Shown in pieces: positions 1-64,000 of a stretch of 64,000 nt of DNA (positions within the stretch are counted from its first letter, which is position 1; each line of letters begins with the position of its first letter). This DNA comes from Pseudomonas sp. ATCC PTA-122608 (GTDB taxonomy: Bacteria > Pseudomonadota > Gammaproteobacteria > Pseudomonadales > Pseudomonadaceae), in NCBI RefSeq assembly GCF_001952855.1, contig NZ_LPNO01000046.1, positions 72,847-136,846 on the forward strand, written 5' to 3'. A program made the position numbers and the translations under genes. Below the pieces are notes generated by a model that made no database searches, was not told where the DNA came from, and saw only the letters and a list, made by a program, of their open reading frames with translations.

Positions 1-1647
1 TTGTTGAAAACCCTGGAAGAGCCGCCGCCCTACGTCAAATTCATCCTGGCCACCACCGACCCGCAGAAACTTCCTGCAACGATTCTGTCGCGGTGCCTGC
101 AGTTCTCCCTGAAAAACATGACCCCGGAGCGCGTGGTCGAGCATTTGACCCACGTGCTGGGTGTCGAGAACGTGCCGTTCGAAGACGACGCCCTGTGGTT
201 GCTGGGCCGCGCCGCCGACGGCTCGATGCGCGACGCCATGAGCCTCACCGACCAGGCCATCGCCTTCGGTGAAGGCAAGGTTATGGCCGCCGACGTGCGG
301 GCGATGCTCGGCACCCTCGACCACGGCCAGGTGTTCGGTGTGCTGCATGCACTGATCGAAGGCGACGCCAAGGCGTTGCTCGAAGCCGTGCGCCACCTGT
401 CCGAGCAAGGCCCGGACTGGAATGGCGTGCTCTCGGAGATTCTCAACGTGCTGCACCGCGTCGCCATCGCCCAGGCCCTGCCTGAAGGCGTCGACAACGG
501 CCACGGCGACCGCGACCGTGTGTTGGCCCTGGCCCAGGCGTTGCCGGCCGAAGATGTGCAGTTCTACTACCAGATGGGCCTGATTGGCCGACGTGACTTG
601 CCGTTGGCCCCCGACCCGCGTGGCGGCTTTGAAATGGTCCTGCTGCGGATGCTGGCCTTCAGGCCCGCGGACACGGCGGATGCACCGAGACAGCCGCTAA
701 AGCCAGTGGGGATCAGCCAGGCCACAGTTGATTCCGCCAAACCAGTGGCTGGCCCGGCTGTTGTCGCGCCAGTGGTTGCGCCGCCTGTGCCTGTTGCTCC
801 GGCGCCGGCCCCGGTTGTTGCCGAGCCTGTGGCGCCTGTGGTCGTGCCTGAGCCGGTGGTCGAGCCTGCGCCCGTGCCTGAAGTCGACCTGCCGTGGAAT
901 GACCCGGTAGAAGCCGAGGTCGAGCTGCAGCCTGCCGTCGAGCCGGTGCTGGAAACGGCCGCCGAGCAGCCCGAACTTACGCCGATGCCGTCGCCGACCC
1001 CGGACAGCGTGGTGCCAGATGCTCCGGAATGGGCTTCGGCCCCGGTGCCGGTGCCGGAGCCGACCGTCGCGCAAGTGGACGCCGCCACCCCGGGCACCGA
1101 CCTCGACGACGAGCCGCCGCTGGACGAAGACTACATTGAGCCGGACATCGATTCGGCTTACAGCTACCTGGACGACCTGGCCAGCGAACACACCGCCGAG
1201 CCTGCCCCGGAGCCTGAACCTGAACCCGCAGCAATGCCGGCCACCGGCCTGGCGTTGCAATGGCTGGAGCTGTTCCCGAAACTGCCAATCTCGGGCATGA
1301 CCGGCAGCATCGCCGCCAACTGCACGCTGATTGCCGTGGATGGCGACCATTGGCTGTTGCACCTGGACCCGGCCCACAGCGCCCTGTTCAACGCGACCCA
1401 GCAGCGCCGGCTCAACGATGCCCTGAACCAGTTCCACGGCCGCACGCTGACCATCAGCATCGAGCTGATCAAGCCCGAACAGGAAACCCCGGCCCAGGCT
1501 GCGTCCCGCCGCCGGGTCAACCGCCAGCGCGAAGCTGAAGAGTCGATCCAGGGTGATCCGCTCATCCAGCAGATGATGCAGCAGTTTGGCGCGGTGGTGC
1601 GTCACGATACTATTGAACCTGTAGAAGCCCCGGTTCAGGCGTCATAA
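1..1647 (+). CDS. dnaX: DNA polymerase III subunits gamma/tau (5' end missing)
   Basis: DnaX is the clamp-loader ATPase and organiser of the replicative polymerase holoenzyme. The window opens inside the gene: the first visible residues ([14 protein letters not shown]) and the sensor motif [17 protein letters not shown] match the AAA+ core of DnaX at about residue 140 of the family, so roughly 135 N-terminal residues, including Walker A, lie outside. Visible residues 1-220 cover the rest of the ATPase and collar domains. Residues about 240-410 are a Pro/Val/Glu-rich linker, and the last 130 residues form the tau-specific C-terminal domain. I saw no A6G-type slippery heptamer in the visible part, so there is no sign here of a programmed frameshift making gamma. 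The gene leads the dnaX-ybaB-recR cluster. Confidence 0.97.
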
Positions 1648-1690
1648 GCCGGGGCCAATAATTGATCCACGTACTTTTGAGGTGATTCCC

Positions 1691-2029
1691 ATGATGAAAG
1701 GTGGCATGGCCGGCCTGATGAAGCAGGCGCAGCAGATGCAGGAAAAGATGGCCAAGATGCAGGAAGAACTGGCCAACGCCGAAGTCACCGGTAAAGCCGG
1801 TGGCGATATGGTCAGTGTGGTGATGACCGGTCGTCACGACATCAAGCGCGTGAGCATCGACCCAAGCGTATTGCCGGGCGTGGGCGAAGACGACCTAGAA
1901 ATGCTCGAGGCGCTGTTTGCCGCGGCCGTCAACGACGCCGTGCGCAAGATTGAAGCCAACAGCCAGGACAAAATGTCCGGCGTGACCGCTGGCATGCAAC
2001 TGCCGCCGGGTATGAAGCTGCCGTTCTGA
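1691..2029 (+). CDS. ybaB: YbaB/EbfC family nucleoid-associated protein
   Basis: This 112-residue DNA-binding protein of the YbaB/EbfC family lies 43 bases after dnaX, its usual place. The start [12 protein letters not shown] is chosen at the first ATG because TGAGGTG lies just upstream; an in-frame GTG at 1682 falls inside that ribosome site and is unlikely. A Met/Gln/Lys-rich N-terminal helix ([17 protein letters not shown]) is followed by the conserved [23 protein letters not shown] core and the C-terminal [12 protein letters not shown] tail typical of the family. A strong terminator follows, so in this strain the dnaX-ybaB transcript probably stops here instead of running into recR. Confidence 0.95.
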
Positions 2030-2047
2030 TCGGCAAGCGCAGCACCG

Positions 2048-2079
2048 AAAATGCCAGGCCCCGTGCCTGGCATTTTTTT
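2048..2079 (+). terminator. Rho-independent terminator after ybaB
   Basis: The inverted repeat ATGCCAGGC / GCCTGGCAT with a short loop is preceded by A4 and followed by T7. It lies 18 bases after the ybaB stop. Confidence 0.9.
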
Positions 2080-2100
2080 GGCCGGCTATTTTCCATACCC

Positions 2101-2212
2101 GTAGCAGCTGTCGAGCCGCAGCGAGGCTGCGTCGGCAGCGACTCGGTCCCACGTCTGGCATGAAAGCAGCGGTGCGGCTAACGTAGCCTCGCTGGCGCTC
2201 GACAACTGCTAC
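2101..2212. repeat. Paired REP-like element, GTAGCAGCTGTCGAGC type
   Basis: The element begins with GTAGCAGCTGTCGAGC (2101-2116) and ends with its near-perfect inverse GCTCGACAACTGCTAC (2197-2212). The interior has smaller inverted repeats. This is the architecture of a REPIN: two REP sequences in opposite orientation. It belongs to a different sequence family from the other REPINs in the window. Confidence 0.75.
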
Positions 2213-2300
2213 TGCGAGAGTTTTGTCGAACCCTGGGCCCTGTTTTGGGGTCTGCACCCTATACCGTTGAATTCAATCACCGATAGAAGGAGCCTCGCTG

Positions 2301-3335
2301 ATGTCCGAAGCATTGACCCTCAACCAGCGCATTGTGCTGGTCTCACGCCCCCACGGCGCACCGGTGCCGGAAAACTTTCGCCTGGAGCGCGTCGCGCTGC
2401 CGGAACTGGCCGACGGCCAGGTCTTGCTGAAAACCCTTTACCTGTCGCTCGATCCCTACATGCGCGGGCGCATGAGTGATGCGCCGTCCTACGCCGCGCC
2501 GGTGGAAATCGACGAGGTGATGACCGGTGGCGCTGTCAGCCGTATCGAGCAATCACGCAATCCCAAGTTCGAAGTGGGTGACCTGGTGGTCGGCTCCACC
2601 GGCTGGCAGAGCCACAGCATCTCCGATGGCCGCAACCTGATGCCGGTACCCAAGGGCCTGGCCAGTCCGTCCATGGCCTTGGGCGTGCTGGGTATGCCCG
2701 GCATGACCGCTTACATGGGCCTGATGGATATCGGCCAACCCAAGTCCGGGGAAACCCTGGTGGTGGCGGCGGCTTCCGGCGCGGTGGGCTCGGTGGTCGG
2801 CCAGGTGGCGAAGATCAAGGGCCTTAGGGTGGTCGGCGTGGCGGGTGGCGCCGACAAGTGCCGCTATGTGGTGGACGAGCTGGGCTTTGATGCCTGCGTC
2901 GATCACAAGAGCGACAACTTTGCCGAGGAACTTGCCCAAGCGTGTCCCGAGGGCATCGACATCTACTTTGAGAACGTCGGCGGCAAGGTGTTCGACGCGG
3001 TTGTGCCGCTGCTGAATGCCAAGGCCCGAATCCCGTTGTGTGGCCTGATTGCCGGCTACAACGCCCACGAAGCCCCCAGCGGCCCCGATCGGCTGCCAGC
3101 GCTGCAGCGCACCTTGCTGACCAAGCGTGTGCGCATCCAGGGCTTTATCGTGTTCGACGACTATGGCGACCGTCAGCCGGAATTCCTCAGCGCCATGGCG
3201 CCGTGGGTGCGGGACGGCAAGATCAAGTTCCGCGAAGACGTGGTGGAAGGCCTGGAGCAGGCACCAGAAGCCTTTATCGGTTTGCTGGAGGGGCGCAACT
3301 TCGGCAAGTTGGTGGTGCACGTCGCACAAGATTGA
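2301..3335 (+). CDS. curA: NADP-dependent oxidoreductase, CurA-like (zinc-free MDR)
   Basis: This 344-residue protein closely resembles E. coli CurA/YncB and the leukotriene B4 12-hydroxydehydrogenase family, which reduce alpha,beta-unsaturated ketones with NADPH. Family landmarks are SRPHGAPVPENF and YLSLDPYMRGRMSD near the N-terminus, LGMPGMTAYMGL, the Rossmann motif AASGAVGSVVGQ (about residues 156-167), GVAGGADKC for NADP phosphate contact, and IYFENVGGKVFD. The Cys/His zinc ligands of alcohol dehydrogenases are absent. AAGGAG precedes the ATG by 8 bases. The gene stands between ybaB and recR, which in P. aeruginosa are adjacent as I recall, so it looks inserted. The physiological substrate is unknown. 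Confidence 0.9.
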   Translation: MSEALTLNQRIVLVSRPHGAPVPENFRLERVALPELADGQVLLKTLYLSLDPYMRGRMSDAPSYAAPVEIDEVMTGGAVSRIEQSRNPKFEVGDLVVGSTGWQSHSISDGRNLMPVPKGLASPSMALGVLGMPGMTAYMGLMDIGQPKSGETLVVAAASGAVGSVVGQVAKIKGLRVVGVAGGADKCRYVVDELGFDACVDHKSDNFAEELAQACPEGIDIYFENVGGKVFDAVVPLLNAKARIPLCGLIAGYNAHEAPSGPDRLPALQRTLLTKRVRIQGFIVFDDYGDRQPEFLSAMAPWVRDGKIKFREDVVEGLEQAPEAFIGLLEGRNFGKLVVHVAQD

Positions 3336-3339
3336 GCAT

Positions 3340-3368
3340 TTGACGCTAATCCGGGGCGCGGGTATAAA
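3340..3368 (+). promoter_or_regulatory. Predicted sigma-70 promoter of recR
   Basis: TTGACG (3340-3345), a 17-base spacer and TATAAA (3363-3368) lie 5-33 bases after the curA stop. Transcription would start near 3375, leaving a leader of about 25 bases. Confidence 0.75.
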
Positions 3369-3400
3369 CCGCGTCTCGTTGTTTTGTCGGACCTTTCCCC

Positions 3401-4003
3401 ATGAGCTTCAGCCCCCTGATTCGTCAACTGATCGACGCCCTGCGCACTTTGCCAGGCGTGGGTCAGAAAACCGCCCAGCGCATGGCGCTGCAACTGCTGG
3501 AACGTGATCGCAGCGGCGGCTCCCGACTGGCCCAGGCCTTGAGCCAGGCCATGGAAGGGGTAGGCCACTGCCGCCAGTGCCGCACCTTGACCGAGGAAGA
3601 GCTCTGCCCGCAATGCGCCGACCCGCGTCGCGACGACACACTGTTGTGCGTGGTTGAAGGGCCGATGGACGTATACGCGGTGGAGCAGACCGGTTACCGC
3701 GGGCGCTACTTTGTGCTCAAGGGCCACCTGTCGCCGCTGGACGGCCTGGGGCCGGAAGCTATTGGTATTCCGCAACTGGTGACGCGGATCGAGGAGCAGG
3801 GCACCTTCGTCGAGGTGATCCTGGCCACCAACCCTACGGTGGAAGGCGAAGCGACGGCCCATTACATCGCGCAGTTGCTGACCAACAAAGGCCTGATCAC
3901 CTCGCGCATCGCCCACGGTGTACCGTTGGGTGGCGAGCTGGAACTGGTGGATGGCGGTACCTTGGCGCATTCGTTTGCGGGTCGTAAGCCGATCGCCCTG
4001 TAA
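3401..4003 (+). CDS. recR: Recombination mediator RecR
   Basis: RecR (200 residues) works with RecF and RecO to load RecA onto SSB-coated single-stranded DNA at gaps. The N-terminal helix-hairpin-helix ([17 protein letters not shown]), the four-cysteine zinc finger C57-C60-C69-C72, the Toprim core ([18 protein letters not shown]; later [18 protein letters not shown]) and the C-terminal ARGVP-like segment ([13 protein letters not shown]) are all present. Length is normal. In most bacteria recR follows dnaX-ybaB directly; here an oxidoreductase and a terminator intervene and recR has its own good promoter. Confidence 0.97.
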
Positions 4004-4020
4004 CAAACACCGCAGGACAA

Positions 4021-4114
4021 AATGTGGGAGCGGGCTTGCTCGCGAATGCGCTGGTTCAGTCGATGCATTTGGCGACTGATACACCGCATTCGCGAGCAAG
4101 CCCGCTCCCACATT
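4021..4114. repeat. REPIN, GGGAGCGGGCTTGCTCGCGA family
   Basis: A REP sequence at the left is mirrored by its inverse at the right, with about 40 bases between. The same family recurs near 23040, 40153, 52515, 61226 and 62815. It fills the gap between recR and the next gene. Confidence 0.85.
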
Positions 4115-4153
4115 AGTTTTGTGGCGTTCACAAGCCTTTCTTCTTGCTTGATA

Positions 4154-4171
4154 ACCAAGCAAGCGCTTGGT
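4154..4171. promoter_or_regulatory. Putative repressor operator upstream of acyl-CoA dehydrogenase
   Basis: ACCAAGC (4154-4160), four bases, then its exact inverse GCTTGGT (4165-4171), 33 bases before the dehydrogenase ATG. AAGCGCTTGG-type dyads are common TetR-family operators in Pseudomonas acyl-CoA and branched-chain catabolic genes. The regulator is not in this window as far as I can tell. Confidence 0.5.
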
Positions 4172-4203
4172 AAGTTCGCTCCACCTTCCCGTGGAGCTTG
4201 CCG

Positions 4204-5352
4204 ATGTCTGCCTATCAGGAATACTTCGACCCCAGCCACCAATTGGTCCGCGACAGCGTGCGCCGTTTCGTCGAACGCGAGCTGTTGCCGGGCATCGAGC
4301 AGTGGGAGGAAGCCGAGAGCTTCCCCCGGGAGTTGTACCTGAAGGCCGGCGCGGCGGGGATCCTGGGGATCGGTTACCCCGAAGCCCTCGGCGGCAGCCA
4401 CGAAGGTGATCTGTTCGCCAAGGTCGCGGCCAGCGAAGAGCTGATGCGCTGCGGCTCCGGCGGTGTGGTGGCGGGGTTGGGCTCGCTGGATATCGGCTTG
4501 CCACCCATCGTCAAATGGGCTCGTTCTGAAGTGCGTGATCGTGTCGCGCCGCAGGTTTTGTCCGGCGAGAAGATCGCCGCCCTGGCGGTCACCGAGGCCG
4601 GTGGCGGCTCCGATGTCGCCAACCTGCAAACCCGTGCCGTGCGCGACGGTGATCACTACCGGGTCAGCGGCAGCAAAACCTTTATCACCAGCGGCCAGCG
4701 CGCCGACTTCTATACCGTCGCAGTACGTACCGGTGGGCCGGGCTTTGCCGGTATCAGCCTGTTGTTGATTGAAAAGGGCACGCCTGGTTTCACCACCGGC
4801 ACACCGCTGAAGAAAATGGGCTGGTGGGCGTCGGACACTGCCGAATTGTTCTTCGATGATTGCCGCGTACCCGTAGGCAATCTGATCGGCGCCGAGAACA
4901 TGGGCTTCGCCTGCATCATGGGCAACTTCCAGAGCGAGCGGCTGGCCCTGGCGTTGATGGCCAACATGACCGCGCAGATGGCCCTGGAAGAAAGCCTCAA
5001 GTGGGCGGCCCAGCGCGAGGCCTTCGGCAAACCCATTGGCAAGTTCCAGGTGCTCAAGCATCGCTTGGCGGAAATGGCCACGGCAGTGGAAGTCTCCCGG
5101 GAATTCACCTACCGCCAAGCCGCCAAGATGGCCGCGGGCAAGAGTGTGATCAAGGAGATTTCCATGGCCAAGAACCTCGCCACCGACACCGCCGACCGCG
5201 TGACCTACGATGCCGTGCAGATCCTCGGCGGCCAGGGTTACATGCGCGGCAACCTGGTGGAGCGGCTGTATCGCGACAACCGCATCTTGTCCATCGGTGG
5301 CGGGACTCGGGAAGTGATGAACGAAATCATCAGCAAGCAGATGGGCTTGTAG
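4204..5352 (+). CDS. Acyl-CoA dehydrogenase
   Basis: This 382-residue flavoprotein would catalyse alpha,beta-dehydrogenation of an acyl-CoA, passing electrons to ETF. The ATG follows GTGGAG by 8 bases; an in-frame TTG two codons earlier is less likely. The family signatures ALAVTEAGGGSDVANLQT (FAD/substrate) and QILGGQGYMRGNLVERLYRDNRI (C-terminal signature 2) are present, with KTFITSGQRAD between them. The alignment with isovaleryl/medium-chain type enzymes is good over the full length, but chain specificity cannot be read from sequence. In P. aeruginosa an acyl-CoA dehydrogenase also follows recR, so the position is conserved. Confidence 0.92.
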   Translation: MSAYQEYFDPSHQLVRDSVRRFVERELLPGIEQWEEAESFPRELYLKAGAAGILGIGYPEALGGSHEGDLFAKVAASEELMRCGSGGVVAGLGSLDIGLPPIVKWARSEVRDRVAPQVLSGEKIAALAVTEAGGGSDVANLQTRAVRDGDHYRVSGSKTFITSGQRADFYTVAVRTGGPGFAGISLLLIEKGTPGFTTGTPLKKMGWWASDTAELFFDDCRVPVGNLIGAENMGFACIMGNFQSERLALALMANMTAQMALEESLKWAAQREAFGKPIGKFQVLKHRLAEMATAVEVSREFTYRQAAKMAAGKSVIKEISMAKNLATDTADRVTYDAVQILGGQGYMRGNLVERLYRDNRILSIGGGTREVMNEIISKQMGL

Positions 5353-5361
5353 AAAGCGCTT

Positions 5362-5459
5362 TTGTGGCGAGGGAGCTTGCTCCCGCTGGAGTGCGCAGCG
5401 CTCCCAAAGATCTTGGGGCCGCTTCGCAGCCCAGCGGGAGCAAGCTCCCTCGCCACACA
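5362..5459. repeat. REPIN, GGCGAGGGAGCTTGCTCCCG family
   Basis: The left arm GTGGCGAGGGAGCTTGCTCC is mirrored at the right by GGAGCAAGCTCCCTCGCCAC. The sequence family differs from the 4021 element. It lies between two convergent genes. A single copy of the same palindrome is at 31634. Confidence 0.8.
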
Positions 5460-5484
5460 AGCTCCCTGCCACACGAATCCCGGG

Positions 5485-6033
5485 TTATTGGTCCGTCAGC
5501 GCAAACTGGGTCAGGCAGAACGTCGGAATCCCCATGTCTTCCAGGCGCTGGGACCCACCCAGCTCCGGCAGATCAATGATCGCCGCCGCTTCGAAAATCC
5601 GTGCGCCCATGCGCCGGGCCAGGTTGGCCGCTGCGATCAGCGTGCCGCCGGTGGCGATCAGGTCATCGAACATCAGCACCGAATCACCTTCGCACAGGCT
5701 GTCGGCGTGCACTTCCAGGAAGGCTTCGCCGTACTCGGTCTGGTAACCCTCGGCCAGCACGTCAGCCGGCAATTTGCCTTGCTTGCGGAACAGGATCAGC
5801 GGTTTGTTCAACTGATAGGCAATGATCGAACCGATCAAAAAGCCGCGGGCATCCATCGCTCCAATATGGGTGAAGTCGGCTTCGACGTAGCGGTGCACAA
5901 AGGTATCGGCCACCAGGCGCAAGGCCTTGGGTGACTGGAACAGCGGCGTAATATCGCGAAAGATCACCCCGGGCTTGGGGAAGTCGATGACTGGGCGAAT
6001 CAGGGATTTGATGTCGAACGAATCGAAGACCAT
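5485..6033 (-). CDS. apt: Adenine phosphoribosyltransferase
   Basis: Apt (182 residues) salvages adenine to AMP using PRPP. The start [14 protein letters not shown] at 6033 gives the same length as the P. aeruginosa enzyme; a longer in-frame reading to 6117 adds 28 residues that would overlap anr and do not look like the family. Motifs: [26 protein letters not shown], the flexible loop [21 protein letters not shown] split around the adenine site, and the PRPP loop [14 protein letters not shown] (about residues 122-135). It follows anr on the same strand with about 80 bases between. Confidence 0.96.
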
Positions 6034-6113
6034 CGTCGAGGAGTCCTGGGGAGGAAAACGGACTCGAAGTATACCTGCGGCCCAGCCGATTGGCTCGGCC
6101 GCAAGCGTCTGGA

Positions 6114-6848
6114 TCAACCGTCGAGCGAACCGCCAGCGAGTGCGCAGAGCTGGATCGGGTCGAGGATGTGCACTTCCTTGCCTTCAGCGGCAATCAGCTC
6201 ATTCTGCTGGAAGCGAGTGAATACCCGGGACACGGTTTCCACCGCCAGGCCCAGGTAGTTGCCGATTTCATTGCGCGACATGCTCAGGCGGAACTGGTTG
6301 GCCGAGAAACCCCGGGCGCGGAAACGTGCGGAGAGGTTGACCAGGAAGGTAGCGATCCGCTCGTCGGCGGTTTTCTTCGACAGGAGGAGCATCATCTGCT
6401 GGTCGTCGCGGATTTCACGGCTCATCACGCGCATCAATTGGCGGCGCAATTGCGGCAACTGCAGGGCCAGTTCATCCAGGCGCTCGAACGGGATTTCACA
6501 CACCGAGGTGGTTTCCAGGGCCTGGGCCGAGACCGGATGAATCTCGGTGTCCATGCCCGACAGCCCGACCAGTTCGCTCGGCAGGTGGAAACCGGTGATC
6601 TGCTCTTCGCCGCCATCGCTCAGGCTGAAGGTTTTCAACGCGCCAGAACGTACTGCATAAACGGAATCAAACTTGTCGCCCTGGCGAAACAGAAACTCGC
6701 CTTTTTTCAGTGGGCGACCGCGTTTAACGATTTCGTCCAGCGCTTCCATATCTTCCAAATTCAACGAAAGTGGCAGGCAGAGGGGGGCCAGGCTGCAATC
6801 CTTGCAATGGGCCTGGCTATGAGCGCGCAGTTTAACTGGCTCGGACAT
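6114..6848 (-). CDS. anr: Anr, FNR-type oxygen-sensing transcription regulator
   Basis: Anr (244 residues) is the Pseudomonas counterpart of FNR: with an intact 4Fe-4S cluster it dimerises at low oxygen and binds TTGAT-N4-ATCAA sites. The cluster cysteines are visible as C15, C18, C24 and C117, matching the four of FNR with the expected spacing. A cyclic-nucleotide-binding fold spans about residues 30-150, and the C-terminal helix-turn-helix ends in the recognition helix ...[15 protein letters not shown], whose E, S and R read the TTGAT half-site. Its likely targets are neighbours: hemN, ccoN2, ccoG and possibly ccoN1 carry perfect or near-perfect boxes. I saw no clear box in the anr promoter itself. 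Confidence 0.97.
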
Positions 6849-6950
6849 TTCTTAAATCCTTGTGGGAAAACACACATAAGACGTAAGGGTACCGCACTGG
6901 GGGATGATCCGGCCAGCGTGTACAAAAAAGCAGCAGCGGTATAAAGGTTT

Positions 6951-6970
6951 ATGTATCGGCGCCGATACAT
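6951..6970. promoter_or_regulatory. Perfect 20-bp palindrome between anr and the next gene
   Basis: ATGTATCGGCGCCGATACAT is an uninterrupted 10+10 palindrome, 31 bases before the ATG of the 7002 gene and about 100 bases upstream of anr on the other strand. A TATAAA -10-like hexamer lies at 6940-6945, just before it. The form fits an operator for a dimeric repressor; the protein is unknown. Confidence 0.6.
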
Positions 6971-7001
6971 GGACGTATCTCTATGAGCTGGAGCTCAGAT
7001 C

Positions 7002-7490
7002 ATGTCAGTGAGCACTGTCCAAAACCCGATTATCAACGCGCCTGCGGTGTCGATTTGGAAGGCTGCCGATGCAGCCAAGGAAAAAGAAGCCGCCGCCAAG
7101 GCGCCGGCCTCTGAAACCAAGCCTGCCGAGCCAAACGCCACTGAAGGCGTGAAGGTCACCATTTCCGGTGCGGGGATGGGCATGGCCTCGGCTGAGAAAT
7201 CCTCCAATAGCGATATTGATGAGAGCAGCCTGAGCGACAGCGCCAAGCAGCTGTTGAAAATGATCCGCGAGCTGAGAAAGCAGCTGGCCGAAAAGATGGC
7301 TGAGCTCTCTACCGCCATGTCCGACACGTCCATGAGCCCGGAGGCGCGCCAGGCCAAAGTGGCAGGCTTGCAGGGCGAAGTGGCGGCCATTCAGGCCGGC
7401 TTGATGACAGCCCAGACGCAATTGGCCAAAGTCCTGAAAGACGAGCCGCCTCAGGCTCAGATGGAAGCCATGAGCCTGATGGCGAAGTAA
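7002..7490 (+). CDS. Conserved hypothetical protein between anr and hemN
   Basis: This 162-residue protein has no motif I recognise. The ATG follows GGAG by 9 bases. Residues 1-60 are Ala/Lys/Glu-rich and probably disordered; residues about 80-110 form a Lys/Glu/Leu-rich helix (QLLKMIRELRKQLAEKMAELS) likely to be coiled coil, and about 120-155 is a second helical stretch (AGLQGEVAAIQAGLMTAQTQLAKVL). There is no signal peptide, membrane segment or cysteine. P. aeruginosa, as I recall, also has an unknown gene between anr and hemN, so it is a conserved member of this neighbourhood. It converges on hemN with only 7 bases between the stops. Confidence 0.75.
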   Translation: MSVSTVQNPIINAPAVSIWKAADAAKEKEAAAKAPASETKPAEPNATEGVKVTISGAGMGMASAEKSSNSDIDESSLSDSAKQLLKMIRELRKQLAEKMAELSTAMSDTSMSPEARQAKVAGLQGEVAAIQAGLMTAQTQLAKVLKDEPPQAQMEAMSLMAK

Positions 7491-7497
7491 CACGCGA

Positions 7498-8880
7498 TCA
7501 GATAACCCGGGAGAAGCGTTGCCGATTCTGGTGCTCGAGGTAAGCATCGAACACCATGCACACCGAGCGCACCAGCAGGCGTCCAGCCGGCAATACGCGG
7601 ATGCCTTGGGGGTCAAGTTCGATCAGCCCGTCCTCGGCCATCGCCTCCAACTGTGGCCACAGCTCATCGAAGTAACCACGAAAATCGATGTTGAAAGCCT
7701 GTTCGATTTTTTCGAATGCCAGGCTGAAATTGCAGATCAACTGCTGAATCACTTCCCGCCGTAACCGATCATCCGTGGTGCACAACAGCCCTCGGCTGGT
7801 AGCCAGTTGCGCGCCGGCCAGAGCGTTCTGGTAGTGGTTCAGGTCACTGCTGTTCTGGCAGTACAGGTCGCCAATCTGGCTGATCGCCGACACCCCAAGC
7901 CCGATCAAGTCGCAATGCCCGTGGGTGGTGTAGCCCTGAAAGTTGCGTTGCAGCCTGCCTTCCTCCTGAGCGACGGCCAGTTCGTCATCCGGCAGTGCAA
8001 AGTGGTCCATGCCGATGTAGCGGTAGCCGGCCTGGGTCAACTGCTCGATGGTGGTTTGCAGCATCAGCAGCTTTTCGGCCGGGGAGGGCAGGTCATCAGT
8101 ATCGATCCGCCGCTGGGGCATGAAACGCTCCGGCAAGTGTGCGTAGTTGAACACCGAGAGGCGATCCGGTTGCAGGCTGATTACTTCTTCCACGGTGCGT
8201 GCGAAATTCAGCGGCGTTTGTTTGGGCAAGCCGTAGATCAGGTCGATATTGATCGAACGAAACTGCAGGGTGCGTGCTGCGTCGATCACTGCGCGGGTTT
8301 CTTCCAGGCTTTGCAGGCGGTTCACCGCACGCTGCACTTCAGGATCGAGGTCCTGCACGCCGATGCTGACGCGGTTGAAACCCAGCTCACGCAGCAGGCC
8401 CATGGTCGCCCAGTCGGCTTCTCGTGGGTCGATTTCGATCCCGTAGTCGCCGGAATCATCGTCCAGCAGGTTGAAGTGCTGGCGCAGCCGGCCCATGACC
8501 TGACGCAGCTCGTCATGGCTGAGAAAGGTCGGGGTGCCACCGCCAAAATGCAGTTGCTCCACCGGCTGCTTGGGGTCGAGGTGGCAGGCCACCAACTGGA
8601 TTTCCTGCTCCAGGCGTTGCAGATAGGCGTGAGCCCGGCCGCGGTCCTTGGTAATGACCTTGTTGCAGGCGCAGTAGTAGCAAATATTCGCGCAGAACGG
8701 CACATGCACATACAGCGACAATGGCCGTGCGGCCTTGCGACTGTCGCGCAGGGCGTGAAGCAGGTCGAAGGTGCCGACCTGGCTGTCGAATTGTACGGCG
8801 GTGGGGTACGAGGTGTAGCGTGGCCCCGCCAGGTCGTAGCGGTGAATCAGATCAGTGTCCCAACGAATGGCGTCGAGCAT
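7498..8880 (-). CDS. hemN: Oxygen-independent coproporphyrinogen III oxidase (radical SAM)
   Basis: HemN (460 residues) converts coproporphyrinogen III to protoporphyrinogen IX without oxygen, sustaining haem synthesis in micro-oxic or anoxic cells. The radical-SAM cluster motif CxxxCxxC is seen as CANICYYC at about residues 62-69, followed by the extra cysteine of HemN in ACNK. The N-terminal YDLAGPRYTSYPTA and the LHFGGGTPTF motif are typical. Length is normal. A perfect Anr box sits 61 bases before the start with a well-placed -10, so the gene should be induced by the neighbouring Anr when oxygen falls. Its product supplies haem to the adjacent cbb3 oxidases. Confidence 0.96.
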   Translation of the reverse strand: MLDAIRWDTDLIHRYDLAGPRYTSYPTAVQFDSQVGTFDLLHALRDSRKAARPLSLYVHVPFCANICYYCACNKVITKDRGRAHAYLQRLEQEIQLVACHLDPKQPVEQLHFGGGTPTFLSHDELRQVMGRLRQHFNLLDDDSGDYGIEIDPREADWATMGLLRELGFNRVSIGVQDLDPEVQRAVNRLQSLEETRAVIDAARTLQFRSINIDLIYGLPKQTPLNFARTVEEVISLQPDRLSVFNYAHLPERFMPQRRIDTDDLPSPAEKLLMLQTTIEQLTQAGYRYIGMDHFALPDDELAVAQEEGRLQRNFQGYTTHGHCDLIGLGVSAISQIGDLYCQNSSDLNHYQNALAGAQLATSRGLLCTTDDRLRREVIQQLICNFSLAFEKIEQAFNIDFRGYFDELWPQLEAMAEDGLIELDPQGIRVLPAGRLLVRSVCMVFDAYLEHQNRQRFSRVI

Positions 8881-8912
8881 GCGGGCGTTCCCCCGGATAG
8901 GCTTGTGGGCCG

Positions 8913-8954
8913 AGTCTAGGGGCTGGGTGGGCAGGCCATCTTGATTTGCATCAA
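8913..8954 (-). promoter_or_regulatory. Anr-dependent promoter of hemN
   Basis: The Anr/FNR box TTGAT-GCAA-ATCAA (8941-8954, read on the minus strand) is perfect. Exactly 22 bases downstream is a TAGACT -10 hexamer (8913-8918), the geometry of a class II FNR promoter with the box centred near -41.5. Transcription would start near 8906. Confidence 0.85.
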
Positions 8955-8983
8955 CGGGGAGCGGCGCTATGCCACATGGCCTT

Positions 8984-9667
8984 TTAATGGCCCATTAGCC
9001 AGTGCTGGTGCGGGCCGGGTAGCGTCCACAGGCCAAATACAATCACCAGCACGCCACCGGTCATGCGCACGCTTCGTTTGCGCAACAGTGCGGTGACACG
9101 CTCGGCCGCCAGTCCAGTGGCCAGCAGCACCGGCCAGGTGCCGAGGCCGAAGGCGAGCATCAGCACTGCACTGTCCAGTGCGTTGCCCTGGCTGGCCGCC
9201 CACAGCAGGGTGCTGTAGACCAACCCGCACGGCAGCCAGCCCCACAGCGCGCCCAGCAGTAATGCCCGGGGCAGGCTGGACACCGGCAGCAAACGGTTGG
9301 CAAACGGCTGGATATGGCGCCACAGGCCGCGCCCGAGGCTTTCGATACGGGTCAGGCCGCTCCACCAGCCGGCCAGGTACAAGCCCATGCAGATCAGCAA
9401 CAGCCCGGCGAGGATGCGCATGAACATCGCCGCCGGGCTATTGGCCACGGCCCAGCCCGCCAGGCCGATCAACAGGCCGGCGGTGGCATAGCTGAGGATG
9501 CGTCCGAGGTTATAGGCCAGCAGCAGGCGAAAGCGCCGACTGCGTTGTTCCTTGGGAATCGCCAGGGTCAGCGCGCCCATCAGGCCCCCGCACATGCCCA
9601 GGCAATGGCCGCCGCCGAGCAGGCCGAGGATTACAGCCGAGACCAGCAGGGGCGCCAGTTCAAGCAT
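8984..9667 (-). CDS. TauE/SafE-like membrane protein of the cco cluster
   Basis: This 227-residue integral membrane protein has about six hydrophobic segments and belongs to the sulfite exporter TauE/SafE / UreH-like transmembrane group found beside ccoS in Pseudomonas. The first segment carries GGGHCLGMCGGLMGAL, a His-Cys-Met-Cys pattern suited to binding or moving a metal such as copper; this role is inferred. The start MLELAPLL overlaps the end of ccoS by 8 bases, indicating translational coupling. It is the last gene of the ccoGHIS run, so a part in cbb3 oxidase assembly is likely. The longer frame upstream of this start is ccoS in another reading frame. Confidence 0.85.
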   Translation of the reverse strand: MLELAPLLVSAVILGLLGGGHCLGMCGGLMGALTLAIPKEQRSRRFRLLLAYNLGRILSYATAGLLIGLAGWAVANSPAAMFMRILAGLLLICMGLYLAGWWSGLTRIESLGRGLWRHIQPFANRLLPVSSLPRALLLGALWGWLPCGLVYSTLLWAASQGNALDSAVLMLAFGLGTWPVLLATGLAAERVTALLRKRSVRMTGGVLVIVFGLWTLPGPHQHWLMGH

Positions 9668-9878
9668 GGGGCGGGTCTTTGGGCTTGGGCGGTTGCTCAG
9701 GGCCGTTGGCTTCGTCGACGGCGGCCAGGTGATTCGGGTCCTGGTCGTCGAACAGCACGCTGTGGGCCGGGCCATCGAGGTCGTCGTACTGGCCGCTGTC
9801 CACCGCCCAGAAGAAGATGTAAATGGCGATGGCCACGATCAACAGCGCCGCCGGGATCATCACGTAAAGAGCTGGCAT
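9660..9878 (-). CDS. ccoS: Cytochrome oxidase maturation protein CcoS
   Basis: CcoS is a small single-span inner-membrane protein needed for correct cofactor insertion into cbb3 oxidase. The 72-residue product starts MPALYVMIPAALLIVA, has one membrane helix at residues 4-24, and then the conserved FWAVDSGQYDDLDGPAHSVL stretch and an acidic, Pro-rich tail. An in-frame GTG two codons upstream is possible but the ATG matches the family. The gene starts 22 bases after ccoI and overlaps the following membrane-protein gene. Confidence 0.93.
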   Translation of the reverse strand: MPALYVMIPAALLIVAIAIYIFFWAVDSGQYDDLDGPAHSVLFDDQDPNHLAAVDEANGPEQPPKPKDPPHA

Positions 9879-9900
9879 CTGCACTCCATGCCCGCGCGGC

Positions 9901-12351
9901 TCAAGCCGGCAGCGGACGGGTTACGGGGGCGGCGTTCGCGGCTGGCGTGCTCGGCATGCGAGTCAGGCGCAGGGCGTTGAGCACCACGGTCAACGAACTG
10001 AGGGACATGCCAATCGCCGCCCAGATCGGGGTGATCCAGCCGAGGGCGGCAAACGGCAACATCAGGCCATTGTACAGCCCGGCCCACAGCAGGTTTTCAA
10101 TGATTACCCGACGGGTGCGCCGGGCCAGGGTAAAGGCTTGTACCAGGGCGTCGAGGCGGTTCGACAGCAGTACCGCGTCGGCACTGGTCTTGGCCAGGTC
10201 GGTGGCCGAGCCCATGGCCACGCTGATATCGGCGGCGGCCAGCACCGGCACGTCGTTGACGCCGTCACCGAGCATCAGCACCTTGCGGCCTTCCTTGTGC
10301 AACTGTTGCAGCATTTGCAGCTTGTCGTCTGGGCGCAGGCCGCCGTGGGCTTCATCGATGCCCAGCTCAAGGGCGACGCTGGCGACCATTGGCGAGCTGT
10401 CGCCGGACAGCAGCAAGGTGCGCCAGCCGCGGGCCTTGCAGGCGGCGAGCAGGGCGGGGGCGTCGCTGCGCAGGCGATCATCCAGAACAAACCAGGCGAG
10501 TGCGCCGTCGGCGTCCCCCAGCAGCAACCATTGCCCGGCTTCCTTTGGCGAGGCGGGAAGAGCGCAGCCGCTCAATTCGCAGACAAAACCCGGCTGGCCA
10601 ATGCGCAACCGGCGTTTACCGACAATGCCTTCCAGCCCCAGTCCCGGCATGCTGAGCACTTCATCCGCCGCCAGTGGTGCGCGGCCGAATGCGCGGGCAA
10701 TCGGGTGTTCAGAACGTTGCTCCAGCGCGGCAGCAAGGCTCAGGCATTCGTCGCTGCCCAGCACACCCAGCGCACGGATGGCGCGCAAGGCCAGGCGGCC
10801 TTCGGTGAGGGTGCCGGTCTTGTCGAAAATCACTGTGTCGATCTGGTTCAGGCCTTCCAGCACGTGGCCCCGGGTCAACAGCAGGCCGAGTTTGTGCAGG
10901 GTGCCGGTGGCTGCCGTCAGGGCGGTTGGCGTCGCCAGGGACAGGGCACAAGGGCACGTTGCAACCAGCATCGCCAAGACAATCCAGAACGCCCGTGACG
11001 AGTCCAGCTCCCACCACACCAGACCGATCACAGCAGCGGCGATCAACGAACACAACAGGAACCATTGGGCGGCGCGGTCGGCGATTTCCGCCAGCCGGGG
11101 TTTTTCCGCCTGGGCCCGCTCCAGCAGGCGCACGATGGCCGACAGGCGCGTGTCGTGGCCCAGGGCGCGGACTTCGACGGTCAGCGCGCCTTCGACGTTG
11201 AGGGTGCCGGCGGTAACCGCATCGCCGACCTGGCGCGGCTGCGGCAGGTACTCGCCGGTCAGCAGGGATTCGTCGATGCTCGACTGGCCGTCGAGGATGA
11301 TGCCGTCTGCCGGCAGCACCGCGCCCGGATGCACCAGCACCCGGTCGCCCAAGACCAGCTCGCTGAGCAGGATCCGTTGACTTTGCCCATCGGCACTCAT
11401 GCGCAGGCACGAAGCCGGCAACAGATTGACCAACTGCGCGGTCGCCGCCGCCGTACGTTCCCGGGCGCGGCGCTCCAGGTAGCGTCCGGCCAACAGGAAC
11501 AGGGCAAACATGCCGACTGCATCGAAATACAGCTCGCCGGTGCCGGTGATGGCAGTCCAGATCCCGGCCAGGTACGCACCGCCGATTGCCAGCGATACCG
11601 AGACATCCATGGTCAGGTGGCGGGTGCGCAGGTCGCGCATCGCGCCTTTGAAGAAGGGCGCGCAGCTGTAGAACACGATTGGTGTTGTAAGAAACATCGC
11701 GACCCAGCGCAGGATCACGTGCAGCTCGGGGCTCAGGTCGATATTGAATTCCGGCCAGGTGGCCATCGTTGCCATCATTGCCTGGAACCACAACAGCCCG
11801 GCCACGCCCAATTGACGCAACGCCAGACGGTTTTCGCTGGCCAGTTGTTCGGCGGCGCGGTCGGCTTGGTACGGGTGGGCGGCGTAGCCGATGTGGCGCA
11901 ACTCGCCGAGCAGCTGGCTCAGTGGCAGTTGCCCATCGGCCCAACGCACGTGCAGGCGGTGGTTGGACAGGTTCAGCCGCGCCTCGGCCACGGCCGGCAG
12001 GTTGCGCAGGTGTTTTTCGATCAGCCAGCCACAGGCAGCGCAACTGATGCCCTCCATCAACAGCGTGGCTTCCGACAGATCACCGTCGTGGCGCACGAAG
12101 GGCTTTTGCACATCTGCACGGTCATACAGCGCCAGCTCGTCCACCAGTTGCACCGGCAGCGCATCGGGGTTGGCCGAGGCTTCGCTGCGGTGCTGGTAAT
12201 AGCTTTCCAGGCCACCGGCGACAATCGCCTCAGCCACCGCCTGGCAGCCCGGGCAACACAGCTCGCGGGACTCGCCGAGAATCACGGCGGTGAACCGGCT
12301 GCCGGGCGGCACGGGCAGGGCGCAGTGGTAGCAAGGAATTGGGGTGGTCAT
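9901..12351 (-). CDS. ccoI: Copper-transporting P1B-type ATPase CcoI
   Basis: CcoI (816 residues) pumps copper out of the cytoplasm for delivery to the CuB site of cbb3 oxidase; it is an assembly ATPase, not a bulk resistance pump. The N-terminus has an unusual cysteine cluster (CYHC at 7-10, CCPGC at about 32-36), typical of CcoI/FixI, followed by a heavy-metal-associated domain with GISCAACG. Later come the membrane CPC motif (VATCPCALSLATP), the phosphorylation site DKTGTLT, the SEHPIA nucleotide-binding motif and the hinge GDGVND. It begins 8 bases after ccoH and is followed closely by ccoS, so the four assembly genes form one operon. Confidence 0.95.
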   Translation of the reverse strand: MTTPIPCYHCALPVPPGSRFTAVILGESRELCCPGCQAVAEAIVAGGLESYYQHRSEASANPDALPVQLVDELALYDRADVQKPFVRHDGDLSEATLLMEGISCAACGWLIEKHLRNLPAVAEARLNLSNHRLHVRWADGQLPLSQLLGELRHIGYAAHPYQADRAAEQLASENRLALRQLGVAGLLWFQAMMATMATWPEFNIDLSPELHVILRWVAMFLTTPIVFYSCAPFFKGAMRDLRTRHLTMDVSVSLAIGGAYLAGIWTAITGTGELYFDAVGMFALFLLAGRYLERRARERTAAATAQLVNLLPASCLRMSADGQSQRILLSELVLGDRVLVHPGAVLPADGIILDGQSSIDESLLTGEYLPQPRQVGDAVTAGTLNVEGALTVEVRALGHDTRLSAIVRLLERAQAEKPRLAEIADRAAQWFLLCSLIAAAVIGLVWWELDSSRAFWIVLAMLVATCPCALSLATPTALTAATGTLHKLGLLLTRGHVLEGLNQIDTVIFDKTGTLTEGRLALRAIRALGVLGSDECLSLAAALEQRSEHPIARAFGRAPLAADEVLSMPGLGLEGIVGKRRLRIGQPGFVCELSGCALPASPKEAGQWLLLGDADGALAWFVLDDRLRSDAPALLAACKARGWRTLLLSGDSSPMVASVALELGIDEAHGGLRPDDKLQMLQQLHKEGRKVLMLGDGVNDVPVLAAADISVAMGSATDLAKTSADAVLLSNRLDALVQAFTLARRTRRVIIENLLWAGLYNGLMLPFAALGWITPIWAAIGMSLSSLTVVLNALRLTRMPSTPAANAAPVTRPLPA

Positions 12352-12359
12352 GGCCGATG

Positions 12360-12899
12360 CTATTTTTTCAGGTCTTCAGCACCCTGCAGCGGCTCGTCGC
12401 CCAGCAGCAAGTCCTTGTCATGGCTGACCTGTTCTTCTTCAAACATGCGCCAGGTCCTGTCGCCTTCCACACCCAGCAATTCGACGAAGCGGCGGCCTTC
12501 GACCTTGTCGGTCACCTGGCCGATGTAGCGGCCAGGCTCGCTGTCGCTGCGGGTCAGGATGATCTTGCGATCCTTCTCCGGCTGGGTCGGCGAAATCAGG
12601 TTCAGTTCCAGCGTGCCGGGCCCGCTGTTGCCGGTCAGGTGCAACTCGACTTCGCCGGTCAACTCATCCAGGTGCACCTTGGCACGCAGTTGCAGGGTCT
12701 GGGCCAGTAGCTCGCGGTCCAGTGAGCGGTTGATGCCTTTGCCGGCCTCGTAGTAGTTGTCGTTGACCAGGTTGTCGGGGTTGTTCACCGCGATGGTCAC
12801 CATGGACAAGGTCAACGTCACCGAGCAGGCCAGGATCCCAATGATGATCCAGGGCCAGAGGTGCTTGTACCAGGGGCTTGCGGCAGTTGCTGCGGGCAT
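12360..12899 (-). CDS. ccoH: FixH/CcoH family cbb3 oxidase assembly protein
   Basis: CcoH/FixH is a membrane-anchored factor that associates with CcoN during cbb3 oxidase assembly. The 179-residue product starts MPAATAASPWYKHLWPW; it has one membrane helix at about residues 17-40 and a periplasmic domain with the family sequence NPDNLVNDNYYEAGKGIN. The start at 12899 is the first ATG after ccoG and 16 bases from its stop; a longer frame reaching into ccoG is not needed. It is tightly packed between ccoG and ccoI. Confidence 0.92.
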   Translation of the reverse strand: MPAATAASPWYKHLWPWIIIGILACSVTLTLSMVTIAVNNPDNLVNDNYYEAGKGINRSLDRELLAQTLQLRAKVHLDELTGEVELHLTGNSGPGTLELNLISPTQPEKDRKIILTRSDSEPGRYIGQVTDKVEGRRFVELLGVEGDRTWRMFEEEQVSHDKDLLLGDEPLQGAEDLKK

Positions 12900-12915
12900 T
12901 GTTCTGCTCTCTTGT

Positions 12916-14331
12916 TTAGCGAATTTGTGGGCCGATGAATCGGCTCTTGGCTTCAATGTGGACGCTGTCGTCATCGGCATCCTTGAGGATGAATTTCACC
13001 TCGTTGGTGCTCGACGGCAGTTGTTCCGGTGCGCTCGACAGCTCCACCGGCATGCTGAAGATCTCCCCGGCAGCCACCTTGATCTCGCGCCGGCCTTGCA
13101 GCTTGAGGTCCGGCAGGCCTGCGGCTTCCAGCACGTAAGTGTGGTCGCGCTGGTCCTTGTTCATGATCTTCAGGCTGTAGACGTTTTCGATCCGGCCTTC
13201 GGCGTTTTCGCGGTACAGCACTCGGTCCTTGCTGACGTCGAAACCCACCAGAGAACGCATGAAGAATGCGCCTGCCAACAGGCCCATCATCGCCAGCAGC
13301 ACCAGGGCATAACCGATCAGGCGCGGGCGCAGTTTATGGGTTTTCTGCCCCGACAGGTTGTGCTCGGTGGTGTAGCTGATCAGCCCGCGCGGATACTCCA
13401 TCTTGTCCATGATGTTGTCGCAGGCGTCGATGCAGGCCGCGCAGCCGATGCATTCGATCTGCAGGCCGTCACGGATGTCGATGCCGGTGGGGCACACCTG
13501 CACGCACATCGTGCAATCGATGCAATCCCCCAGGCCCTCGGCCTTGTAGTCGATACCTTTTTTGCGCGGGCCACGGGTTTCGCCACGGCGCGGGTCGTAG
13601 GACACGATCAGGGTGTCCTTGTCGAACATCACGCTCTGGAAACGTGCGTATGGGCACATGTAGATGCACACTTGCTCGCGCAGCCAACCGGCGTTGCCGT
13701 AGGTAGCGAGAGTGAAAAAACCTACCCAAAAATACGACCAGCCATCGGCCTGGCCGGTGAAGAAGTCGAACACCAGTTCCCTGATCGGTGAGAAGTAACC
13801 GACGAAGGTCATGCCGGTGACGAAGCCGATGATCAGCCACAGGCTGTGCTTGCTGAGCTTGCGCAGGAACTTGTTGGCGCTCATCGGCGCCTTGTCCAGT
13901 TTGATGCGCTGGTTGCGGTCGCCTTCGGTGACTTTTTCGCACCACATGAAGATCCAGGTCCACACGCTTTGCGGGCAGGTGTAGCCGCACCAGACGCGTC
14001 CGGCATACACGGTGATGAAGAACAGGCCAAACGCCGCGACGATCAGGATGCCCGACAGCAGGATGAAATCCTGGGGCCAGAAGGTCGCGCCAAAAATAAA
14101 GAACTTACGCTCCGGCAGGTTCCACCACACGGCCTGGTGGCCACCCCAGTTCAGCCACACGGTGCCGAAGTAGAGCAGGAACAAACCGGCGCCACCGAGC
14201 ATCCGCAAATTGCGGAACAAACCGGTGAAGGCGCGGGTGTAGATTTTCTCCCGCGATGCGTAGAGATCGACAGTGTTGCTTGAATTTTTGGCAGGCGGGG
14301 TAACGTCATGTACCGGAATCTGGTTGCTCAT
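12916..14331 (-). CDS. ccoG: Cytochrome c oxidase accessory protein CcoG (polyferredoxin)
   Basis: CcoG/RdxA/FixG (471 residues) is a membrane Fe-S protein thought to reduce Cu(II) for cbb3 oxidase assembly. Several membrane helices surround the conserved RVWCGYTCPQSVWTWIFMW segment, and two ferredoxin-like clusters follow: CIDCTMCVQVCP and CIGCAACIDACD. The C-terminal third is a periplasmic beta domain (FixG_C). Two ATGs occur in tandem; the second (MSNQIPVH) has better spacing to GGGAT and is chosen. It is the first gene of the ccoGHIS operon. Upstream, instead of ccoP1 as in P. aeruginosa, lies a toxin-antitoxin pair, and an Anr-like box is found 154 bases before the start. Confidence 0.94.
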   Translation of the reverse strand: MSNQIPVHDVTPPAKNSSNTVDLYASREKIYTRAFTGLFRNLRMLGGAGLFLLYFGTVWLNWGGHQAVWWNLPERKFFIFGATFWPQDFILLSGILIVAAFGLFFITVYAGRVWCGYTCPQSVWTWIFMWCEKVTEGDRNQRIKLDKAPMSANKFLRKLSKHSLWLIIGFVTGMTFVGYFSPIRELVFDFFTGQADGWSYFWVGFFTLATYGNAGWLREQVCIYMCPYARFQSVMFDKDTLIVSYDPRRGETRGPRKKGIDYKAEGLGDCIDCTMCVQVCPTGIDIRDGLQIECIGCAACIDACDNIMDKMEYPRGLISYTTEHNLSGQKTHKLRPRLIGYALVLLAMMGLLAGAFFMRSLVGFDVSKDRVLYRENAEGRIENVYSLKIMNKDQRDHTYVLEAAGLPDLKLQGRREIKVAAGEIFSMPVELSSAPEQLPSSTNEVKFILKDADDDSVHIEAKSRFIGPQIR

Positions 14332-14442
14332 CATTGCATCCCACGGCAGTGGAGATTTGCCTCGGCCAGTACGTGCCAACCGGGGTCAAAATAGGGGTGT
14401 TGCAGTGGCCTAATGATACGCCCCTGATACCCTTCGACGGGT

Positions 14443-14457
14443 GCGACCTTTGGTCGC
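14443..14457. promoter_or_regulatory. GCGACC-N3-GGTCGC dyad upstream of ccoG
   Basis: This is a perfect 6-bp inverted repeat with a 3-base centre. It contains the GCGNC motif described for RegA/RoxR-type redox response regulators, which control cco genes in Pseudomonas. No T tract follows on either strand, so it is not a terminator. The assignment to RoxR is inference. Confidence 0.35.
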
Positions 14458-14484
14458 GTTGGGGGAAATCAATTGATGGTGTAC

Positions 14485-14498
14485 GTGACCTGGATCAA
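14485..14498 (-). promoter_or_regulatory. Anr-like box upstream of ccoG
   Basis: GTGAC-CTGG-ATCAA matches TTGAC-N4-ATCAA except at the first base. It lies between ccoG and the toxin gene. A GCGACC-N3-GGTCGC dyad is nearby at 14443-14457. A clear -10 at the class II distance was not found, so activity is uncertain. Confidence 0.5.
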
Positions 14499-14538
14499 TT
14501 GACTTGTGAAGTATGGACGGTTTTTGCAGCCTTACCGG

Positions 14539-14949
14539 TCATTCGTCCCAGGGATTGATCAGCGCGACGCCGCTGGATTGAAAGTCACTGATGTTGCGGG
14601 TGACCACTGTCAGACCATGAACCAGCGCGGTCGCAGCGATCAGCGAGTCACTTTCGTTTGCTTGGTCTGGCACATGCAAGCTGGCACAGCGCAGGGCAAC
14701 GGCTGCATCAATCGGAAGGATTCTGGCATCAAACGCCGGCATTACATGGCGCTTGAGCCATGTGCGCAAAACCTTCCCCTGAGCGGGGTCACGCCGCTCC
14801 ATGCGCAGGACCCCTGTTTCCAGTTCCTTCAAGGTAATGGCTGAAATATACATCCGTGGTGCGATGACACTTTTGGCCCAGGCGACCACGTTGGCATCGG
14901 CCTGGGGTTTGCGCAGTTCAGAAATGACATTGGTGTCGAGTAGATACAT
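14539..14949 (-). CDS. PIN-domain toxin, VapC/FitB type
   Basis: This 136-residue PIN-domain ribonuclease would be the toxin of a type II toxin-antitoxin pair. The start is the ATG at 14949, which overlaps the antitoxin stop as TGATG; a TTG one codon upstream is less likely. The PIN acidic residues are visible as D5 in MYLLDTNVISEL, E42 in TLKELETG and D101 in ANESDSLIAATAL, with the terminal VVTRNISDF motif. It is intact and of normal length. The pair sits between ccoP1 and ccoG, separating genes that adjoin in P. aeruginosa, which suggests acquisition by transfer. The RNA target cannot be predicted. Confidence 0.9.
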   Translation of the reverse strand: MYLLDTNVISELRKPQADANVVAWAKSVIAPRMYISAITLKELETGVLRMERRDPAQGKVLRTWLKRHVMPAFDARILPIDAAVALRCASLHVPDQANESDSLIAATALVHGLTVVTRNISDFQSSGVALINPWDE

Positions 14950-15203
14950 CAAGAGAAGTCCACGGGTCGATGAATGATCACGGCGCGTTCGGTTTCGAAC
15001 TCGATATCTGCCGCTTCTGGCATCACCAACAGGTCAACGATGTCGGCATTGAGGCCTGTCAGTTTTTGGTAGTCCTCAATGCTTAGCAGTACATGGGCAG
15101 GCTTGCCCCGATCAGTGATAAAAACCGGGCCCTGGCGGGCGGCTTTTTTGGCACCGCTTGTGTCTTGATTGAATTCACGGCTGGAGATGGTGGTGATGGT
15201 CAT
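14949..15203 (-). CDS. Antitoxin of Phd/YefM family
   Basis: This 84-residue protein carries the Phd/YefM N-terminal DNA-binding fold: ISSREFNQDTSGAKKAARQGPVFITDRGKPAHVLLSIEDY, split here across residues 6-45. The C-terminal half (residues about 55-84) would wrap around the PIN toxin. The ATG at 15203 follows GAGGAGG with 8 bases between, a strong ribosome site; the gene is translationally coupled to the toxin through TGATG. Phd-type antitoxins repress their own promoters with the toxin as co-repressor. The direct repeats at 15230-15290 are good operator candidates. Confidence 0.9.
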   Translation of the reverse strand: MTITTISSREFNQDTSGAKKAARQGPVFITDRGKPAHVLLSIEDYQKLTGLNADIVDLLVMPEAADIEFETERAVIIHRPVDFS

Positions 15204-15229
15204 GGGGGCTAGCCTCCTCATGGGGTACG

Positions 15230-15290
15230 AATGTAGATACGTTACTACTGCGGTTTTTCTTGATCAACCTCAAATGTAGATACGTTGCTA
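15230..15290. promoter_or_regulatory. Direct repeats upstream of the antitoxin (operator candidate)
   Basis: AATGTAGATACGTTACTA (15230-15247) recurs as AATGTAGATACGTTGCTA (15273-15290) with one mismatch and a 43-base period, about four helical turns. Each holds the imperfect dyad GTA-GA-TAC. They lie 27-87 bases before the antitoxin start. Confidence 0.6.
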
Positions 15291-15320
15291 GGTAGCGCCG
15301 GATTTTTTTGGATTGAAATC

Positions 15321-15361
15321 AAAACGGCCCCGCCAACTTTCGCTGGCGGGGCCGTTTTTTA
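15321..15361. terminator. Bidirectional terminator after ccoP1
   Basis: AAAACGGCCCCGCCA and its inverse TGGCGGGGCCGTTTT form a 15-bp stem with a short loop. There are T runs on both sides. It ends the ccoNOQP-1 transcript 14 bases past the ccoP1 stop and separates it from the toxin-antitoxin and ccoG genes. Confidence 0.9.
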
Positions 15362-15374
15362 TTACCGTTTTGCC

Positions 15375-16352
15375 TTACTCGGCGTCCGCCGGCTTGTCCC
15401 CATGGGACAGGCTGTAAACATACGCCGCCAGCAGGTGCACCTTGTCGTTCCCCTGCAACTGCTCTTGCGCAGGCATCTGGCCCTGACGGCCATAACGGAT
15501 GGTCTGCTGCAGTTGCGCGAAGCTCGAACCGTAGATGAACGCGCCCGGGTGTGTCAGGTCAGGTGCGCCCATGGCGGGAGTACCTTTCCCGGCGGGACCG
15601 TGGCACGCCACGCAGTTGGCGGCGAAGAGTTTCTCGCCGTTGGCCACGTCAGCCTTGGCGCCTTCCGGCAGTTTGCGGCCATCCAGGTTGGTCACCACAA
15701 AGCCGGCCACGTCGGCCACGCCTTGCTCGCCAATGACTTCGGCCCAGGCCGGCATCACCGCGTGGCGGCCTTTCATGATGGTTTCCTTGATGGTGGCCGG
15801 CTCACCGCCCCAGCGCCAGTCGGCGTCGGTCAGGTTGGGGAAGCCATACGCGCCCTTGGCGTCGGAACCGTGACACACCGAGCAGTTGGAGGCGAACAGG
15901 CGGCCACCCATCTTCAAGGCTTGCGGGTCCTTGGCCACTTCTTCAATCGGCATGGCAGCGAACTTGGCGAAGATCGGCCCGAACCGGGCGTCCGACTTGG
16001 CCATTTCCTTTTCCCATTCGTGCACGCCGGTCCAGCCGGTCTGACCGTTGGCGAAGGGGGTTTGCTTGTCGTTGTCAAGGTAGTTGTAGCCCGGCAGCAG
16101 GCCTTTCCAGTTGCCCAGGCCAGGGTACAGCGCCAGGTAACCGAGGGCGAAGATGATGGTGCCGACGAACAACATGAACCACCATTTCGGCAGCGGGTTG
16201 TCGTACTCCTCGATGCCGTCGAACGAGTGGCCAACGGTTTCATCGGTTTGCTCGGCGCGCTGGCCCTTGCGGGTCGACAGCAGCAGCCAGGTCAGGGCGA
16301 AAATGGTACCCAGACTGAGGACTGTGACGTACAGACTCCAGAACGTAGTCAT
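15375..16352 (-). CDS. ccoP1: cbb3 oxidase dihaem subunit III, copy 1
   Basis: CcoP (325 residues) is the membrane-anchored dihaem cytochrome c that receives electrons for the cbb3 oxidase. There is an N-terminal membrane helix (residues about 5-28), a second one near residue 60 ([20 protein letters not shown]), and two cytochrome c domains with haem sites CSVCH and CVACH. The C-terminal [10 protein letters not shown] supplies a Met ligand. Its ATG overlaps the ccoQ1 stop as ATGA. It is the last gene of the first oxidase operon. Confidence 0.96.
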
Positions 16353-16534
16353 TCTTTGTTACTCCTAGACGCTTCTACGACGTGCTTGATGGCTTCGGGA
16401 TCATCCGCGAAGGGCAGCAACGTCGCGTCTTCAAACTCCGACTTGCGCTTGGGGCTGAACACCCACAAGGCCAGGCCGATAAAGGCCACCATCACGACAA
16501 CGGTGCCCAGGCCTCGAATCATCCCGATATCCAT
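16349..16534 (-). CDS. ccoQ1: cbb3 oxidase subunit IV (CcoQ), copy 1
   Basis: CcoQ is a small membrane protein that stabilises cbb3 oxidase. The 61-residue product starts [20 protein letters not shown]. One membrane helix (residues about 8-26) is followed by [21 protein letters not shown]. The ATG at 16534 has GGTGA just upstream; a GTG three codons earlier overlaps the ccoO1 stop and is less likely. It overlaps ccoP1 by four bases. Confidence 0.93.
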
Positions 16535-16539
16535 CTCGA

Positions 16540-17148
16540 TCACCGTTTGCTTTTGATGATGGTGCCAAGGCCTTGCAAGTAGGCCACCAGTGCGTCCATT
16601 TCGGTCTTGCCCTTCACGGCAGCTGCCGCGCCGGCGATGTCTTCGTCGGTGTAAGGCACGCCGAGGGTGCGCAAGACTTCCATCTTCTTGGCGGTGTCCT
16701 TGCCGTCGAGTTTGTTTTCGACCAGGAACGGGTACGCCGGCATTTTCGACTCGGGCACGACGTTGCGCGGGTTGTACAAGTGCGCACGCTGCCAGTCATC
16801 GGAGTAACGACCGCCGACCCGGGCCAGGTCCGGGCCAGTGCGCTTGGAGCCCCACAGGAACGGGTGGTCCCATACGCTTTCACCGGCTACCGAGTAGTGG
16901 CCGTAGCGTTCGGTTTCGGCGCGAAACGGACGGATCATCTGCGAGTGGCAGCCGACACAGCCGTTGGCGATGTAGACGTCGCGGCCTTCCAGCTCAAGGG
17001 CGGTGCGCGGCTTCATGCCTTCCACCGGCTTGTTGGTCACGTCCTGGAAAAACAGCGGAACGATCTGGGTCAGGCCGCCGATACTCACGGCGATGACCAT
17101 GAAGAAGGCCAGCAGGCCGATATTCTTCTCGACTACTTCATGCTTCAT
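16540..17148 (-). CDS. ccoO1: cbb3 oxidase monohaem subunit II, copy 1
   Basis: CcoO (202 residues) is the membrane-bound monohaem cytochrome c subunit. One N-terminal membrane helix (residues about 10-30) is followed by the haem-binding [16 protein letters not shown] (about residue 70) and the conserved [19 protein letters not shown] and [17 protein letters not shown] segments, where the Met ligand lies. Its ATG overlaps the ccoN1 stop as TGATG, so the two are translationally coupled. Copy 2 at 20218 is very similar. Confidence 0.97.
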
Positions 17149-18590
17149 CAGTGAGCTCCCACAACGGCGATCTGGGTGGCGGCTTCGGCTTCTTTAGGGT
17201 CGGAGGCACGCACGGTGCGCCACACGTTGTAGGCCATGAAGAACATGCCGCTGGCAAAGATCGCACCGCCGAGGGCGCGCACAATGTAACCCGGATGGCT
17301 GGCTTGCAGCCCTTCGACGAAGGAGTAAGTAAGGGTGCCGTCGTCGTTGATCGCACGCCACATCAGGCCCTGGGTGATGCCGTTGACCCACATCGAGGCG
17401 ATGTAGAGCACGGTACCGATGGTGGCCAGCCAGAAGTGTGTGTTGATCAGGCTGACGCTGTGCATCTGCGCACGGCCGAACAGTTTCGGGATCATGTGGT
17501 ACAGCGCACCGATGGAGATCATCGCTACCCAACCGAGAGCGCCGGCGTGTACGTGGCCGATGGTCCAGTCGGTGTAGTGGGACAGCGAGTTGACGGTCTT
17601 GATGGCCATCATCGGGCCTTCGAAGGTCGACATGCCGTAGAACGCCAGGGATACCACGAGGAACCGGAGGATCGGGTCGGTGCGCAATTTATGCCAGGCG
17701 CCCGACAGGGTCATCATGCCGTTGATCATGCCGCCCCAGCTTGGGGCCAGCAGGATGATCGACATCGCCATGCCCAGGGACTGTGCCCAGTCCGGCAATG
17801 CGGTGTAGTGCAGGTGGTGCGGACCGGCCCAGATGTACAGGGTGATCAGCGCCCAGAAGTGCACGATGGACAGGCGATAGGAGTAGATCGGACGCTCGGC
17901 CTGTTTCGGCACGAAGTAGTACATCATCCCCAGGAAACCGGTGGTGAGGAAGAAGCCTACGGCGTTGTGGCCGTACCACCACTGGATCATCGCGTCCGTC
18001 GCACCGGCGTAGGCCGAGTAGGACTTGAAGAAGCTCACCGGCAAAGACGCGTGGTTGACGATGTGCAGCATCGCCGTTACCAGGATAAACGCCCCGTAGA
18101 ACCAGTTGCCGACGTAGATGTGCTTGGTCTTGCGCTTGACGATGGTGCCGAAGAACACCACCGCGTAGGTCACCCAGACAATCGCCAGCAAAATGGCGAT
18201 CGGCCATTCCAGCTCGGCGTATTCCTTGGTGGTGGTGTAGCCCAGCGGCAGGGTGATGATCGCGCCAACGATGACCGCTTGCCAGCCCCAGAAGGTAAAG
18301 GCAGCCAATGCATCGGAAATCAGTCGCGTTTGGCAGGTTCGCTGCACGACGTAGTAAGAAGTGGCAAACAGTGCACATCCACCGAAGGCGAAAATCACCA
18401 GGTTGGTGTGCAGCGGGCGCAGGCGTCCAAACGTCGTCCATGGCAGGCCAAAATTCAACTCTGGCCAAACCAGTTGCGAGGCGATGAAGACACCGAGCCC
18501 CATGCCAAGGATCCCCCAGACCACCGTCATGATGGCGAACTGGCGGACTACCTTATAGTTATAAGCAGTCGGACTGATTGCTGTGCTCAT
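17148..18590 (-). CDS. ccoN1: cbb3 oxidase catalytic subunit I, copy 1
   Basis: CcoN (480 residues) carries the low-spin haem b, the haem b3-CuB oxygen-reducing centre and 12 membrane helices. The start [21 protein letters not shown] follows family practice; the frame stays open further upstream but without a family match. Key segments include [59 protein letters not shown] (CuB histidines) and [18 protein letters not shown] (haem histidines). In P. aeruginosa the first operon is expressed at high oxygen and the second under Anr; the gene order here (cluster 2 upstream of cluster 1) is the same, which supports calling this copy 1. Confidence 0.96.
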
Positions 18591-19017
18591 TCTAAGGTTC
18601 CACGGTTTAGGTTTTTTTATAGGGTAAAAATCGGTCGCAAGTATGGAGAAAGCAAGATTCCATTGCAACGCAAGGTGACCTGCGTCAATGCGTTCCAAAC
18701 CAGATTCTGCGCCCTTTCCATGTTTGGCGTAAGGACAAAATTCAGGGTTAAAAGTTGACGACTTGGACAGGATTTTAAGCGGGTCGAAGGTACTTGTAAC
18801 TGAGTGTGTGTAAACAAGCAGCTCGGGTGACGAGTGGTCAGTGGCACGACAGCCGGTAAGTACCAGCCTTTGCGCCTGTCATCGAGCAGAAATGTTTCAA
18901 CCCATCGAGTGCAAGTCGGCCGTCGACCGGCCAATGCCAGTCCACTGTGCAAACAAGCGTAGACCCGAATGGCAGGAGGGGAAAGTCGCTGATCGGAAGG
19001 GTGCGACAATGGGTCGC
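18591..19017. other. Intergenic region between ccoN1 and ccoP2
   Basis: About 430 bases without a gene. It holds the ccoN1 promoter region with an Anr-like box at 18675-18688 and, at its far end, a TGCGAC-N5-GTCGCA dyad (19002-19018) abutting the ccoP2 terminator. Open frames here have no family resemblance. I did not find a convincing -35/-10 pair for ccoN1. Confidence 0.6.
18675..18688 (-). promoter_or_regulatory. Anr-like box upstream of ccoN1
   Basis: GTGAC-CTGC-GTCAA matches the Pseudomonas form TTGAY-N4-RTCAA except at the first base. It lies 85-98 bases before the ccoN1 start. It differs from the ccoG box at only two positions. No good -10 lies at class II distance, so it may act weakly or as an upstream site. 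Confidence 0.45.
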
Positions 19018-19018
19018 A
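19002..19018. promoter_or_regulatory. TGCGAC-N5-GTCGCA inverted repeat
   Basis: A perfect 6-bp inverted repeat with a 5-base centre, ending where the ccoP2 terminator begins. It contains GCGAC/GTCGC half-sites like the dyad upstream of ccoG. A RegA/RoxR-type site is possible, though it is over 400 bases from ccoN1. Confidence 0.3.
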
Positions 19019-19050
19019 AAAAAGCCGCGCCTGAATCAGGCGCGGCTTTT
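19018..19050. terminator. Terminator after ccoP2
   Basis: AAAAGCCGCGCCTGA and its inverse TCAGGCGCGGCTTTT form a nearly loopless long stem with A6 on the left, giving T6 on the minus-strand transcript. It lies 13 bases after the ccoP2 stop. Confidence 0.88.
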
Positions 19051-19063
19051 GGGTAGTGCGCGA

Positions 19064-20011
19064 TTACTCGGGTTGGCTGTCAGGCGTTGCGCCATCGGCG
19101 TTATGGGACAGGCTGTAGACGTAGGCTGCGAGCAAATGCACCTTGTCATTGCCTTGCAGCACTTCCTGCGCGGGCATCTGGCCTTGGCGGCCGTGGCGAA
19201 TGGTCTGCTGCAACTGCGCCAGGCTGGTGCCGTAGATAAAGCCGCTGGGCTGCGTCAGGTTCGGTGCGCCCATGGCTTCCACACCATGGCCTTGCGGACC
19301 GTGGCAGGCGACACAGGTGGTGCTGAACGCCACCTGGCCCGCTGCGACATCCGCCGTGCTGTCCGCCGGCAACGGCAGGCCCGCGAGTTCATGGCGCACG
19401 TAGGCCGCGACGTTTTTCACACCGTCTTCACCCAGCACTTCACCCCAGGCCGGCATCGCTGCATGACGGCCATTCATGATGGTCATCTTGATTGCGTCCG
19501 CCGAGCCGCCCCAGCGCCAGATGTTGTCTGCCAGGTTCGGGAAGCCATAGGCGCCCTTGGCGTCCGAGCCGTGGCACACCGCGCAGTTGGAGGCAAACAG
19601 GCGGCCGCCCATTTTCAGCGCTTGCGGGTCCTTGGCGACTTCTTCCACGGGCATGGCTGCGAATTTGGCGAAGATCGGCCCGAACTTGGCGTCGGCCTTG
19701 GCCATCTCCTTGTCCCATTCCTTGGTCTGGGTCCAGCCGTCTTCATAGCCCGGCAACACGCCTTTCCAGTTGCCCAGGCCCGGGTAGAGGATCAGGTAGC
19801 CGACGGCAAACACCAGGGTGCCGGCGAACAGCATGAACCACCATTGCGGCAGCGGGTTGTCGTACTCCTCGATCCCGTCGAAGGCGTGGCCCATGGTCTG
19901 GTCCACGCTGCCCTTGGTCTCGCCCTTGCGGGTGCCGATCAACAGCCAGGTCAGGCCGATCAGGCTGCCGAGGGTCAGTACACAGATCCATGTACTCCAG
20001 AAGGTAGTCAT
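19064..20011 (-). CDS. ccoP2: cbb3 oxidase dihaem subunit III, copy 2
   Basis: This second CcoP (315 residues) has the same plan as ccoP1: an N-terminal helix, a second helix ([20 protein letters not shown]), and two haem c sites, CAVCH and CVACH. It lacks about 10 residues between the helices and the first cytochrome domain relative to copy 1. Its ATG overlaps the ccoQ2 stop by four bases. It ends the Anr-controlled second oxidase operon and is followed by a strong terminator. Confidence 0.96.
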
Positions 20012-20214
20012 GGCCGGTTGCTCCTTGTTGCAGGCTCTTCTTGAGCGTCGGGGGTTGGCGGTAGCGGTTCATCGGCAAACGGCAGCAGGCAGGCTTCGGC
20101 GAACTCCGAATTGCGCCGGGAGTTGAACACCCACAGCGACAAGCCGATGAAGGCGATGGCCACGACCAGCGTGCCAAGCCCGCGGATGGTTCCAGCATCG
20201 AAATCAAATCCCAT
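20008..20214 (-). CDS. ccoQ2: cbb3 oxidase subunit IV (CcoQ), copy 2
   Basis: This 68-residue CcoQ starts [20 protein letters not shown], has one membrane helix (about residues 11-31) and the conserved [21 protein letters not shown]. The C-terminal Pro/Glu tail is longer and unlike that of copy 1. It lies 3 bases after ccoO2 and overlaps ccoP2. Confidence 0.92.
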
Positions 20215-20217
20215 GGC

Positions 20218-20826
20218 TCACCTCTTGCTCTTGATGGCAGTGCCGAGCACTTGCAGGTACGAAACCAGCGCGTCCATCTCGGTCTTGCCCTTGAGGGAGG
20301 CCACGGCGCCGGCGATGTCATCGTCGGTGTACGGCACGCCGAGGGTGCGCATCACTTTGAGCTTGGTCTCGGTGTGGCTGCTGTCCACCGCAGCGGTGAC
20401 CAGCCATGGATATGCCGGCATCTTCGATTCCGGCACCACGTTGCGCGGGTTGTACAAGTGCGCGCGGTGCCAGTCGTCCGAGTAGCGCGCGCCGACGCGG
20501 GCCAGGTCCGGCCCGGTGCGCTTGGAGCCCCACAGGAACGGGTGATCCCACACGCTTTCACCGGCCACCGAGTAGTGGCCGTAGCGCTCGGTTTCGGCAC
20601 GGAACGGGCGGATCATCTGCGAGTGGCACTGTACGCAACCTTCGCGGATGTAGATGTCGCGGCCTTCCAGTTGCAGCGCGGTGTAGGGCTTCATGCCTTC
20701 CACCGGCTTGTTGGTCACATCCTGGAAGAACAGCGGCACGATCTGGGTCAGGCCGCCGATGCTCACGGCGAGCACCATCAGCAGCATCAACAGGCCGACG
20801 TTCTTTTCAATGGTTTCGTGTTTCAT
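20218..20826 (-). CDS. ccoO2: cbb3 oxidase monohaem subunit II, copy 2
   Basis: This 202-residue CcoO has the same features as copy 1: a membrane helix (residues 10-30), haem site [16 protein letters not shown] and [17 protein letters not shown]. Two ATGs stand in tandem after GAGGAG; the second (20826) has the better 6-base spacing and gives MKHETIEKN, aligned with MKHEVVEKN of copy 1. Unlike copy 1 it does not overlap ccoN2; 10 bases separate them. Confidence 0.96.
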
Positions 20827-20836
20827 CATCGACTCC

Positions 20837-22261
20837 TCAGGCCATCTGCGCGGCGTTGATCACTTCGGCAGGCTGCGCCGAACGCACGGTGCGCCACGTG
20901 TTGTAAGCCATCAGGAACATGCCGCTGAGGAAGACCGCCCCGCCCACCAGCCGCACGATGAAGCCTGGGTGGCTGGCCACCAGGGTTTCGACGAAGGAGT
21001 AGGTCAAGGTGCCGTCTTCGTTGACCGCACGCCACATCAGGCCCTGGGCAATGCCGTTGACCCACATCGAAGCGATGTAGAGCACGGTGCCGATGGTGGC
21101 CAGCCAGAAGTGCGCGTTGATCAGGCCGAGGCTGTACATCTGCTCGCGACCGAAGACTTTCGGGATCATGTGGTACAGCGCGCCGATGGAGATCATCGCT
21201 ACCCAACCGAGGGCGCCGGCGTGCACGTGGCCGATGGTCCAGTCGGTGTAGTGGGAGAGGGCGTTGACCGTCTTGATGGCCATCATCGGCCCTTCGAAGG
21301 TCGACATGCCGTAGAACGCGAGAGACACGACAAGGAAGCGCAGGATCGGGTCGCTGCGCAACTTATGCCAGGCGCCCGACAAGGTCATCATGCCGTTGAT
21401 CATCCCGCCCCAGCTTGGCGCCAGCAGCACCAGCGACATCACCATGCCCAGGGACTGTGCCCAGTCCGGCAGCGCGGTGTAGTGCAGGTGGTGCGGGCCG
21501 GCCCAGATGTACAGGGTGATCAGTGCCCAGAAGTGCACGATGGACAGGCGATAGGAATACACCGGACGCTCGGCCTGTTTCGGCACGAAGTAGTACATCA
21601 TCCCCAGGAAGCCTGCGGTGAGGAAAAAGCCTACCGCGTTATGCCCATACCACCACTGCACCATGGCATCCGTCGCACCGCCGTACAGCGAGTAGGACTT
21701 GGTCAGGCTGACCGGGATTTCCAGGTTGTTGACGATATGCAGAATGGCCACGGTGATGATGAACGCACCGAAGAACCAGTTACCGACGTAGATGTGCTTG
21801 GTGTTGCGCTTGGCCACCGTGCCGAAGAACACGATGGCGTAGGCCACCCAGACGATGGTGATCAGGATGTCGATCGGCCATTCCAGCTCGGCGTATTCCT
21901 TGGAGCTGGTGTAGCCCAGCGGCAAGGTGATCGCTGCCAGCACAATGACCAGTTGCCAGCCCCAGAAGCAGAACTGCGCGATCCTGGGGGCGAACAGCTG
22001 GGTCTGGCAGGTGCGTTGCACCGAGTAGAAAGAGCTGGCAAACAGCGCGCAACCGCCGAAGGCAAAGATCACCGCGTTGGTGTGCAGCGGGCGCAAACGG
22101 CCGAAACTGGTCCAGGGCAAATTGAAGTTGAGTTCGGGCCATACCAACTGGGCAGCGAGAAAAACCCCGAGCCCCATGCCGACGATGCCCCACACCACCG
22201 TCATAATGGCGAATTGGCGGACCACCTTGTAGTTATAGGCGGTACTTAAAGTAGTGTTCAT
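20837..22261 (-). CDS. ccoN2: cbb3 oxidase catalytic subunit I, copy 2
   Basis: This 474-residue CcoN starts [16 protein letters not shown] and has the same haem and CuB histidine segments as copy 1 ([29 protein letters not shown]). The two copies differ mainly at the ends and between about residues 80 and 200. The second Pseudomonas cbb3 oxidase is the one induced at low oxygen, and a perfect Anr box is found 105 bases upstream of this start. It leads ccoNOQP-2, expressed toward cluster 1 and separated from it by a terminator. Confidence 0.96.
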
Positions 22262-22340
22262 GGTTCCCCATCCACGGTTCAACCCAAGCAAATGCGGCAC
22301 TTGGGCTGGAGTTATAGGCAGACTAAAAAGCGAGGCAAGC

Positions 22341-23030
22341 ATGGGCAAAGAGCACAAGGCCAGTATTGACGGGGATCAATGGGCGCAGTGTGTGCGGGAA
22401 CGCGGCTGGTTGTGGGATGTCGCCACAGGGTCTATCGCGCGTACGCCCGCGACGTTGATCCTGGCCCACGGCGCGGGTGCGCCGATGGACTCGGGATTCA
22501 TGAATGACATGGCTGCACGCCTTGCCGGGCATGGCGTGAACGTGTTGCGCTTCGAGTTTCCCTACATGGCCCAGCGCCGTGTGGACGGCGGCAAACGCCC
22601 ACCCAATCCAGCCCCGAAACTGCTGGAATGCTGGCGTGAGGTGTATGCCGAGGTGCGACGTCATGTCGCTGGGAAACTGGCGGTTGGCGGCAAGTCCATG
22701 GGCGGGCGGATGGCCAGTTTGCTGGCGGATGAACTGGGCGCGGATGCGTTGGTGTGCCTGGGTTATCCGTTTTATGCGGTGGGCAAGCCGGAGAAACCCC
22801 GGACCGAGCATCTGGCCGGGCTGAAGACGCCGACGTTGATTGTGCAGGGTGAGCGGGATGCGCTGGGCAATCGGGCGGCGGTGGAAGGGTATGTGTTGTC
22901 GCCGAGCATCGAGGTGATGTGGCTGGTAGCGGGGGATCATGATTTGAAGCCGTTGAAGGCTTCGGGGTTTAGTCATGAGCAGCATTTGGAGGCTGCGGCG
23001 GTGAGGGTGGCCGGGTTTCTCGGCGCCTGA
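22341..23030 (+). CDS. Alpha/beta hydrolase, TEX30/KANL2-like
   Basis: This 229-residue predicted cytoplasmic hydrolase has the oxyanion segment [15 protein letters not shown], the nucleophile elbow [11 protein letters not shown] (Ser in GxSxG), an acid loop at [11 protein letters not shown] and the His near AGDHDLKP. These match the dienelactone-hydrolase-like KANL2/TEX30 group; no substrate is known. The start [10 protein letters not shown] has GAGG 6 bases upstream; a longer frame from 22254 would run into the ccoN2 start and is rejected. The Anr box for ccoN2 lies in its first 13 codons, so oxygen limitation could also affect its own expression. Confidence 0.82.
22366..22379 (-). promoter_or_regulatory. 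Anr box of ccoN2, inside the neighbouring gene
   Basis: Read on the minus strand this is TTGAT-CCCC-GTCAA, a full match to the Pseudomonas Anr consensus. A CATGCT hexamer follows exactly 22 bases downstream, the same spacing as at hemN. It lies within codons 9-13 of the divergent hydrolase gene. Confidence 0.8.
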
Positions 23031-23039
23031 TAGGACCCT

Positions 23040-23108
23040 TTCGCGAGCAAGCCCGCTCCCACATTTGAAATGCATTCCAAATGTGGGAGCGGGCTTGCTC
23101 GCGAAAGC
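23040..23108. repeat. REPIN, compact and inverted arrangement
   Basis: TTCGCGAGCAAGCCCGCTCC is mirrored by GGAGCGGGCTTGCTCGCGAA after only about 20 bases. It belongs to the same family as the 4021 element but with the REPs facing the other way. It lies between convergent genes and could help terminate both. Confidence 0.85.
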
Positions 23109-23111
23109 GAT

Positions 23112-24677
23112 TTACCGGTTAAACCGCTCTACCAGCGAATACTGGGTATTGGCGGTATGCGTCAGCTCTTCACTCAACTGCGCCGAGTTCAACGCCTGTT
23201 CCGATGTCTGGTCCGCCAACAGCGCAATGGTGCTGATGTTACGGCTGATCTCTTCCGCTACCGAGCTCTGCTCCTCGGTCGCCGCCGCAATCTGCGCCGT
23301 CATGTCGGTGATATGCGCCACCGCTTCACTGATCCCGATCAGCGCCTGGTCCGCTTCCATCACCCGCGCCACACCTTCCTCCGCCTGGCGATGCCCGGCG
23401 TCCATGGTCTGTACGGCGGCATTGGCGGTTTGTTGCAGCTTGGCGATCAGCGCGTGAATCTGCCCGGTGGACTCGCTGGTACGCTGGGCCAGTTGCCGCA
23501 CTTCGTCGGCCACCACTGCGAAGCCCCGGCCCATCTCGCCGGCACGGGCCGCTTCGATGGCCGCGTTCAGCGCCAGCAGGTTGGTCTGGTCGGCGATGCC
23601 TTTGATCACATCCACCACGCCGCCGATCTCATCGCTGTCTTTGGCCAGTTGAGTCACGGTCACGCCGGTTTCGCCGACCGCCACCGACAGGCGCTGAATC
23701 GCCTCGCGGGTTTCGCCGGCGATATCACGGCCACGCCCGGTCAGGCGATTGGCTTCCTGGGTGGCATCGGCGGTGCGTTGTACGTGGCTGGCGACTTCCT
23801 GGGTCGTCGCGGCCATTTGATTGACCGCCGTGGCCACCTGTTCGGTCTCCACGCGCTGACGCTCAAGCCCGCTGGAGCTGTTATGCGCCAGGGTATTGGA
23901 CTGCGCCGCCTGAGAGTTGAGGTGTTCAGCCGTGTCCTGCAAACGGGTAAGACACGTCTTCAGGCGCGCCTCCTGGCTGAGGATCGACATCTCCAGACGC
24001 GCCTGGGCGCCGCGGCTGTCGGTGTACATCTGCGCAATCAGCGGGTCGGACGTGGTCTGCTCGGCCAGGCGCAGCAAACGCTTGAGCCCGCGCTGTTGCC
24101 AGCTCAGGCCCAACAGGCCCAGCGGCACCGACAGTGCGGCGGCCAGGGCAAAGCCCCAATGAGAGTCGAGCCATACACCGATCAGGAAGCTCAGTTGGCT
24201 GACCAGGATAAACGGCAGCCAGTCCTGCAACACCGGCAACCACTTGTCACTGCTCGGAATCGCCGACTTGCCCTGGTTGATACGCTGGTAAAGCGCCTCG
24301 GCACGGCGGATCTGCTCGGCGGTGGGCTTGACCCGCACCGACTCGTAGCCGATCACCTGATTGCCGTCGAAGACCGGTGTCACGTAGGCGTTGACCCAAT
24401 AGTGATCACCGCTCTTGCAGCGGTTCTTGACGATGCCCATCCATGGCAAGCCTTGTTTGAGCGTCGACCACATATGTGCGAACACTGCCGCCGGAACATC
24501 CGGATGACGAACCAGGTTGTGCGGGGCACGCATCAGTTCGTCATGGGAAAACCCACTGATCTCGACAAAGGCGTCGTTGCAGTAGGTGATCACGCCTTTG
24601 GCATCCGTGGTGGAGATCAACCGTTGCTGAGCGGGGAAGGTACGTTCGCGCTGGGTAACGGGTTGGTTATTACGCAT
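23112..24677 (-). CDS. aer: Aer-type chemoreceptor with PAS domain
   Basis: This 521-residue receptor resembles Pseudomonas Aer, which senses redox state through FAD in a PAS domain and steers aerotaxis. Residues about 10-120 are the PAS domain ([34 protein letters not shown]). A hydrophobic pair at about 155-195 anchors it in the inner membrane with no large periplasmic domain. HAMP-like and signalling segments follow, with the hairpin tip [32 protein letters not shown], split here, at about residues 355-390. The length equals that of the P. aeruginosa protein. In P. aeruginosa aer is Anr-dependent; I saw no good Anr box in the 85 bases upstream. Confidence 0.9.
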
Positions 24678-24762
24678 GAGTTTTCAATCCGCAAGGCTTT
24701 GATTAGTTGTCGGCCGTTACGGGGTTTTATTTAACTTAATTTTTGCAACAATCGGCTCAGCC

Positions 24763-25554
24763 TCAGCCCGCCAGCATCGGATAGGTAAACAACCCGAAAT
24801 GCAGCAGGTTCAAGCCGAAGTGCGTAACGATTGCCGCGCCCAACCCACCAAAGCGATATGCCAGGCCATAGCCTACGCCTGCGATGGTCGCCAGCAACGT
24901 CCACTGCCAGCCGGCACCCAGGTGCACCAGGCCGAACAGCAGGGCTGCCAACAACAGTGCGAGGTTTTCACCGTAAGGCAGTTGTCTGAAGCGTCGGCTC
25001 AGGCCGCCCTGGATGTAACCGCGAAATAACGCTTCCTCCACCAGGGTTACCAGCAGCAGGTTGTTCAACACCCACAGCCACGCCTGTTCCGGCCACTTCG
25101 GCGCCCAACTGATAACCCCCAGCAACGCAGCGCCGCCAAGTGCGGCAATCGCCGTCAGGGTCAATGCCATCGCCGTGGCATAGATCGACAGTCGCAATGA
25201 ACGTCGCGCCACAATCCATGGGCAGGCCAGCAGCAGCCAAAAGCCGATCAGCGGCTTGTCCTGGTTCAGGTACATCGAGAACGGCACGGCATCATCAGTA
25301 AAGCGCTGCGGTGCTATCCCGCGACCGTTGTAGAACCCCGGCAGCCAATGCATCGCCAGCCCCAGCGCCAGCACGATAAACAGGCCGTGGCCGAGATAGC
25401 GCACCCAAGGATTTCGCTGCTGGCGCACGGCAAACCCGGCCAGCAGCAACATGGCGACGGACAACGCCGCCATCAAACCCAGTTGCCCGTAGCTCAAGGC
25501 GAGTACATAGCCGATGGAAAGAAGCGCCAGGTACAGCCATGGCAGAGCAAGCAT
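24763..25554 (-). CDS. CPBP family intramembrane metalloprotease
   Basis: This 263-residue protein has about eight hydrophobic helices and the CPBP (Abi/CAAX protease-like) motifs: EEALFRGYIQG with paired glutamates and arginine (about residue 178), FGLVHLGAG, and HFGLNLLHF with the HxxxN pattern near the C-terminus. Bacterial members process membrane proteins or provide bacteriocin immunity; its substrate cannot be inferred. The ATG follows AAGGATTCCCC. It lies between aer and acnA, all on the minus strand, with a terminator separating it from acnA. Confidence 0.87.
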   Translation of the reverse strand: MLALPWLYLALLSIGYVLALSYGQLGLMAALSVAMLLLAGFAVRQQRNPWVRYLGHGLFIVLALGLAMHWLPGFYNGRGIAPQRFTDDAVPFSMYLNQDKPLIGFWLLLACPWIVARRSLRLSIYATAMALTLTAIAALGGAALLGVISWAPKWPEQAWLWVLNNLLLVTLVEEALFRGYIQGGLSRRFRQLPYGENLALLLAALLFGLVHLGAGWQWTLLATIAGVGYGLAYRFGGLGAAIVTHFGLNLLHFGLFTYPMLAG

Positions 25555-25620
25555 GGGGAATCCTTGTGACTATCGAAATCTGAGGGCGGCAGTATAACGA
25601 GCGTCACCGACGGTAAAAAT

Positions 25621-25650
25621 GAAAACACCGCCTGGGGAGGCGGTGTTTTG
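25621..25650. terminator. Terminator after acnA
   Basis: AAAACACCGCC and GGCGGTGTTTT form an 11-bp stem with a short loop and T runs at both ends. It lies 16 bases past the acnA stop and can act in both directions. Confidence 0.88.
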
Positions 25651-25665
25651 TGTAGCGCGTGTCAG

Positions 25666-28407
<2,742 letters not shown>

Positions 28408-28598
28408 TACATGACTCCTTATGGTCCGCACGGCTACGGACCTGACGGGACGAACAGAGCTTCTAAATTAGCCCTGTTTTAAGTAGCTGGCTAATTACTG
28501 GACTCTATGGACAAGTCCAAGGTTCCGAACTCGGCTATCATGCGCGCGTTTTCATGACAGGCATTGCGCTATAGCAAGCCCGTGATCCAGGAGAGTTG

Positions 28599-29672
28599 AT
28601 GAACACCCTTTTTATGCACTGCCGCCCGGGTTTTGAAGGCGAAGTCTGTTCCGAGATCGCGGAACACGCCGCTCGCCTGAACGTTTCGGGCTATGCCAAG
28701 GCCAAGACCGGCAGCGCCTGCGCCGAATTTGTCTGTACCGAAGAAGACGGCGCGCAGCGCCTGATGCGCGGCCAACGCTTTGCCGAGCTGATCTTCCCAA
28801 GGCAGTGGGCGCGTGGAGTGTTCATCGATTTGCCGGAAACCGACCGCATCAGCGTGATCCTCGCGCACCTGCGGGATTTCCCGGTGTGCGGCAGCCTGTG
28901 GCTGGAAATGGTCGACACCAACGACGGCAAGGAACTCTCGAACTTCTGCAAGAAATTCGAAGTGCACCTGCGCAAGGCGCTGATGGCTGCCGGCAAACTG
29001 GTGGAAGACGCCAGCAAGCCGCGTCTGTTGCTGACCTTCAAGAGTGGCCGTGAAGTGTTCATGGGCCTGGCCGAGTCGAACAACTCGGCGATGTGGCCGA
29101 TGGGCATTCCGCGCCTGAAATTCCCGCGGGACGCGCCAAGCCGTTCGACCTTGAAGCTGGAGGAGGCCTGGCACCACTTTATCCCCCGTGATCAGTGGGA
29201 CGAGCGCCTGCACAGCGACATGACCGGCGTCGACCTCGGCGCCGCGCCTGGCGGCTGGACCTGGCAGTTGGTCAACCGTGGCATGCTGGTGACCGCCATC
29301 GACAACGGCCCGATGGCCGAAAGCCTGATGGATACCGGCCTGGTGCAGCACTTGATGGCCGACGGCTTCATCTACACCCCCAAGCAGCCGGTGGACTGGA
29401 TGGTGTGCGACATCGTCGAGAAACCGGCGCGTAACGCGGCCCTGCTGGAAACCTGGATCGGCGAGGGGCATTGCCGCGAGGCGGTGGTTAACCTGAAGTT
29501 GCCGATGAAGCAGCGTTATGCCGAAGTGAAGCGCCTGCTTGAACGCATCGCGGAAGGCTTCAAGGAGCGGGGCATTCGGGTGGAGATTGGCTGCAAGCAG
29601 CTGTACCACGACCGTGAAGAAGTGACCTGCCATCTGCGTCGGCTGGATGTAAAGAAGCCAAAGTCCCGGTAA
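28599..29672 (+). CDS. rlmM: 23S rRNA 2'-O-methyltransferase RlmM
   Basis: RlmM (357 residues) methylates the ribose of C2498 in 23S rRNA. An N-terminal THUMP-like domain (residues about 1-160, starting MNTLFMHCRPGFEGEVCSEI) precedes a SAM-binding Rossmann domain with DLGAAPGGWTWQL (about residue 210), and the catalytic Lys/Asp residues lie in WMVCDIVEKPAR and AVVNLKLPMKQ. The ATG at 28599 follows GGAGAGTTG; the TTG one codon earlier is not needed. It is transcribed away from acnA. Confidence 0.95.
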   Translation: MNTLFMHCRPGFEGEVCSEIAEHAARLNVSGYAKAKTGSACAEFVCTEEDGAQRLMRGQRFAELIFPRQWARGVFIDLPETDRISVILAHLRDFPVCGSLWLEMVDTNDGKELSNFCKKFEVHLRKALMAAGKLVEDASKPRLLLTFKSGREVFMGLAESNNSAMWPMGIPRLKFPRDAPSRSTLKLEEAWHHFIPRDQWDERLHSDMTGVDLGAAPGGWTWQLVNRGMLVTAIDNGPMAESLMDTGLVQHLMADGFIYTPKQPVDWMVCDIVEKPARNAALLETWIGEGHCREAVVNLKLPMKQRYAEVKRLLERIAEGFKERGIRVEIGCKQLYHDREEVTCHLRRLDVKKPKSR

Positions 29673-29682
29673 ACCCGCTCCC

Positions 29683-29707
29683 TGTAGGAGCGAGCTCGCT
29701 CGCGAAA
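29683..29707 (+). repeat. Single REP, GTAGGAGCGAGC family
   Basis: TGTAGGAGCGAGCTCGCTCG followed by CGAA, 10 bases after the rlmM stop. It has no partner in the next 100 bases, so it is an isolated REP. One base differs from the 30027 copies (CTCG for CTTG), making the centre a perfect GCGAGCTCGC palindrome. Confidence 0.75.
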
Positions 29708-29779
29708 ACCTTGAGGGCGCCGCTGCCTACCTGGTGCCCCGCATTACCGCTAAAATGCCGGCCTGTTTAGGAGTAAACC

Positions 29780-30031
29780 ATGAGCCTGACCCCTGATTTA
29801 CCCGTCGACGCCACCCTCGACGCCACCGGCCTCAACTGCCCCGAACCGGTGATGATGCTGCACCAGCACATCCGTGACCTGGCGCCTGGCGGCTTGCTCA
29901 AGGTGATCGCGACCGATCCGTCGACCCGTCGCGATATCCCCAAGTTCTGCGTGTTTCTCGACCATGAGCTGGTGGACCAACAGGAACAGGCTGGCACCTA
30001 CCTGTACTGGATCCGCAAGAAGTCCCTGTAG
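29780..30031 (+). CDS. tusA: Sulfurtransferase TusA
   Basis: TusA (83 residues) carries persulfide sulfur, for example toward tRNA 2-thiouridine or molybdenum cofactor. The active cysteine is C20 in [20 protein letters not shown], the family signature. The fold ends in [29 protein letters not shown] precedes the ATG. The last codon and stop (CTG TAG) fall within the left arm of a REPIN, so the repeat has set or replaced the natural end of the gene. Confidence 0.95.
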
Positions 30032-30127
30032 GAGCGAGCTTGCTCGCGAAGGTCGTTAACGATAACGCGGGCTGCCAGGCTTAACGCGGCGCTCCAGGGT
30101 TTTTCGCGAGCAAGCTCGCTCCTACAG
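30027..30127. repeat. REPIN overlapping the stop codons of both flanking genes
   Basis: CTGTAGGAGCGAGCTTGCTC on the left is mirrored by GAGCAAGCTCGCTCCTACAG on the right. The CTGTAG at each end supplies Leu-stop for tusA (plus strand) and for the MATE gene (minus strand). The interior begins CGAAGGTCGTTAACGATAAC, also found in the 48141 copy. Confidence 0.88.
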
Positions 30128-31513
30128 TTTTTTTTCGTGGCGAATCCGCTTGCGTGCACTGCGCACCAGGCGGATTACCAGCATCGCCGCCGCACAGCTC
30201 AGGCCCACGATCAGGCCCTGCCACAAACCACTCGGGCCGCGCGCCTGGCCCAGCCACTCAGTCAACCCCAGCACGTAGCCCACCGGCAAGCCCACACCCC
30301 AATACGCAAACAGCGTCAGCACCATGGTCACCCGTGTGTCCTGGTAACCGCGCAAAGCGCCGGCGGCCGTGACCTGGATCGCGTCCGAGAACTGAAACAA
30401 CGCCGCAAACACAATCAGCATCGCCGCCACCTGGATCACCAGCGGGTCCTGGGTGTAGAGGGTGGCGATCTGTTCGCGAAACAGCAGCATCAGGCTGCAG
30501 GACAGGCAGGCATACACCAGCGCCGTGCCCATCCCGACACCTGCCGCGAAGCGCGCCTCACGGGGTTCGCCACGGCCCAGGGCCTGGCCCACGCGCACGG
30601 TGACCGCCATGCTCAGGGAGTAGGGAATCATGAACACCAGCGAGCTGAAGTTCAGCGCGATCTGGTGCCCGGCTACCACCGTGGCGCCGAGGCTGCCGAT
30701 CAGCAGCGCGATCACCGCAAAGATGCTCGACTCTGCAAACACCGCAATCCCGATCGGCAAGCCGATGCTCAGCACGCGCTTGATCACCGACCATTGCGGC
30801 CAGTCAAAGCGCTTGAACAGCTCGCTGCTCTGATACACCGGCGCCCAGCGGGTCCAGGCGGCCAGGCCGAGCATCATTACCCACATCACGATTGCCGTGG
30901 CCCAGCCACAACCAATACCGCCCATGGCCGGCACGCCGAAGTGGCCGTAGATAAACACATAGTTCAGCGGAATATTCAGCGCCAGCCCGCACAGGCCCAT
31001 GACCATGCTCGGCCGCGTTCGGCCCAGGCCGTCGCTGAAACACCGCAATACGTAATACAGCGCAATGGCCGGCATGCCCGAGGCGATACCGTGCAGGTAG
31101 CCCATGCACGGCTTGATCAGCTCGGGATCGACCTTCATCAAATGCAGGATCGGTTCGGCGCTGATCAGCAACAGCAGCGCGGTAATCCCCACCACCAGGG
31201 CCAGCCACATCGACTGTCGCACCAGCGGGCCGATTTCGCCGTGGGTGCCGGCGCCAAAGCGCTGGGCGACTTTCGGCGTGGTGGCCAGCAGCGTGCCGGT
31301 CATCAGCAGGTACACCGGGATCCAGATGGAGTTGCCCAAGGCGACCGCCGCCAGGTCCCGGGAGCTGACACGCCCGGCCATGACCGCATCGACAAAACCC
31401 ATGGCCGTGGTCGCCAGTTGCCCGATCATGATCGGCAAGGCCAGGGCCAGCAGGTTGCGTACTTCAAGGCTGACGCGGGCGGGGCGGGAGAGGGCGGTGG
31501 TGGCAGTGTTCAC
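30122..31513 (-). CDS. MATE family multidrug efflux transporter
   Basis: This 463-residue protein has 12 predicted membrane helices and is of the NorM/PmpM MATE type, exporting cationic drugs in exchange for Na+ or H+. [22 protein letters not shown] near the N-terminus (split here) and the repeated motif [12 protein letters not shown] are typical. The GTG at 31513 ([14 protein letters not shown]) matches related proteins; an ATG at 31552 adds 13 residues and neither start has a strong ribosome site, so the start is uncertain. The stop codon lies in the REPIN at 30027. Confidence 0.88.
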
Positions 31514-31633
31514 GTACAGATGTCCGATAAGGGGAAGCGCAGGACGGCGCATTCTACGCCTTGACGTGTTGGTCAGGAAAAAACCTGTGTTGTGGATTTG
31601 TAAACACATCCCAGCGCAAATGTTGCTTTTTTT

Positions 31634-31657
31634 GGCGAGGGAGCAAGCTCCCTCGCC
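31634..31657. repeat. Single REP palindrome, GGCGAGGGAGC family
   Basis: GGCGAGGGAG and CTCCCTCGCC surround a 4-base centre, preceded by T7. Same family as the 5362 REPIN. It lies in the divergent region between the MATE gene and pdxB. Confidence 0.7.
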
Positions 31658-31703
31658 ACGAGGAAAACCGCTGTACACTGCTGATCCGCGAAAGGAGCCT
31701 GCC

Positions 31704-32846
31704 ATGCTGATTGTTGCCGACGAAAATATCCCGCTGCTCGATGCATTCTTCGAAGGATTCGGCGAGATTCGCCGGGTTCCAGGCCGGTCCATCGACCGCG
31801 CGACGATCGAACAGGCCGATGTGCTGCTGGTGCGTTCGGTGACCAACGTCACCCGTGCCTTGCTCGAAGGCTCGCCGGTGCGGTTTGTCGGCACCTGCAC
31901 CATCGGCACTGATCACCTCGACCTTGATTACTTCCAGCGCGCCGGCATCCAGTGGTCCAGCGCTCCTGGCTGCAACGCCCGTGGCGTGGTCGACTATGTG
32001 CTGGGCAGCCTGCTGACCCTCGCCGAGATCGAAGGCGCCGACCTGGCCCAACGCACCTACGGCGTGATAGGCGCCGGTGAAGTCGGCGGGCGCCTGGTCA
32101 AGGTGCTCAAGGCGTTGGGCTGGAAGGTGCTGGTGTGCGACCCGCCCCGGCAGATCGCCGAGGACGGTGACTACGTCAGTCTGCAGCAGATTGTCGAGCA
32201 GTGCGATGTGATCAGCCTGCACACGCCGCTGAACAAATCCGGCAACGGTTCTACCTGGCACTTGTTCGATCGCGAGCGCCTCAACCAGCTCAAGCCCGGC
32301 GCCTGGCTGATCAACGCCAGCCGCGGCCCGGTGGTGGACAATGCCGCCCTCAGGGACGTGCTGCTGGAGCGCGAAGACTTGCAGGCGGTGCTGGATGTGT
32401 GGGAAGGCGAGCCTCAGGTGGACGTCGACCTGGCCGACTTGTGTGTGCTGGCCACCCCGCATATCGCCGGCTACAGCCTGGACGGCAGGCAGCGCGGCAC
32501 GGCGCAGATCTACCAGGCGCTGTGCCGGTATCTTGGCCAGGAGGCGACCATTCAACTCAGCGACTTGCTGCCGGAACCGTGGTTGGCCGAGGTCACCCTC
32601 AACGCCAATACCGACCCGGCCTGGGCGCTGGCGGCCCTGTGCCGTGGGGTGTACGACCCGCGCCGTGATGACGCGGACTTTCGCCGCAGCCTCGTAGGCA
32701 CCGTGGACGAGCAGCGCAAGGCGTTTGACCAACTGCGCAAGCACTACCCGCCGCGGCGTGAGATTGAGGGTTTGAAGGTGCGAATCAACGGCGATTCTGC
32801 GGCCTTGTCTAACATCGTGGCGGCATTGGGCGCGCAGGCAATCTGA
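31704..32846 (+). CDS. pdxB: Erythronate-4-phosphate dehydrogenase
   Basis: PdxB (380 residues) oxidises 4-phosphoerythronate in the DXP-dependent pyridoxal phosphate pathway. It is a D-2-hydroxyacid dehydrogenase: [20 protein letters not shown] is the NAD Rossmann motif (about residues 117-136), and the catalytic Arg, Glu and His lie in [16 protein letters not shown] and ATPHIAGYS. The C-terminal dimerisation domain characteristic of PdxB (about residues 290-380) is present. AAAGGAG precedes the ATG. A TACACT -10-like hexamer lies at 31673. Confidence 0.96.
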
Positions 32847-32855
32847 AGGCATAAA

Positions 32856-32880
32856 AAACCCGGCCATCAAGGCCGGGTTT
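32856..32880. terminator. Bidirectional terminator between pdxB and the 57-residue gene
   Basis: AAACCCGGCC and GGCCGGGTTT form a perfect 10-bp stem with a 5-base loop, with A/T tracts outside. It serves convergent genes. Confidence 0.88.
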
Positions 32881-32897
32881 AAAAGAGCGTGGGCGAT

Positions 32898-33071
32898 TCA
32901 GCCTCGCTTGGCAGGCTTGACCAATTTCTGTTCCAGTTCGGCGCAGGCGCTCTGGATCATCTCTTCGGTGATTTGCACTTCGCGGCCTTGAGCGTCGATG
33001 TATGAGCAAGGCAACTGCTGCGGTTGGCGGATCACTTCAATTTTGGCGTTGCTGCTGTTTTGCAAGGACAT
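32898..33071 (-). CDS. Small conserved hypothetical protein (57 residues)
   Basis: The start MSLQNSSNAKIEV at 33071 has GGAG 8 bases upstream. The sequence continues IRQPQQLPCSYIDAQGREVQITEEMIQSACAELEQKLVKPAKRG. I do not recognise a domain: it looks like a short beta hairpin (IEVIRQPQQLPCSYIDAQGR) followed by one helix. There is a single cysteine and no membrane segment. A good ribosome site, its own terminator and normal codon use argue that it is real. Similar small proteins occur in other Pseudomonas as I recall. Confidence 0.7.
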   Translation of the reverse strand: MSLQNSSNAKIEVIRQPQQLPCSYIDAQGREVQITEEMIQSACAELEQKLVKPAKRG

Positions 33072-33326
33072 GGCCCGTCTCCTCATCAGGTTGTGTACCT
33101 ACTTTAAAATCACCGCGTGACCGCGTTGTTACAACTCCTTGCGCGGTCAGCAGATCGAATGCCCAGTCCAGCAGAAACCGATACAAATTTCCAGCCGGGC
33201 CTTAGACCGATAACCTCTAGGGCCTGGGTTCGGTAAGCATAATTAACCTGACTCATTGTGATTCGCTCAAGTTCCCCCCATGTAGCTATGTAGGTTCCCG
33301 TCTCCCACCCTCAGGTGAAACCCTCC

Positions 33327-35093
33327 ATGCTCTCAGCCCGTCAACGCCGCGCGATTCGCCTGGCCAGCCGCTTCGTCGCTCCCTACCGCTGGCAGGCCCT
33401 GGGGGCCTTGTTGGCGTTGATCGTCACCGCCGGCATCACCTTGTCCATGGGGCAGGGTATTCGCCTGCTGGTAGACCAGGGCTTCATGACCCAGTCGCCG
33501 CACCTGCTCAACCAGTCCATCGGCCTGTTCATGATTCTGGTGCTGGGCCTCGCGGTGGGCACCTTTGCGCGGTTTTACCTGGTGTCGTGGATCGGCGAAC
33601 GGGTGGTGGCAGACATCCGGCGGCAGGTGTTCAACCATTTGATCTACCTGCACCCGGGCTTCTATGAAAACAACCGCAGTTCGGAAATCCAGTCGCGCCT
33701 GACCACCGACACTACCTTGCTGCAATCGGTGATCGGCTCCTCGCTTTCGCTGTTCCTGCGCAACGCCCTGATGGTGATCGGCGGGATCGTGCTGTTGTTT
33801 GTCACCAACCCCAAGCTCACCAGCATCGTGGTAATAGCGCTGCCACTGGTACTGGCGCCGATCTTGATCTTCGGCCGCCGGGTACGCAGCCTGTCGCGCC
33901 AAAGCCAGGACCGGATCGCCGATGTCGGCAGCTACGTGTCCGAGACCCTCGGCCAGATCAAGACCGTGCAGGCCTACAACCACCAGGTGCAGGACGAGCA
34001 GCGCTTTGCGGTGACGGTGGAAGAGGCGTTCACCACCGCACGCAAGCGTATCCTGCAGCGTTCGTGGCTGATTACCCTGGTGATCATGCTGGTGCTGGGC
34101 GCCGTGGGCGTGATGCTCTGGGTCGGCGGCATGGACGTGATTAGCGGGCGGATTTCCGGTGGTGAACTGGCTGCGTTCGTGTTCTACAGCCTGATCGTCG
34201 GCAGTGCCGTGGGCACTTTGAGTGAAGTGTTGGGCGAGTTGCAGCGGGCGGCCGGTGCGGCAGAGCGGATTGGGGAATTGCTGCAATCGAGTAATGAGAT
34301 CAAGGCGCCCGAGGCTAACGTCATCAAGCTGCCGGAGCGGGTCAGCGGCCGCCTGGAAATCCAGGATCTGCGCTTCTCCTATCCGTCGCGCCCGGATCGT
34401 TTTGCCATCGACGGCTTGAGCCTGAGCATCAATGCCGGTGAAACCCTGGCCCTGGTCGGCCCGTCGGGCGCGGGCAAATCGACAATCTTCGATCTGTTGC
34501 TGCGTTTCTACGATCCTCAGCAAGGCCGCATCCTGCTTGAAGGTCAGCCGCTGACCGAACTGGACCCGCTGGACCTGCGCCGCTGTTTCGCCCTGGTGTC
34601 CCAGAGCCCGGCGCTGTTCTTCGGCACTGTCGAAGAGAACATCCGCTACGGCAATCCATCGGCCACCTTTGCCCAGGTCGAAGAAGCGGCGCGCATCGCC
34701 CACGCCCACGATTTCATCCTGCAAATGCCCGACGGCTACCAGACCCACCTGGGCGATGGCGGCATGGGCCTTTCCGGCGGCCAGCGTCAACGCCTGGCCA
34801 TCGCCCGGGCGCTGCTGGTGGACGCACCGATCCTGCTGCTGGACGAAGCCACCAGCGCACTGGATGCCCAGAGCGAACACCTGATCCAGCAAGCGCTGCC
34901 ACAGTTGATGGAAGGGCGCACCACGCTGGTGATTGCCCACCGGTTGGCCACGGTGAAGAACGCCGACCGGATTGCCGTGATGGACCAGGGGAAGCTGGTG
35001 GCGGTGGGGACGCATCAGCAACTGATCGCCAGCAATCCGCTGTATGCACGGCTGGCGGCGTTGCAGTTCAGTGATGGTACTGAAGTTGATTGA
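33327..35093 (+). CDS. ABC exporter, fused permease-ATPase (MsbA-like)
   Basis: This 588-residue half-transporter has six N-terminal membrane helices (residues about 20-300) and a C-terminal ATPase with Walker A GPSGAGKST, Q-loop SQSPALFFGTVEENI, signature LSGGQRQRLAIARAL, Walker B ILLLDEATSALD and the switch His in VIAHRLATV. It is of the MsbA/LmrA/BmrA type; lipid, drug or peptide substrates cannot be told apart. The ATG at 33327 has AGGTG 9 bases upstream; a GTG four codons earlier is part of that site. The 255 bases upstream contain no gene I can support. Confidence 0.9.
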   Translation: MLSARQRRAIRLASRFVAPYRWQALGALLALIVTAGITLSMGQGIRLLVDQGFMTQSPHLLNQSIGLFMILVLGLAVGTFARFYLVSWIGERVVADIRRQVFNHLIYLHPGFYENNRSSEIQSRLTTDTTLLQSVIGSSLSLFLRNALMVIGGIVLLFVTNPKLTSIVVIALPLVLAPILIFGRRVRSLSRQSQDRIADVGSYVSETLGQIKTVQAYNHQVQDEQRFAVTVEEAFTTARKRILQRSWLITLVIMLVLGAVGVMLWVGGMDVISGRISGGELAAFVFYSLIVGSAVGTLSEVLGELQRAAGAAERIGELLQSSNEIKAPEANVIKLPERVSGRLEIQDLRFSYPSRPDRFAIDGLSLSINAGETLALVGPSGAGKSTIFDLLLRFYDPQQGRILLEGQPLTELDPLDLRRCFALVSQSPALFFGTVEENIRYGNPSATFAQVEEAARIAHAHDFILQMPDGYQTHLGDGGMGLSGGQRQRLAIARALLVDAPILLLDEATSALDAQSEHLIQQALPQLMEGRTTLVIAHRLATVKNADRIAVMDQGKLVAVGTHQQLIASNPLYARLAALQFSDGTEVD

Positions 35094-35131
35094 GGCAGTG
35101 AGGCTGTGGTGCGACCGTTCCTTAGGGCATT

Positions 35132-35947
35132 ATGTTGGCTTTCGTTACAGACTTGGATGAGGAAATGAGCCGCTATCAACCTCCGTTGACCCTGACTGCC
35201 AAGATGTTGAGTCTGGTTGCTGATATCAGTGAGCAGATTGGTCAGCTTTCAGCTGGCGACGACAGCCGGCAGACCCCGCAATTGAGGCGTGGCAACCGGA
35301 TTCGTACGATTCAGGCTTCGTTGGCCATCGAGAACAACACCCTGAGTGTCGAACAGGTGACCGCTGTGCTGGAAGGCAAGCGTGTGTTGGGCTTGCCCCG
35401 GGAGATTCAGGAAGTACGCAACGCTTTTTCCGCTTACGAGGCTATGCCGCAGTGGGCACCGGGCGAACGTGCGGACCTGCTGCGTGCCCATAAGTTATTG
35501 ATGTATGGCTTGATCGACGATGCGGGTCGGTTTCGTCAGGCGGGCGTAGGGATCTATCGGGGCGAACAGTTGGTGCACATGGCGCCGCCGGCGAGCCGTG
35601 TTACGCATTTGGTTGATGATTTGCTGAAGTGGCAGTCCGCCTCTGACTGGCATCCACTGATCGTTAGCTGCGTCTTTCACTATGAATTCGAGTTTATCCA
35701 TCCTTTTGCCGATGGAAACGGGCGTATGGGCCGCTTATGGCAAACCCTGATTCTCAGTCAGTGGCGCCCGGTGCTGGCTTACTTGCCGGTAGAGGCGGTG
35801 ATTCGCGAGCAGCAGGATGCTTATTACGCCGCATTGTCGGCGGCGGACAAGCAGGCAGAGGCAACGCCCTTTGTCGAGTTCATGCTGCAAGCCTTGAACC
35901 TTGCGCTGGCAGAAGCGGTGCAAAGCGAGTCCCCGGCAGCGCTATAA
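35132..35947 (+). CDS. Fic domain protein (class II, self-inhibited AMPylase type)
   Basis: This 271-residue protein carries the Fic core HPFADGNGRMGR at residues 190-201, matching HxFx(D/E)GNGRxxR needed for nucleotidyl transfer to a target hydroxyl. The N-terminal SLAIEN (S63 to N68) fits the inhibitory motif (S/T)xxxE(G/N), whose Glu blocks productive ATP binding; that places it in class II. No partner antitoxin gene is seen, as expected for this class. The target is unknown; relatives modify gyrase, topoisomerase IV or Fic itself. It begins 38 bases after the ABC gene, possibly on the same transcript, and ends at a strong terminator. The start could also be ATG 35165, but its ribosome site is too close. 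Confidence 0.9.
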   Translation: MLAFVTDLDEEMSRYQPPLTLTAKMLSLVADISEQIGQLSAGDDSRQTPQLRRGNRIRTIQASLAIENNTLSVEQVTAVLEGKRVLGLPREIQEVRNAFSAYEAMPQWAPGERADLLRAHKLLMYGLIDDAGRFRQAGVGIYRGEQLVHMAPPASRVTHLVDDLLKWQSASDWHPLIVSCVFHYEFEFIHPFADGNGRMGRLWQTLILSQWRPVLAYLPVEAVIREQQDAYYAALSAADKQAEATPFVEFMLQALNLALAEAVQSESPAAL

Positions 35948-35984
35948 AAAATGCCCGCATCTCTCAATGCGGGCATTTTTTTTC
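35946..35984. terminator. Bidirectional terminator between fic and slt
   Basis: AAAAATGCCCGCAT and ATGCGGGCATTTTT with a 6-base loop, followed by T8 on the plus strand and A-rich sequence on the other side. Confidence 0.92.
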
Positions 35985-36011
35985 AGCTTCAAGCTTGCTG
36001 CTTGCAGCTGC
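35985..36011. repeat. Short AGCTTCAAGCTTGC-type repeat
   Basis: CAGCTTCAAGCTTGCTGCTTGCAGCTG, written here as CAGCTTCAAGCTTG plus CTGCTTGCAGCTG, is partly self-complementary. Strings of this kind are frequent next to terminators in Pseudomonas. Only one copy is present here. Confidence 0.4.
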
Positions 36012-36016
36012 TCCCC

Positions 36017-37945
36017 TTACTGATCATCAAAATACCGCTCATGCCAATCCACCAGCGGCTGTGGTGCATTGAGCTTCTGCCCGTAGATCACCGAATAAGA
36101 CAGCACGTTCTGCACATACTGACGGGTTTCGTCGAACGGGATGCTTTCCACCCACACATCGAAACTCAGGTGATCGGCGCCGCGCAGCCATTGGCGTACA
36201 CGGCCCGGGCCGGCGTTGTAGGCGGCGGTGGCGAGCACGCGGTTGCCGTTGAACTGGGCATGAACCTGGCTCAGGTAAGCTGCGCCGAGCTGGATGTTCT
36301 TGTCCGGGTCGAGCACCTGCTGTTGCGAGGCCAGCGGGATGCTGAACTTGCGTGCGGTCTCTTTGGCGGTGCCGGGCATCAGTTGCATCAGGCCGGTGGC
36401 GCCGACGCCGGAACGCGCATCGTCCATAAAGGCGCTTTCCTGGCGGGTGATTGCAAACACCCAGCTGGAATGCACGCCGCGGACCTTGGCTTCACGCACC
36501 AGGGTGTCGCGGTGGGCCATCGGGAAGCGGATGTCCAGGTCGTCCCAGTACTGGGCCTGGCTGATGGTGCGGATCGCCGGGAAGTACCACTTCATGTCGT
36601 AGGCCAGCTTGGCCTGGGCGACCATTTCGTCACGGTTGAAGTGCCGGCTGACGTGGTACCACTCGCGACGGCCATCAACGATCTGGCCGCGGGCGTAGAA
36701 CTCCAGCGCTCGGCGTACGCCTGGGGTGTTACGCACCTTGTTCATCAGCGCCTGGCTCATCACCAGCGGCTTGTTGTTCAGTTGGTACGGGGACTGGGAG
36801 CGATCCGCTGCCAGGAAGCCGTAAAAGTCTCGTTCCTTGGCCAGGCCCTTGTACATCACCAGGGCTTGCGGGTTCTTCGGCTCTGCCAGTTCCAGGCTGC
36901 GGGCCTGCCAGTAGCGCCAGCGGTTGGTGGTGGCCAAATCCTGGGGCAGCTTGCGGGTCAACTGGTAAGCGTCTTCCCAACGGGCTAGGCGCAACAGCAG
37001 GCGCAGGCGCCATTCGGAGACGGTGTTGTCCCGCAGTTCCGGGTCGTATTTGGTCATCACGTCGAGGGCGCGCGGGTCGTAGCGGCGCGCCAGGGTCAGG
37101 CCGATTTCCCGGGCGATCGACACTTTTTCGTCACGAGAGAAGTGCATGCTGCTGGCATAACCGTCGAGCAGGGCCATGGCCTTGTCCGGGTCCTGGCGTG
37201 CCAGGCGGCGAAGGCCCAGGCCGACAGCGTCGGACATGGCTTCGTTGGCCGGCAGGAAGCGCGACGGGTCGCTGAGCATGTCGGGCTTCTGCGCCACGTC
37301 CACCATCAGGCGGCCTTGGGCGCCGAGGGTCGGCAGGGTTTTCACCAGGCTGTTGGCCAGCGGGTAGTTGCGGGCTTCGGCGGCGAGTTTGGCGCGGTCC
37401 CAGATCTTCTGTTCGGTGAGTTGGCCGTCGGCGGCCCACTGGCCAAAGGTTGCATCACAGGCTGCAGGCTGGGATTTACCGGTCAGCCACAGCTTCTCGG
37501 TGGTTTTATAACCTTCGGCTTTTTGATTATGGGTCAGCTGGAACTGGCCGTGCAGGCAGTCCAGTTCGACGAAATTGAGTTTGGCGTCGTAGTACTTTTC
37601 AAAGGTTTGCCAGTCGCCACGGTCGGCCAGCCAGCGCAACCAGCGCAGCTTCATCCAGTTGGCCTGGGGCAGGTCGCCGTTCTTGGCGAGGAATTGTTCG
37701 ATTTCCTCGTTGCTGGCGGTTTTCAGGCGCGCGGTCAGTTCGTCGTAAGCGAGGTACGGCGTCAACGGGTAGTCGGCCAGGGCCTGGCTGTATTGGAAAT
37801 ACGGGCCGCTGTCGCCTTTGGCGAGGGCTCGTTTGGCTTCATCGTAATATTGACGTTGGGTGGTGAGGTCCACGGCCTGGGCAGATTGAACGGCGGTGGC
37901 AGAAAGAAGCAGACAAGATAAAAAGCTGAAAAGGCGACTGCGCAT
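36017..37945 (-). CDS. slt: Soluble lytic murein transglycosylase
   Basis: Slt (642 residues) cleaves peptidoglycan glycan strands in the periplasm, leaving 1,6-anhydro ends. The start MRSRLFSFLSCLLLSATA at 37945 gives a signal peptide with cleavage expected after AQA (about residue 24). Residues about 25-440 form the helical superhelix of the Slt70 doughnut. The catalytic domain follows with E503 in FAITRQESAF, then GATGLMQLMPGTA and ATAAYNAGPGRVRQWL. Frames extending to 37993 lack a signal peptide. It stands alone, divergent from uup. Confidence 0.95.
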   Translation of the reverse strand: MRSRLFSFLSCLLLSATAVQSAQAVDLTTQRQYYDEAKRALAKGDSGPYFQYSQALADYPLTPYLAYDELTARLKTASNEEIEQFLAKNGDLPQANWMKLRWLRWLADRGDWQTFEKYYDAKLNFVELDCLHGQFQLTHNQKAEGYKTTEKLWLTGKSQPAACDATFGQWAADGQLTEQKIWDRAKLAAEARNYPLANSLVKTLPTLGAQGRLMVDVAQKPDMLSDPSRFLPANEAMSDAVGLGLRRLARQDPDKAMALLDGYASSMHFSRDEKVSIAREIGLTLARRYDPRALDVMTKYDPELRDNTVSEWRLRLLLRLARWEDAYQLTRKLPQDLATTNRWRYWQARSLELAEPKNPQALVMYKGLAKERDFYGFLAADRSQSPYQLNNKPLVMSQALMNKVRNTPGVRRALEFYARGQIVDGRREWYHVSRHFNRDEMVAQAKLAYDMKWYFPAIRTISQAQYWDDLDIRFPMAHRDTLVREAKVRGVHSSWVFAITRQESAFMDDARSGVGATGLMQLMPGTAKETARKFSIPLASQQQVLDPDKNIQLGAAYLSQVHAQFNGNRVLATAAYNAGPGRVRQWLRGADHLSFDVWVESIPFDETRQYVQNVLSYSVIYGQKLNAPQPLVDWHERYFDDQ

Positions 37946-38157
37946 GAGACGTCCGTGCAGAGGAATCTGGACTAGTGCCGACGTCGCCGACACTGATTGC
38001 CCCTAGCTTAGCCTTTTGGCTGCAACCGGTGAAAGCTTTGCCGGTCGCTTCGTTCAAGTTCATCTGAAATGTCCGACAGAACATGTCAGCGACGAAAATG
38101 CCGGCCGCCTCGAGCCCTAAGTCAGGTAGAATGCGCGCCCAGTTTTTGGAGAAGCGT

Positions 38158-40080
38158 ATGACCCTGCTCAAATTCAGCGATGTGTCCCTTGCTTTCGGCG
38201 CTATGCCGTTGTTGGACAAGGTGTCCTGGCAGATCGCCCGTGGTGAGCGGGTGTGCATCATCGGCCGCAACGGCACCGGCAAGTCCAGCATGATGAAGCT
38301 GGTAAAAGGCGACCAGAAGTCCGACGAAGGCTCTGTATGGCGCGCGCCGGGCCTCAAGATCGGCGAATTGCCGCAAGAATTGCCGGTGGCCGACGGACGG
38401 ACAGTATTCGACGTGGTTGCCGAAGGCCTGGATGGCGTGGGCGCACTGCTCGCCGAATACCATCACCTGGCACAGAACTGCGTCACCGAAGAAGACCTGA
38501 ACAAGCTGATGCACGTCCAGCAAGACCTTGAAGCCCGTGACGGCTGGCGCTTGCAGCAATTGGTCGACAGCACGTTGAGCCGCCTGCAACTGCCGGCCGA
38601 CAAGACCCTCGCCGAATTGTCCGGCGGCTGGCGTCGCCGCGTCCTGCTGGCTCAGGCGCTGGTTTCCGAACCCGACCTGCTGCTGCTCGACGAACCGACC
38701 AACCACCTGGACATCGGCGCAATCGCCTGGCTGGAAGAAGCCCTCAAGGATTTCCAGGGCGCCGTGCTGTTCATCACGCACGACCGTTCCTTCCTGCAAA
38801 ACCTCGCCACGCGCATCCTCGAACTGGATCGCGGCGGCCTGATCGACTGGAACGGCGACTACGCCAGCTTCCTGGTGCACAAGGAAGCCAGCCTGGCTGC
38901 CGAAGACACCGCCAACGCGTTGTTTGACAAGAAACTGGCCCAGGAAGAAGTCTGGATCCGCCAGGGCATCAAGGCGCGTCGCACCCGTAACGAAGGTCGC
39001 GTGCGCGCCCTCAAGGCCCTGCGTAACGAGCGCAGCGAGCGTCGTGAGCGCACCGGTAAGGCCAACATTCAGCTGGATACCGCCGACAAGTCCGGCAAGC
39101 AAGTGATGGTCCTGGAAAATGTGAGCTTCCATCACCCGGACGGCCCGTTCCTGATCAAGGACTTCTCCATGGTCCTGCAGCGCGGCGACCGTATCGGCCT
39201 GCTTGGCGCCAACGGTACCGGCAAGACCACCCTGCTCAAGCTGATGCTCAATGGCCTGCAACCGACCAGCGGCACAGTGGAAGAGGGCACACGCATCGAC
39301 GTGGCCTACTTCGACCAGTTGCGCCACCAGTTGGACCTGGAAAAAACCGTGATCGACAACGTCGCCGAAGGGCGCGACTTTATCGACATCGACGGCCAGA
39401 GCCGCCACGTGTTGAGCTACCTGGGCGACTTCCTGTTCAGCCCGCAGCGTGCACGTACGCCGGTTAAAGCCTTGTCTGGTGGTGAGCGTGCGCGCCTGCT
39501 GCTGGCCAAGCTGTTCAGCAAACCAGCCAACCTGCTGGTGCTCGACGAACCGACCAACGACCTCGATGTTGAAACCCTGGAACTGCTGGAAGAGGTCTTG
39601 CTGACCTTCAACGGCACCGTGCTGATGGTCAGTCACGACCGGGCATTCCTCGACAACGTGGTCACCAGCACCCTGGTCTTCGAAGGTGAAGGCAAGGTGC
39701 GTGAATACGTCGGTGGTTATCAGGACTGGCTGCGTCAGGGCGGTTCGCCGCGCTTGCTGGGCGTGACCGAGAGCAAATCCGGCAAGGCTGACTTGACCTC
39801 GGCCGTGGTTGCCCCGGTGGCTGCTGCCGCTTCTGCTCCTGCGCAAGAAGCGCCTGCAGCCAAGAAGAAGCTCAGCTACAAGCTGCAACGTGAGCTGGAA
39901 GCGCTGCCGGGCGATATCGACGCCAAGGAACAGCAGATCGCTGCCGTTGAAGCTGAAATGGCTGACGCGGGTTTCTATCTGCGTCCTGCTGCAGAAACTG
40001 CCAAGGTGATTGCATCCCTCGAGCAGTTGAACAGCGAGCTGGAAGCCTTGGTTGAGCGCTGGGCCGAGCTGGATGCCTGA
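38158..40080 (+). CDS. uup: ABC-F ATPase Uup
   Basis: Uup (640 residues) is a cytoplasmic ABC-F protein with two tandem ATPase domains and no membrane part; the family acts on ribosomes, and Uup also binds branched DNA through its C-terminus. Walker A motifs are GRNGTGKSS (about residue 37) and GANGTGKTT (about 352); signatures LSGGWRRRVLLAQAL and LSGGERARLLLAKL; Walker B LLLDEPTNHLD and LVLDEPTNDLD. The Uup-specific coiled-coil tail (KLSYKLQRELEALPGDIDAKE, then QLNSELEALVERWAELD) is present after an Ala/Pro linker. The start at 38158 follows GGAGAAGCGT. Confidence 0.93.
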   Translation: MTLLKFSDVSLAFGAMPLLDKVSWQIARGERVCIIGRNGTGKSSMMKLVKGDQKSDEGSVWRAPGLKIGELPQELPVADGRTVFDVVAEGLDGVGALLAEYHHLAQNCVTEEDLNKLMHVQQDLEARDGWRLQQLVDSTLSRLQLPADKTLAELSGGWRRRVLLAQALVSEPDLLLLDEPTNHLDIGAIAWLEEALKDFQGAVLFITHDRSFLQNLATRILELDRGGLIDWNGDYASFLVHKEASLAAEDTANALFDKKLAQEEVWIRQGIKARRTRNEGRVRALKALRNERSERRERTGKANIQLDTADKSGKQVMVLENVSFHHPDGPFLIKDFSMVLQRGDRIGLLGANGTGKTTLLKLMLNGLQPTSGTVEEGTRIDVAYFDQLRHQLDLEKTVIDNVAEGRDFIDIDGQSRHVLSYLGDFLFSPQRARTPVKALSGGERARLLLAKLFSKPANLLVLDEPTNDLDVETLELLEEVLLTFNGTVLMVSHDRAFLDNVVTSTLVFEGEGKVREYVGGYQDWLRQGGSPRLLGVTESKSGKADLTSAVVAPVAAAASAPAQEAPAAKKKLSYKLQRELEALPGDIDAKEQQIAAVEAEMADAGFYLRPAAETAKVIASLEQLNSELEALVERWAELDA

Positions 40081-40094
40081 GTGATTCAAGCGCA

Positions 40095-40137
40095 ATAAAA
40101 AACCCGGCGCTCATTTGTATGAGCACCGGGTTTTTTG
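40095..40137. terminator. Terminator after uup
   Basis: AAAAAACCCGGCGCTCAT and ATGAGCACCGGGTTTTTT form a long stem with one mismatch, followed by T6. It lies 15 bases past the uup stop. Confidence 0.9.
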
Positions 40138-40152
40138 TATGAAACGCGGTTC

Positions 40153-40264
40153 AAATGTGGGAGCGGGCTTGCTCGCGAATGCGGTGTGTCAGTCCATATA
40201 ATTGTCGACTGATCCACCGCTTTCGCGAGCAAGCCCGCTCCCACACAAGCCCGCTCCCACATTA
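40153..40264. repeat. REPIN with a partly duplicated right arm
   Basis: The left arm is AAATGTGGGAGCGGGCTTGC and on to CGCGAA; the right arm is its inverse, but its last part (CAAGCCCGCTCCCACA) is repeated once more in tandem. The interior GCGGTGTGTCAGTC resembles that of the 62815 element. Confidence 0.85.
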
Positions 40265-40278
40265 GATTGCCGTTGGTC

Positions 40279-40716
40279 TTACGAGCTCTTTACCAGTTTC
40301 ACTGCCAGCACATCGCAAGGTGCGCCGTGCAGCACGTCATTGGCGGTGGAGCCCAGCAGCAACGCCAGGCCGTGACGGCCGTGGCTGCCGACCACGATCA
40401 GGTCGCAATTTTGTTCCTTGGCCAGGTGGTGTATTTCCTGGCGCGGCTGGCCGTAGGTCAGGTGGCTCTGGTCTTTTTTCAGGGCGGGGTACTTGTTGAT
40501 CAGTCGATCAAGACGCTCCTTGGCCTGGTCGAACTGCTGCTGTTGCAGTTGGGAAAGGTCCATCGGCACGTCGCCACCAAAGGCCATGGCCATCGGTTCG
40601 ACGATATGCACCAGGGACAGTTTCACCGAGTCGCCTGCAAGGCCTACGGCCCGCTTGATCACGGGGTCGCATTCTTCGGTCAGGTCCACGGCGACCAGAA
40701 TATGTTCGTAGGGCAT
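40279..40716 (-). CDS. Universal stress protein (UspA family)
   Basis: This 145-residue single-domain Usp starts MPYEHILVAVDLTEECDPVIKRA at 40716 with GGAG 8 bases upstream. The ATP-binding pattern G-x2-G-x9-G(S/T) is present as VVGSHGRHGLALLLGSTANDVL. In Pseudomonas several Usp proteins are induced by Anr and aid survival without oxygen; a degenerate Anr-like site lies 60 bases upstream. It diverges from the 40822 gene. Confidence 0.92.
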   Translation of the reverse strand: MPYEHILVAVDLTEECDPVIKRAVGLAGDSVKLSLVHIVEPMAMAFGGDVPMDLSQLQQQQFDQAKERLDRLINKYPALKKDQSHLTYGQPRQEIHHLAKEQNCDLIVVGSHGRHGLALLLGSTANDVLHGAPCDVLAVKLVKSS

Positions 40717-40775
40717 GAGAGGTTTCTCCAAAGGAAAGCGATAAGTTCAGTATGGCTGGTTTCAAGCGGATGGGG

Positions 40776-40789
40776 TTGCGTCGGGTCAA
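40776..40789 (-). promoter_or_regulatory. Degenerate Anr-like site upstream of the Usp gene
   Basis: On the minus strand it reads TTGAC-CCGA-CGCAA: the left half is perfect, the right half has two mismatches. A CATACT hexamer follows 21 bases downstream, close to the class II spacing at hemN. Confidence 0.35.
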
Positions 40790-40821
40790 ATCCGCTCATC
40801 AAGAAATTCGGGAGTACACAT

Positions 40822-41259
40822 ATGACGGTCTGGATAGTGGTGTCAATCCTTGCGCTCGTTTTGAGCCCTCTGGCGTGGTTGCGTCCTTCGCGCCATTCGA
40901 GTGGGCGCATGGCGTTACGCATGGAGGCACGGCGCATCGGTTTGACCATGCAACTGACACCTCAGGAATGGCCGCACTGGCTCAAGCACGAGCCGCCCAG
41001 CCCGTGTGCGCAGTATCACCGGCCACGACGCGGTACCAAGCGGGTGACCTGGAGTTATTGGCAGTTGGAACCGGGGATTTGGGTCAATCAGTGGCAGGAA
41101 ACCTGCGTTGATGAAAAGTTGTTGCCGCATTTTGCGACGCTGCCTGCGAACGTCTACAAAGTCGAAGCGGACAAGCAAATGATCACCCTGTACTGGGGCG
41201 AGAAGGGCGAGTTGAGTGTGTTGCAGGACATTGACGCGGTGCTCAAAGCGCTGGCTTGA
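40822..41259 (+). CDS. Conserved hypothetical membrane-anchored protein
   Basis: This 145-residue protein starts MTVWIVVSILALVLSPLAWLRPSRHSSG, with one N-terminal membrane helix (residues 3-20) and a cytoplasmic domain. The body is basic and Trp-rich (EWPHWLKHEPP, RVTWSYWQLEPGIWVNQWQ) and ends in an ITLYWGEKGELSVLQDIDAVLK helix. I do not recognise a named family. The ATG follows GGAG with 7 bases between; the frame is open far upstream but only this start has a ribosome site and membrane anchor. As I recall, a similar gene lies here in P. aeruginosa between the usp homologue and fadB. Confidence 0.75.
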   Translation: MTVWIVVSILALVLSPLAWLRPSRHSSGRMALRMEARRIGLTMQLTPQEWPHWLKHEPPSPCAQYHRPRRGTKRVTWSYWQLEPGIWVNQWQETCVDEKLLPHFATLPANVYKVEADKQMITLYWGEKGELSVLQDIDAVLKALA

Positions 41260-41275
41260 GATTCCTGCAGGCATT

Positions 41276-41301
41276 AAAAAGCCCGAAAGTATCATCGGGC
41301 T
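41276..41301 (-). terminator. Hairpin with T5 on the minus strand
   Basis: AGCCCGA and TCGGGCT with an 8-base loop; A5 on the left gives T5 only for a minus-strand transcript. On the plus strand it lacks a T tract, so it is a weak terminator for the 40822 gene. Confidence 0.5.
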
Positions 41302-41302
41302 G

Positions 41303-41711
41303 GAGTTGGCCAGGCAGGCCGGTAATTCGTTTTACGTGCCGCTAGCCTAGCCGCATATTCGGTTCTGTACAGCCCTTTAAATCAAAATTCACATTATTGA
41401 TTTCGCGAATGATTAAACATTGGCGGGGCGATGCCGGCTGCCTCGGGTTCTGAAATGACTGAAAAGTCGCGTTTTTCCGGCCCTTTCGAGCGATTGACAA
41501 TTCTTCGGATTTGGCTGAAGGTGACGTACCCAAATCAAACGGGCGTATGAATTGAGCGTTTGTCTTTCAGACCGTTCGTACAGAATCCCGACTATCGCGT
41601 TGGCGGGTGTGCCTGGCAAATTGGCGTTAGCATCGACGGTAACGTCAGTGTCTACGCTGAATCCTGCGTCCGACGTGTACTGTTCAGCTTCCATATCGTG
41701 GAGATCAGTTG
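41303..41711. other. Intergenic region upstream of fadB
   Basis: About 410 bases without a supportable gene; minus-strand frames here lack ribosome sites and family resemblance. It should hold the fadBA promoter. A widely spaced inverted repeat CAAACG-N15-CGTTTG lies at 41536-41562, built from PsrA-like half-sites but not at the N2-4 spacing of a true PsrA box. Confidence 0.5.
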
Positions 41712-45064
<3,353 letters not shown>

Positions 45065-45080
45065 ACGTTTCGCTGACGGA

Positions 45081-45113
45081 AGCCGGGGCCCAGTGCCCCG
45101 GTTTTTGTTTTTT
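45081..45113 (+). terminator. Terminator after fadA
   Basis: The stem CCGGGGC / GCCCCGG with a 4-base loop is followed by T5GT6. It lies 17 bases past the fadA stop. Confidence 0.9.
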
Positions 45114-45160
45114 GGAATTTTTTATATTTTTTTTTAACAAATTTTGTAAGAGGGCAGAGC

Positions 45161-45397
45161 ATGAAAGTCGAACCAGGGCTCTACCAGCATTATAAAGGTC
45201 CGCAGTACCGCGTTTTTAATGTGGCGCGGCATTCCGAGACCGAAGAGGAAGTGGTGTTTTACCAAGCACTGTATGGCGATTACGGCTTTTGGGTGCGTCC
45301 CTTGAGCATGTTCCTGGAGACCGTCGAAGTTGACGGCGAACAGGTCCCGCGCTTTGCTTTGATCCAGGTCGAACCCAGCCTTTTTTCCGCGCAATAA
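45161..45397 (+). CDS. DUF1653 domain protein
   Basis: This 78-residue protein begins MKVEPGLYQHYKGPQYRVFNVA, the DUF1653 pattern (GxYxHYKGxxYxV), and continues HSETEEEVVFYQALYGDYGFWVRPLSMFLETVEVDG. The family forms a small beta barrel of unknown function. The ATG follows GAGGGCAGAGC. The 50 bases upstream are very AT-rich (T-tracts and AACAAATTTTG), unlike the rest of the window, and may act as an UP-like promoter element. Confidence 0.85.
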   Translation: MKVEPGLYQHYKGPQYRVFNVARHSETEEEVVFYQALYGDYGFWVRPLSMFLETVEVDGEQVPRFALIQVEPSLFSAQ

Positions 45398-45422
45398 AGG
45401 CAGGCCGCGCAGAATGCTGCGC

Positions 45423-45451
45423 TTGACCTCACCTTGTTGCCACTATATATA
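45423..45451 (+). promoter_or_regulatory. Predicted sigma-70 promoter of topA
   Basis: TTGACC (45423-45428), a 17-base spacer and TATATA (45446-45451), 60 bases before the topA ATG. Confidence 0.75.
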
Positions 45452-45511
45452 GCGTTGCCGCGTCAGGCGCCAACCGCCTTTCACTTCTCGAATTCAGGAA
45501 TTTTCCGATCC

Positions 45512-48133
45512 ATGGGCAAATCGCTGGTCATTGTGGAATCCCCGGCTAAGGCCAAGACCATCAACAAGTACTTGGGTAACGAGTACGTGGTGAAGTCGAG
45601 TATCGGCCATATCCGAGACCTGCCCACCAGCGGTTCGGCTAGCGCCAGCAAGGAGCCTGCCGCCAAACGCGGCAAGGCGGCTGCGGGCGAAGGTCCGGTG
45701 CTCACGCCTAAAGAGAAAGCGCGCAAGCAGCTCGTCTCGCGCATGGGTGTCGATCCCGATCATGGCTGGAAAGCCAAGTACGAGATCCTCCCGGGCAAGG
45801 AAAAGGTCATCGAAGAGCTGCGCCGGCTCGCCAAAGATGCTGACACCATCTATCTCGCAACCGACTTGGACCGCGAAGGGGAGGCTATTGCCTGGCACCT
45901 GCGGGAAGCCATCGGTGGTGACGACAGCCGCTACAAGCGCGTGGTGTTCAACGAAATTACCAAGAAGGCGATCCAGGAAGCCTTCTCCAAGCCGGGCGAA
46001 CTGGACATTGACCGCGTCAATGCCCAGCAGGCCCGCCGCTTCCTCGACCGCGTCGTGGGTTACATGGTTTCGCCGCTGCTGTGGGCGAAGATCGCCCGAG
46101 GCCTGTCCGCCGGCCGTGTGCAGTCGGTGGCGGTAAAGCTGGTGGTGGAGCGTGAGCGCGAGATTCGTGCGTTCAACCCCGAAGAATACTGGGAAGTGCA
46201 CGCTGACCTGGGCACCGCCAAGGGCAACAACGTGCGCTTTGAAGTGGCCCGCGAGAAAGGCGAGGCCTTCAAGCCGCTCAACGAAGCCCAGGCCATGGCC
46301 GCGCTGGAGAAGCTCAAGGCTTCCAGCTACAGCATCGTCAAGCGTGAAGACAAGCCCACCAGCAGCAAGCCGTCGGCGCCGTTCATCACTTCCACCCTGC
46401 AACAGGCTGCGAGCAACCGCCTGGGCTTCGGGGTGAAGAAGACCATGATGATGGCCCAGCGTCTGTATGAAGCGGGCTACATCACATATATGCGTACCGA
46501 CTCCACCAACCTGTCGCAAGACGCGGTGGCAATGGCGCGCACTTATATTGAAAGCGAGTTCGGCAAGAAGTACCTGCCAGAGAAGCCGAACGTCTATAGC
46601 AGCAAGGAAGGCGCACAAGAGGCTCACGAAGCGATTCGTCCCTCCGACGCCAACACCGAGCCAAGCAAGCTGAGCGGCATGGAGCGGGACGCTGAGCGCC
46701 TCTACGAGCTGATCTGGCGCCAGTTCCTGGCCTGCCAGATGCTGCCGGCGCAATACCTGTCTACTACTGTCAGCGTGGGTGCTGGTGACTTCGAGCTGCG
46801 TGCCAAGGGCCGTATCCTCAAGTTCGACGGTTACACCCGCGTGATGCCGCAAATCGCCAAGCCGGGCGACGATGACGTGCTGCCGGACATGGCCCAGGGC
46901 GATGTGTTGAAGCTGATCAAGCTCGACCCGTCCCAGCACTTCACCAAGCCGCCGGCGCGTTATTCGGAAGCAAGCCTGGTCAAGGAGATGGAAAAACGCG
47001 GTATCGGTCGTCCTTCGACCTATGCGGCGATTATTTCCACCATCCAGGACCGCGGCTACGTTGCCTTGCACAACCGTCGTTTCTACTCGGAAAAGATGGG
47101 CGACATCGTCACCGAGCGCCTGTCCGAGAGCTTCTCCAACCTGATGGACTACGGCTTCACCGCCGGCATGGAAGAGAACCTCGATGACGTGGCCCAGGGC
47201 GAACGCGACTGGAAAAACGTGCTCGACGAGTTCTACGGCGACTTCAAGAAGAAACTCGAAGTAGCTGAAAGCGCCGAGAACGGCATGCGTGCCAACCAGC
47301 CGGTGATGACGGATATTCCGTGCCTCACCTGCGGTCGCCCGATGCAGATTCGTACGGCATCCACCGGTGTGTTCCTCGGTTGCTCGGGTTACAGCCTGCC
47401 GCCGAAAGAGCGCTGCAAGGCCACCGTCAACCTGGTGCCGGGCGATGAAATCGCGGCCGATGACGAGGGTGAGTCCGAGTCGCTGGTACTGCGTGGCAAG
47501 CACCGTTGCCCGATCTGCAGCACGGCGATGGACGCCTACCTGCTGGACGAGAAGCACAAGCTGCACATCTGCGGTAACAACCCGGATTGTAACGGCTATG
47601 AGATCGAAGAAGGCACTTACCGCATCAAGGGCTACGAAGGTCCGAGCCTGGAATGCGACAAGTGCGGCAGCGAGATGCAGCTCAAGACTGGCCGTTTCGG
47701 TAAGTTCTTCGGTTGCACCAACCCGACGTGCAAGAACACCCGCAAACTGCTGAAAAGCGGTGACGCGGCGCCGCCGAAGATGGACCCGGTGAAGATGCCT
47801 GAACTCAAGTGCGAGAAGGTCAACGACACCTACATCCTGCGTGATGGCGCTTCGGGGCTGTTCCTGGCTGCCAGTCAGTTCCCGAAAAACCGCGAGACCC
47901 GTGCTCCGCTGGTGATCGAGATCGTGCCTCACAAGGACGAGATCGATCCTAAGTACCACTTCCTTTGCGAAGCGCCGAAGAAGGACCCGGACGGTCGTCC
48001 GTCCGTGATCCGCTACAGCCGCAAGACCAAGGAGCAGTACGTGCAGACCGAAGTGGAAGGCAAGCCTACCGGCTGGAAAGCGTTCTACGACGGCGGCAAG
48101 TGGAAGGTCGAGGACAAGCGCCAGGGCGCTTGA
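45512..48133 (+). CDS. topA: DNA topoisomerase I
   Basis: TopA (873 residues) relaxes negative supercoils by single-strand passage. The Toprim domain starts at [19 protein letters not shown] and includes [17 protein letters not shown]; the active tyrosine is Y326 in [14 protein letters not shown]. Tetracysteine zinc ribbons follow ([21 protein letters not shown] split around 610-640, then CPICS..., CDKCGSEM...CTNPTC). The C-terminal domain is of the gamma-proteobacterial type. The start at 45512 is chosen over upstream in-frame codons because it matches the family and follows CAGGAA; the earlier codons overlap the promoter. Confidence 0.97.
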
Positions 48134-48140
48134 TACGGAT

Positions 48141-48240
48141 TGTAGGAGCGAGCTTGCTCGCGAAGGTCGTTAACGATAACGCGGGAAGCCTGGCACCCAG
48201 TGGTATGCTCAGGTTTTTCGCGAGCAAGCTCGCTCCTACA
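48141..48240. repeat. REPIN, GTAGGAGCGAGC family
   Basis: TGTAGGAGCGAGCTTGCTCG is mirrored by CGAGCAAGCTCGCTCCTACA. The interior starts with the same CGAAGGTCGTTAACGATAAC as the 30027 element. It lies 8 bases after topA. Confidence 0.88.
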
Positions 48241-48279
48241 CCGTCAGCATTACGCCTTTTCGTTGTGGAGACTGCCTTC

Positions 48280-48801
48280 ATGGCCAACGAACTCTATACC
48301 CGTACCAACCAGAAAATTTACTTCGCGGGTTTGTCCCTGGAAGCCCTCGGCCGCGCCGAGGAAGGAAAGGAGATGAACGCTATCGCGCTGGTACAGGCCG
48401 GGCGTGAAGCGGCGCTGTTCCACCTGTATGGCGCCTTGCTTGGCCTGTGCCATGAGATTGCCGGGTTCTATCGCCTGCCTCAGGCCGGTTCACCGCGTGC
48501 AGAGATGATCATCAACCGTGACGTGCTGGAGACCATGGCCATCCCGGAGTTGGCCGAGTTGGTGGAAATGGCGCAGAGCCCGGACAGCTGGCTGGCCCGA
48601 TTGCTGGTAGCCCACGCCGATATGTTTCAGCCGCCACGGGTGAAACACACCCCCAAAGGCGATGTGACCCAGCCGCTGATCGTAGCCGTGAGCCTGGACG
48701 AAGAAGGGCCTGAGCCATTAAGCCGAGAGGAGCTGGAAAGCTGGAGGCAGGAGTTGAAGAAACTGGCCGTTCGGTTTCGAGATGGATTGAACGAGTGCTG
48801 A
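48280..48801 (+). CDS. Conserved hypothetical protein (DUF6586-like)
   Basis: This 173-residue protein starts MANELYTRTNQKIYFAGLSLE with TGGAG upstream. It is mostly helical: EEGKEMNAIALVQAGREAALFHLYGALLGLCHEIAGFY looks like a paired-helix core, here split by description only. It has no signal peptide or catalytic motif I recognise. It resembles a Pseudomonas family that I believe is catalogued as DUF6586. The frame upstream of this start runs through the REPIN and is not coding. It lies in a conserved topA-lexA neighbourhood. Confidence 0.8.
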   Translation: MANELYTRTNQKIYFAGLSLEALGRAEEGKEMNAIALVQAGREAALFHLYGALLGLCHEIAGFYRLPQAGSPRAEMIINRDVLETMAIPELAELVEMAQSPDSWLARLLVAHADMFQPPRVKHTPKGDVTQPLIVAVSLDEEGPEPLSREELESWRQELKKLAVRFRDGLNEC

Positions 48802-48872
48802 GTTAAGTTGGGCACCATTCATCAAGCCGTAAAGAAAGCTGTCCAGATCCTGAGCGAGGCCGCGCTGATGAC

Positions 48873-48881
48873 TGATATAAT
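48873..48881 (+). promoter_or_regulatory. Extended -10 promoter
   Basis: TGATATAAT combines the extended TGn element with a consensus TATAAT. No good -35 is visible 17 bases upstream. Transcription would start near 48888, giving the 48910 gene a leader of about 20 bases. Confidence 0.55.
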
Positions 48882-48909
48882 GCCGGCCTTTCGTGGAGAA
48901 CAGACTTTT

Positions 48910-49143
48910 ATGCCAACGTCCTTTCTGGAAATTGTTGAATTGCCCGACGGCCGAATCGAGTTGCGCCGGGCCGAGGACGAGGGTTCTCTGGTTATTTTGG
49001 ATTTTTCCGAAGACGCAAAAGCATTCCTGCAAGGCCAGCACGTGGAAGTGGCAAAAGCCATGTTGAGCGTAGGTGTGCAGATGGCAGGGCGCCTGGCTGA
49101 AGGCGAGCCGGAGAAGGAAGACGGCCCACGGATTCTTCACTGA
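48910..49143 (+). CDS. Small conserved hypothetical protein (77 residues)
   Basis: The start MPTSFLEIVELPDGRIELRRAED has GTGGAGAA about 12 bases upstream, and an extended -10 promoter before that; the open frame reaching back to 48808 would overlap this promoter. The sequence SLVILDFSEDAKAFLQGQHVEVAKAMLSVGVQMAGRLAEGE suggests a short beta sheet followed by helices. There are no cysteines or membrane segments. I do not know a function. As I recall, similar genes sit next to sulA-lexA in other Pseudomonas, but its strand is opposite to sulA. Confidence 0.78.
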   Translation: MPTSFLEIVELPDGRIELRRAEDEGSLVILDFSEDAKAFLQGQHVEVAKAMLSVGVQMAGRLAEGEPEKEDGPRILH

Positions 49144-49254
49144 GTCCGTTTGTCGGTTTTTTGTAAGATTGAATCGTGAAGATCGGCTTCTCAATCCTGA
49201 AGAAGCCTCGCGTCATGGCGGACCCTGACAGACGTCAGTTATCCGCGCATCGTT

Positions 49255-49728
49255 TTATCCCAACCGAATGTTCAAGCTCTGTGCATCGCCCGTACGTGCG
49301 GCGCTGACCAGCTGTTGCCTGGCCGCTGTCGTCAGCGGGTTCAGCCAACTGACCACCGTATGGCTACGACCCAGGCGCAAGGCTTCGCAGGTCAACTGCT
49401 GCGCACTTTGGGCACCTCGGGGTTGCAGCAACAGGATGCGCTCGCGGTTCAGGCCTGCATCCCGCAGCCAGGCCTGGGTCAGGCTGGACGGCGGGGCGAT
49501 CAGCGTCAGCCAGCGTGCGTCCTGCTCTTCGCTCAATTCGCGAAGGATCGGCGCCAGCAGGCTCAGGCAGCTCCCGGCAGCACCGCGCAACGACAGTTCA
49601 CTGAACGCCTCGGGTTCGGCGCTCCAGGGCGCTTCGACCGTTTCCTTGAGGATGGGCGCAAGGGGCTGGGCCATAAAGGCCTCAAACAGCGACAGCTGAG
49701 TGTGTTGTGGGGTCTGTAGGAACTGCAT
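49255..49728 (-). CDS. sulA: SOS cell division inhibitor SulA
   Basis: SulA (157 residues) binds FtsZ and blocks septation during the SOS response. The core RWLTLIAPPSSLTQAWLRDAGLNRERILLLQP and ALRLGRSHTVVSWLNPLT, with the conserved W, L and R positions of SulA, is present. GGAGG stands just before the ATG. It starts 10 bases after the lexA stop, so in Pseudomonas it is co-transcribed with lexA and controlled by the two LexA boxes upstream of that gene, instead of having its own box as in E. coli. Confidence 0.92.
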   Translation of the reverse strand: MQFLQTPQHTQLSLFEAFMAQPLAPILKETVEAPWSAEPEAFSELSLRGAAGSCLSLLAPILRELSEEQDARWLTLIAPPSSLTQAWLRDAGLNRERILLLQPRGAQSAQQLTCEALRLGRSHTVVSWLNPLTTAARQQLVSAARTGDAQSLNIRLG

Positions 49729-49738
49729 GATGCCTCCG

Positions 49739-50347
49739 TTAGCGGCGAATAACGCCGACGCTCAAGCCTTCAATCACCAGGTCCTGATCCTTCAGGTTCA
49801 CTTCAATCGGCGCAAACTCAGGGTTCTCGGCCAGTAGCCAGACCTTGCTGCCTTCGCGCTTGAAGCGTTTGACCGTCACTTCATCGCCAATACGGGCGAC
49901 GACGATCTGGCCATTGCGGGCTTCACGTGTGGTGTGGACGGCCAGCAGGTCGCCGTCGAAAATACCCACGTCCTTCATGCTCATGCCATGGACTCGCAGC
50001 AGGTAGTCGGCACGGGGATGGAAGAACGTCGGGTTGATGTTGCAGGATTCCTCGACGTGCTGTTGCGCCAGGATCGGCGCACCGGCTGCGACCCGGCCAA
50101 TAATCGGCAGTGTCGACTCGTCGGCCTTGGCTTCGAAGCCAGGGATACGAATGCCTCGTGAGGCACCCGGCGTCATTTCGATCGCGCCTTTGCGGGCGAG
50201 GGCCTTGAGGTGTTCTTCAGCGGCGTTGGGCGACTTGAATCCCAGCTCCAGCGCAATTTCTGCCCGGGTCGGCGGGTAGCCGTTGTCATCGAGGCAGCGC
50301 TTGATAAAAGCCAGAATCTCAGCTTGGCGTGGCGTCAGTTTTAGCAT
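49739..50347 (-). CDS. lexA: SOS repressor LexA
   Basis: LexA (202 residues) represses DNA-damage genes and self-cleaves when RecA is activated. The winged helix-turn-helix covers residues 1-70 ([32 protein letters not shown]). The cleavage site is A88-G89 in GRVAAGAP, and the catalytic pair is S123 (VHGMSMKD) and K160 (DEVTVKRF). The length is as in E. coli. Two LexA boxes overlap its promoter, giving autoregulation. Confidence 0.97.
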
Positions 50348-50357
50348 GTTGATCGCT

Positions 50358-50409
50358 CTGTCTTTTTATACAGTGACTGGGATTATATACAGTGGACTGC
50401 GCTTGGCAA
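50358..50409 (-). promoter_or_regulatory. lexA promoter with two LexA (SOS) boxes
   Basis: Two CTG-N10-CAG sites lie at 50358-50373 (CTGTCTTTTTATACAG) and 50377-50392 (CTGGGATTATATACAG), 3 bases apart. On the minus strand a TTGCCA -35 (50404-50409), a 16-base spacer and a perfect TATAAT -10 (50382-50387) place the -10 inside the second box. Confidence 0.93.
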
Positions 50410-50550
50410 TCACCGTTTTCAGTCACTCCGCTGGACGGTCGTTTGTCATCCGTCCTACAGGGTTAAAACAGCGCCGCCTACAGACGTTGGCGAATGTGAT
50501 TAAATGGCCATGAAATCGGTGACCGACCAGCCGCAAACCGACCTGCAGGC

Positions 50551-50594
50551 TTGACAAGACATAGCTTGAAACGTATGTTTCAAACAAGTGTTTG
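50551..50594 (+). promoter_or_regulatory. psrA promoter with tandem PsrA boxes
   Basis: TTGACA (50551-50556), 17 bases, TATGTT (50574-50579) form the promoter. GAAAC-GTAT-GTTTC (50568-50581) and CAAAC-AAGT-GTTTG (50581-50594) both fit the known PsrA consensus (G/C)AAAC-N2-4-GTTT(G/C). They share one base, so two dimers could bind side by side over the -10 and start site. Confidence 0.85.
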
Positions 50595-50609
50595 TCAGGC
50601 GGAGTAGCC

Positions 50610-51317
50610 ATGGCCCAGTCGGAAACCGTTGAACGCATTCTCGATGCTGCCGAGCAGTTGTTCGCGGAAAAAGGATTTGCTGAAACCTCATTGCGGCTGA
50701 TCACCAGCAAGGCCGGGGTCAACCTGGCAGCAGTGAACTACCATTTCGGCTCCAAGAAAGCGCTGATCCAGGCCGTGTTCTCACGTTTCCTGGGGCCTTT
50801 CTGCATCAGTCTCGACCGTGAGCTGGAACGTCGCCAGGCGAAGCCTGAAAACAAGCCAAGCCTGGAAGACCTGCTGGAAATCCTCGTCGAGCAAGCCTTA
50901 GTGGTCCAGCCTCGCAGCGGTAACGACCTGTCGATCTTCATGCGCCTGTTGGGCCTGGCATTCAGCCAGAGCCAGGGCCACCTGCGTCGCTACCTGGAAG
51001 ACATGTACGGCAAGGTATTCCGCCGCTATATGTTGCTGGTCAACGAAGCCGCACCGCGTATTCCGCCGATCGAGCTGTTCTGGCGCGTGCACTTCATGCT
51101 CGGTGCTGCAGCGTTCAGCATGTCCGGGATCAAGGCCCTGCGTGCGATTGCCGAGACCGACTTTGGCGTCAACACCTCCATCGAGCAGGTGATGCGCCTG
51201 ATGGTGCCGTTTCTCGCCGCCGGCATGCGTGCCGAAACCGGCGTTACCGACCAGGCCATGGCCGCCGCCCAGTTGCGTCCCCGCAGCAAGTCGGTACCGG
51301 TCCCGGCCAAGGTTTAA
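50610..51317 (+). CDS. psrA: Fatty-acid-responsive TetR-family regulator PsrA
   Basis: PsrA (235 residues) represses fadBA and itself, activates rpoS, and is released from DNA by long-chain fatty acids. The N-terminal TetR helix-turn-helix is clear: ERILDAAEQLFAEKGFAETSLRLITSKAGVNLAAVNYHFGSKKAL, split here across residues 8-52. The larger ligand domain continues to a basic tail. MAQSETVERI at 50610 has GGAG just upstream; a GTG six codons earlier lies within the operator. The tandem PsrA boxes in its promoter support the name. Confidence 0.95.
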   Translation: MAQSETVERILDAAEQLFAEKGFAETSLRLITSKAGVNLAAVNYHFGSKKALIQAVFSRFLGPFCISLDRELERRQAKPENKPSLEDLLEILVEQALVVQPRSGNDLSIFMRLLGLAFSQSQGHLRRYLEDMYGKVFRRYMLLVNEAAPRIPPIELFWRVHFMLGAAAFSMSGIKALRAIAETDFGVNTSIEQVMRLMVPFLAAGMRAETGVTDQAMAAAQLRPRSKSVPVPAKV

Positions 51318-51487
51318 CCCCGTCCGGGTGTGCGCGGCCGCTTGCATCCGCTAAGCTAGCCGCCCATGCCGATTTCAGCTATTTACCCACAGCCCGTTGC
51401 TCCCGCTGAGCGTCCGTTTCCAGATTCAATCCTGGCGATGCGATCTCGCGAGGGCTCCGGGCTGCGCGCGTTATTTAAGGAAGCTTT

Positions 51488-52498
51488 ATGACCCAAGCCC
51501 TGCAAGGCTCTTTGATGGTGGACGTCGCCGGTACCTGGCTGACGGCTGAAGATCGCCACTTGTTGCGCCAGCCCGAAGTGGGCGGCCTGATCATTTTTGC
51601 ACGCAATATCGAGCACCCGCGCCAAGTGCGTGAGTTGAGCGCCGCGATTCGCGCCGTGCGCCCGGACCTGCTGCTGGCGGTCGATCAGGAAGGCGGACGC
51701 GTGCAGCGCTTGCGCCAGGGCTTTGTCCGCCTGCCGGCGATGCGCGCCTTGGCCGACAATCCGAATGCCGAGCAACTGGCCGAGCAGTGCGGTTGGGTCA
51801 TGGCGACAGAAGTGTTGGCAGTCGGCCTGGACCTGAGCTTCGCCCCGGTGCTGGACCTCGATTACCAGCGCAGCGCAGTCGTAGGCACGCGCGCATTTGA
51901 AGGCGACCCCGAGCGCGCTGCCGTGCTTGCCGGTGCCTTTATCCGTGGGATGAACAGCGCCGGCATGGCGGCCACCGGAAAACACTTCCCCGGCCACGGC
52001 TGGGCTGAAGCCGATTCCCACGTCGCAATTCCCAATGATGAACGCAGCCTGGAACAGATTCGCGCCAATGACCTGGTGCCTTTCGCGCGCCTGAGCAAGC
52101 AGTTGGCGGCCGTCATGCCGGCCCACGTGATTTATCCACAGGTCGACGCGCAACCGGCCGGCTTCTCCCGGCGCTGGTTGCAGGACATTCTGCGCGGTGA
52201 GTTGCAGTTCGACGGGGTAATTTTCAGTGATGACCTGTCGATGGCTGGCGCCCATGTGGTCGGTGATGCTGCTAGCCGTATCGAGGCGGCGCTGACTGCG
52301 GGCTGCGACATGGGCCTGGTGTGCAACGATCGCGCTGCCGCCGAGCTGGCCCTGAGTGCTGCCCAGCGCATGAAGGTCACGCCATCGGCGCGTATCGCGC
52401 GGATGCGGGGCCAAGCTGTGGCTTCGACCGAGTACAAGCAGGATCCGCGTTGGCTGGCAGCGCTTGGTGCGCTGCGAGATGCTCAGTTGATCGACTGA
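51488..52498 (+). CDS. nagZ: Beta-N-acetylhexosaminidase NagZ
   Basis: NagZ (336 residues) is the cytoplasmic glycosidase (GH3) that removes GlcNAc from anhydro-muropeptides during peptidoglycan recycling; its product induces AmpC beta-lactamase in species that have AmpR. The GH3 pattern KHFPGHG (about residue 162) contains the loop His of the catalytic dyad, and the nucleophile Asp lies in GVIFSDDLSMAGA. AVDQEGGRVQRL is also typical. AAGGA precedes the ATG by 8 bases. It lies 170 bases after psrA with no terminator in between. Confidence 0.95.
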   Translation: MTQALQGSLMVDVAGTWLTAEDRHLLRQPEVGGLIIFARNIEHPRQVRELSAAIRAVRPDLLLAVDQEGGRVQRLRQGFVRLPAMRALADNPNAEQLAEQCGWVMATEVLAVGLDLSFAPVLDLDYQRSAVVGTRAFEGDPERAAVLAGAFIRGMNSAGMAATGKHFPGHGWAEADSHVAIPNDERSLEQIRANDLVPFARLSKQLAAVMPAHVIYPQVDAQPAGFSRRWLQDILRGELQFDGVIFSDDLSMAGAHVVGDAASRIEAALTAGCDMGLVCNDRAAAELALSAAQRMKVTPSARIARMRGQAVASTEYKQDPRWLAALGALRDAQLID

Positions 52499-52514
52499 CA
52501 ACTGCGGTGCGCCC

Positions 52515-52597
52515 TTCGCGAGCAAGCCCGCTCCCACATTTGACCGCGTATCCACTGAGGAAATGCGATCGAATGTGGGAGCGGGCTTGCTCGCGAA
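52515..52597. repeat. REPIN between nagZ and the helicase gene
   Basis: TTCGCGAGCAAGCCCGCTCC and its inverse, with the AATGTGGGAG end inward; about 35 bases between the arms. The flanking genes converge. Confidence 0.85.
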
Positions 52598-52610
52598 GGC
52601 GATCTAACAG

Positions 52611-55301
52611 TCAGCGCTTTTCCTGCTTGTGCGGCAACGGCGCAAACAACGCCTCAATATCCTCATTCCCCAGCTTCCAATCCCCCGTCGTCCGCCCATC
52701 CAGAACGCCCGCCGCCAGATCAGACTTTTCCTTCTGCAAATGCTGGATTTTCTCTTCCACGGTGCCTCGGGCAATCATCTTGTAGACGAACACCGGCTTC
52801 TCCTGGCCAATACGATACGCACGGTCGGTCGCCTGGTTTTCCGTCGCCGGGTTCCACCACGGGTCGTAGTGAATCACCGTGTCTGCTTCCGTCAGGTTAA
52901 GCCCGACGCCACCGGCCTTCAGGCTGATCAGAAAGATCTGCAGCTTGCCGCTCTGGAAATCCTTCACCGGCGTGCGGCGATCCCGGGTTTGCCCGGTCAA
53001 CAGCGCATAGGCAACGCCACGCTTCTTCAGTTCGGCTTCGATCAGACTCAGCATCGAAGTGAACTGGGAAAACAGCAGGATTCTGCGGCCTTCGGCAAAC
53101 AGCTCTTCGAGCATCTCCATCAAGCTGTCGAGCTTGCCCGAGCTGCTGCCTTTCGCCGGCAATGTCGCATCATTGACCAGGCGCAAGTCACAGCACACCT
53201 GACGCAACTTGAGCAGCGCTTCCAGGATGATGATCTGGCTACGGGCCACGCCCTTGCGGGTGATCTCGTCGCGAACTTTCTTGTCCATCGCCAGGCGCAT
53301 GGTCTCGTACACGTCGCGCTGGGCTTCGTTGAGGTCGACCCAATGAATGATCTCGGTCTTGGGCGGCAACTCCGTCGCCACCTGCTCCTTGGTACGGCGC
53401 AGCAGGAACGGCTTGATCCGACCATTAAGGTGCTGCAATCGCACATCGCTGCCGCGTTTTTCGATTGGCACGCGGTAATCGCGGTTGAAGCTTTTCACAT
53501 CCCCCAGCCAACCCGGCAGCAGGAAGTGGAACAGCGACCACAGCTCGCCCAAGTGGTTTTCCAGCGGTGTACCGCTGAGGCACAGGCGCTGGCGGGCGTT
53601 CAGCTCGCGGGCAGCTTGGGCGGCCTTGCTGTTGGGGTTCTTGATGTACTGCGCTTCGTCGAGGATCAACACGTGCAAGGGCAGGGCGGCCAGTTGCTCG
53701 ATGTCCTTGGGCAGCAGGGCGTAGGTGGTCAGCAGCAGGTCGTAGTCCTGCAATTGAGCGAAATGTTTCTTACGCCCGGCACCGTACAACGCCAATACTT
53801 TGAGCTGCGGCGTGAAGTGCGCCGCTTCGTCGAGCCAGTTCGGGATCAGGCTCGTGGGCATCACCACCATGCACGGCCGGTCAAGGCGCCCGGCGATTTT
53901 CTCGCTGAGAATATGCGCCAGGGTTTGCAGGGTTTTGCCCAGGCCCATGTCGTCCGCAAGAATCCCGCCGACGTCGAGCTGGCGCAGCGACTGCATCCAG
54001 CTCAGGCCTTCCAGTTGGTAAGGACGTAACGTCGCGTTCAAGCCTTCAGGCGCATCGCAGCTGAAATCCTTGATGTCCCGCAGACGCTGGGCGAAGTTGC
54101 GGATCTTTTCGCCGCCTTCCCATTGCAGCGGCAAGTCTTCCAGCGGGTTCAGGCGAATGGCGTCGGCCTTGGCCAGGCGCAGCGCAGTGGTACCGGGCTC
54201 TTGCAGGTAGAACTCGCCCAAGGTCGCCAGCACCGGTTTCAGCCGCCCGTAAGGCAGCGCCACTTGCAGCGGGCCGTGGCCGTTGGGCAGGCCGGGAATG
54301 TTCACCAGGATCAGTTCGTCATCGCGGCGCCGAGCGAGTTTTTCCGGGTTGAGGATCTCGGTGTGGGAGCGCATCAGGTTCAGCAGGATCGGCAGCAAAC
54401 TCAGGCGTTCGCCGTTGACGATGATCCCCAGCTCCAGGTCGAACCAGTCACGCTCCGGCACTTCGTCGACGCTGGCATACCAGTCGTCTACGGCACTCAG
54501 GTCAAAACCGAAATCTTCGTCGATCTGCAATTCCCAACCCTGGGCGCGCAGGGTCGGCGATGCATTCAACGTGAAGTTCAGCCACGCGCTGTCATTGACC
54601 ATCTCGAACAGCTCGCCGGCGCTTTCCGGCAGGGCCTTGCTCTGGCGGGTGGCGATCTTGAAGCCCAGCAGGCGCAGTTGTTCGCGAAACTGCTGCTCAA
54701 TCTCGGGGTGGCGCTTGATCCGCAGGCTCTGCTGTTCCTGGCGCACGATAATGTCGGCGTTCTTCTGGCCGCTGACGTAGTTGCCCAAATAGTTGAAGGA
54801 CAACGCTGCACGGTGCTGGATATAACGCTGCATCTTGCCGTTGCGCGGCTCGAAGGCGCTGAACTCGATACTCGCCAGCCACAAGCGTGGCACCGGCTGC
54901 ACGTCTTCCATCACCACTTGCGGCAGCACCACGCGGTTATCCAGCACCGCCTGGAGCTTCTCCAGCAACTCCGCATCCTGGGCCGCCGCCGGGTAGGCCA
55001 GGGTTTCCTGGACCTTGAGCAGCACCGCTGCGATGTGTTTGCAGTTGGTGTGCACGGGGCAGGTGCAGCGGCTATCCACCAGGATCAGCGTGCCCTTGGC
55101 AGACTCGCGCAGCGAAATGGTCTGGCGGTAGACGTTGCCTCCCGAGCCTTCGCAGCTGGCAATGATGGTGCTGTCGCCGGACTCGACGATACGCACACGG
55201 TTTTCCAGGGCGTAGCGTCGGCCGCGCTCAAGGCTTTGCTCTTTAAAGCGATTGGCCCACGAAGGGGCCAGGGGTTTGGTCAACGACGACGTCAGGGGCA
55301 T
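52611..55301 (-). CDS. SNF2-family helicase with SWIM zinc finger
   Basis: This 896-residue protein is a SWI2/SNF2 ATPase related to RapA-like bacterial helicases. A SWIM finger (CTCPVHTNCKH, about residues 79-89) may bind DNA or protein. The helicase core covers about residues 420-890: DDMGLGKTLQTLAHIL (Walker A), LDEAQYIKN (DEAQ box), LSGTPLENHLGELWSLFHFL, and in the second lobe LISLKAGGVGLNLTEADTVIHYDPWWNPATE followed by QATDRAYRIGQ (motif VI), each here shown in part. Its partners in bacteria are poorly known; transcription recycling or DNA repair are possible. It is followed on the same strand by nothing closer than nagZ, which converges. Confidence 0.9.
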   Translation of the reverse strand: MPLTSSLTKPLAPSWANRFKEQSLERGRRYALENRVRIVESGDSTIIASCEGSGGNVYRQTISLRESAKGTLILVDSRCTCPVHTNCKHIAAVLLKVQETLAYPAAAQDAELLEKLQAVLDNRVVLPQVVMEDVQPVPRLWLASIEFSAFEPRNGKMQRYIQHRAALSFNYLGNYVSGQKNADIIVRQEQQSLRIKRHPEIEQQFREQLRLLGFKIATRQSKALPESAGELFEMVNDSAWLNFTLNASPTLRAQGWELQIDEDFGFDLSAVDDWYASVDEVPERDWFDLELGIIVNGERLSLLPILLNLMRSHTEILNPEKLARRRDDELILVNIPGLPNGHGPLQVALPYGRLKPVLATLGEFYLQEPGTTALRLAKADAIRLNPLEDLPLQWEGGEKIRNFAQRLRDIKDFSCDAPEGLNATLRPYQLEGLSWMQSLRQLDVGGILADDMGLGKTLQTLAHILSEKIAGRLDRPCMVVMPTSLIPNWLDEAAHFTPQLKVLALYGAGRKKHFAQLQDYDLLLTTYALLPKDIEQLAALPLHVLILDEAQYIKNPNSKAAQAARELNARQRLCLSGTPLENHLGELWSLFHFLLPGWLGDVKSFNRDYRVPIEKRGSDVRLQHLNGRIKPFLLRRTKEQVATELPPKTEIIHWVDLNEAQRDVYETMRLAMDKKVRDEITRKGVARSQIIILEALLKLRQVCCDLRLVNDATLPAKGSSSGKLDSLMEMLEELFAEGRRILLFSQFTSMLSLIEAELKKRGVAYALLTGQTRDRRTPVKDFQSGKLQIFLISLKAGGVGLNLTEADTVIHYDPWWNPATENQATDRAYRIGQEKPVFVYKMIARGTVEEKIQHLQKEKSDLAAGVLDGRTTGDWKLGNEDIEALFAPLPHKQEKR

Positions 55302-55310
55302 GGTGCTGGA

Positions 55311-55880
55311 TCAGTCCTGGACATCGGGCGGTGGTGCGCTGGGCGGCTTGGCGGTCAGCGAAGTGATCTTGATCAGCAGGGCGAGGTGGCCGCCGTCCAG
55401 GTAGTTGAGCTGGTTGTTCTTGGTGCGCACGTCTTGCTGGCTGAGGTGTTCGCTGGCAATGACGCTGCCGTTGGCGTCGAACTGGTTGACCCAGAAGTCG
55501 GCGTCGATATCGGTAAAGCGCCCGAGCTGCAGGCTCAGGGTGCCTTCGATGGGAAACTGACCGAACTGTTCCTGGCCGTCGCTGATGGCCAGCTTCACCG
55601 GTTGTTCACCGAGGTTCTGATCCCAGGCCCGGTGCAGCAACACGGTGTAATTATTGTCGGCGCTGAGCTTGTCGACGATGTTGCCCAGCCGCGGCGGGCT
55701 CATTTTGTCGGCCGGCAGGCGAGGTGCCCCCGCGTCCCAGTCTTCCGGCGCCGCGCGGCTATTGATCACCGGCTCGGCGTTCTGGCGCACCAGGATCATT
55801 TCCACCAGGTACGGGCTGTCGGCAAACGCCGAAGGGGCAACGACCACCAATAACAAGCTCAAAACGCGGAACAGGCGCAT
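55311..55880 (-). CDS. CsiV-like secreted protein
   Basis: This 189-residue protein starts MRLFRVLSLLLVVVAPSAFADSPY, a signal peptide cleaved after AFA (about residue 25). The rest, YLVEMILVRQNAE followed by LLHRAWDQNLGEQPVKLAI and QFPIEGTLSLQLGRFTDIDADFWV, is typical of the CsiV/DUF2803 family, periplasmic proteins linked in Vibrio to D-amino-acid control of peptidoglycan synthesis. A role in cell-wall synthesis here is inference. It starts 11 bases after mfd on the same strand and precedes the helicase gene by 9 bases, so the three may be one transcript. Confidence 0.8.
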   Translation of the reverse strand: MRLFRVLSLLLVVVAPSAFADSPYLVEMILVRQNAEPVINSRAAPEDWDAGAPRLPADKMSPPRLGNIVDKLSADNNYTVLLHRAWDQNLGEQPVKLAISDGQEQFGQFPIEGTLSLQLGRFTDIDADFWVNQFDANGSVIASEHLSQQDVRTKNNQLNYLDGGHLALLIKITSLTAKPPSAPPPDVQD

Positions 55881-55891
55881 TGGGGCGTCCT

Positions 55892-58800
55892 TCAAGCAGA
55901 TTTCGGGATGAGGCGCTCAAACAGCGCCTCCAGTGTATTAAAGCGTTCTTCGGCGCGTTCCATCGGCACCATGAACTTGAACAGCGTAGCCCCTTCGAAC
56001 TTGTAGCGATTGGGCTGGCCCTGAATCAGCTTGATCAGCACCAGTGGGTCCACCGGCGTCTGCGCTTCGAACTCGATACGCCCACCTTGCGGCCCGGCGT
56101 CGACCTTCTTGATGCCCAGTTGCTCGGCCTGCAATTTGAGCAGGGTCAGGCGTACCAGGTTCTTGGTCGGTTCCGGCAGCAGGCCGAAGCGGTCGATCAT
56201 CTCCACTTGCAGGTCCTTGAGGCCGTCTTCATCGGTGGCCGAGGCGATGCGTTTGTACAGGATCAGCCGCGCATGCACATCCGGCAGGTAGTCTTCGGGA
56301 ATCAATGCCGGCAAGCGCAGGTTGATTTCCGGGCCGCCACCCAGCGGTTGGTCAAGGTTCGGTTGCTCGCCCTTGCGGATGGCTTTTACCGCCCGTTCGA
56401 GCATTTCCATATAAAGGGTGAAACCCACGGCCTGGATCTGTCCGCTCTGGCCATCGCCCAGCAGTTCACCGGCACCACGGATTTCCAGGTCGTTGGTGGC
56501 CAGCACAAAGCCGGCGCCGAGGTCCTGGGTGTTGGCGATCGCTTCCAGGCGCTTCTCGGCGTCGGAAGTGATCTGCTGGCGCGGCGGCGTCAGCAAATAG
56601 GCGTACGCCTGGTGGTGACTGCGCCCGACCCGGCCGCGCAGCTGGTGCAGCTGGGCCAGGCCGAACTTGTCGGCGCGCTCGATGATGATGGTGTTGGCGC
56701 TCGGCACATCGATGCCGGTCTCGATGATGGTCGAGGCGATCAGCACGTTGAAGCGCTTGTGGTAGAAGTCGCTCATCACCTGTTCGAGTTCGCGTTCGCG
56801 CATCTGCCCGTGGCCGATGGCGATCCGGGCTTCCGGTACCAGTTCGGCGAGGTCGGCGGCGCATTTCTCGATGGTTTTCACATCGTTGTGCAGGTAGTAC
56901 ACCTGGCCGCCACGCAGCAACTCACGCAGCAGGGCTTCCTTGACCGTGCTTTTGTTCTGCTCCATGACGAAGGTGCGCACCGACAACCGGCGCGCCGGCG
57001 GCGTGGCGATGATCGACAGGTCACGCATGCCCGACACTGCCATGTTCAGTGTGCGCGGGATCGGCGTGGCGGTAAGGGTCAGGATGTCGACTTCACTGCG
57101 CAGGGCCTTGAGCTGTTCCTTCTGACGAACACCGAAGCGGTGCTCTTCGTCGATGATCACCAGGCCGAGGTTCTTGATCTTCACGTCATCCGACAGCAGT
57201 TTGTGGGTACCGATGACAATGTCGATCCTGCCTTCCGCCAGGTCGGCGATGGCCGCATTCACTTCCTTGGCGGATTTGAAGCGGCTCATCACTTCCACGG
57301 TCACCGGCCAGTCGGCAAAGCGGTCGCGGAAGCTGTTGTAGTGCTGCTGGGCGAGCAGGGTGGTCGGCACGAGGATCGCCACTTGCCGGCCGCCATGCAC
57401 CGCGATAAAGGCCGCGCGCATCGCCACTTCGGTCTTGCCGAAGCCCACGTCGCCGCACACCAGGCGGTCCATCGGCTTGGGCGCCAGCATGTCTGCGCGC
57501 ACGGCGTCGATGGTGGTTTGCTGGTCCGGGGTTTCTTCGAAGGCGAAGCCGGCGCTGAAGGTGGCGTAGTCGGCTTTCGGGTCGGCGAAGGCATAACCTT
57601 CGCGGGCGGCACGGCGGGCATAGATGTCGAGCAACTCGGCGGCCACGTCGCGTACCTGTTCGGCGGCCTTGCGCTTGGCTTTCTGCCAGGTCTCGGAACC
57701 GAGGCGGTGCAACGGCGCGAGGGCGTCGTCGCTGCCGGTGTAGCGGGCGATCAGGTGCAGGTTGGCCACGGGCACATAAAGCTTGGCGCCCTCGGCGTAT
57801 TCCATGGTGAGGAATTCGGCGACCTGGTTGTCGATTTCCAGGGTCTGCAGGCCCAGGTAGCGGCCCACGCCATGGTCGATATGCACCACCGGCGCGCCTT
57901 CGCGCAGTTCGGTAAGGTTCTTGATCACCGCATCATTGTTGGCGTCGGCGCGTTTTTCGCGACGGCGACGCTGCATCACCCGCTGACCGAACAGCGGGCT
58001 TTCGGCAATCAGTGCCAGGGCCGGGTCGTCCAGCAGCAAGCCTTCGTCCAGCGGCGCGATGGTGATCGCCAGGCGATCCTTGCTCGCGACAAAGTCCGGC
58101 CAGCTGTCGACGGTTTTCGGCCGCAGCTTCAGGCGTTCCAGCAACTCCAGCAGCACCTCGCGGCGCCCGGCGGACTCGGCGGTAAACAGCACGCGGCCGG
58201 GGAAGTCGCCGAGGAAATTCGACAGCGCTTCCAGCGGCTGGCTGGCCTTGGCTTCAATTGCCAGGTTCGGCAGCGCTTGTGCCGGGAAGCGCTCGCGGCC
58301 GGCACCGGCGTCCACGTCCTGTTGGCTGGCGACTACGCGCGGCCAGTTTTTCAGGCGGGCGAAGCAGTCTTCCACCGGCAGGAACAGCTCGGCCGGTGGC
58401 AATAAAGGACGGGACGGGTCGACGCGGCGTTCTTCATAACGGTTGCGCACGTCATTCCAGAAGTTCTCCGCCGCCTGTTCGATGCCCGGCAGCGAGAACA
58501 CTTGGGTGTCCTGGGGCAGGTAATCGAAGAGGGTCGAGGTTTCGTCGAAGAACAATGGCAGGTAGTACTCGATACCGGCGGGGGTAATCCCGCTGCTCAA
58601 GTCCTGGAAGATCGGGCAGCGGCGGAAGTCCACGTCAAAGCGCTCGCGGAAACGCGCCTTGAAGCGCGTGACCGCGTCTTTTTGCAGCGGGAATTCCCGG
58701 GCCGGCAACAGCTTGACCGAGTCGACCTTGTCGATGGAGCGCTGGTTTTCCGGATCGAAGGTACGCAGGGTTTCGATTTCGTCGTCGAACAGGTCGATCC

Positions 58801-59341
58801 GGTAGGGCAGTTTGCTGCCCATCGGGAACAGGTCGATCAGCGCGCCACGCACCGCGAACTCGCCGTGCTCGTACACCGTGTCGACGCAGCGATAGCCACT
58901 GGCCTCAAGCCGGGTGCGCATTTGCTCCACATCGAGCTTCTGGCCGATATCCAGCACCAGGCTGCTGCCCAGCAGGAACTTGGTGGGCGCCAGGCGATGC
59001 AGTGCCGTGGTGATCGGCACCACCAGCACGCCGTGGGCCAGTTCCGGCAAGCGGTACAGGCTGGCGATGCGCTGGGAAATAATGTCCTGGTGCGGCGAGA
59101 ACAGATCGTAGGGCAGGGTTTCCCAGTCCGGGAAATGCAGCACCGGCAAATCGGGGGCGAAGAAACTCAGCTCCTGTTCCAGCCGCTCGGCACTTTGGCT
59201 GTCGGCGGTGAGCAGCAGGGTAAAGCGCTTGGCAGCGCTGGCAGCCTCGGCGATGGCCAGGCTGAGGGCGGCACCGGGCAGATTGCCCCAGTGCTGTTTA
59301 CCTGCCGCGGCAGGGAGAAGCGGTAGACGCAGAACGGGCAC
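55892..59341 (-). CDS. mfd: Transcription-repair coupling factor Mfd
   Basis: Mfd (1149 residues) displaces RNA polymerase stalled at DNA damage and recruits UvrA. An N-terminal UvrB-like region (PVLHFPDWETLPYDLFSPHQDI) is followed by the RNA-polymerase-interacting domain (VHIDHGVGRYLGLQTLEI) and an RecG-like helicase: Walker A CGDVGFGKTEVAMRAAF, DEEH box VIIDEEHRFGVRQKE, TATPIPRTLNM, and the QLRGRVGRS motif VI. The C-terminal TRCF domain is intact. The start is a GTG (VPVLRLPLLPAAAG), chosen by match to other Pseudomonas Mfd; GGAG lies 11 bases upstream. Confidence 0.97.
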   Translation of the reverse strand: MPVLRLPLLPAAAGKQHWGNLPGAALSLAIAEAASAAKRFTLLLTADSQSAERLEQELSFFAPDLPVLHFPDWETLPYDLFSPHQDIISQRIASLYRLPELAHGVLVVPITTALHRLAPTKFLLGSSLVLDIGQKLDVEQMRTRLEASGYRCVDTVYEHGEFAVRGALIDLFPMGSKLPYRIDLFDDEIETLRTFDPENQRSIDKVDSVKLLPAREFPLQKDAVTRFKARFRERFDVDFRRCPIFQDLSSGITPAGIEYYLPLFFDETSTLFDYLPQDTQVFSLPGIEQAAENFWNDVRNRYEERRVDPSRPLLPPAELFLPVEDCFARLKNWPRVVASQQDVDAGAGRERFPAQALPNLAIEAKASQPLEALSNFLGDFPGRVLFTAESAGRREVLLELLERLKLRPKTVDSWPDFVASKDRLAITIAPLDEGLLLDDPALALIAESPLFGQRVMQRRRREKRADANNDAVIKNLTELREGAPVVHIDHGVGRYLGLQTLEIDNQVAEFLTMEYAEGAKLYVPVANLHLIARYTGSDDALAPLHRLGSETWQKAKRKAAEQVRDVAAELLDIYARRAAREGYAFADPKADYATFSAGFAFEETPDQQTTIDAVRADMLAPKPMDRLVCGDVGFGKTEVAMRAAFIAVHGGRQVAILVPTTLLAQQHYNSFRDRFADWPVTVEVMSRFKSAKEVNAAIADLAEGRIDIVIGTHKLLSDDVKIKNLGLVIIDEEHRFGVRQKEQLKALRSEVDILTLTATPIPRTLNMAVSGMRDLSIIATPPARRLSVRTFVMEQNKSTVKEALLRELLRGGQVYYLHNDVKTIEKCAADLAELVPEARIAIGHGQMRERELEQVMSDFYHKRFNVLIASTIIETGIDVPSANTIIIERADKFGLAQLHQLRGRVGRSHHQAYAYLLTPPRQQITSDAEKRLEAIANTQDLGAGFVLATNDLEIRGAGELLGDGQSGQIQAVGFTLYMEMLERAVKAIRKGEQPNLDQPLGGGPEINLRLPALIPEDYLPDVHARLILYKRIASATDEDGLKDLQVEMIDRFGLLPEPTKNLVRLTLLKLQAEQLGIKKVDAGPQGGRIEFEAQTPVDPLVLIKLIQGQPNRYKFEGATLFKFMVPMERAEERFNTLEALFERLIPKSA

Positions 59342-59551
59342 GGAAGGTTGAGCTCCAAGCGTTGCGACAAAGTCGGTAATTGTAACGGCCCGGAGTGCCG
59401 CCTGTCAGTTGCTGACTGAGCCTATTACGGTTTGTAGGAAATGTAGTGGCTAAGACAAACAAAGGCGTCTTTTGACTCATTATGTAGTGCCGAAATCGGT
59501 GTATGTTTCGGAGGGTTACGGACACTTTGTCACAATGGCCCAGAAGGGGGT

Positions 59552-59600
59552 GCGCTGGAAGCCACGTATTTACTGGGCTCCAGCGCGGTGATATTTTTTT
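59552..59600 (+). promoter_or_regulatory. Terminator-like hairpin upstream of the gap promoter
   Basis: GCGCTGG-A-AGCC pairs with GGCT-CCAGCGC (11 bp with one bulged A, 12-base loop), followed after 7 bases by T7. It lies upstream of the predicted gap start site, where no plus-strand gene precedes it. Confidence 0.45.
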
Positions 59601-59627
59601 GCAAGGGGTTTTGTTGTGGTGCGCGCA

Positions 59628-59656
59628 TTGCTCCGAGGGCGGTCGGGCGGCATAAT
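59628..59656 (+). promoter_or_regulatory. Predicted sigma-70 promoter of gap
   Basis: TTGCTC (59628-59633), a 17-base spacer and CATAAT (59651-59656), 40 bases before the GTG start. Confidence 0.65.
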
Positions 59657-59695
59657 GTAGCCCCTTTTTTCTGCCCCTACATGTGGAAGGTTCCC

Positions 59696-61144
59696 GTGAC
59701 TCAGAAGCCCGACCAGTGTCTTGGTGAATGGATCGACCGTGAAGCACTCGCTGAAGCGATGATTCCGCTTATCGGTCAGCTCTACCGCAATAACAACGTG
59801 GTGAGCTCGATCTATGGCCGCAGCCTGATCAACCAATCAGTCATCGCGATTCTCAAGGCTCATCGCTTTGCTCGCCATCGTTCCGCCGACGACAGCGAAC
59901 TCTCCGTCCACGAAACATTCCCCCTGCTCAAGGCCATGAGCGAGCTCAAGCTTGGCGCGGCCTCGGTAGACCTGGGCAAGCTGGCCTATAAATTCCGCAA
60001 AGAAGGCGCTGGCCGCACCGCCGAGCAGTTCGTGCGTGAAGAAATGGCCGATGTGGTTGGCCAGCAAAACGCTGCTGCCCGCAAAGGCACCGACGTTGTG
60101 CTGTACGGCTTCGGTCGTATCGGCCGTCTGCTGGCGCGCATCCTGATCGAAAAAACCGGTGGCGGCGACGGCCTGCGCCTGCGTGCCATCGTGGTTCGTA
60201 AGGGTGCAGAAAACGACCTGACCAAACGCGCCAGCCTGCTGCGTCGCGACTCGGTACACGGTCCGTTCAACGGCACCATCGTCATCGACGAAGAAAACAA
60301 CACCATCACCGCCAACGGTAACCTGATCCAGGTGATCTACGCGAAGAACCCGGCCGAGGTGGATTACACCCAGTACGGCATCAAGGACGCACTGCTGGTG
60401 GACAACACCGGTGTGTGGCGTGACGCCGAGGGCCTGGGCCAGCACCTGGCTTGCCCGGGTATCGACCGCGTTGTCCTGACTGCGCCTGGCAAGGGCAAGC
60501 TGAAGAACATCGTGCACGGCATCAACCATGCTGAAATCACCGCTGACGACAAGATCGTGTCCGCCGCTTCCTGCACCACCAACGCCATCGTGCCGGTGCT
60601 GAAAGCTGTGAACGACAAGTTCGGCATTGTTAACGGTCACGTTGAAACGGTTCACTCGTACACCAACGACCAGAACCTGATCGACAACTTCCACAAGGGC
60701 GATCGCCGTGGCCGTAGCGCCGCGCTGAACATGGTAATCACCGAGACCGGTGCTGCCACCGCTGCTGCCAAGGCCCTGCCTGAGCTGGCCGGCAAGCTGA
60801 CCGGTAACGCGATCCGTGTTCCGACGCCGAACGTGTCGATGGCCATTCTCAACCTGAACCTTGAGAAAGCCGCCACCCGTGAAGAGATGAACGAGTACTT
60901 GCGCTACATGGCGCTGCACTCCGATCTGCATAAGCAAATCGACTTCGTCAACTCGCAGGAAGTGGTGTCCACCGACTTCGTTGGCTCGCGCCACGCTGGT
61001 GTGGTGGACGCTGAAGCGACCATCACCCAGGATAACCGCGTTGTTCTGTACGTCTGGTACGACAACGAATTCGGTTACAGCTGCCAGGTGGTTCGTGTGA
61101 TGGAAGACATGGCCGGGGTTAACCCGCCAGCATTCCCGCGCTAA
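59696..61144 (+). CDS. gap: Glyceraldehyde-3-phosphate dehydrogenase with N-terminal extension
   Basis: This enzyme interconverts glyceraldehyde-3-phosphate and 1,3-bisphosphoglycerate. It has 482 residues, against about 335 for ordinary GAPDH. The extra 125 or so at the N-terminus (VTQKPDQCLGEWIDREALAEAM...) are helical and shared with other Pseudomonas orthologues. The NAD domain begins at VVLYGFGRIGRLLARIL; the catalytic cysteine is C293 in SAASCTTNAIVPV; WYDNEFGYSCQVVRVM ends the fold. The GTG at 59696 follows GGAAGG by 5 bases; the ATG at 59681 overlaps that site. Which cofactor and direction it prefers cannot be read from sequence, but a gluconeogenic role is plausible. Confidence 0.93.
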   Translation: MTQKPDQCLGEWIDREALAEAMIPLIGQLYRNNNVVSSIYGRSLINQSVIAILKAHRFARHRSADDSELSVHETFPLLKAMSELKLGAASVDLGKLAYKFRKEGAGRTAEQFVREEMADVVGQQNAAARKGTDVVLYGFGRIGRLLARILIEKTGGGDGLRLRAIVVRKGAENDLTKRASLLRRDSVHGPFNGTIVIDEENNTITANGNLIQVIYAKNPAEVDYTQYGIKDALLVDNTGVWRDAEGLGQHLACPGIDRVVLTAPGKGKLKNIVHGINHAEITADDKIVSAASCTTNAIVPVLKAVNDKFGIVNGHVETVHSYTNDQNLIDNFHKGDRRGRSAALNMVITETGAATAAAKALPELAGKLTGNAIRVPTPNVSMAILNLNLEKAATREEMNEYLRYMALHSDLHKQIDFVNSQEVVSTDFVGSRHAGVVDAEATITQDNRVVLYVWYDNEFGYSCQVVRVMEDMAGVNPPAFPR

Positions 61145-61158
61145 GCATCAGCGGTAAA

Positions 61159-61192
61159 TGAAAAAGCCCCGACTGGTTCGGGGCTTTTTTAT
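61159..61192. terminator. Terminator after gap
   Basis: AAAAAGCCCCGA and TCGGGGCTTTTT with a 5-base loop, T6 on the plus strand and A5 on the other. It lies between convergent genes. Confidence 0.92.
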
Positions 61193-61225
61193 GTCTGTGG
61201 GTTTTGTAGTGGCTGGCAGGGCCTC

Positions 61226-61323
61226 TTCGCGAGCAAGTCGAATCGTCGCACCGCCGCTCCCACATTCGACCGCATCTCTTCAGGTGATACGCGGGTAAAT
61301 GTGGGAGCGGGCTTGCTCGCGAA
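61226..61323. repeat. REPIN with an insertion in the left arm
   Basis: The right arm is the standard GGGAGCGGGCTTGCTCGCGA. The left arm reads TTCGCGAGCAAG, then 16 extra bases (TCGAATCGTCGCACCG), then CCGCTCCCACATT. The hairpin of that arm is therefore interrupted. Confidence 0.75.
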
Positions 61324-61332
61324 AGCGACCTA

Positions 61333-62631
61333 TCAAGCGCCGCCGACTATCGAAGCCTGCGCGGTACGCAGTTCATGCCGATTGCCTTTAAACAGGATCA
61401 ATGTGGCGATCAAACCCAGCACTGCCGCGCCGCTAAGCCAGATGCCCGGTGCCGCCTTGTTGTCCAGCACGTGGATCAGGTAGGTGCAAGCTGCCGGAGT
61501 AAAGCCACCAAAGGTCGCCGTCGCCAGGCTGTAGGCCAGGGAGAAACCGGTGGTACGCACTTCTACCGGCATGATTTCGGTCAGCGCTACAACCATCGCG
61601 CCGTTGTACGAGCCATACAGGAACGACAGCCAGAGCAGCACGATCAGCAGATGGCTGAAGCTCGGGTTGACCACCAGCCAGGACAGCGCCGGATATGCGG
61701 TGAGGATCGCCAGAATCGTCGCCCCCAGCAGCAGGGGTTTACGTCCGATCTTGTCGGACACTGCACCCATCACCGGCAGCCAGATGAAGTTGGAGATGCC
61801 GACGCACACGGTTACCAGCAAGGCGTCGAAGTCCGACAGGTGCAATTCGGCCTTGCCGAAGGTCGGGGTGTAGGCGGTGATCAGGTAGAACGACACGGTG
61901 GTCATTACCACCAGCGCCATGCCGGCGATCACGATGCCGAAGTTCTGGCCGATCGAGCGGACGATTTCCTGCAGGGTAGGGCGGTGTTTGCGTGCCTGGA
62001 ATTCCGGGGTTTCTTCCAGGGAGCGACGAATCACGAAGATCACCGGCACGATCAGGCAGCCGATCAGGAACGGCACGCGCCAGCCCCAGTCACCCATTTC
62101 TTCCGGGCTGAGCCAGTGGTTCAGGCCCACGCCCAACAGACCGGCGAATACCACCGCGGCTTGCTGGCTGGCGGACTGCCAACTGACGAAGAAGCCTTTG
62201 CGGCCCGGGGTGGCGATTTCCGCCAGGTACACCGACACGCCGCCCAGCTCGACACCGGCGGAGAAGCCTTGCAGCAGGCGACCGAACAGCACGATCAGCG
62301 GCGCCGCGACGCCCAGGGTGGCGTACCCGGGCACGCAGGCAATCAGGACGGTACCGGCAGCCATCATCGCCAGGGTGATCACCAGACCCTTTTTTCGGCC
62401 GTGACGGTCGATGTAGGCACCGAGGAAAATCGCGCCCAGCGGACGCATCAGGAACCCGGCACCAAAGGTCGCCAGGGACAGCATCAGGGACGCGAAAGCG
62501 CTGTCGGTGGGGAAAAATGTCTTGGCAATGGCCGTGGCGTAGAAGCCATAGACCATGAAGTCGAACATCTCAAGGAAGTTACCGCTGACAACGCGAAAAA
62601 TCGCCTTGCCCTTGCCCGTTGTAGTGGACAT
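61333..62631 (-). CDS. MFS transporter, citrate-proton symporter type (MHS family)
   Basis: This 432-residue protein with 12 membrane helices closely resembles CitA/CitH citrate-H+ symporters: [20 protein letters not shown] at the start, DRHGRRKGL-like loop seen as [37 protein letters not shown] and [10 protein letters not shown]. Substrates in the family include citrate and tricarballylate, so the exact one is not fixed. The ATG at 62631 is preferred; the GTG three codons upstream is possible and neither has a strong ribosome site. It converges with gap and has no regulator next to it. Confidence 0.9.
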
Positions 62632-62814
62632 GTCATGCACTCATTTTGGCTATCTTATTGGTAATCCCTGGTCGCAACCGTCCTTGCTGTTGAAGCTCTG
62701 GCACGAGGCTGGCGCTGAACAGTTTTGTAACGATATGTGTATAAGACACCACAGGCAACAAAAAACCGATAGCAAGCTGGCAAATTGCCGCAGGCCTGCG
62801 GGTGATGAAAATCC

Positions 62815-62907
62815 AATGTGGGAGCGGGGCTTGCTCGCGAAAACGGTGTGTCAGTCAGCTTATAAGTCACTGATACACCGCATTCGCGAGCAAGCCCGCT
62901 CCCACAG
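62815..62907. repeat. REPIN upstream of the MFS gene
   Basis: AATGTGGGAGCGGGGCTTGC (one extra G relative to the other copies) and the inverse GCAAGCCCGCTCCCACA. The interior ACGGTGTGTCAGTC and ACTGATACACCGC forms a second inverted repeat, shared with the 40153 and 4021 elements. Confidence 0.85.
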
Positions 62908-62918
62908 GGTTTTTGCGA

Positions 62919-63461
62919 TCAGTTGAGGAGGGTGTTTCGCAGGCTGTCGGACAAGCCCTTTGGTGCCAGCCAGATTCCCAGATAAGCCTTGGCCAACTCG
63001 TCATTGCGACTGCTGAACACCACCGTGCCGTTGATTTCCAGGTTCAGGCCGCGTTGAGGCTGGAAGTCCAGCGCATAACGGTCACCGCTGCGGATGTTGC
63101 GAAAGCTTTTGTGCAATTGATCCAGTTCAGGTTTCAGGCGGGCGAGGGCGGCGGGTGTTTGCTGGCGTTCAAGGCTGGCGGTGGCGGCCTTGATGACATC
63201 GTTGCGGTCGATATCGCGGAAGTAATACAGCTCCAGGCGCAGGTCTTTTTGCTGGTCCAGGGCCTGTTTGGCGCTCAGGTCAGGTTGGGCGAACAGCGCT
63301 GCGGCATACACATCCGCCCACAAATAGGTCAGGACGGCCTGGTTTTTTAGAATCAGTTGACGGGAGTGCGCAGGAAAGTCGGCCTGTTTGAGGCGATCAG
63401 CCTCATTCGCCAGCGCCGGGATCGAAAACATCAGCAATAAACAAACAATCACATGTCGCAT
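62919..63461 (-). CDS. Secreted chalcone-isomerase-like protein
   Basis: This 180-residue protein starts MRHVIVCLLLMFSIPALANEADRL, a signal peptide cleaved after ALA (about residue 18). The body has the chalcone-isomerase-like pattern of bacterial CHI-fold proteins: LILKNQAVLTYLWADVYAAALFAQ, split here, then LRLELYYFRDIDRNDVIKAA and a final GIWLAPKGLSDSLRNTLL. Such proteins lack the plant enzyme's active site and their role is unknown, possibly lipid binding. AGGA lies about 10 bases before the ATG. It diverges from sthA. Confidence 0.8.
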   Translation of the reverse strand: MRHVIVCLLLMFSIPALANEADRLKQADFPAHSRQLILKNQAVLTYLWADVYAAALFAQPDLSAKQALDQQKDLRLELYYFRDIDRNDVIKAATASLERQQTPAALARLKPELDQLHKSFRNIRSGDRYALDFQPQRGLNLEINGTVVFSSRNDELAKAYLGIWLAPKGLSDSLRNTLLN

Positions 63462-63696
63462 AATGGCCCGTCCTGAAAGGTGCTTGCCTACAGGTTAATT
63501 CAATAACGAACGCTGTGTAGTAAAGGCAAAACTGGCCTACGACGCGACCAAGGGTTAATGTGCGCGGCGTTGAGCCTTCTATAGACTGTGCCCCGGCTCA
63601 CACACTTGAGCCACATTGATCCTTCATGACCGCTGGCCGCGGCATGATTTAGCCAGGCGCCCAACCGTGCGCCCTGGCCTGTTCTGAGGAGTACGC

Positions 63697-64000
63697 ATGG
63701 CTGTCTACAACTACGACGTAGTGGTACTGGGTTCGGGCCCAGCTGGAGAAGGTGCGGCGATGAACGCCGCCAAAGCAGGGCGCAAGGTGGCGATGGTCGA
63801 TAGCCGTCGCCAGGTCGGCGGTAACTGCACCCACCTGGGTACCATCCCGTCCAAGGCCTTGCGTCACTCGGTGCGCCAGATCATGCAGTTCAACACCAAC
63901 CCGATGTTCCGGGCCATTGGTGAGCCGCGCTGGTTCTCGTTCCCGGACGTGCTCAAGAGCGCTGAAAAAGTCATTTCCAAGCAGGTTGCATCGCGTACCG
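63697..64000 (+). CDS. sthA: Soluble pyridine nucleotide transhydrogenase (3' end missing)
   Basis: SthA moves reducing equivalents between NADPH and NAD+. The first 101 residues are visible: [20 protein letters not shown] holds the FAD-binding GxGxxG, followed by [20 protein letters not shown]. In this family the second cysteine of the usual redox disulfide is replaced (CTHLGT in place of CxxxxC), which separates it from lipoamide dehydrogenase and glutathione reductase. TGAGGAG precedes the ATG. The remaining 360 or so residues lie beyond the window. Confidence 0.95.

Follow-up and report, generated by a model that had tools for sequence, protein, structure and literature searches.

A REPIN between convergent tusA and MATE transporter genes in Pseudomonas carries the stop codons of both genes in its GTAG tags

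The window analyzed here, a stretch of 64,000 nucleotides from Pseudomonas sp. ATCC PTA-122608, contains tusA and a MATE-family transporter gene in convergent orientation, with a REPIN between them (Table 1). The two products match the Pfam families TusA (PF01206, 1.3e-21) and MatE (PF01554, 1.3e-72), respectively. The length of 463 aa for the MATE protein follows the start picked by a codon-usage caller, and the open frame extends to 31909. The rlmM gene is located upstream of tusA, as is a single GTAG REP (CTGTAGGAGCGAGCTCGCTCGCGAA, window 29682-29706), whose start is 10 nt beyond the end of the rlmM stop codon.

Table 1. Features of the tusA–MATE junction, in window positions
Feature	Start	End	Strand	Description
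tusA	29780	30031	+	sulfurtransferase TusA, 83 aa; its stop is the left tag of the REPIN
CTGTAG, Leu-stop of tusA	30026	30031	+	CT followed by the GTAG tag (30028-30031)
REPIN	30028	30125	.	two GTAG-tagged REPs, inverted, 98 bp
CTGTAG, Leu-stop of the MATE gene	30122	30127	-	CT followed by the GTAG tag (30125-30122)
MATE-family transporter gene	30122	31513	-	463 aa; its stop comes from the right tag of the REPIN
T8	30128	30135	+	immediately follows the REPIN hairpin, read on the tusA strand; terminator-like

The last codons of tusA, read from the sequence, are AAG AAG TCC CTG TAG, in which CTG occupies 30026-30028 and TAG occupies 30029-30031. Those of the MATE gene are GAA AAA AAA CTG TAG, with the stop at 30122-30124 on the minus strand and the CTG codon appearing as CAG at 30125-30127 on the plus strand. 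A TAG stop is usually named amber, and at both gene ends the amber codon consists of the final three letters of the GTAG tag, whereas the Leu codon consists of the preceding CT and the G of the tag. The stop-supplying GTAG REPs described in the available text of PMC3733652 are those in which the TAG of the tag is an in-frame stop, and this is the case here for both flanking genes. The two gene ends therefore agree with the sequence-only reading, in which the REPIN was claimed to give the Leu-stop CTGTAG to tusA and to the MATE gene. The span given there, 30027-30127, is correct at its right edge and off by one at its left, because the REPIN with its CT/AG edges covers 30026-30127.

The repeat has the features of a REPIN, namely an inverted REP pair with the preferred spacing, a GTAG-type tag 5' of the palindrome, many copies in the genome, and a cognate RAYT candidate flanked by the same REPs. 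The distance of 98 bp from tag to tag is the commonest REPIN span in the sampled genome (60/70 pairs). In the source genome, CTGTAGGAGCGAGC has 168 + 158 exact matches, compared with 0 + 0 for the reversed pattern, indicating that the repeat is no chance word. Four Pfam matches to Y1_Tnp were found in the genome, on C1, C2, C13, and C17. The match at C1:33419-33742, which was identified by its Pfam match alone and is absent from the codon-usage gene calls, is flanked by REPINs of the window type at 33161-33259 and 33828-33926, and is likely the cognate RAYT of the GTAG REPINs. Around the match at C2:225367-225681, none of the searched motifs was found within 900 bp.

To compare the junction with that of relatives, loci were gathered by tblastn on both strands, giving 131 rows (the window, 80 loci of named genomes, 30 from a first whole-genome search, and 20 from a REP pattern search). 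These rows hold duplicates: the window, L081, and L124 are one genome, and the tree does not distinguish L001 from L130 or L008 from L117. For 11 rows, no MATE gene was detected next to tusA. In 48/131 rows, tusA and the MATE gene meet without any spacer in a 4-bp overlap, which is the palindromic TTAA in 41, CTAA in five, and TTAG in two, so that both stops share the same bases. None of these 48 REPIN-free rows has a Leu end on either TusA or MATE. A TusA Leu end was seen in 10/131 rows, and these are the same 10 rows in which a REP tag stops tusA after Leu.

The TusA tails at the empty sites read KKS-A or KKS-V followed by TAA, compared with KKS-L-TAG at the filled site, and the MATE tails at the empty sites are, for example, RIRHVQVPV-TAA (L028) and RIRFEQARA-TAA (L084). 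Compared with L028, the filled site is retained as far as AAG TCC at one end and CGTGGCG at the other, and the 19 bp between the retained flanks are replaced by the REPIN and T8. By this comparison, TusA has swapped one residue and MATE has swapped its last five residues for four. The empty and filled sites diverge at the REP edge. The presence and absence of the REPIN across species fit an insertion, whose exact join is not visible in the compared rows. These comparisons bear out the earlier proposal that the insertion replaced both original ends, and the Leu-stop ends that might have been expected in REPIN-free orthologues, had the match arisen by chance, are absent.

Neither frame is disrupted in the window or in the relative P. 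yamanorum (path of 0.086 changes per column). The Pfam matches, which cover TusA residues 12-80 of 83 and, for the best MatE stretch, residues 253-414 of 463, do not extend to the residues supplied by the REP. Such indirect evidence is consistent with TusA and MATE functions that were unharmed by the insertion.

Other arrangements were also seen at the junction. In nine rows (L034, L054, L058, L068, L072, L087, L088, L089, and L095), it holds a hairpin with A- and T-tracts that is terminator-like in both directions. In L061, it is a 753-bp gap with an array of many REPs. In L097, the MATE stop TAG lies inside a degenerate tag, ATAG for GTAG, and is possibly a further REP-derived stop; this row was left out of the counts of REP-supplied stops.

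The distribution of the junction states was then traced on a tree of 116 rows. The remaining 15/131 rows, which include L026 and L067, both with REP-tag MATE stops, were dropped since one of the three gene segments had no match. The tree rows comprise 48 with the 4-bp overlap, 32 with a REP whose exact tag is not the stop, 10 with both stops from the REP, seven with the MATE stop only, one with the tusA stop only, and 18 others. The fewest changes on the tree that account for a REP-supplied stop are three for tusA, seven for MATE, and two for both. These changes cannot separate gain from loss, and gain is the natural reading because the surrounding rows are overlap rows.

The rows with both stops fall into two groups. 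The first comprises the window together with P. yamanorum (window, L081, L124, L001, and L130), and the second is the P. orientalis group (L008, L113, L117, L118, and L119), in which the record named P. orientalis is L008. In the P. orientalis group, the REPIN entered tusA at a more distal point (KKAAEP-L), and its body is different. The two-ended REPIN of this group at the same junction is an independent event.

In a wider sample, GTAGGAGC occurs within 30 nt after the TusA Lys-Lys in 20/398 Pseudomonas genomes. With frames read by eye, the tag is the stop in seven of these (G000, G069, G354, G143, G189, G209, and G329, with three different ends, SL, LV, and AAEPL), and the native stop comes first in the other 13. 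Among 107 REP ends at the junction, only one gene, the MATE gene of L061, reads a few codons beyond the nearest tag. When this gene is set against the 10 tree events, 10/11 are in stop phase (p = 1.3e-4 for equal phases).

Other genes of the genome that end at a REP were sought in a sample of 2.76 of 6.98 Mb (~40%; L131-L266 plus the window), in which 2265 genes were called by a simple codon-usage caller rather than taken from an annotation. The sample contains 174 GTAG-type REP ends (176 in the count made for the comparison with GTGG), of which 90 face the 3' end of a gene past its native stop, 53 face a 5' end, and seven are not close to any gene. The other 24 lie where a gene reads into the REP. 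Twenty of the 24 genes that read into a REP stop at the tag and four run on, confirming that further REP-ended genes exist. The REP-tag stops make up 20/2265 called genes and 20/292 TAG-ended genes in this ~40% of the genome.

The excess of the stop phase (20/24) is significant against equal phases (p = 6.6e-7 vs 1/3). This count includes a weak 41-aa gene (C2:136603), without which 19/23 remain (p = 1.7e-6 for equal phases and 0.004-0.008 for the null based on the phase of CT in genes, hereafter the CT null). Because four REPINs contribute both of their ends, the 24 read-ins are not fully independent. The four run-on genes gain 9-12 residues, indicating that out-of-phase insertion is sometimes tolerated. 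For the REPIN at C19:6814-6912 (L259), both convergent genes run on through the repeat, with tails VGASLLAKN and CRSELARDGR, which is the opposite of the situation in the window.

Two-ended stop supply was found in three of the 27 convergent REPINs of the sample (window, C1:225814, and C2:189656); given 13 tag stops among 54 ends, independence of the ends would predict 1.6. The two further REPINs in the sample led to rejection of the idea that two-ended stops are unique to the window junction, and the P. orientalis group provides an independent case at that same junction.

The phase bias may be purely mechanical, such that the transposase cuts at CT, which lies mostly at codon positions 1-2 (CTN, largely Leu), and no selection is involved. 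In agreement with this explanation, codon positions 1-2 account for 56.3% of the CT dinucleotides in genes and for 54.0% of those within the last 20 codons, the base before the tag is almost invariably T with C the commonest base preceding it, and CTG precedes the tag stop in 12/20 cases. Moreover, for the read-ins with CT before the tag, to which alone the CT null strictly applies, the fraction that stops at the tag (12/15) is barely above that null (p 0.036-0.052). This borderline result slightly weakens the selection reading. However, the overall count (20/24) exceeds the CT null (p = 0.003-0.005), as does the 10/11 at the junction (p = 0.012-0.017), and eight of the nine read-ins without CT before the tag are also in stop phase (p 0.001 vs 1/3), although old CT edges may have mutated in these cases. 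A mechanical bias as the whole explanation is therefore possible, with a chance well short of even, and selection on the insertion phase is suggested, not proven.

A second REP family in the same genome, with the tag GTGG, carries no TAG and was compared with the GTAG family. For the GTGG family, 266 ends were found in the 2.76-Mb sample, of which 200 face a 3' end past the native stop, 51 face a 5' end, and 15 have no near gene. No gene runs into a GTGG REP at any of these ends (0/266, at 6 mismatches). The counts of read-in and native-stop ends are 24 and 91 for GTAG vs 0 and 200 for GTGG (p = 6e-12). For ends within 25 nt of the native stop, the corresponding counts are 24 and 73 for GTAG vs 0 and 91 for GTGG (p = 3e-8), and when only the run-on cases are counted, they are four and 0 (p = 0.04). 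Allowing 8 mismatches brought up one GTGG read-in and nine ends within genes, which qualifies the zero. Few ends carry other tags at 6 mismatches (GTCG 3, GTTG 2, GCAG 8, and GAAG 1); two of these are read into, and none supplies a stop.

The contrast between the two families fits the GTAG tag acting as a built-in stop codon. The GTGG family is no clean control, however, because it differs in the consensus upstream of the tag (AAAT, compared with mostly CT in the GTAG family) and in the median distance from stops (29, compared with 14). The contrast could also come from another transposase or target preference.

The REPIN might instead be kept because it is useful, separating the overlapping convergent genes and adding a hairpin and U8 as a terminator for tusA. 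The predicted RNA fold has an energy of -65.3 kcal/mol with z -7.63 on the tusA strand (z -8.54 on the other strand), and the first base pairs of the predicted stem include the stop codon. The T8 that follows corresponds to the Lys-Lys codons of MATE on the opposite strand, and U8 is present on the tusA strand only. A T7 was also found beside the REPIN at C2:189656-189754. The combination of the hairpin and U8 may act as a tusA terminator. A useful role would also agree with the A-/T-tract hairpins that nine rows carry at the same junction instead, and with the repeated arrival of REPs there, including the 32 further tree rows in which the exact tag is not the stop. On the other hand, the loop is long and branched, a consensus terminator scan (loops 3-8) did not list the REPIN, and 48/131 rows manage without any spacer. 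Retention of the REPIN for its usefulness is unlikely. Finally, the idea that the Leu-stop ends are ancestral and the REPIN lies downstream of them by coincidence is extremely improbable: although 90/114 of the 3'-facing REP ends do follow a native stop, an ancestral Leu-stop is ruled out for the compared rows by the Leu-free overlap rows and the divergence at the REP edge.

We conclude that insertion of the REPIN very probably replaced the ends of tusA and the MATE gene, with the GTAG tags stopping both genes in phase. The ancestral junction would have been spacer-less, with convergent tusA and MATE genes sharing a palindromic stop of the TTAA type. A REPIN, presumably mobilized by the RAYT, would then have inserted at this junction with the loss of ~19 bp of the two gene ends, as estimated from L028. 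In related TnpAREP enzymes, GTAG is the recognition tag, read with varying strictness, and CT is the usual cleavage dinucleotide (available text of PMC8266576). At each end of the REPIN stands GTAG, the recognition tag of the RAYT, usually preceded by CT. A gene running into it in one of three possible phases is read as CTG TAG, or as another codon before TAG, and terminates there. In the window, both genes enter in this stop phase, and each has swapped a short variable C-terminal tail for a Leu-stop end and stayed intact. Out-of-phase insertions are fewer, through selection, targeting, or both, and those that do arise may be purged.

This kind of event is already known, since Di Nocera et al. 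(2013, PMC3733652) state that the termini of GTAG REPs "often provide" neighboring genes with TAG stops. Unlike the present case, that report contains, in its available text, no phase count, two-ended example, empty-site comparison, or comparison with GTGG. The REPINs of P. fluorescens SBW25 are likewise inverted REP pairs with preferred spacing and a hairpin, associated with RAYTs, in the available text of Bertels and Rainey (2011, PMC3116915). The main text of PMC3116915 does not contain the words "stop codon", and stop supply is a feature of the present case. In E. coli, ribosomes are stalled by REPs lying no more than 15 nt from a stop codon, according to an earlier study cited in the available text of the RepRanger paper (PMC12306157). 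These REPs likewise place a hairpin close to a stop codon, but there the stop precedes the REP, whereas in the window the stop is itself part of the predicted stem, at its first pairs. No two-ended stop supply by a REPIN was recognized in the available text of open-licence papers, to which the search was confined. The present analysis adds a two-ended case together with the corresponding empty sites, its repeated occurrence at one junction, and counts by phase and tag; the counts by phase (20/24) and tag (0/266 GTGG) are possibly new.

The junction is a clean natural experiment in which a mobile element rewrites the C-termini of proteins and leaves the genes intact. By the E. coli precedent in the available text of PMC12306157, a stop codon inside the hairpin stem might affect ribosome release, and the REPIN hairpin may have a ribosome-stalling role. 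The findings hint that a recognition tag doubling as a stop signal makes landings at gene ends tolerable, and suggest a simple reason why GTAG REPs, unlike the GTGG REPs of this genome, sit in gene ends. We tentatively propose, at a chance clearly below even, that the GTAG REPIN is a two-sided "safe stop cassette", whose insertions at gene ends survive mainly in the phase in which the tag is the stop, and which can colonize spacer-less convergent junctions that the GTGG family of the same genome cannot. If this is true, the dual use of the tag would shape where REPINs persist.
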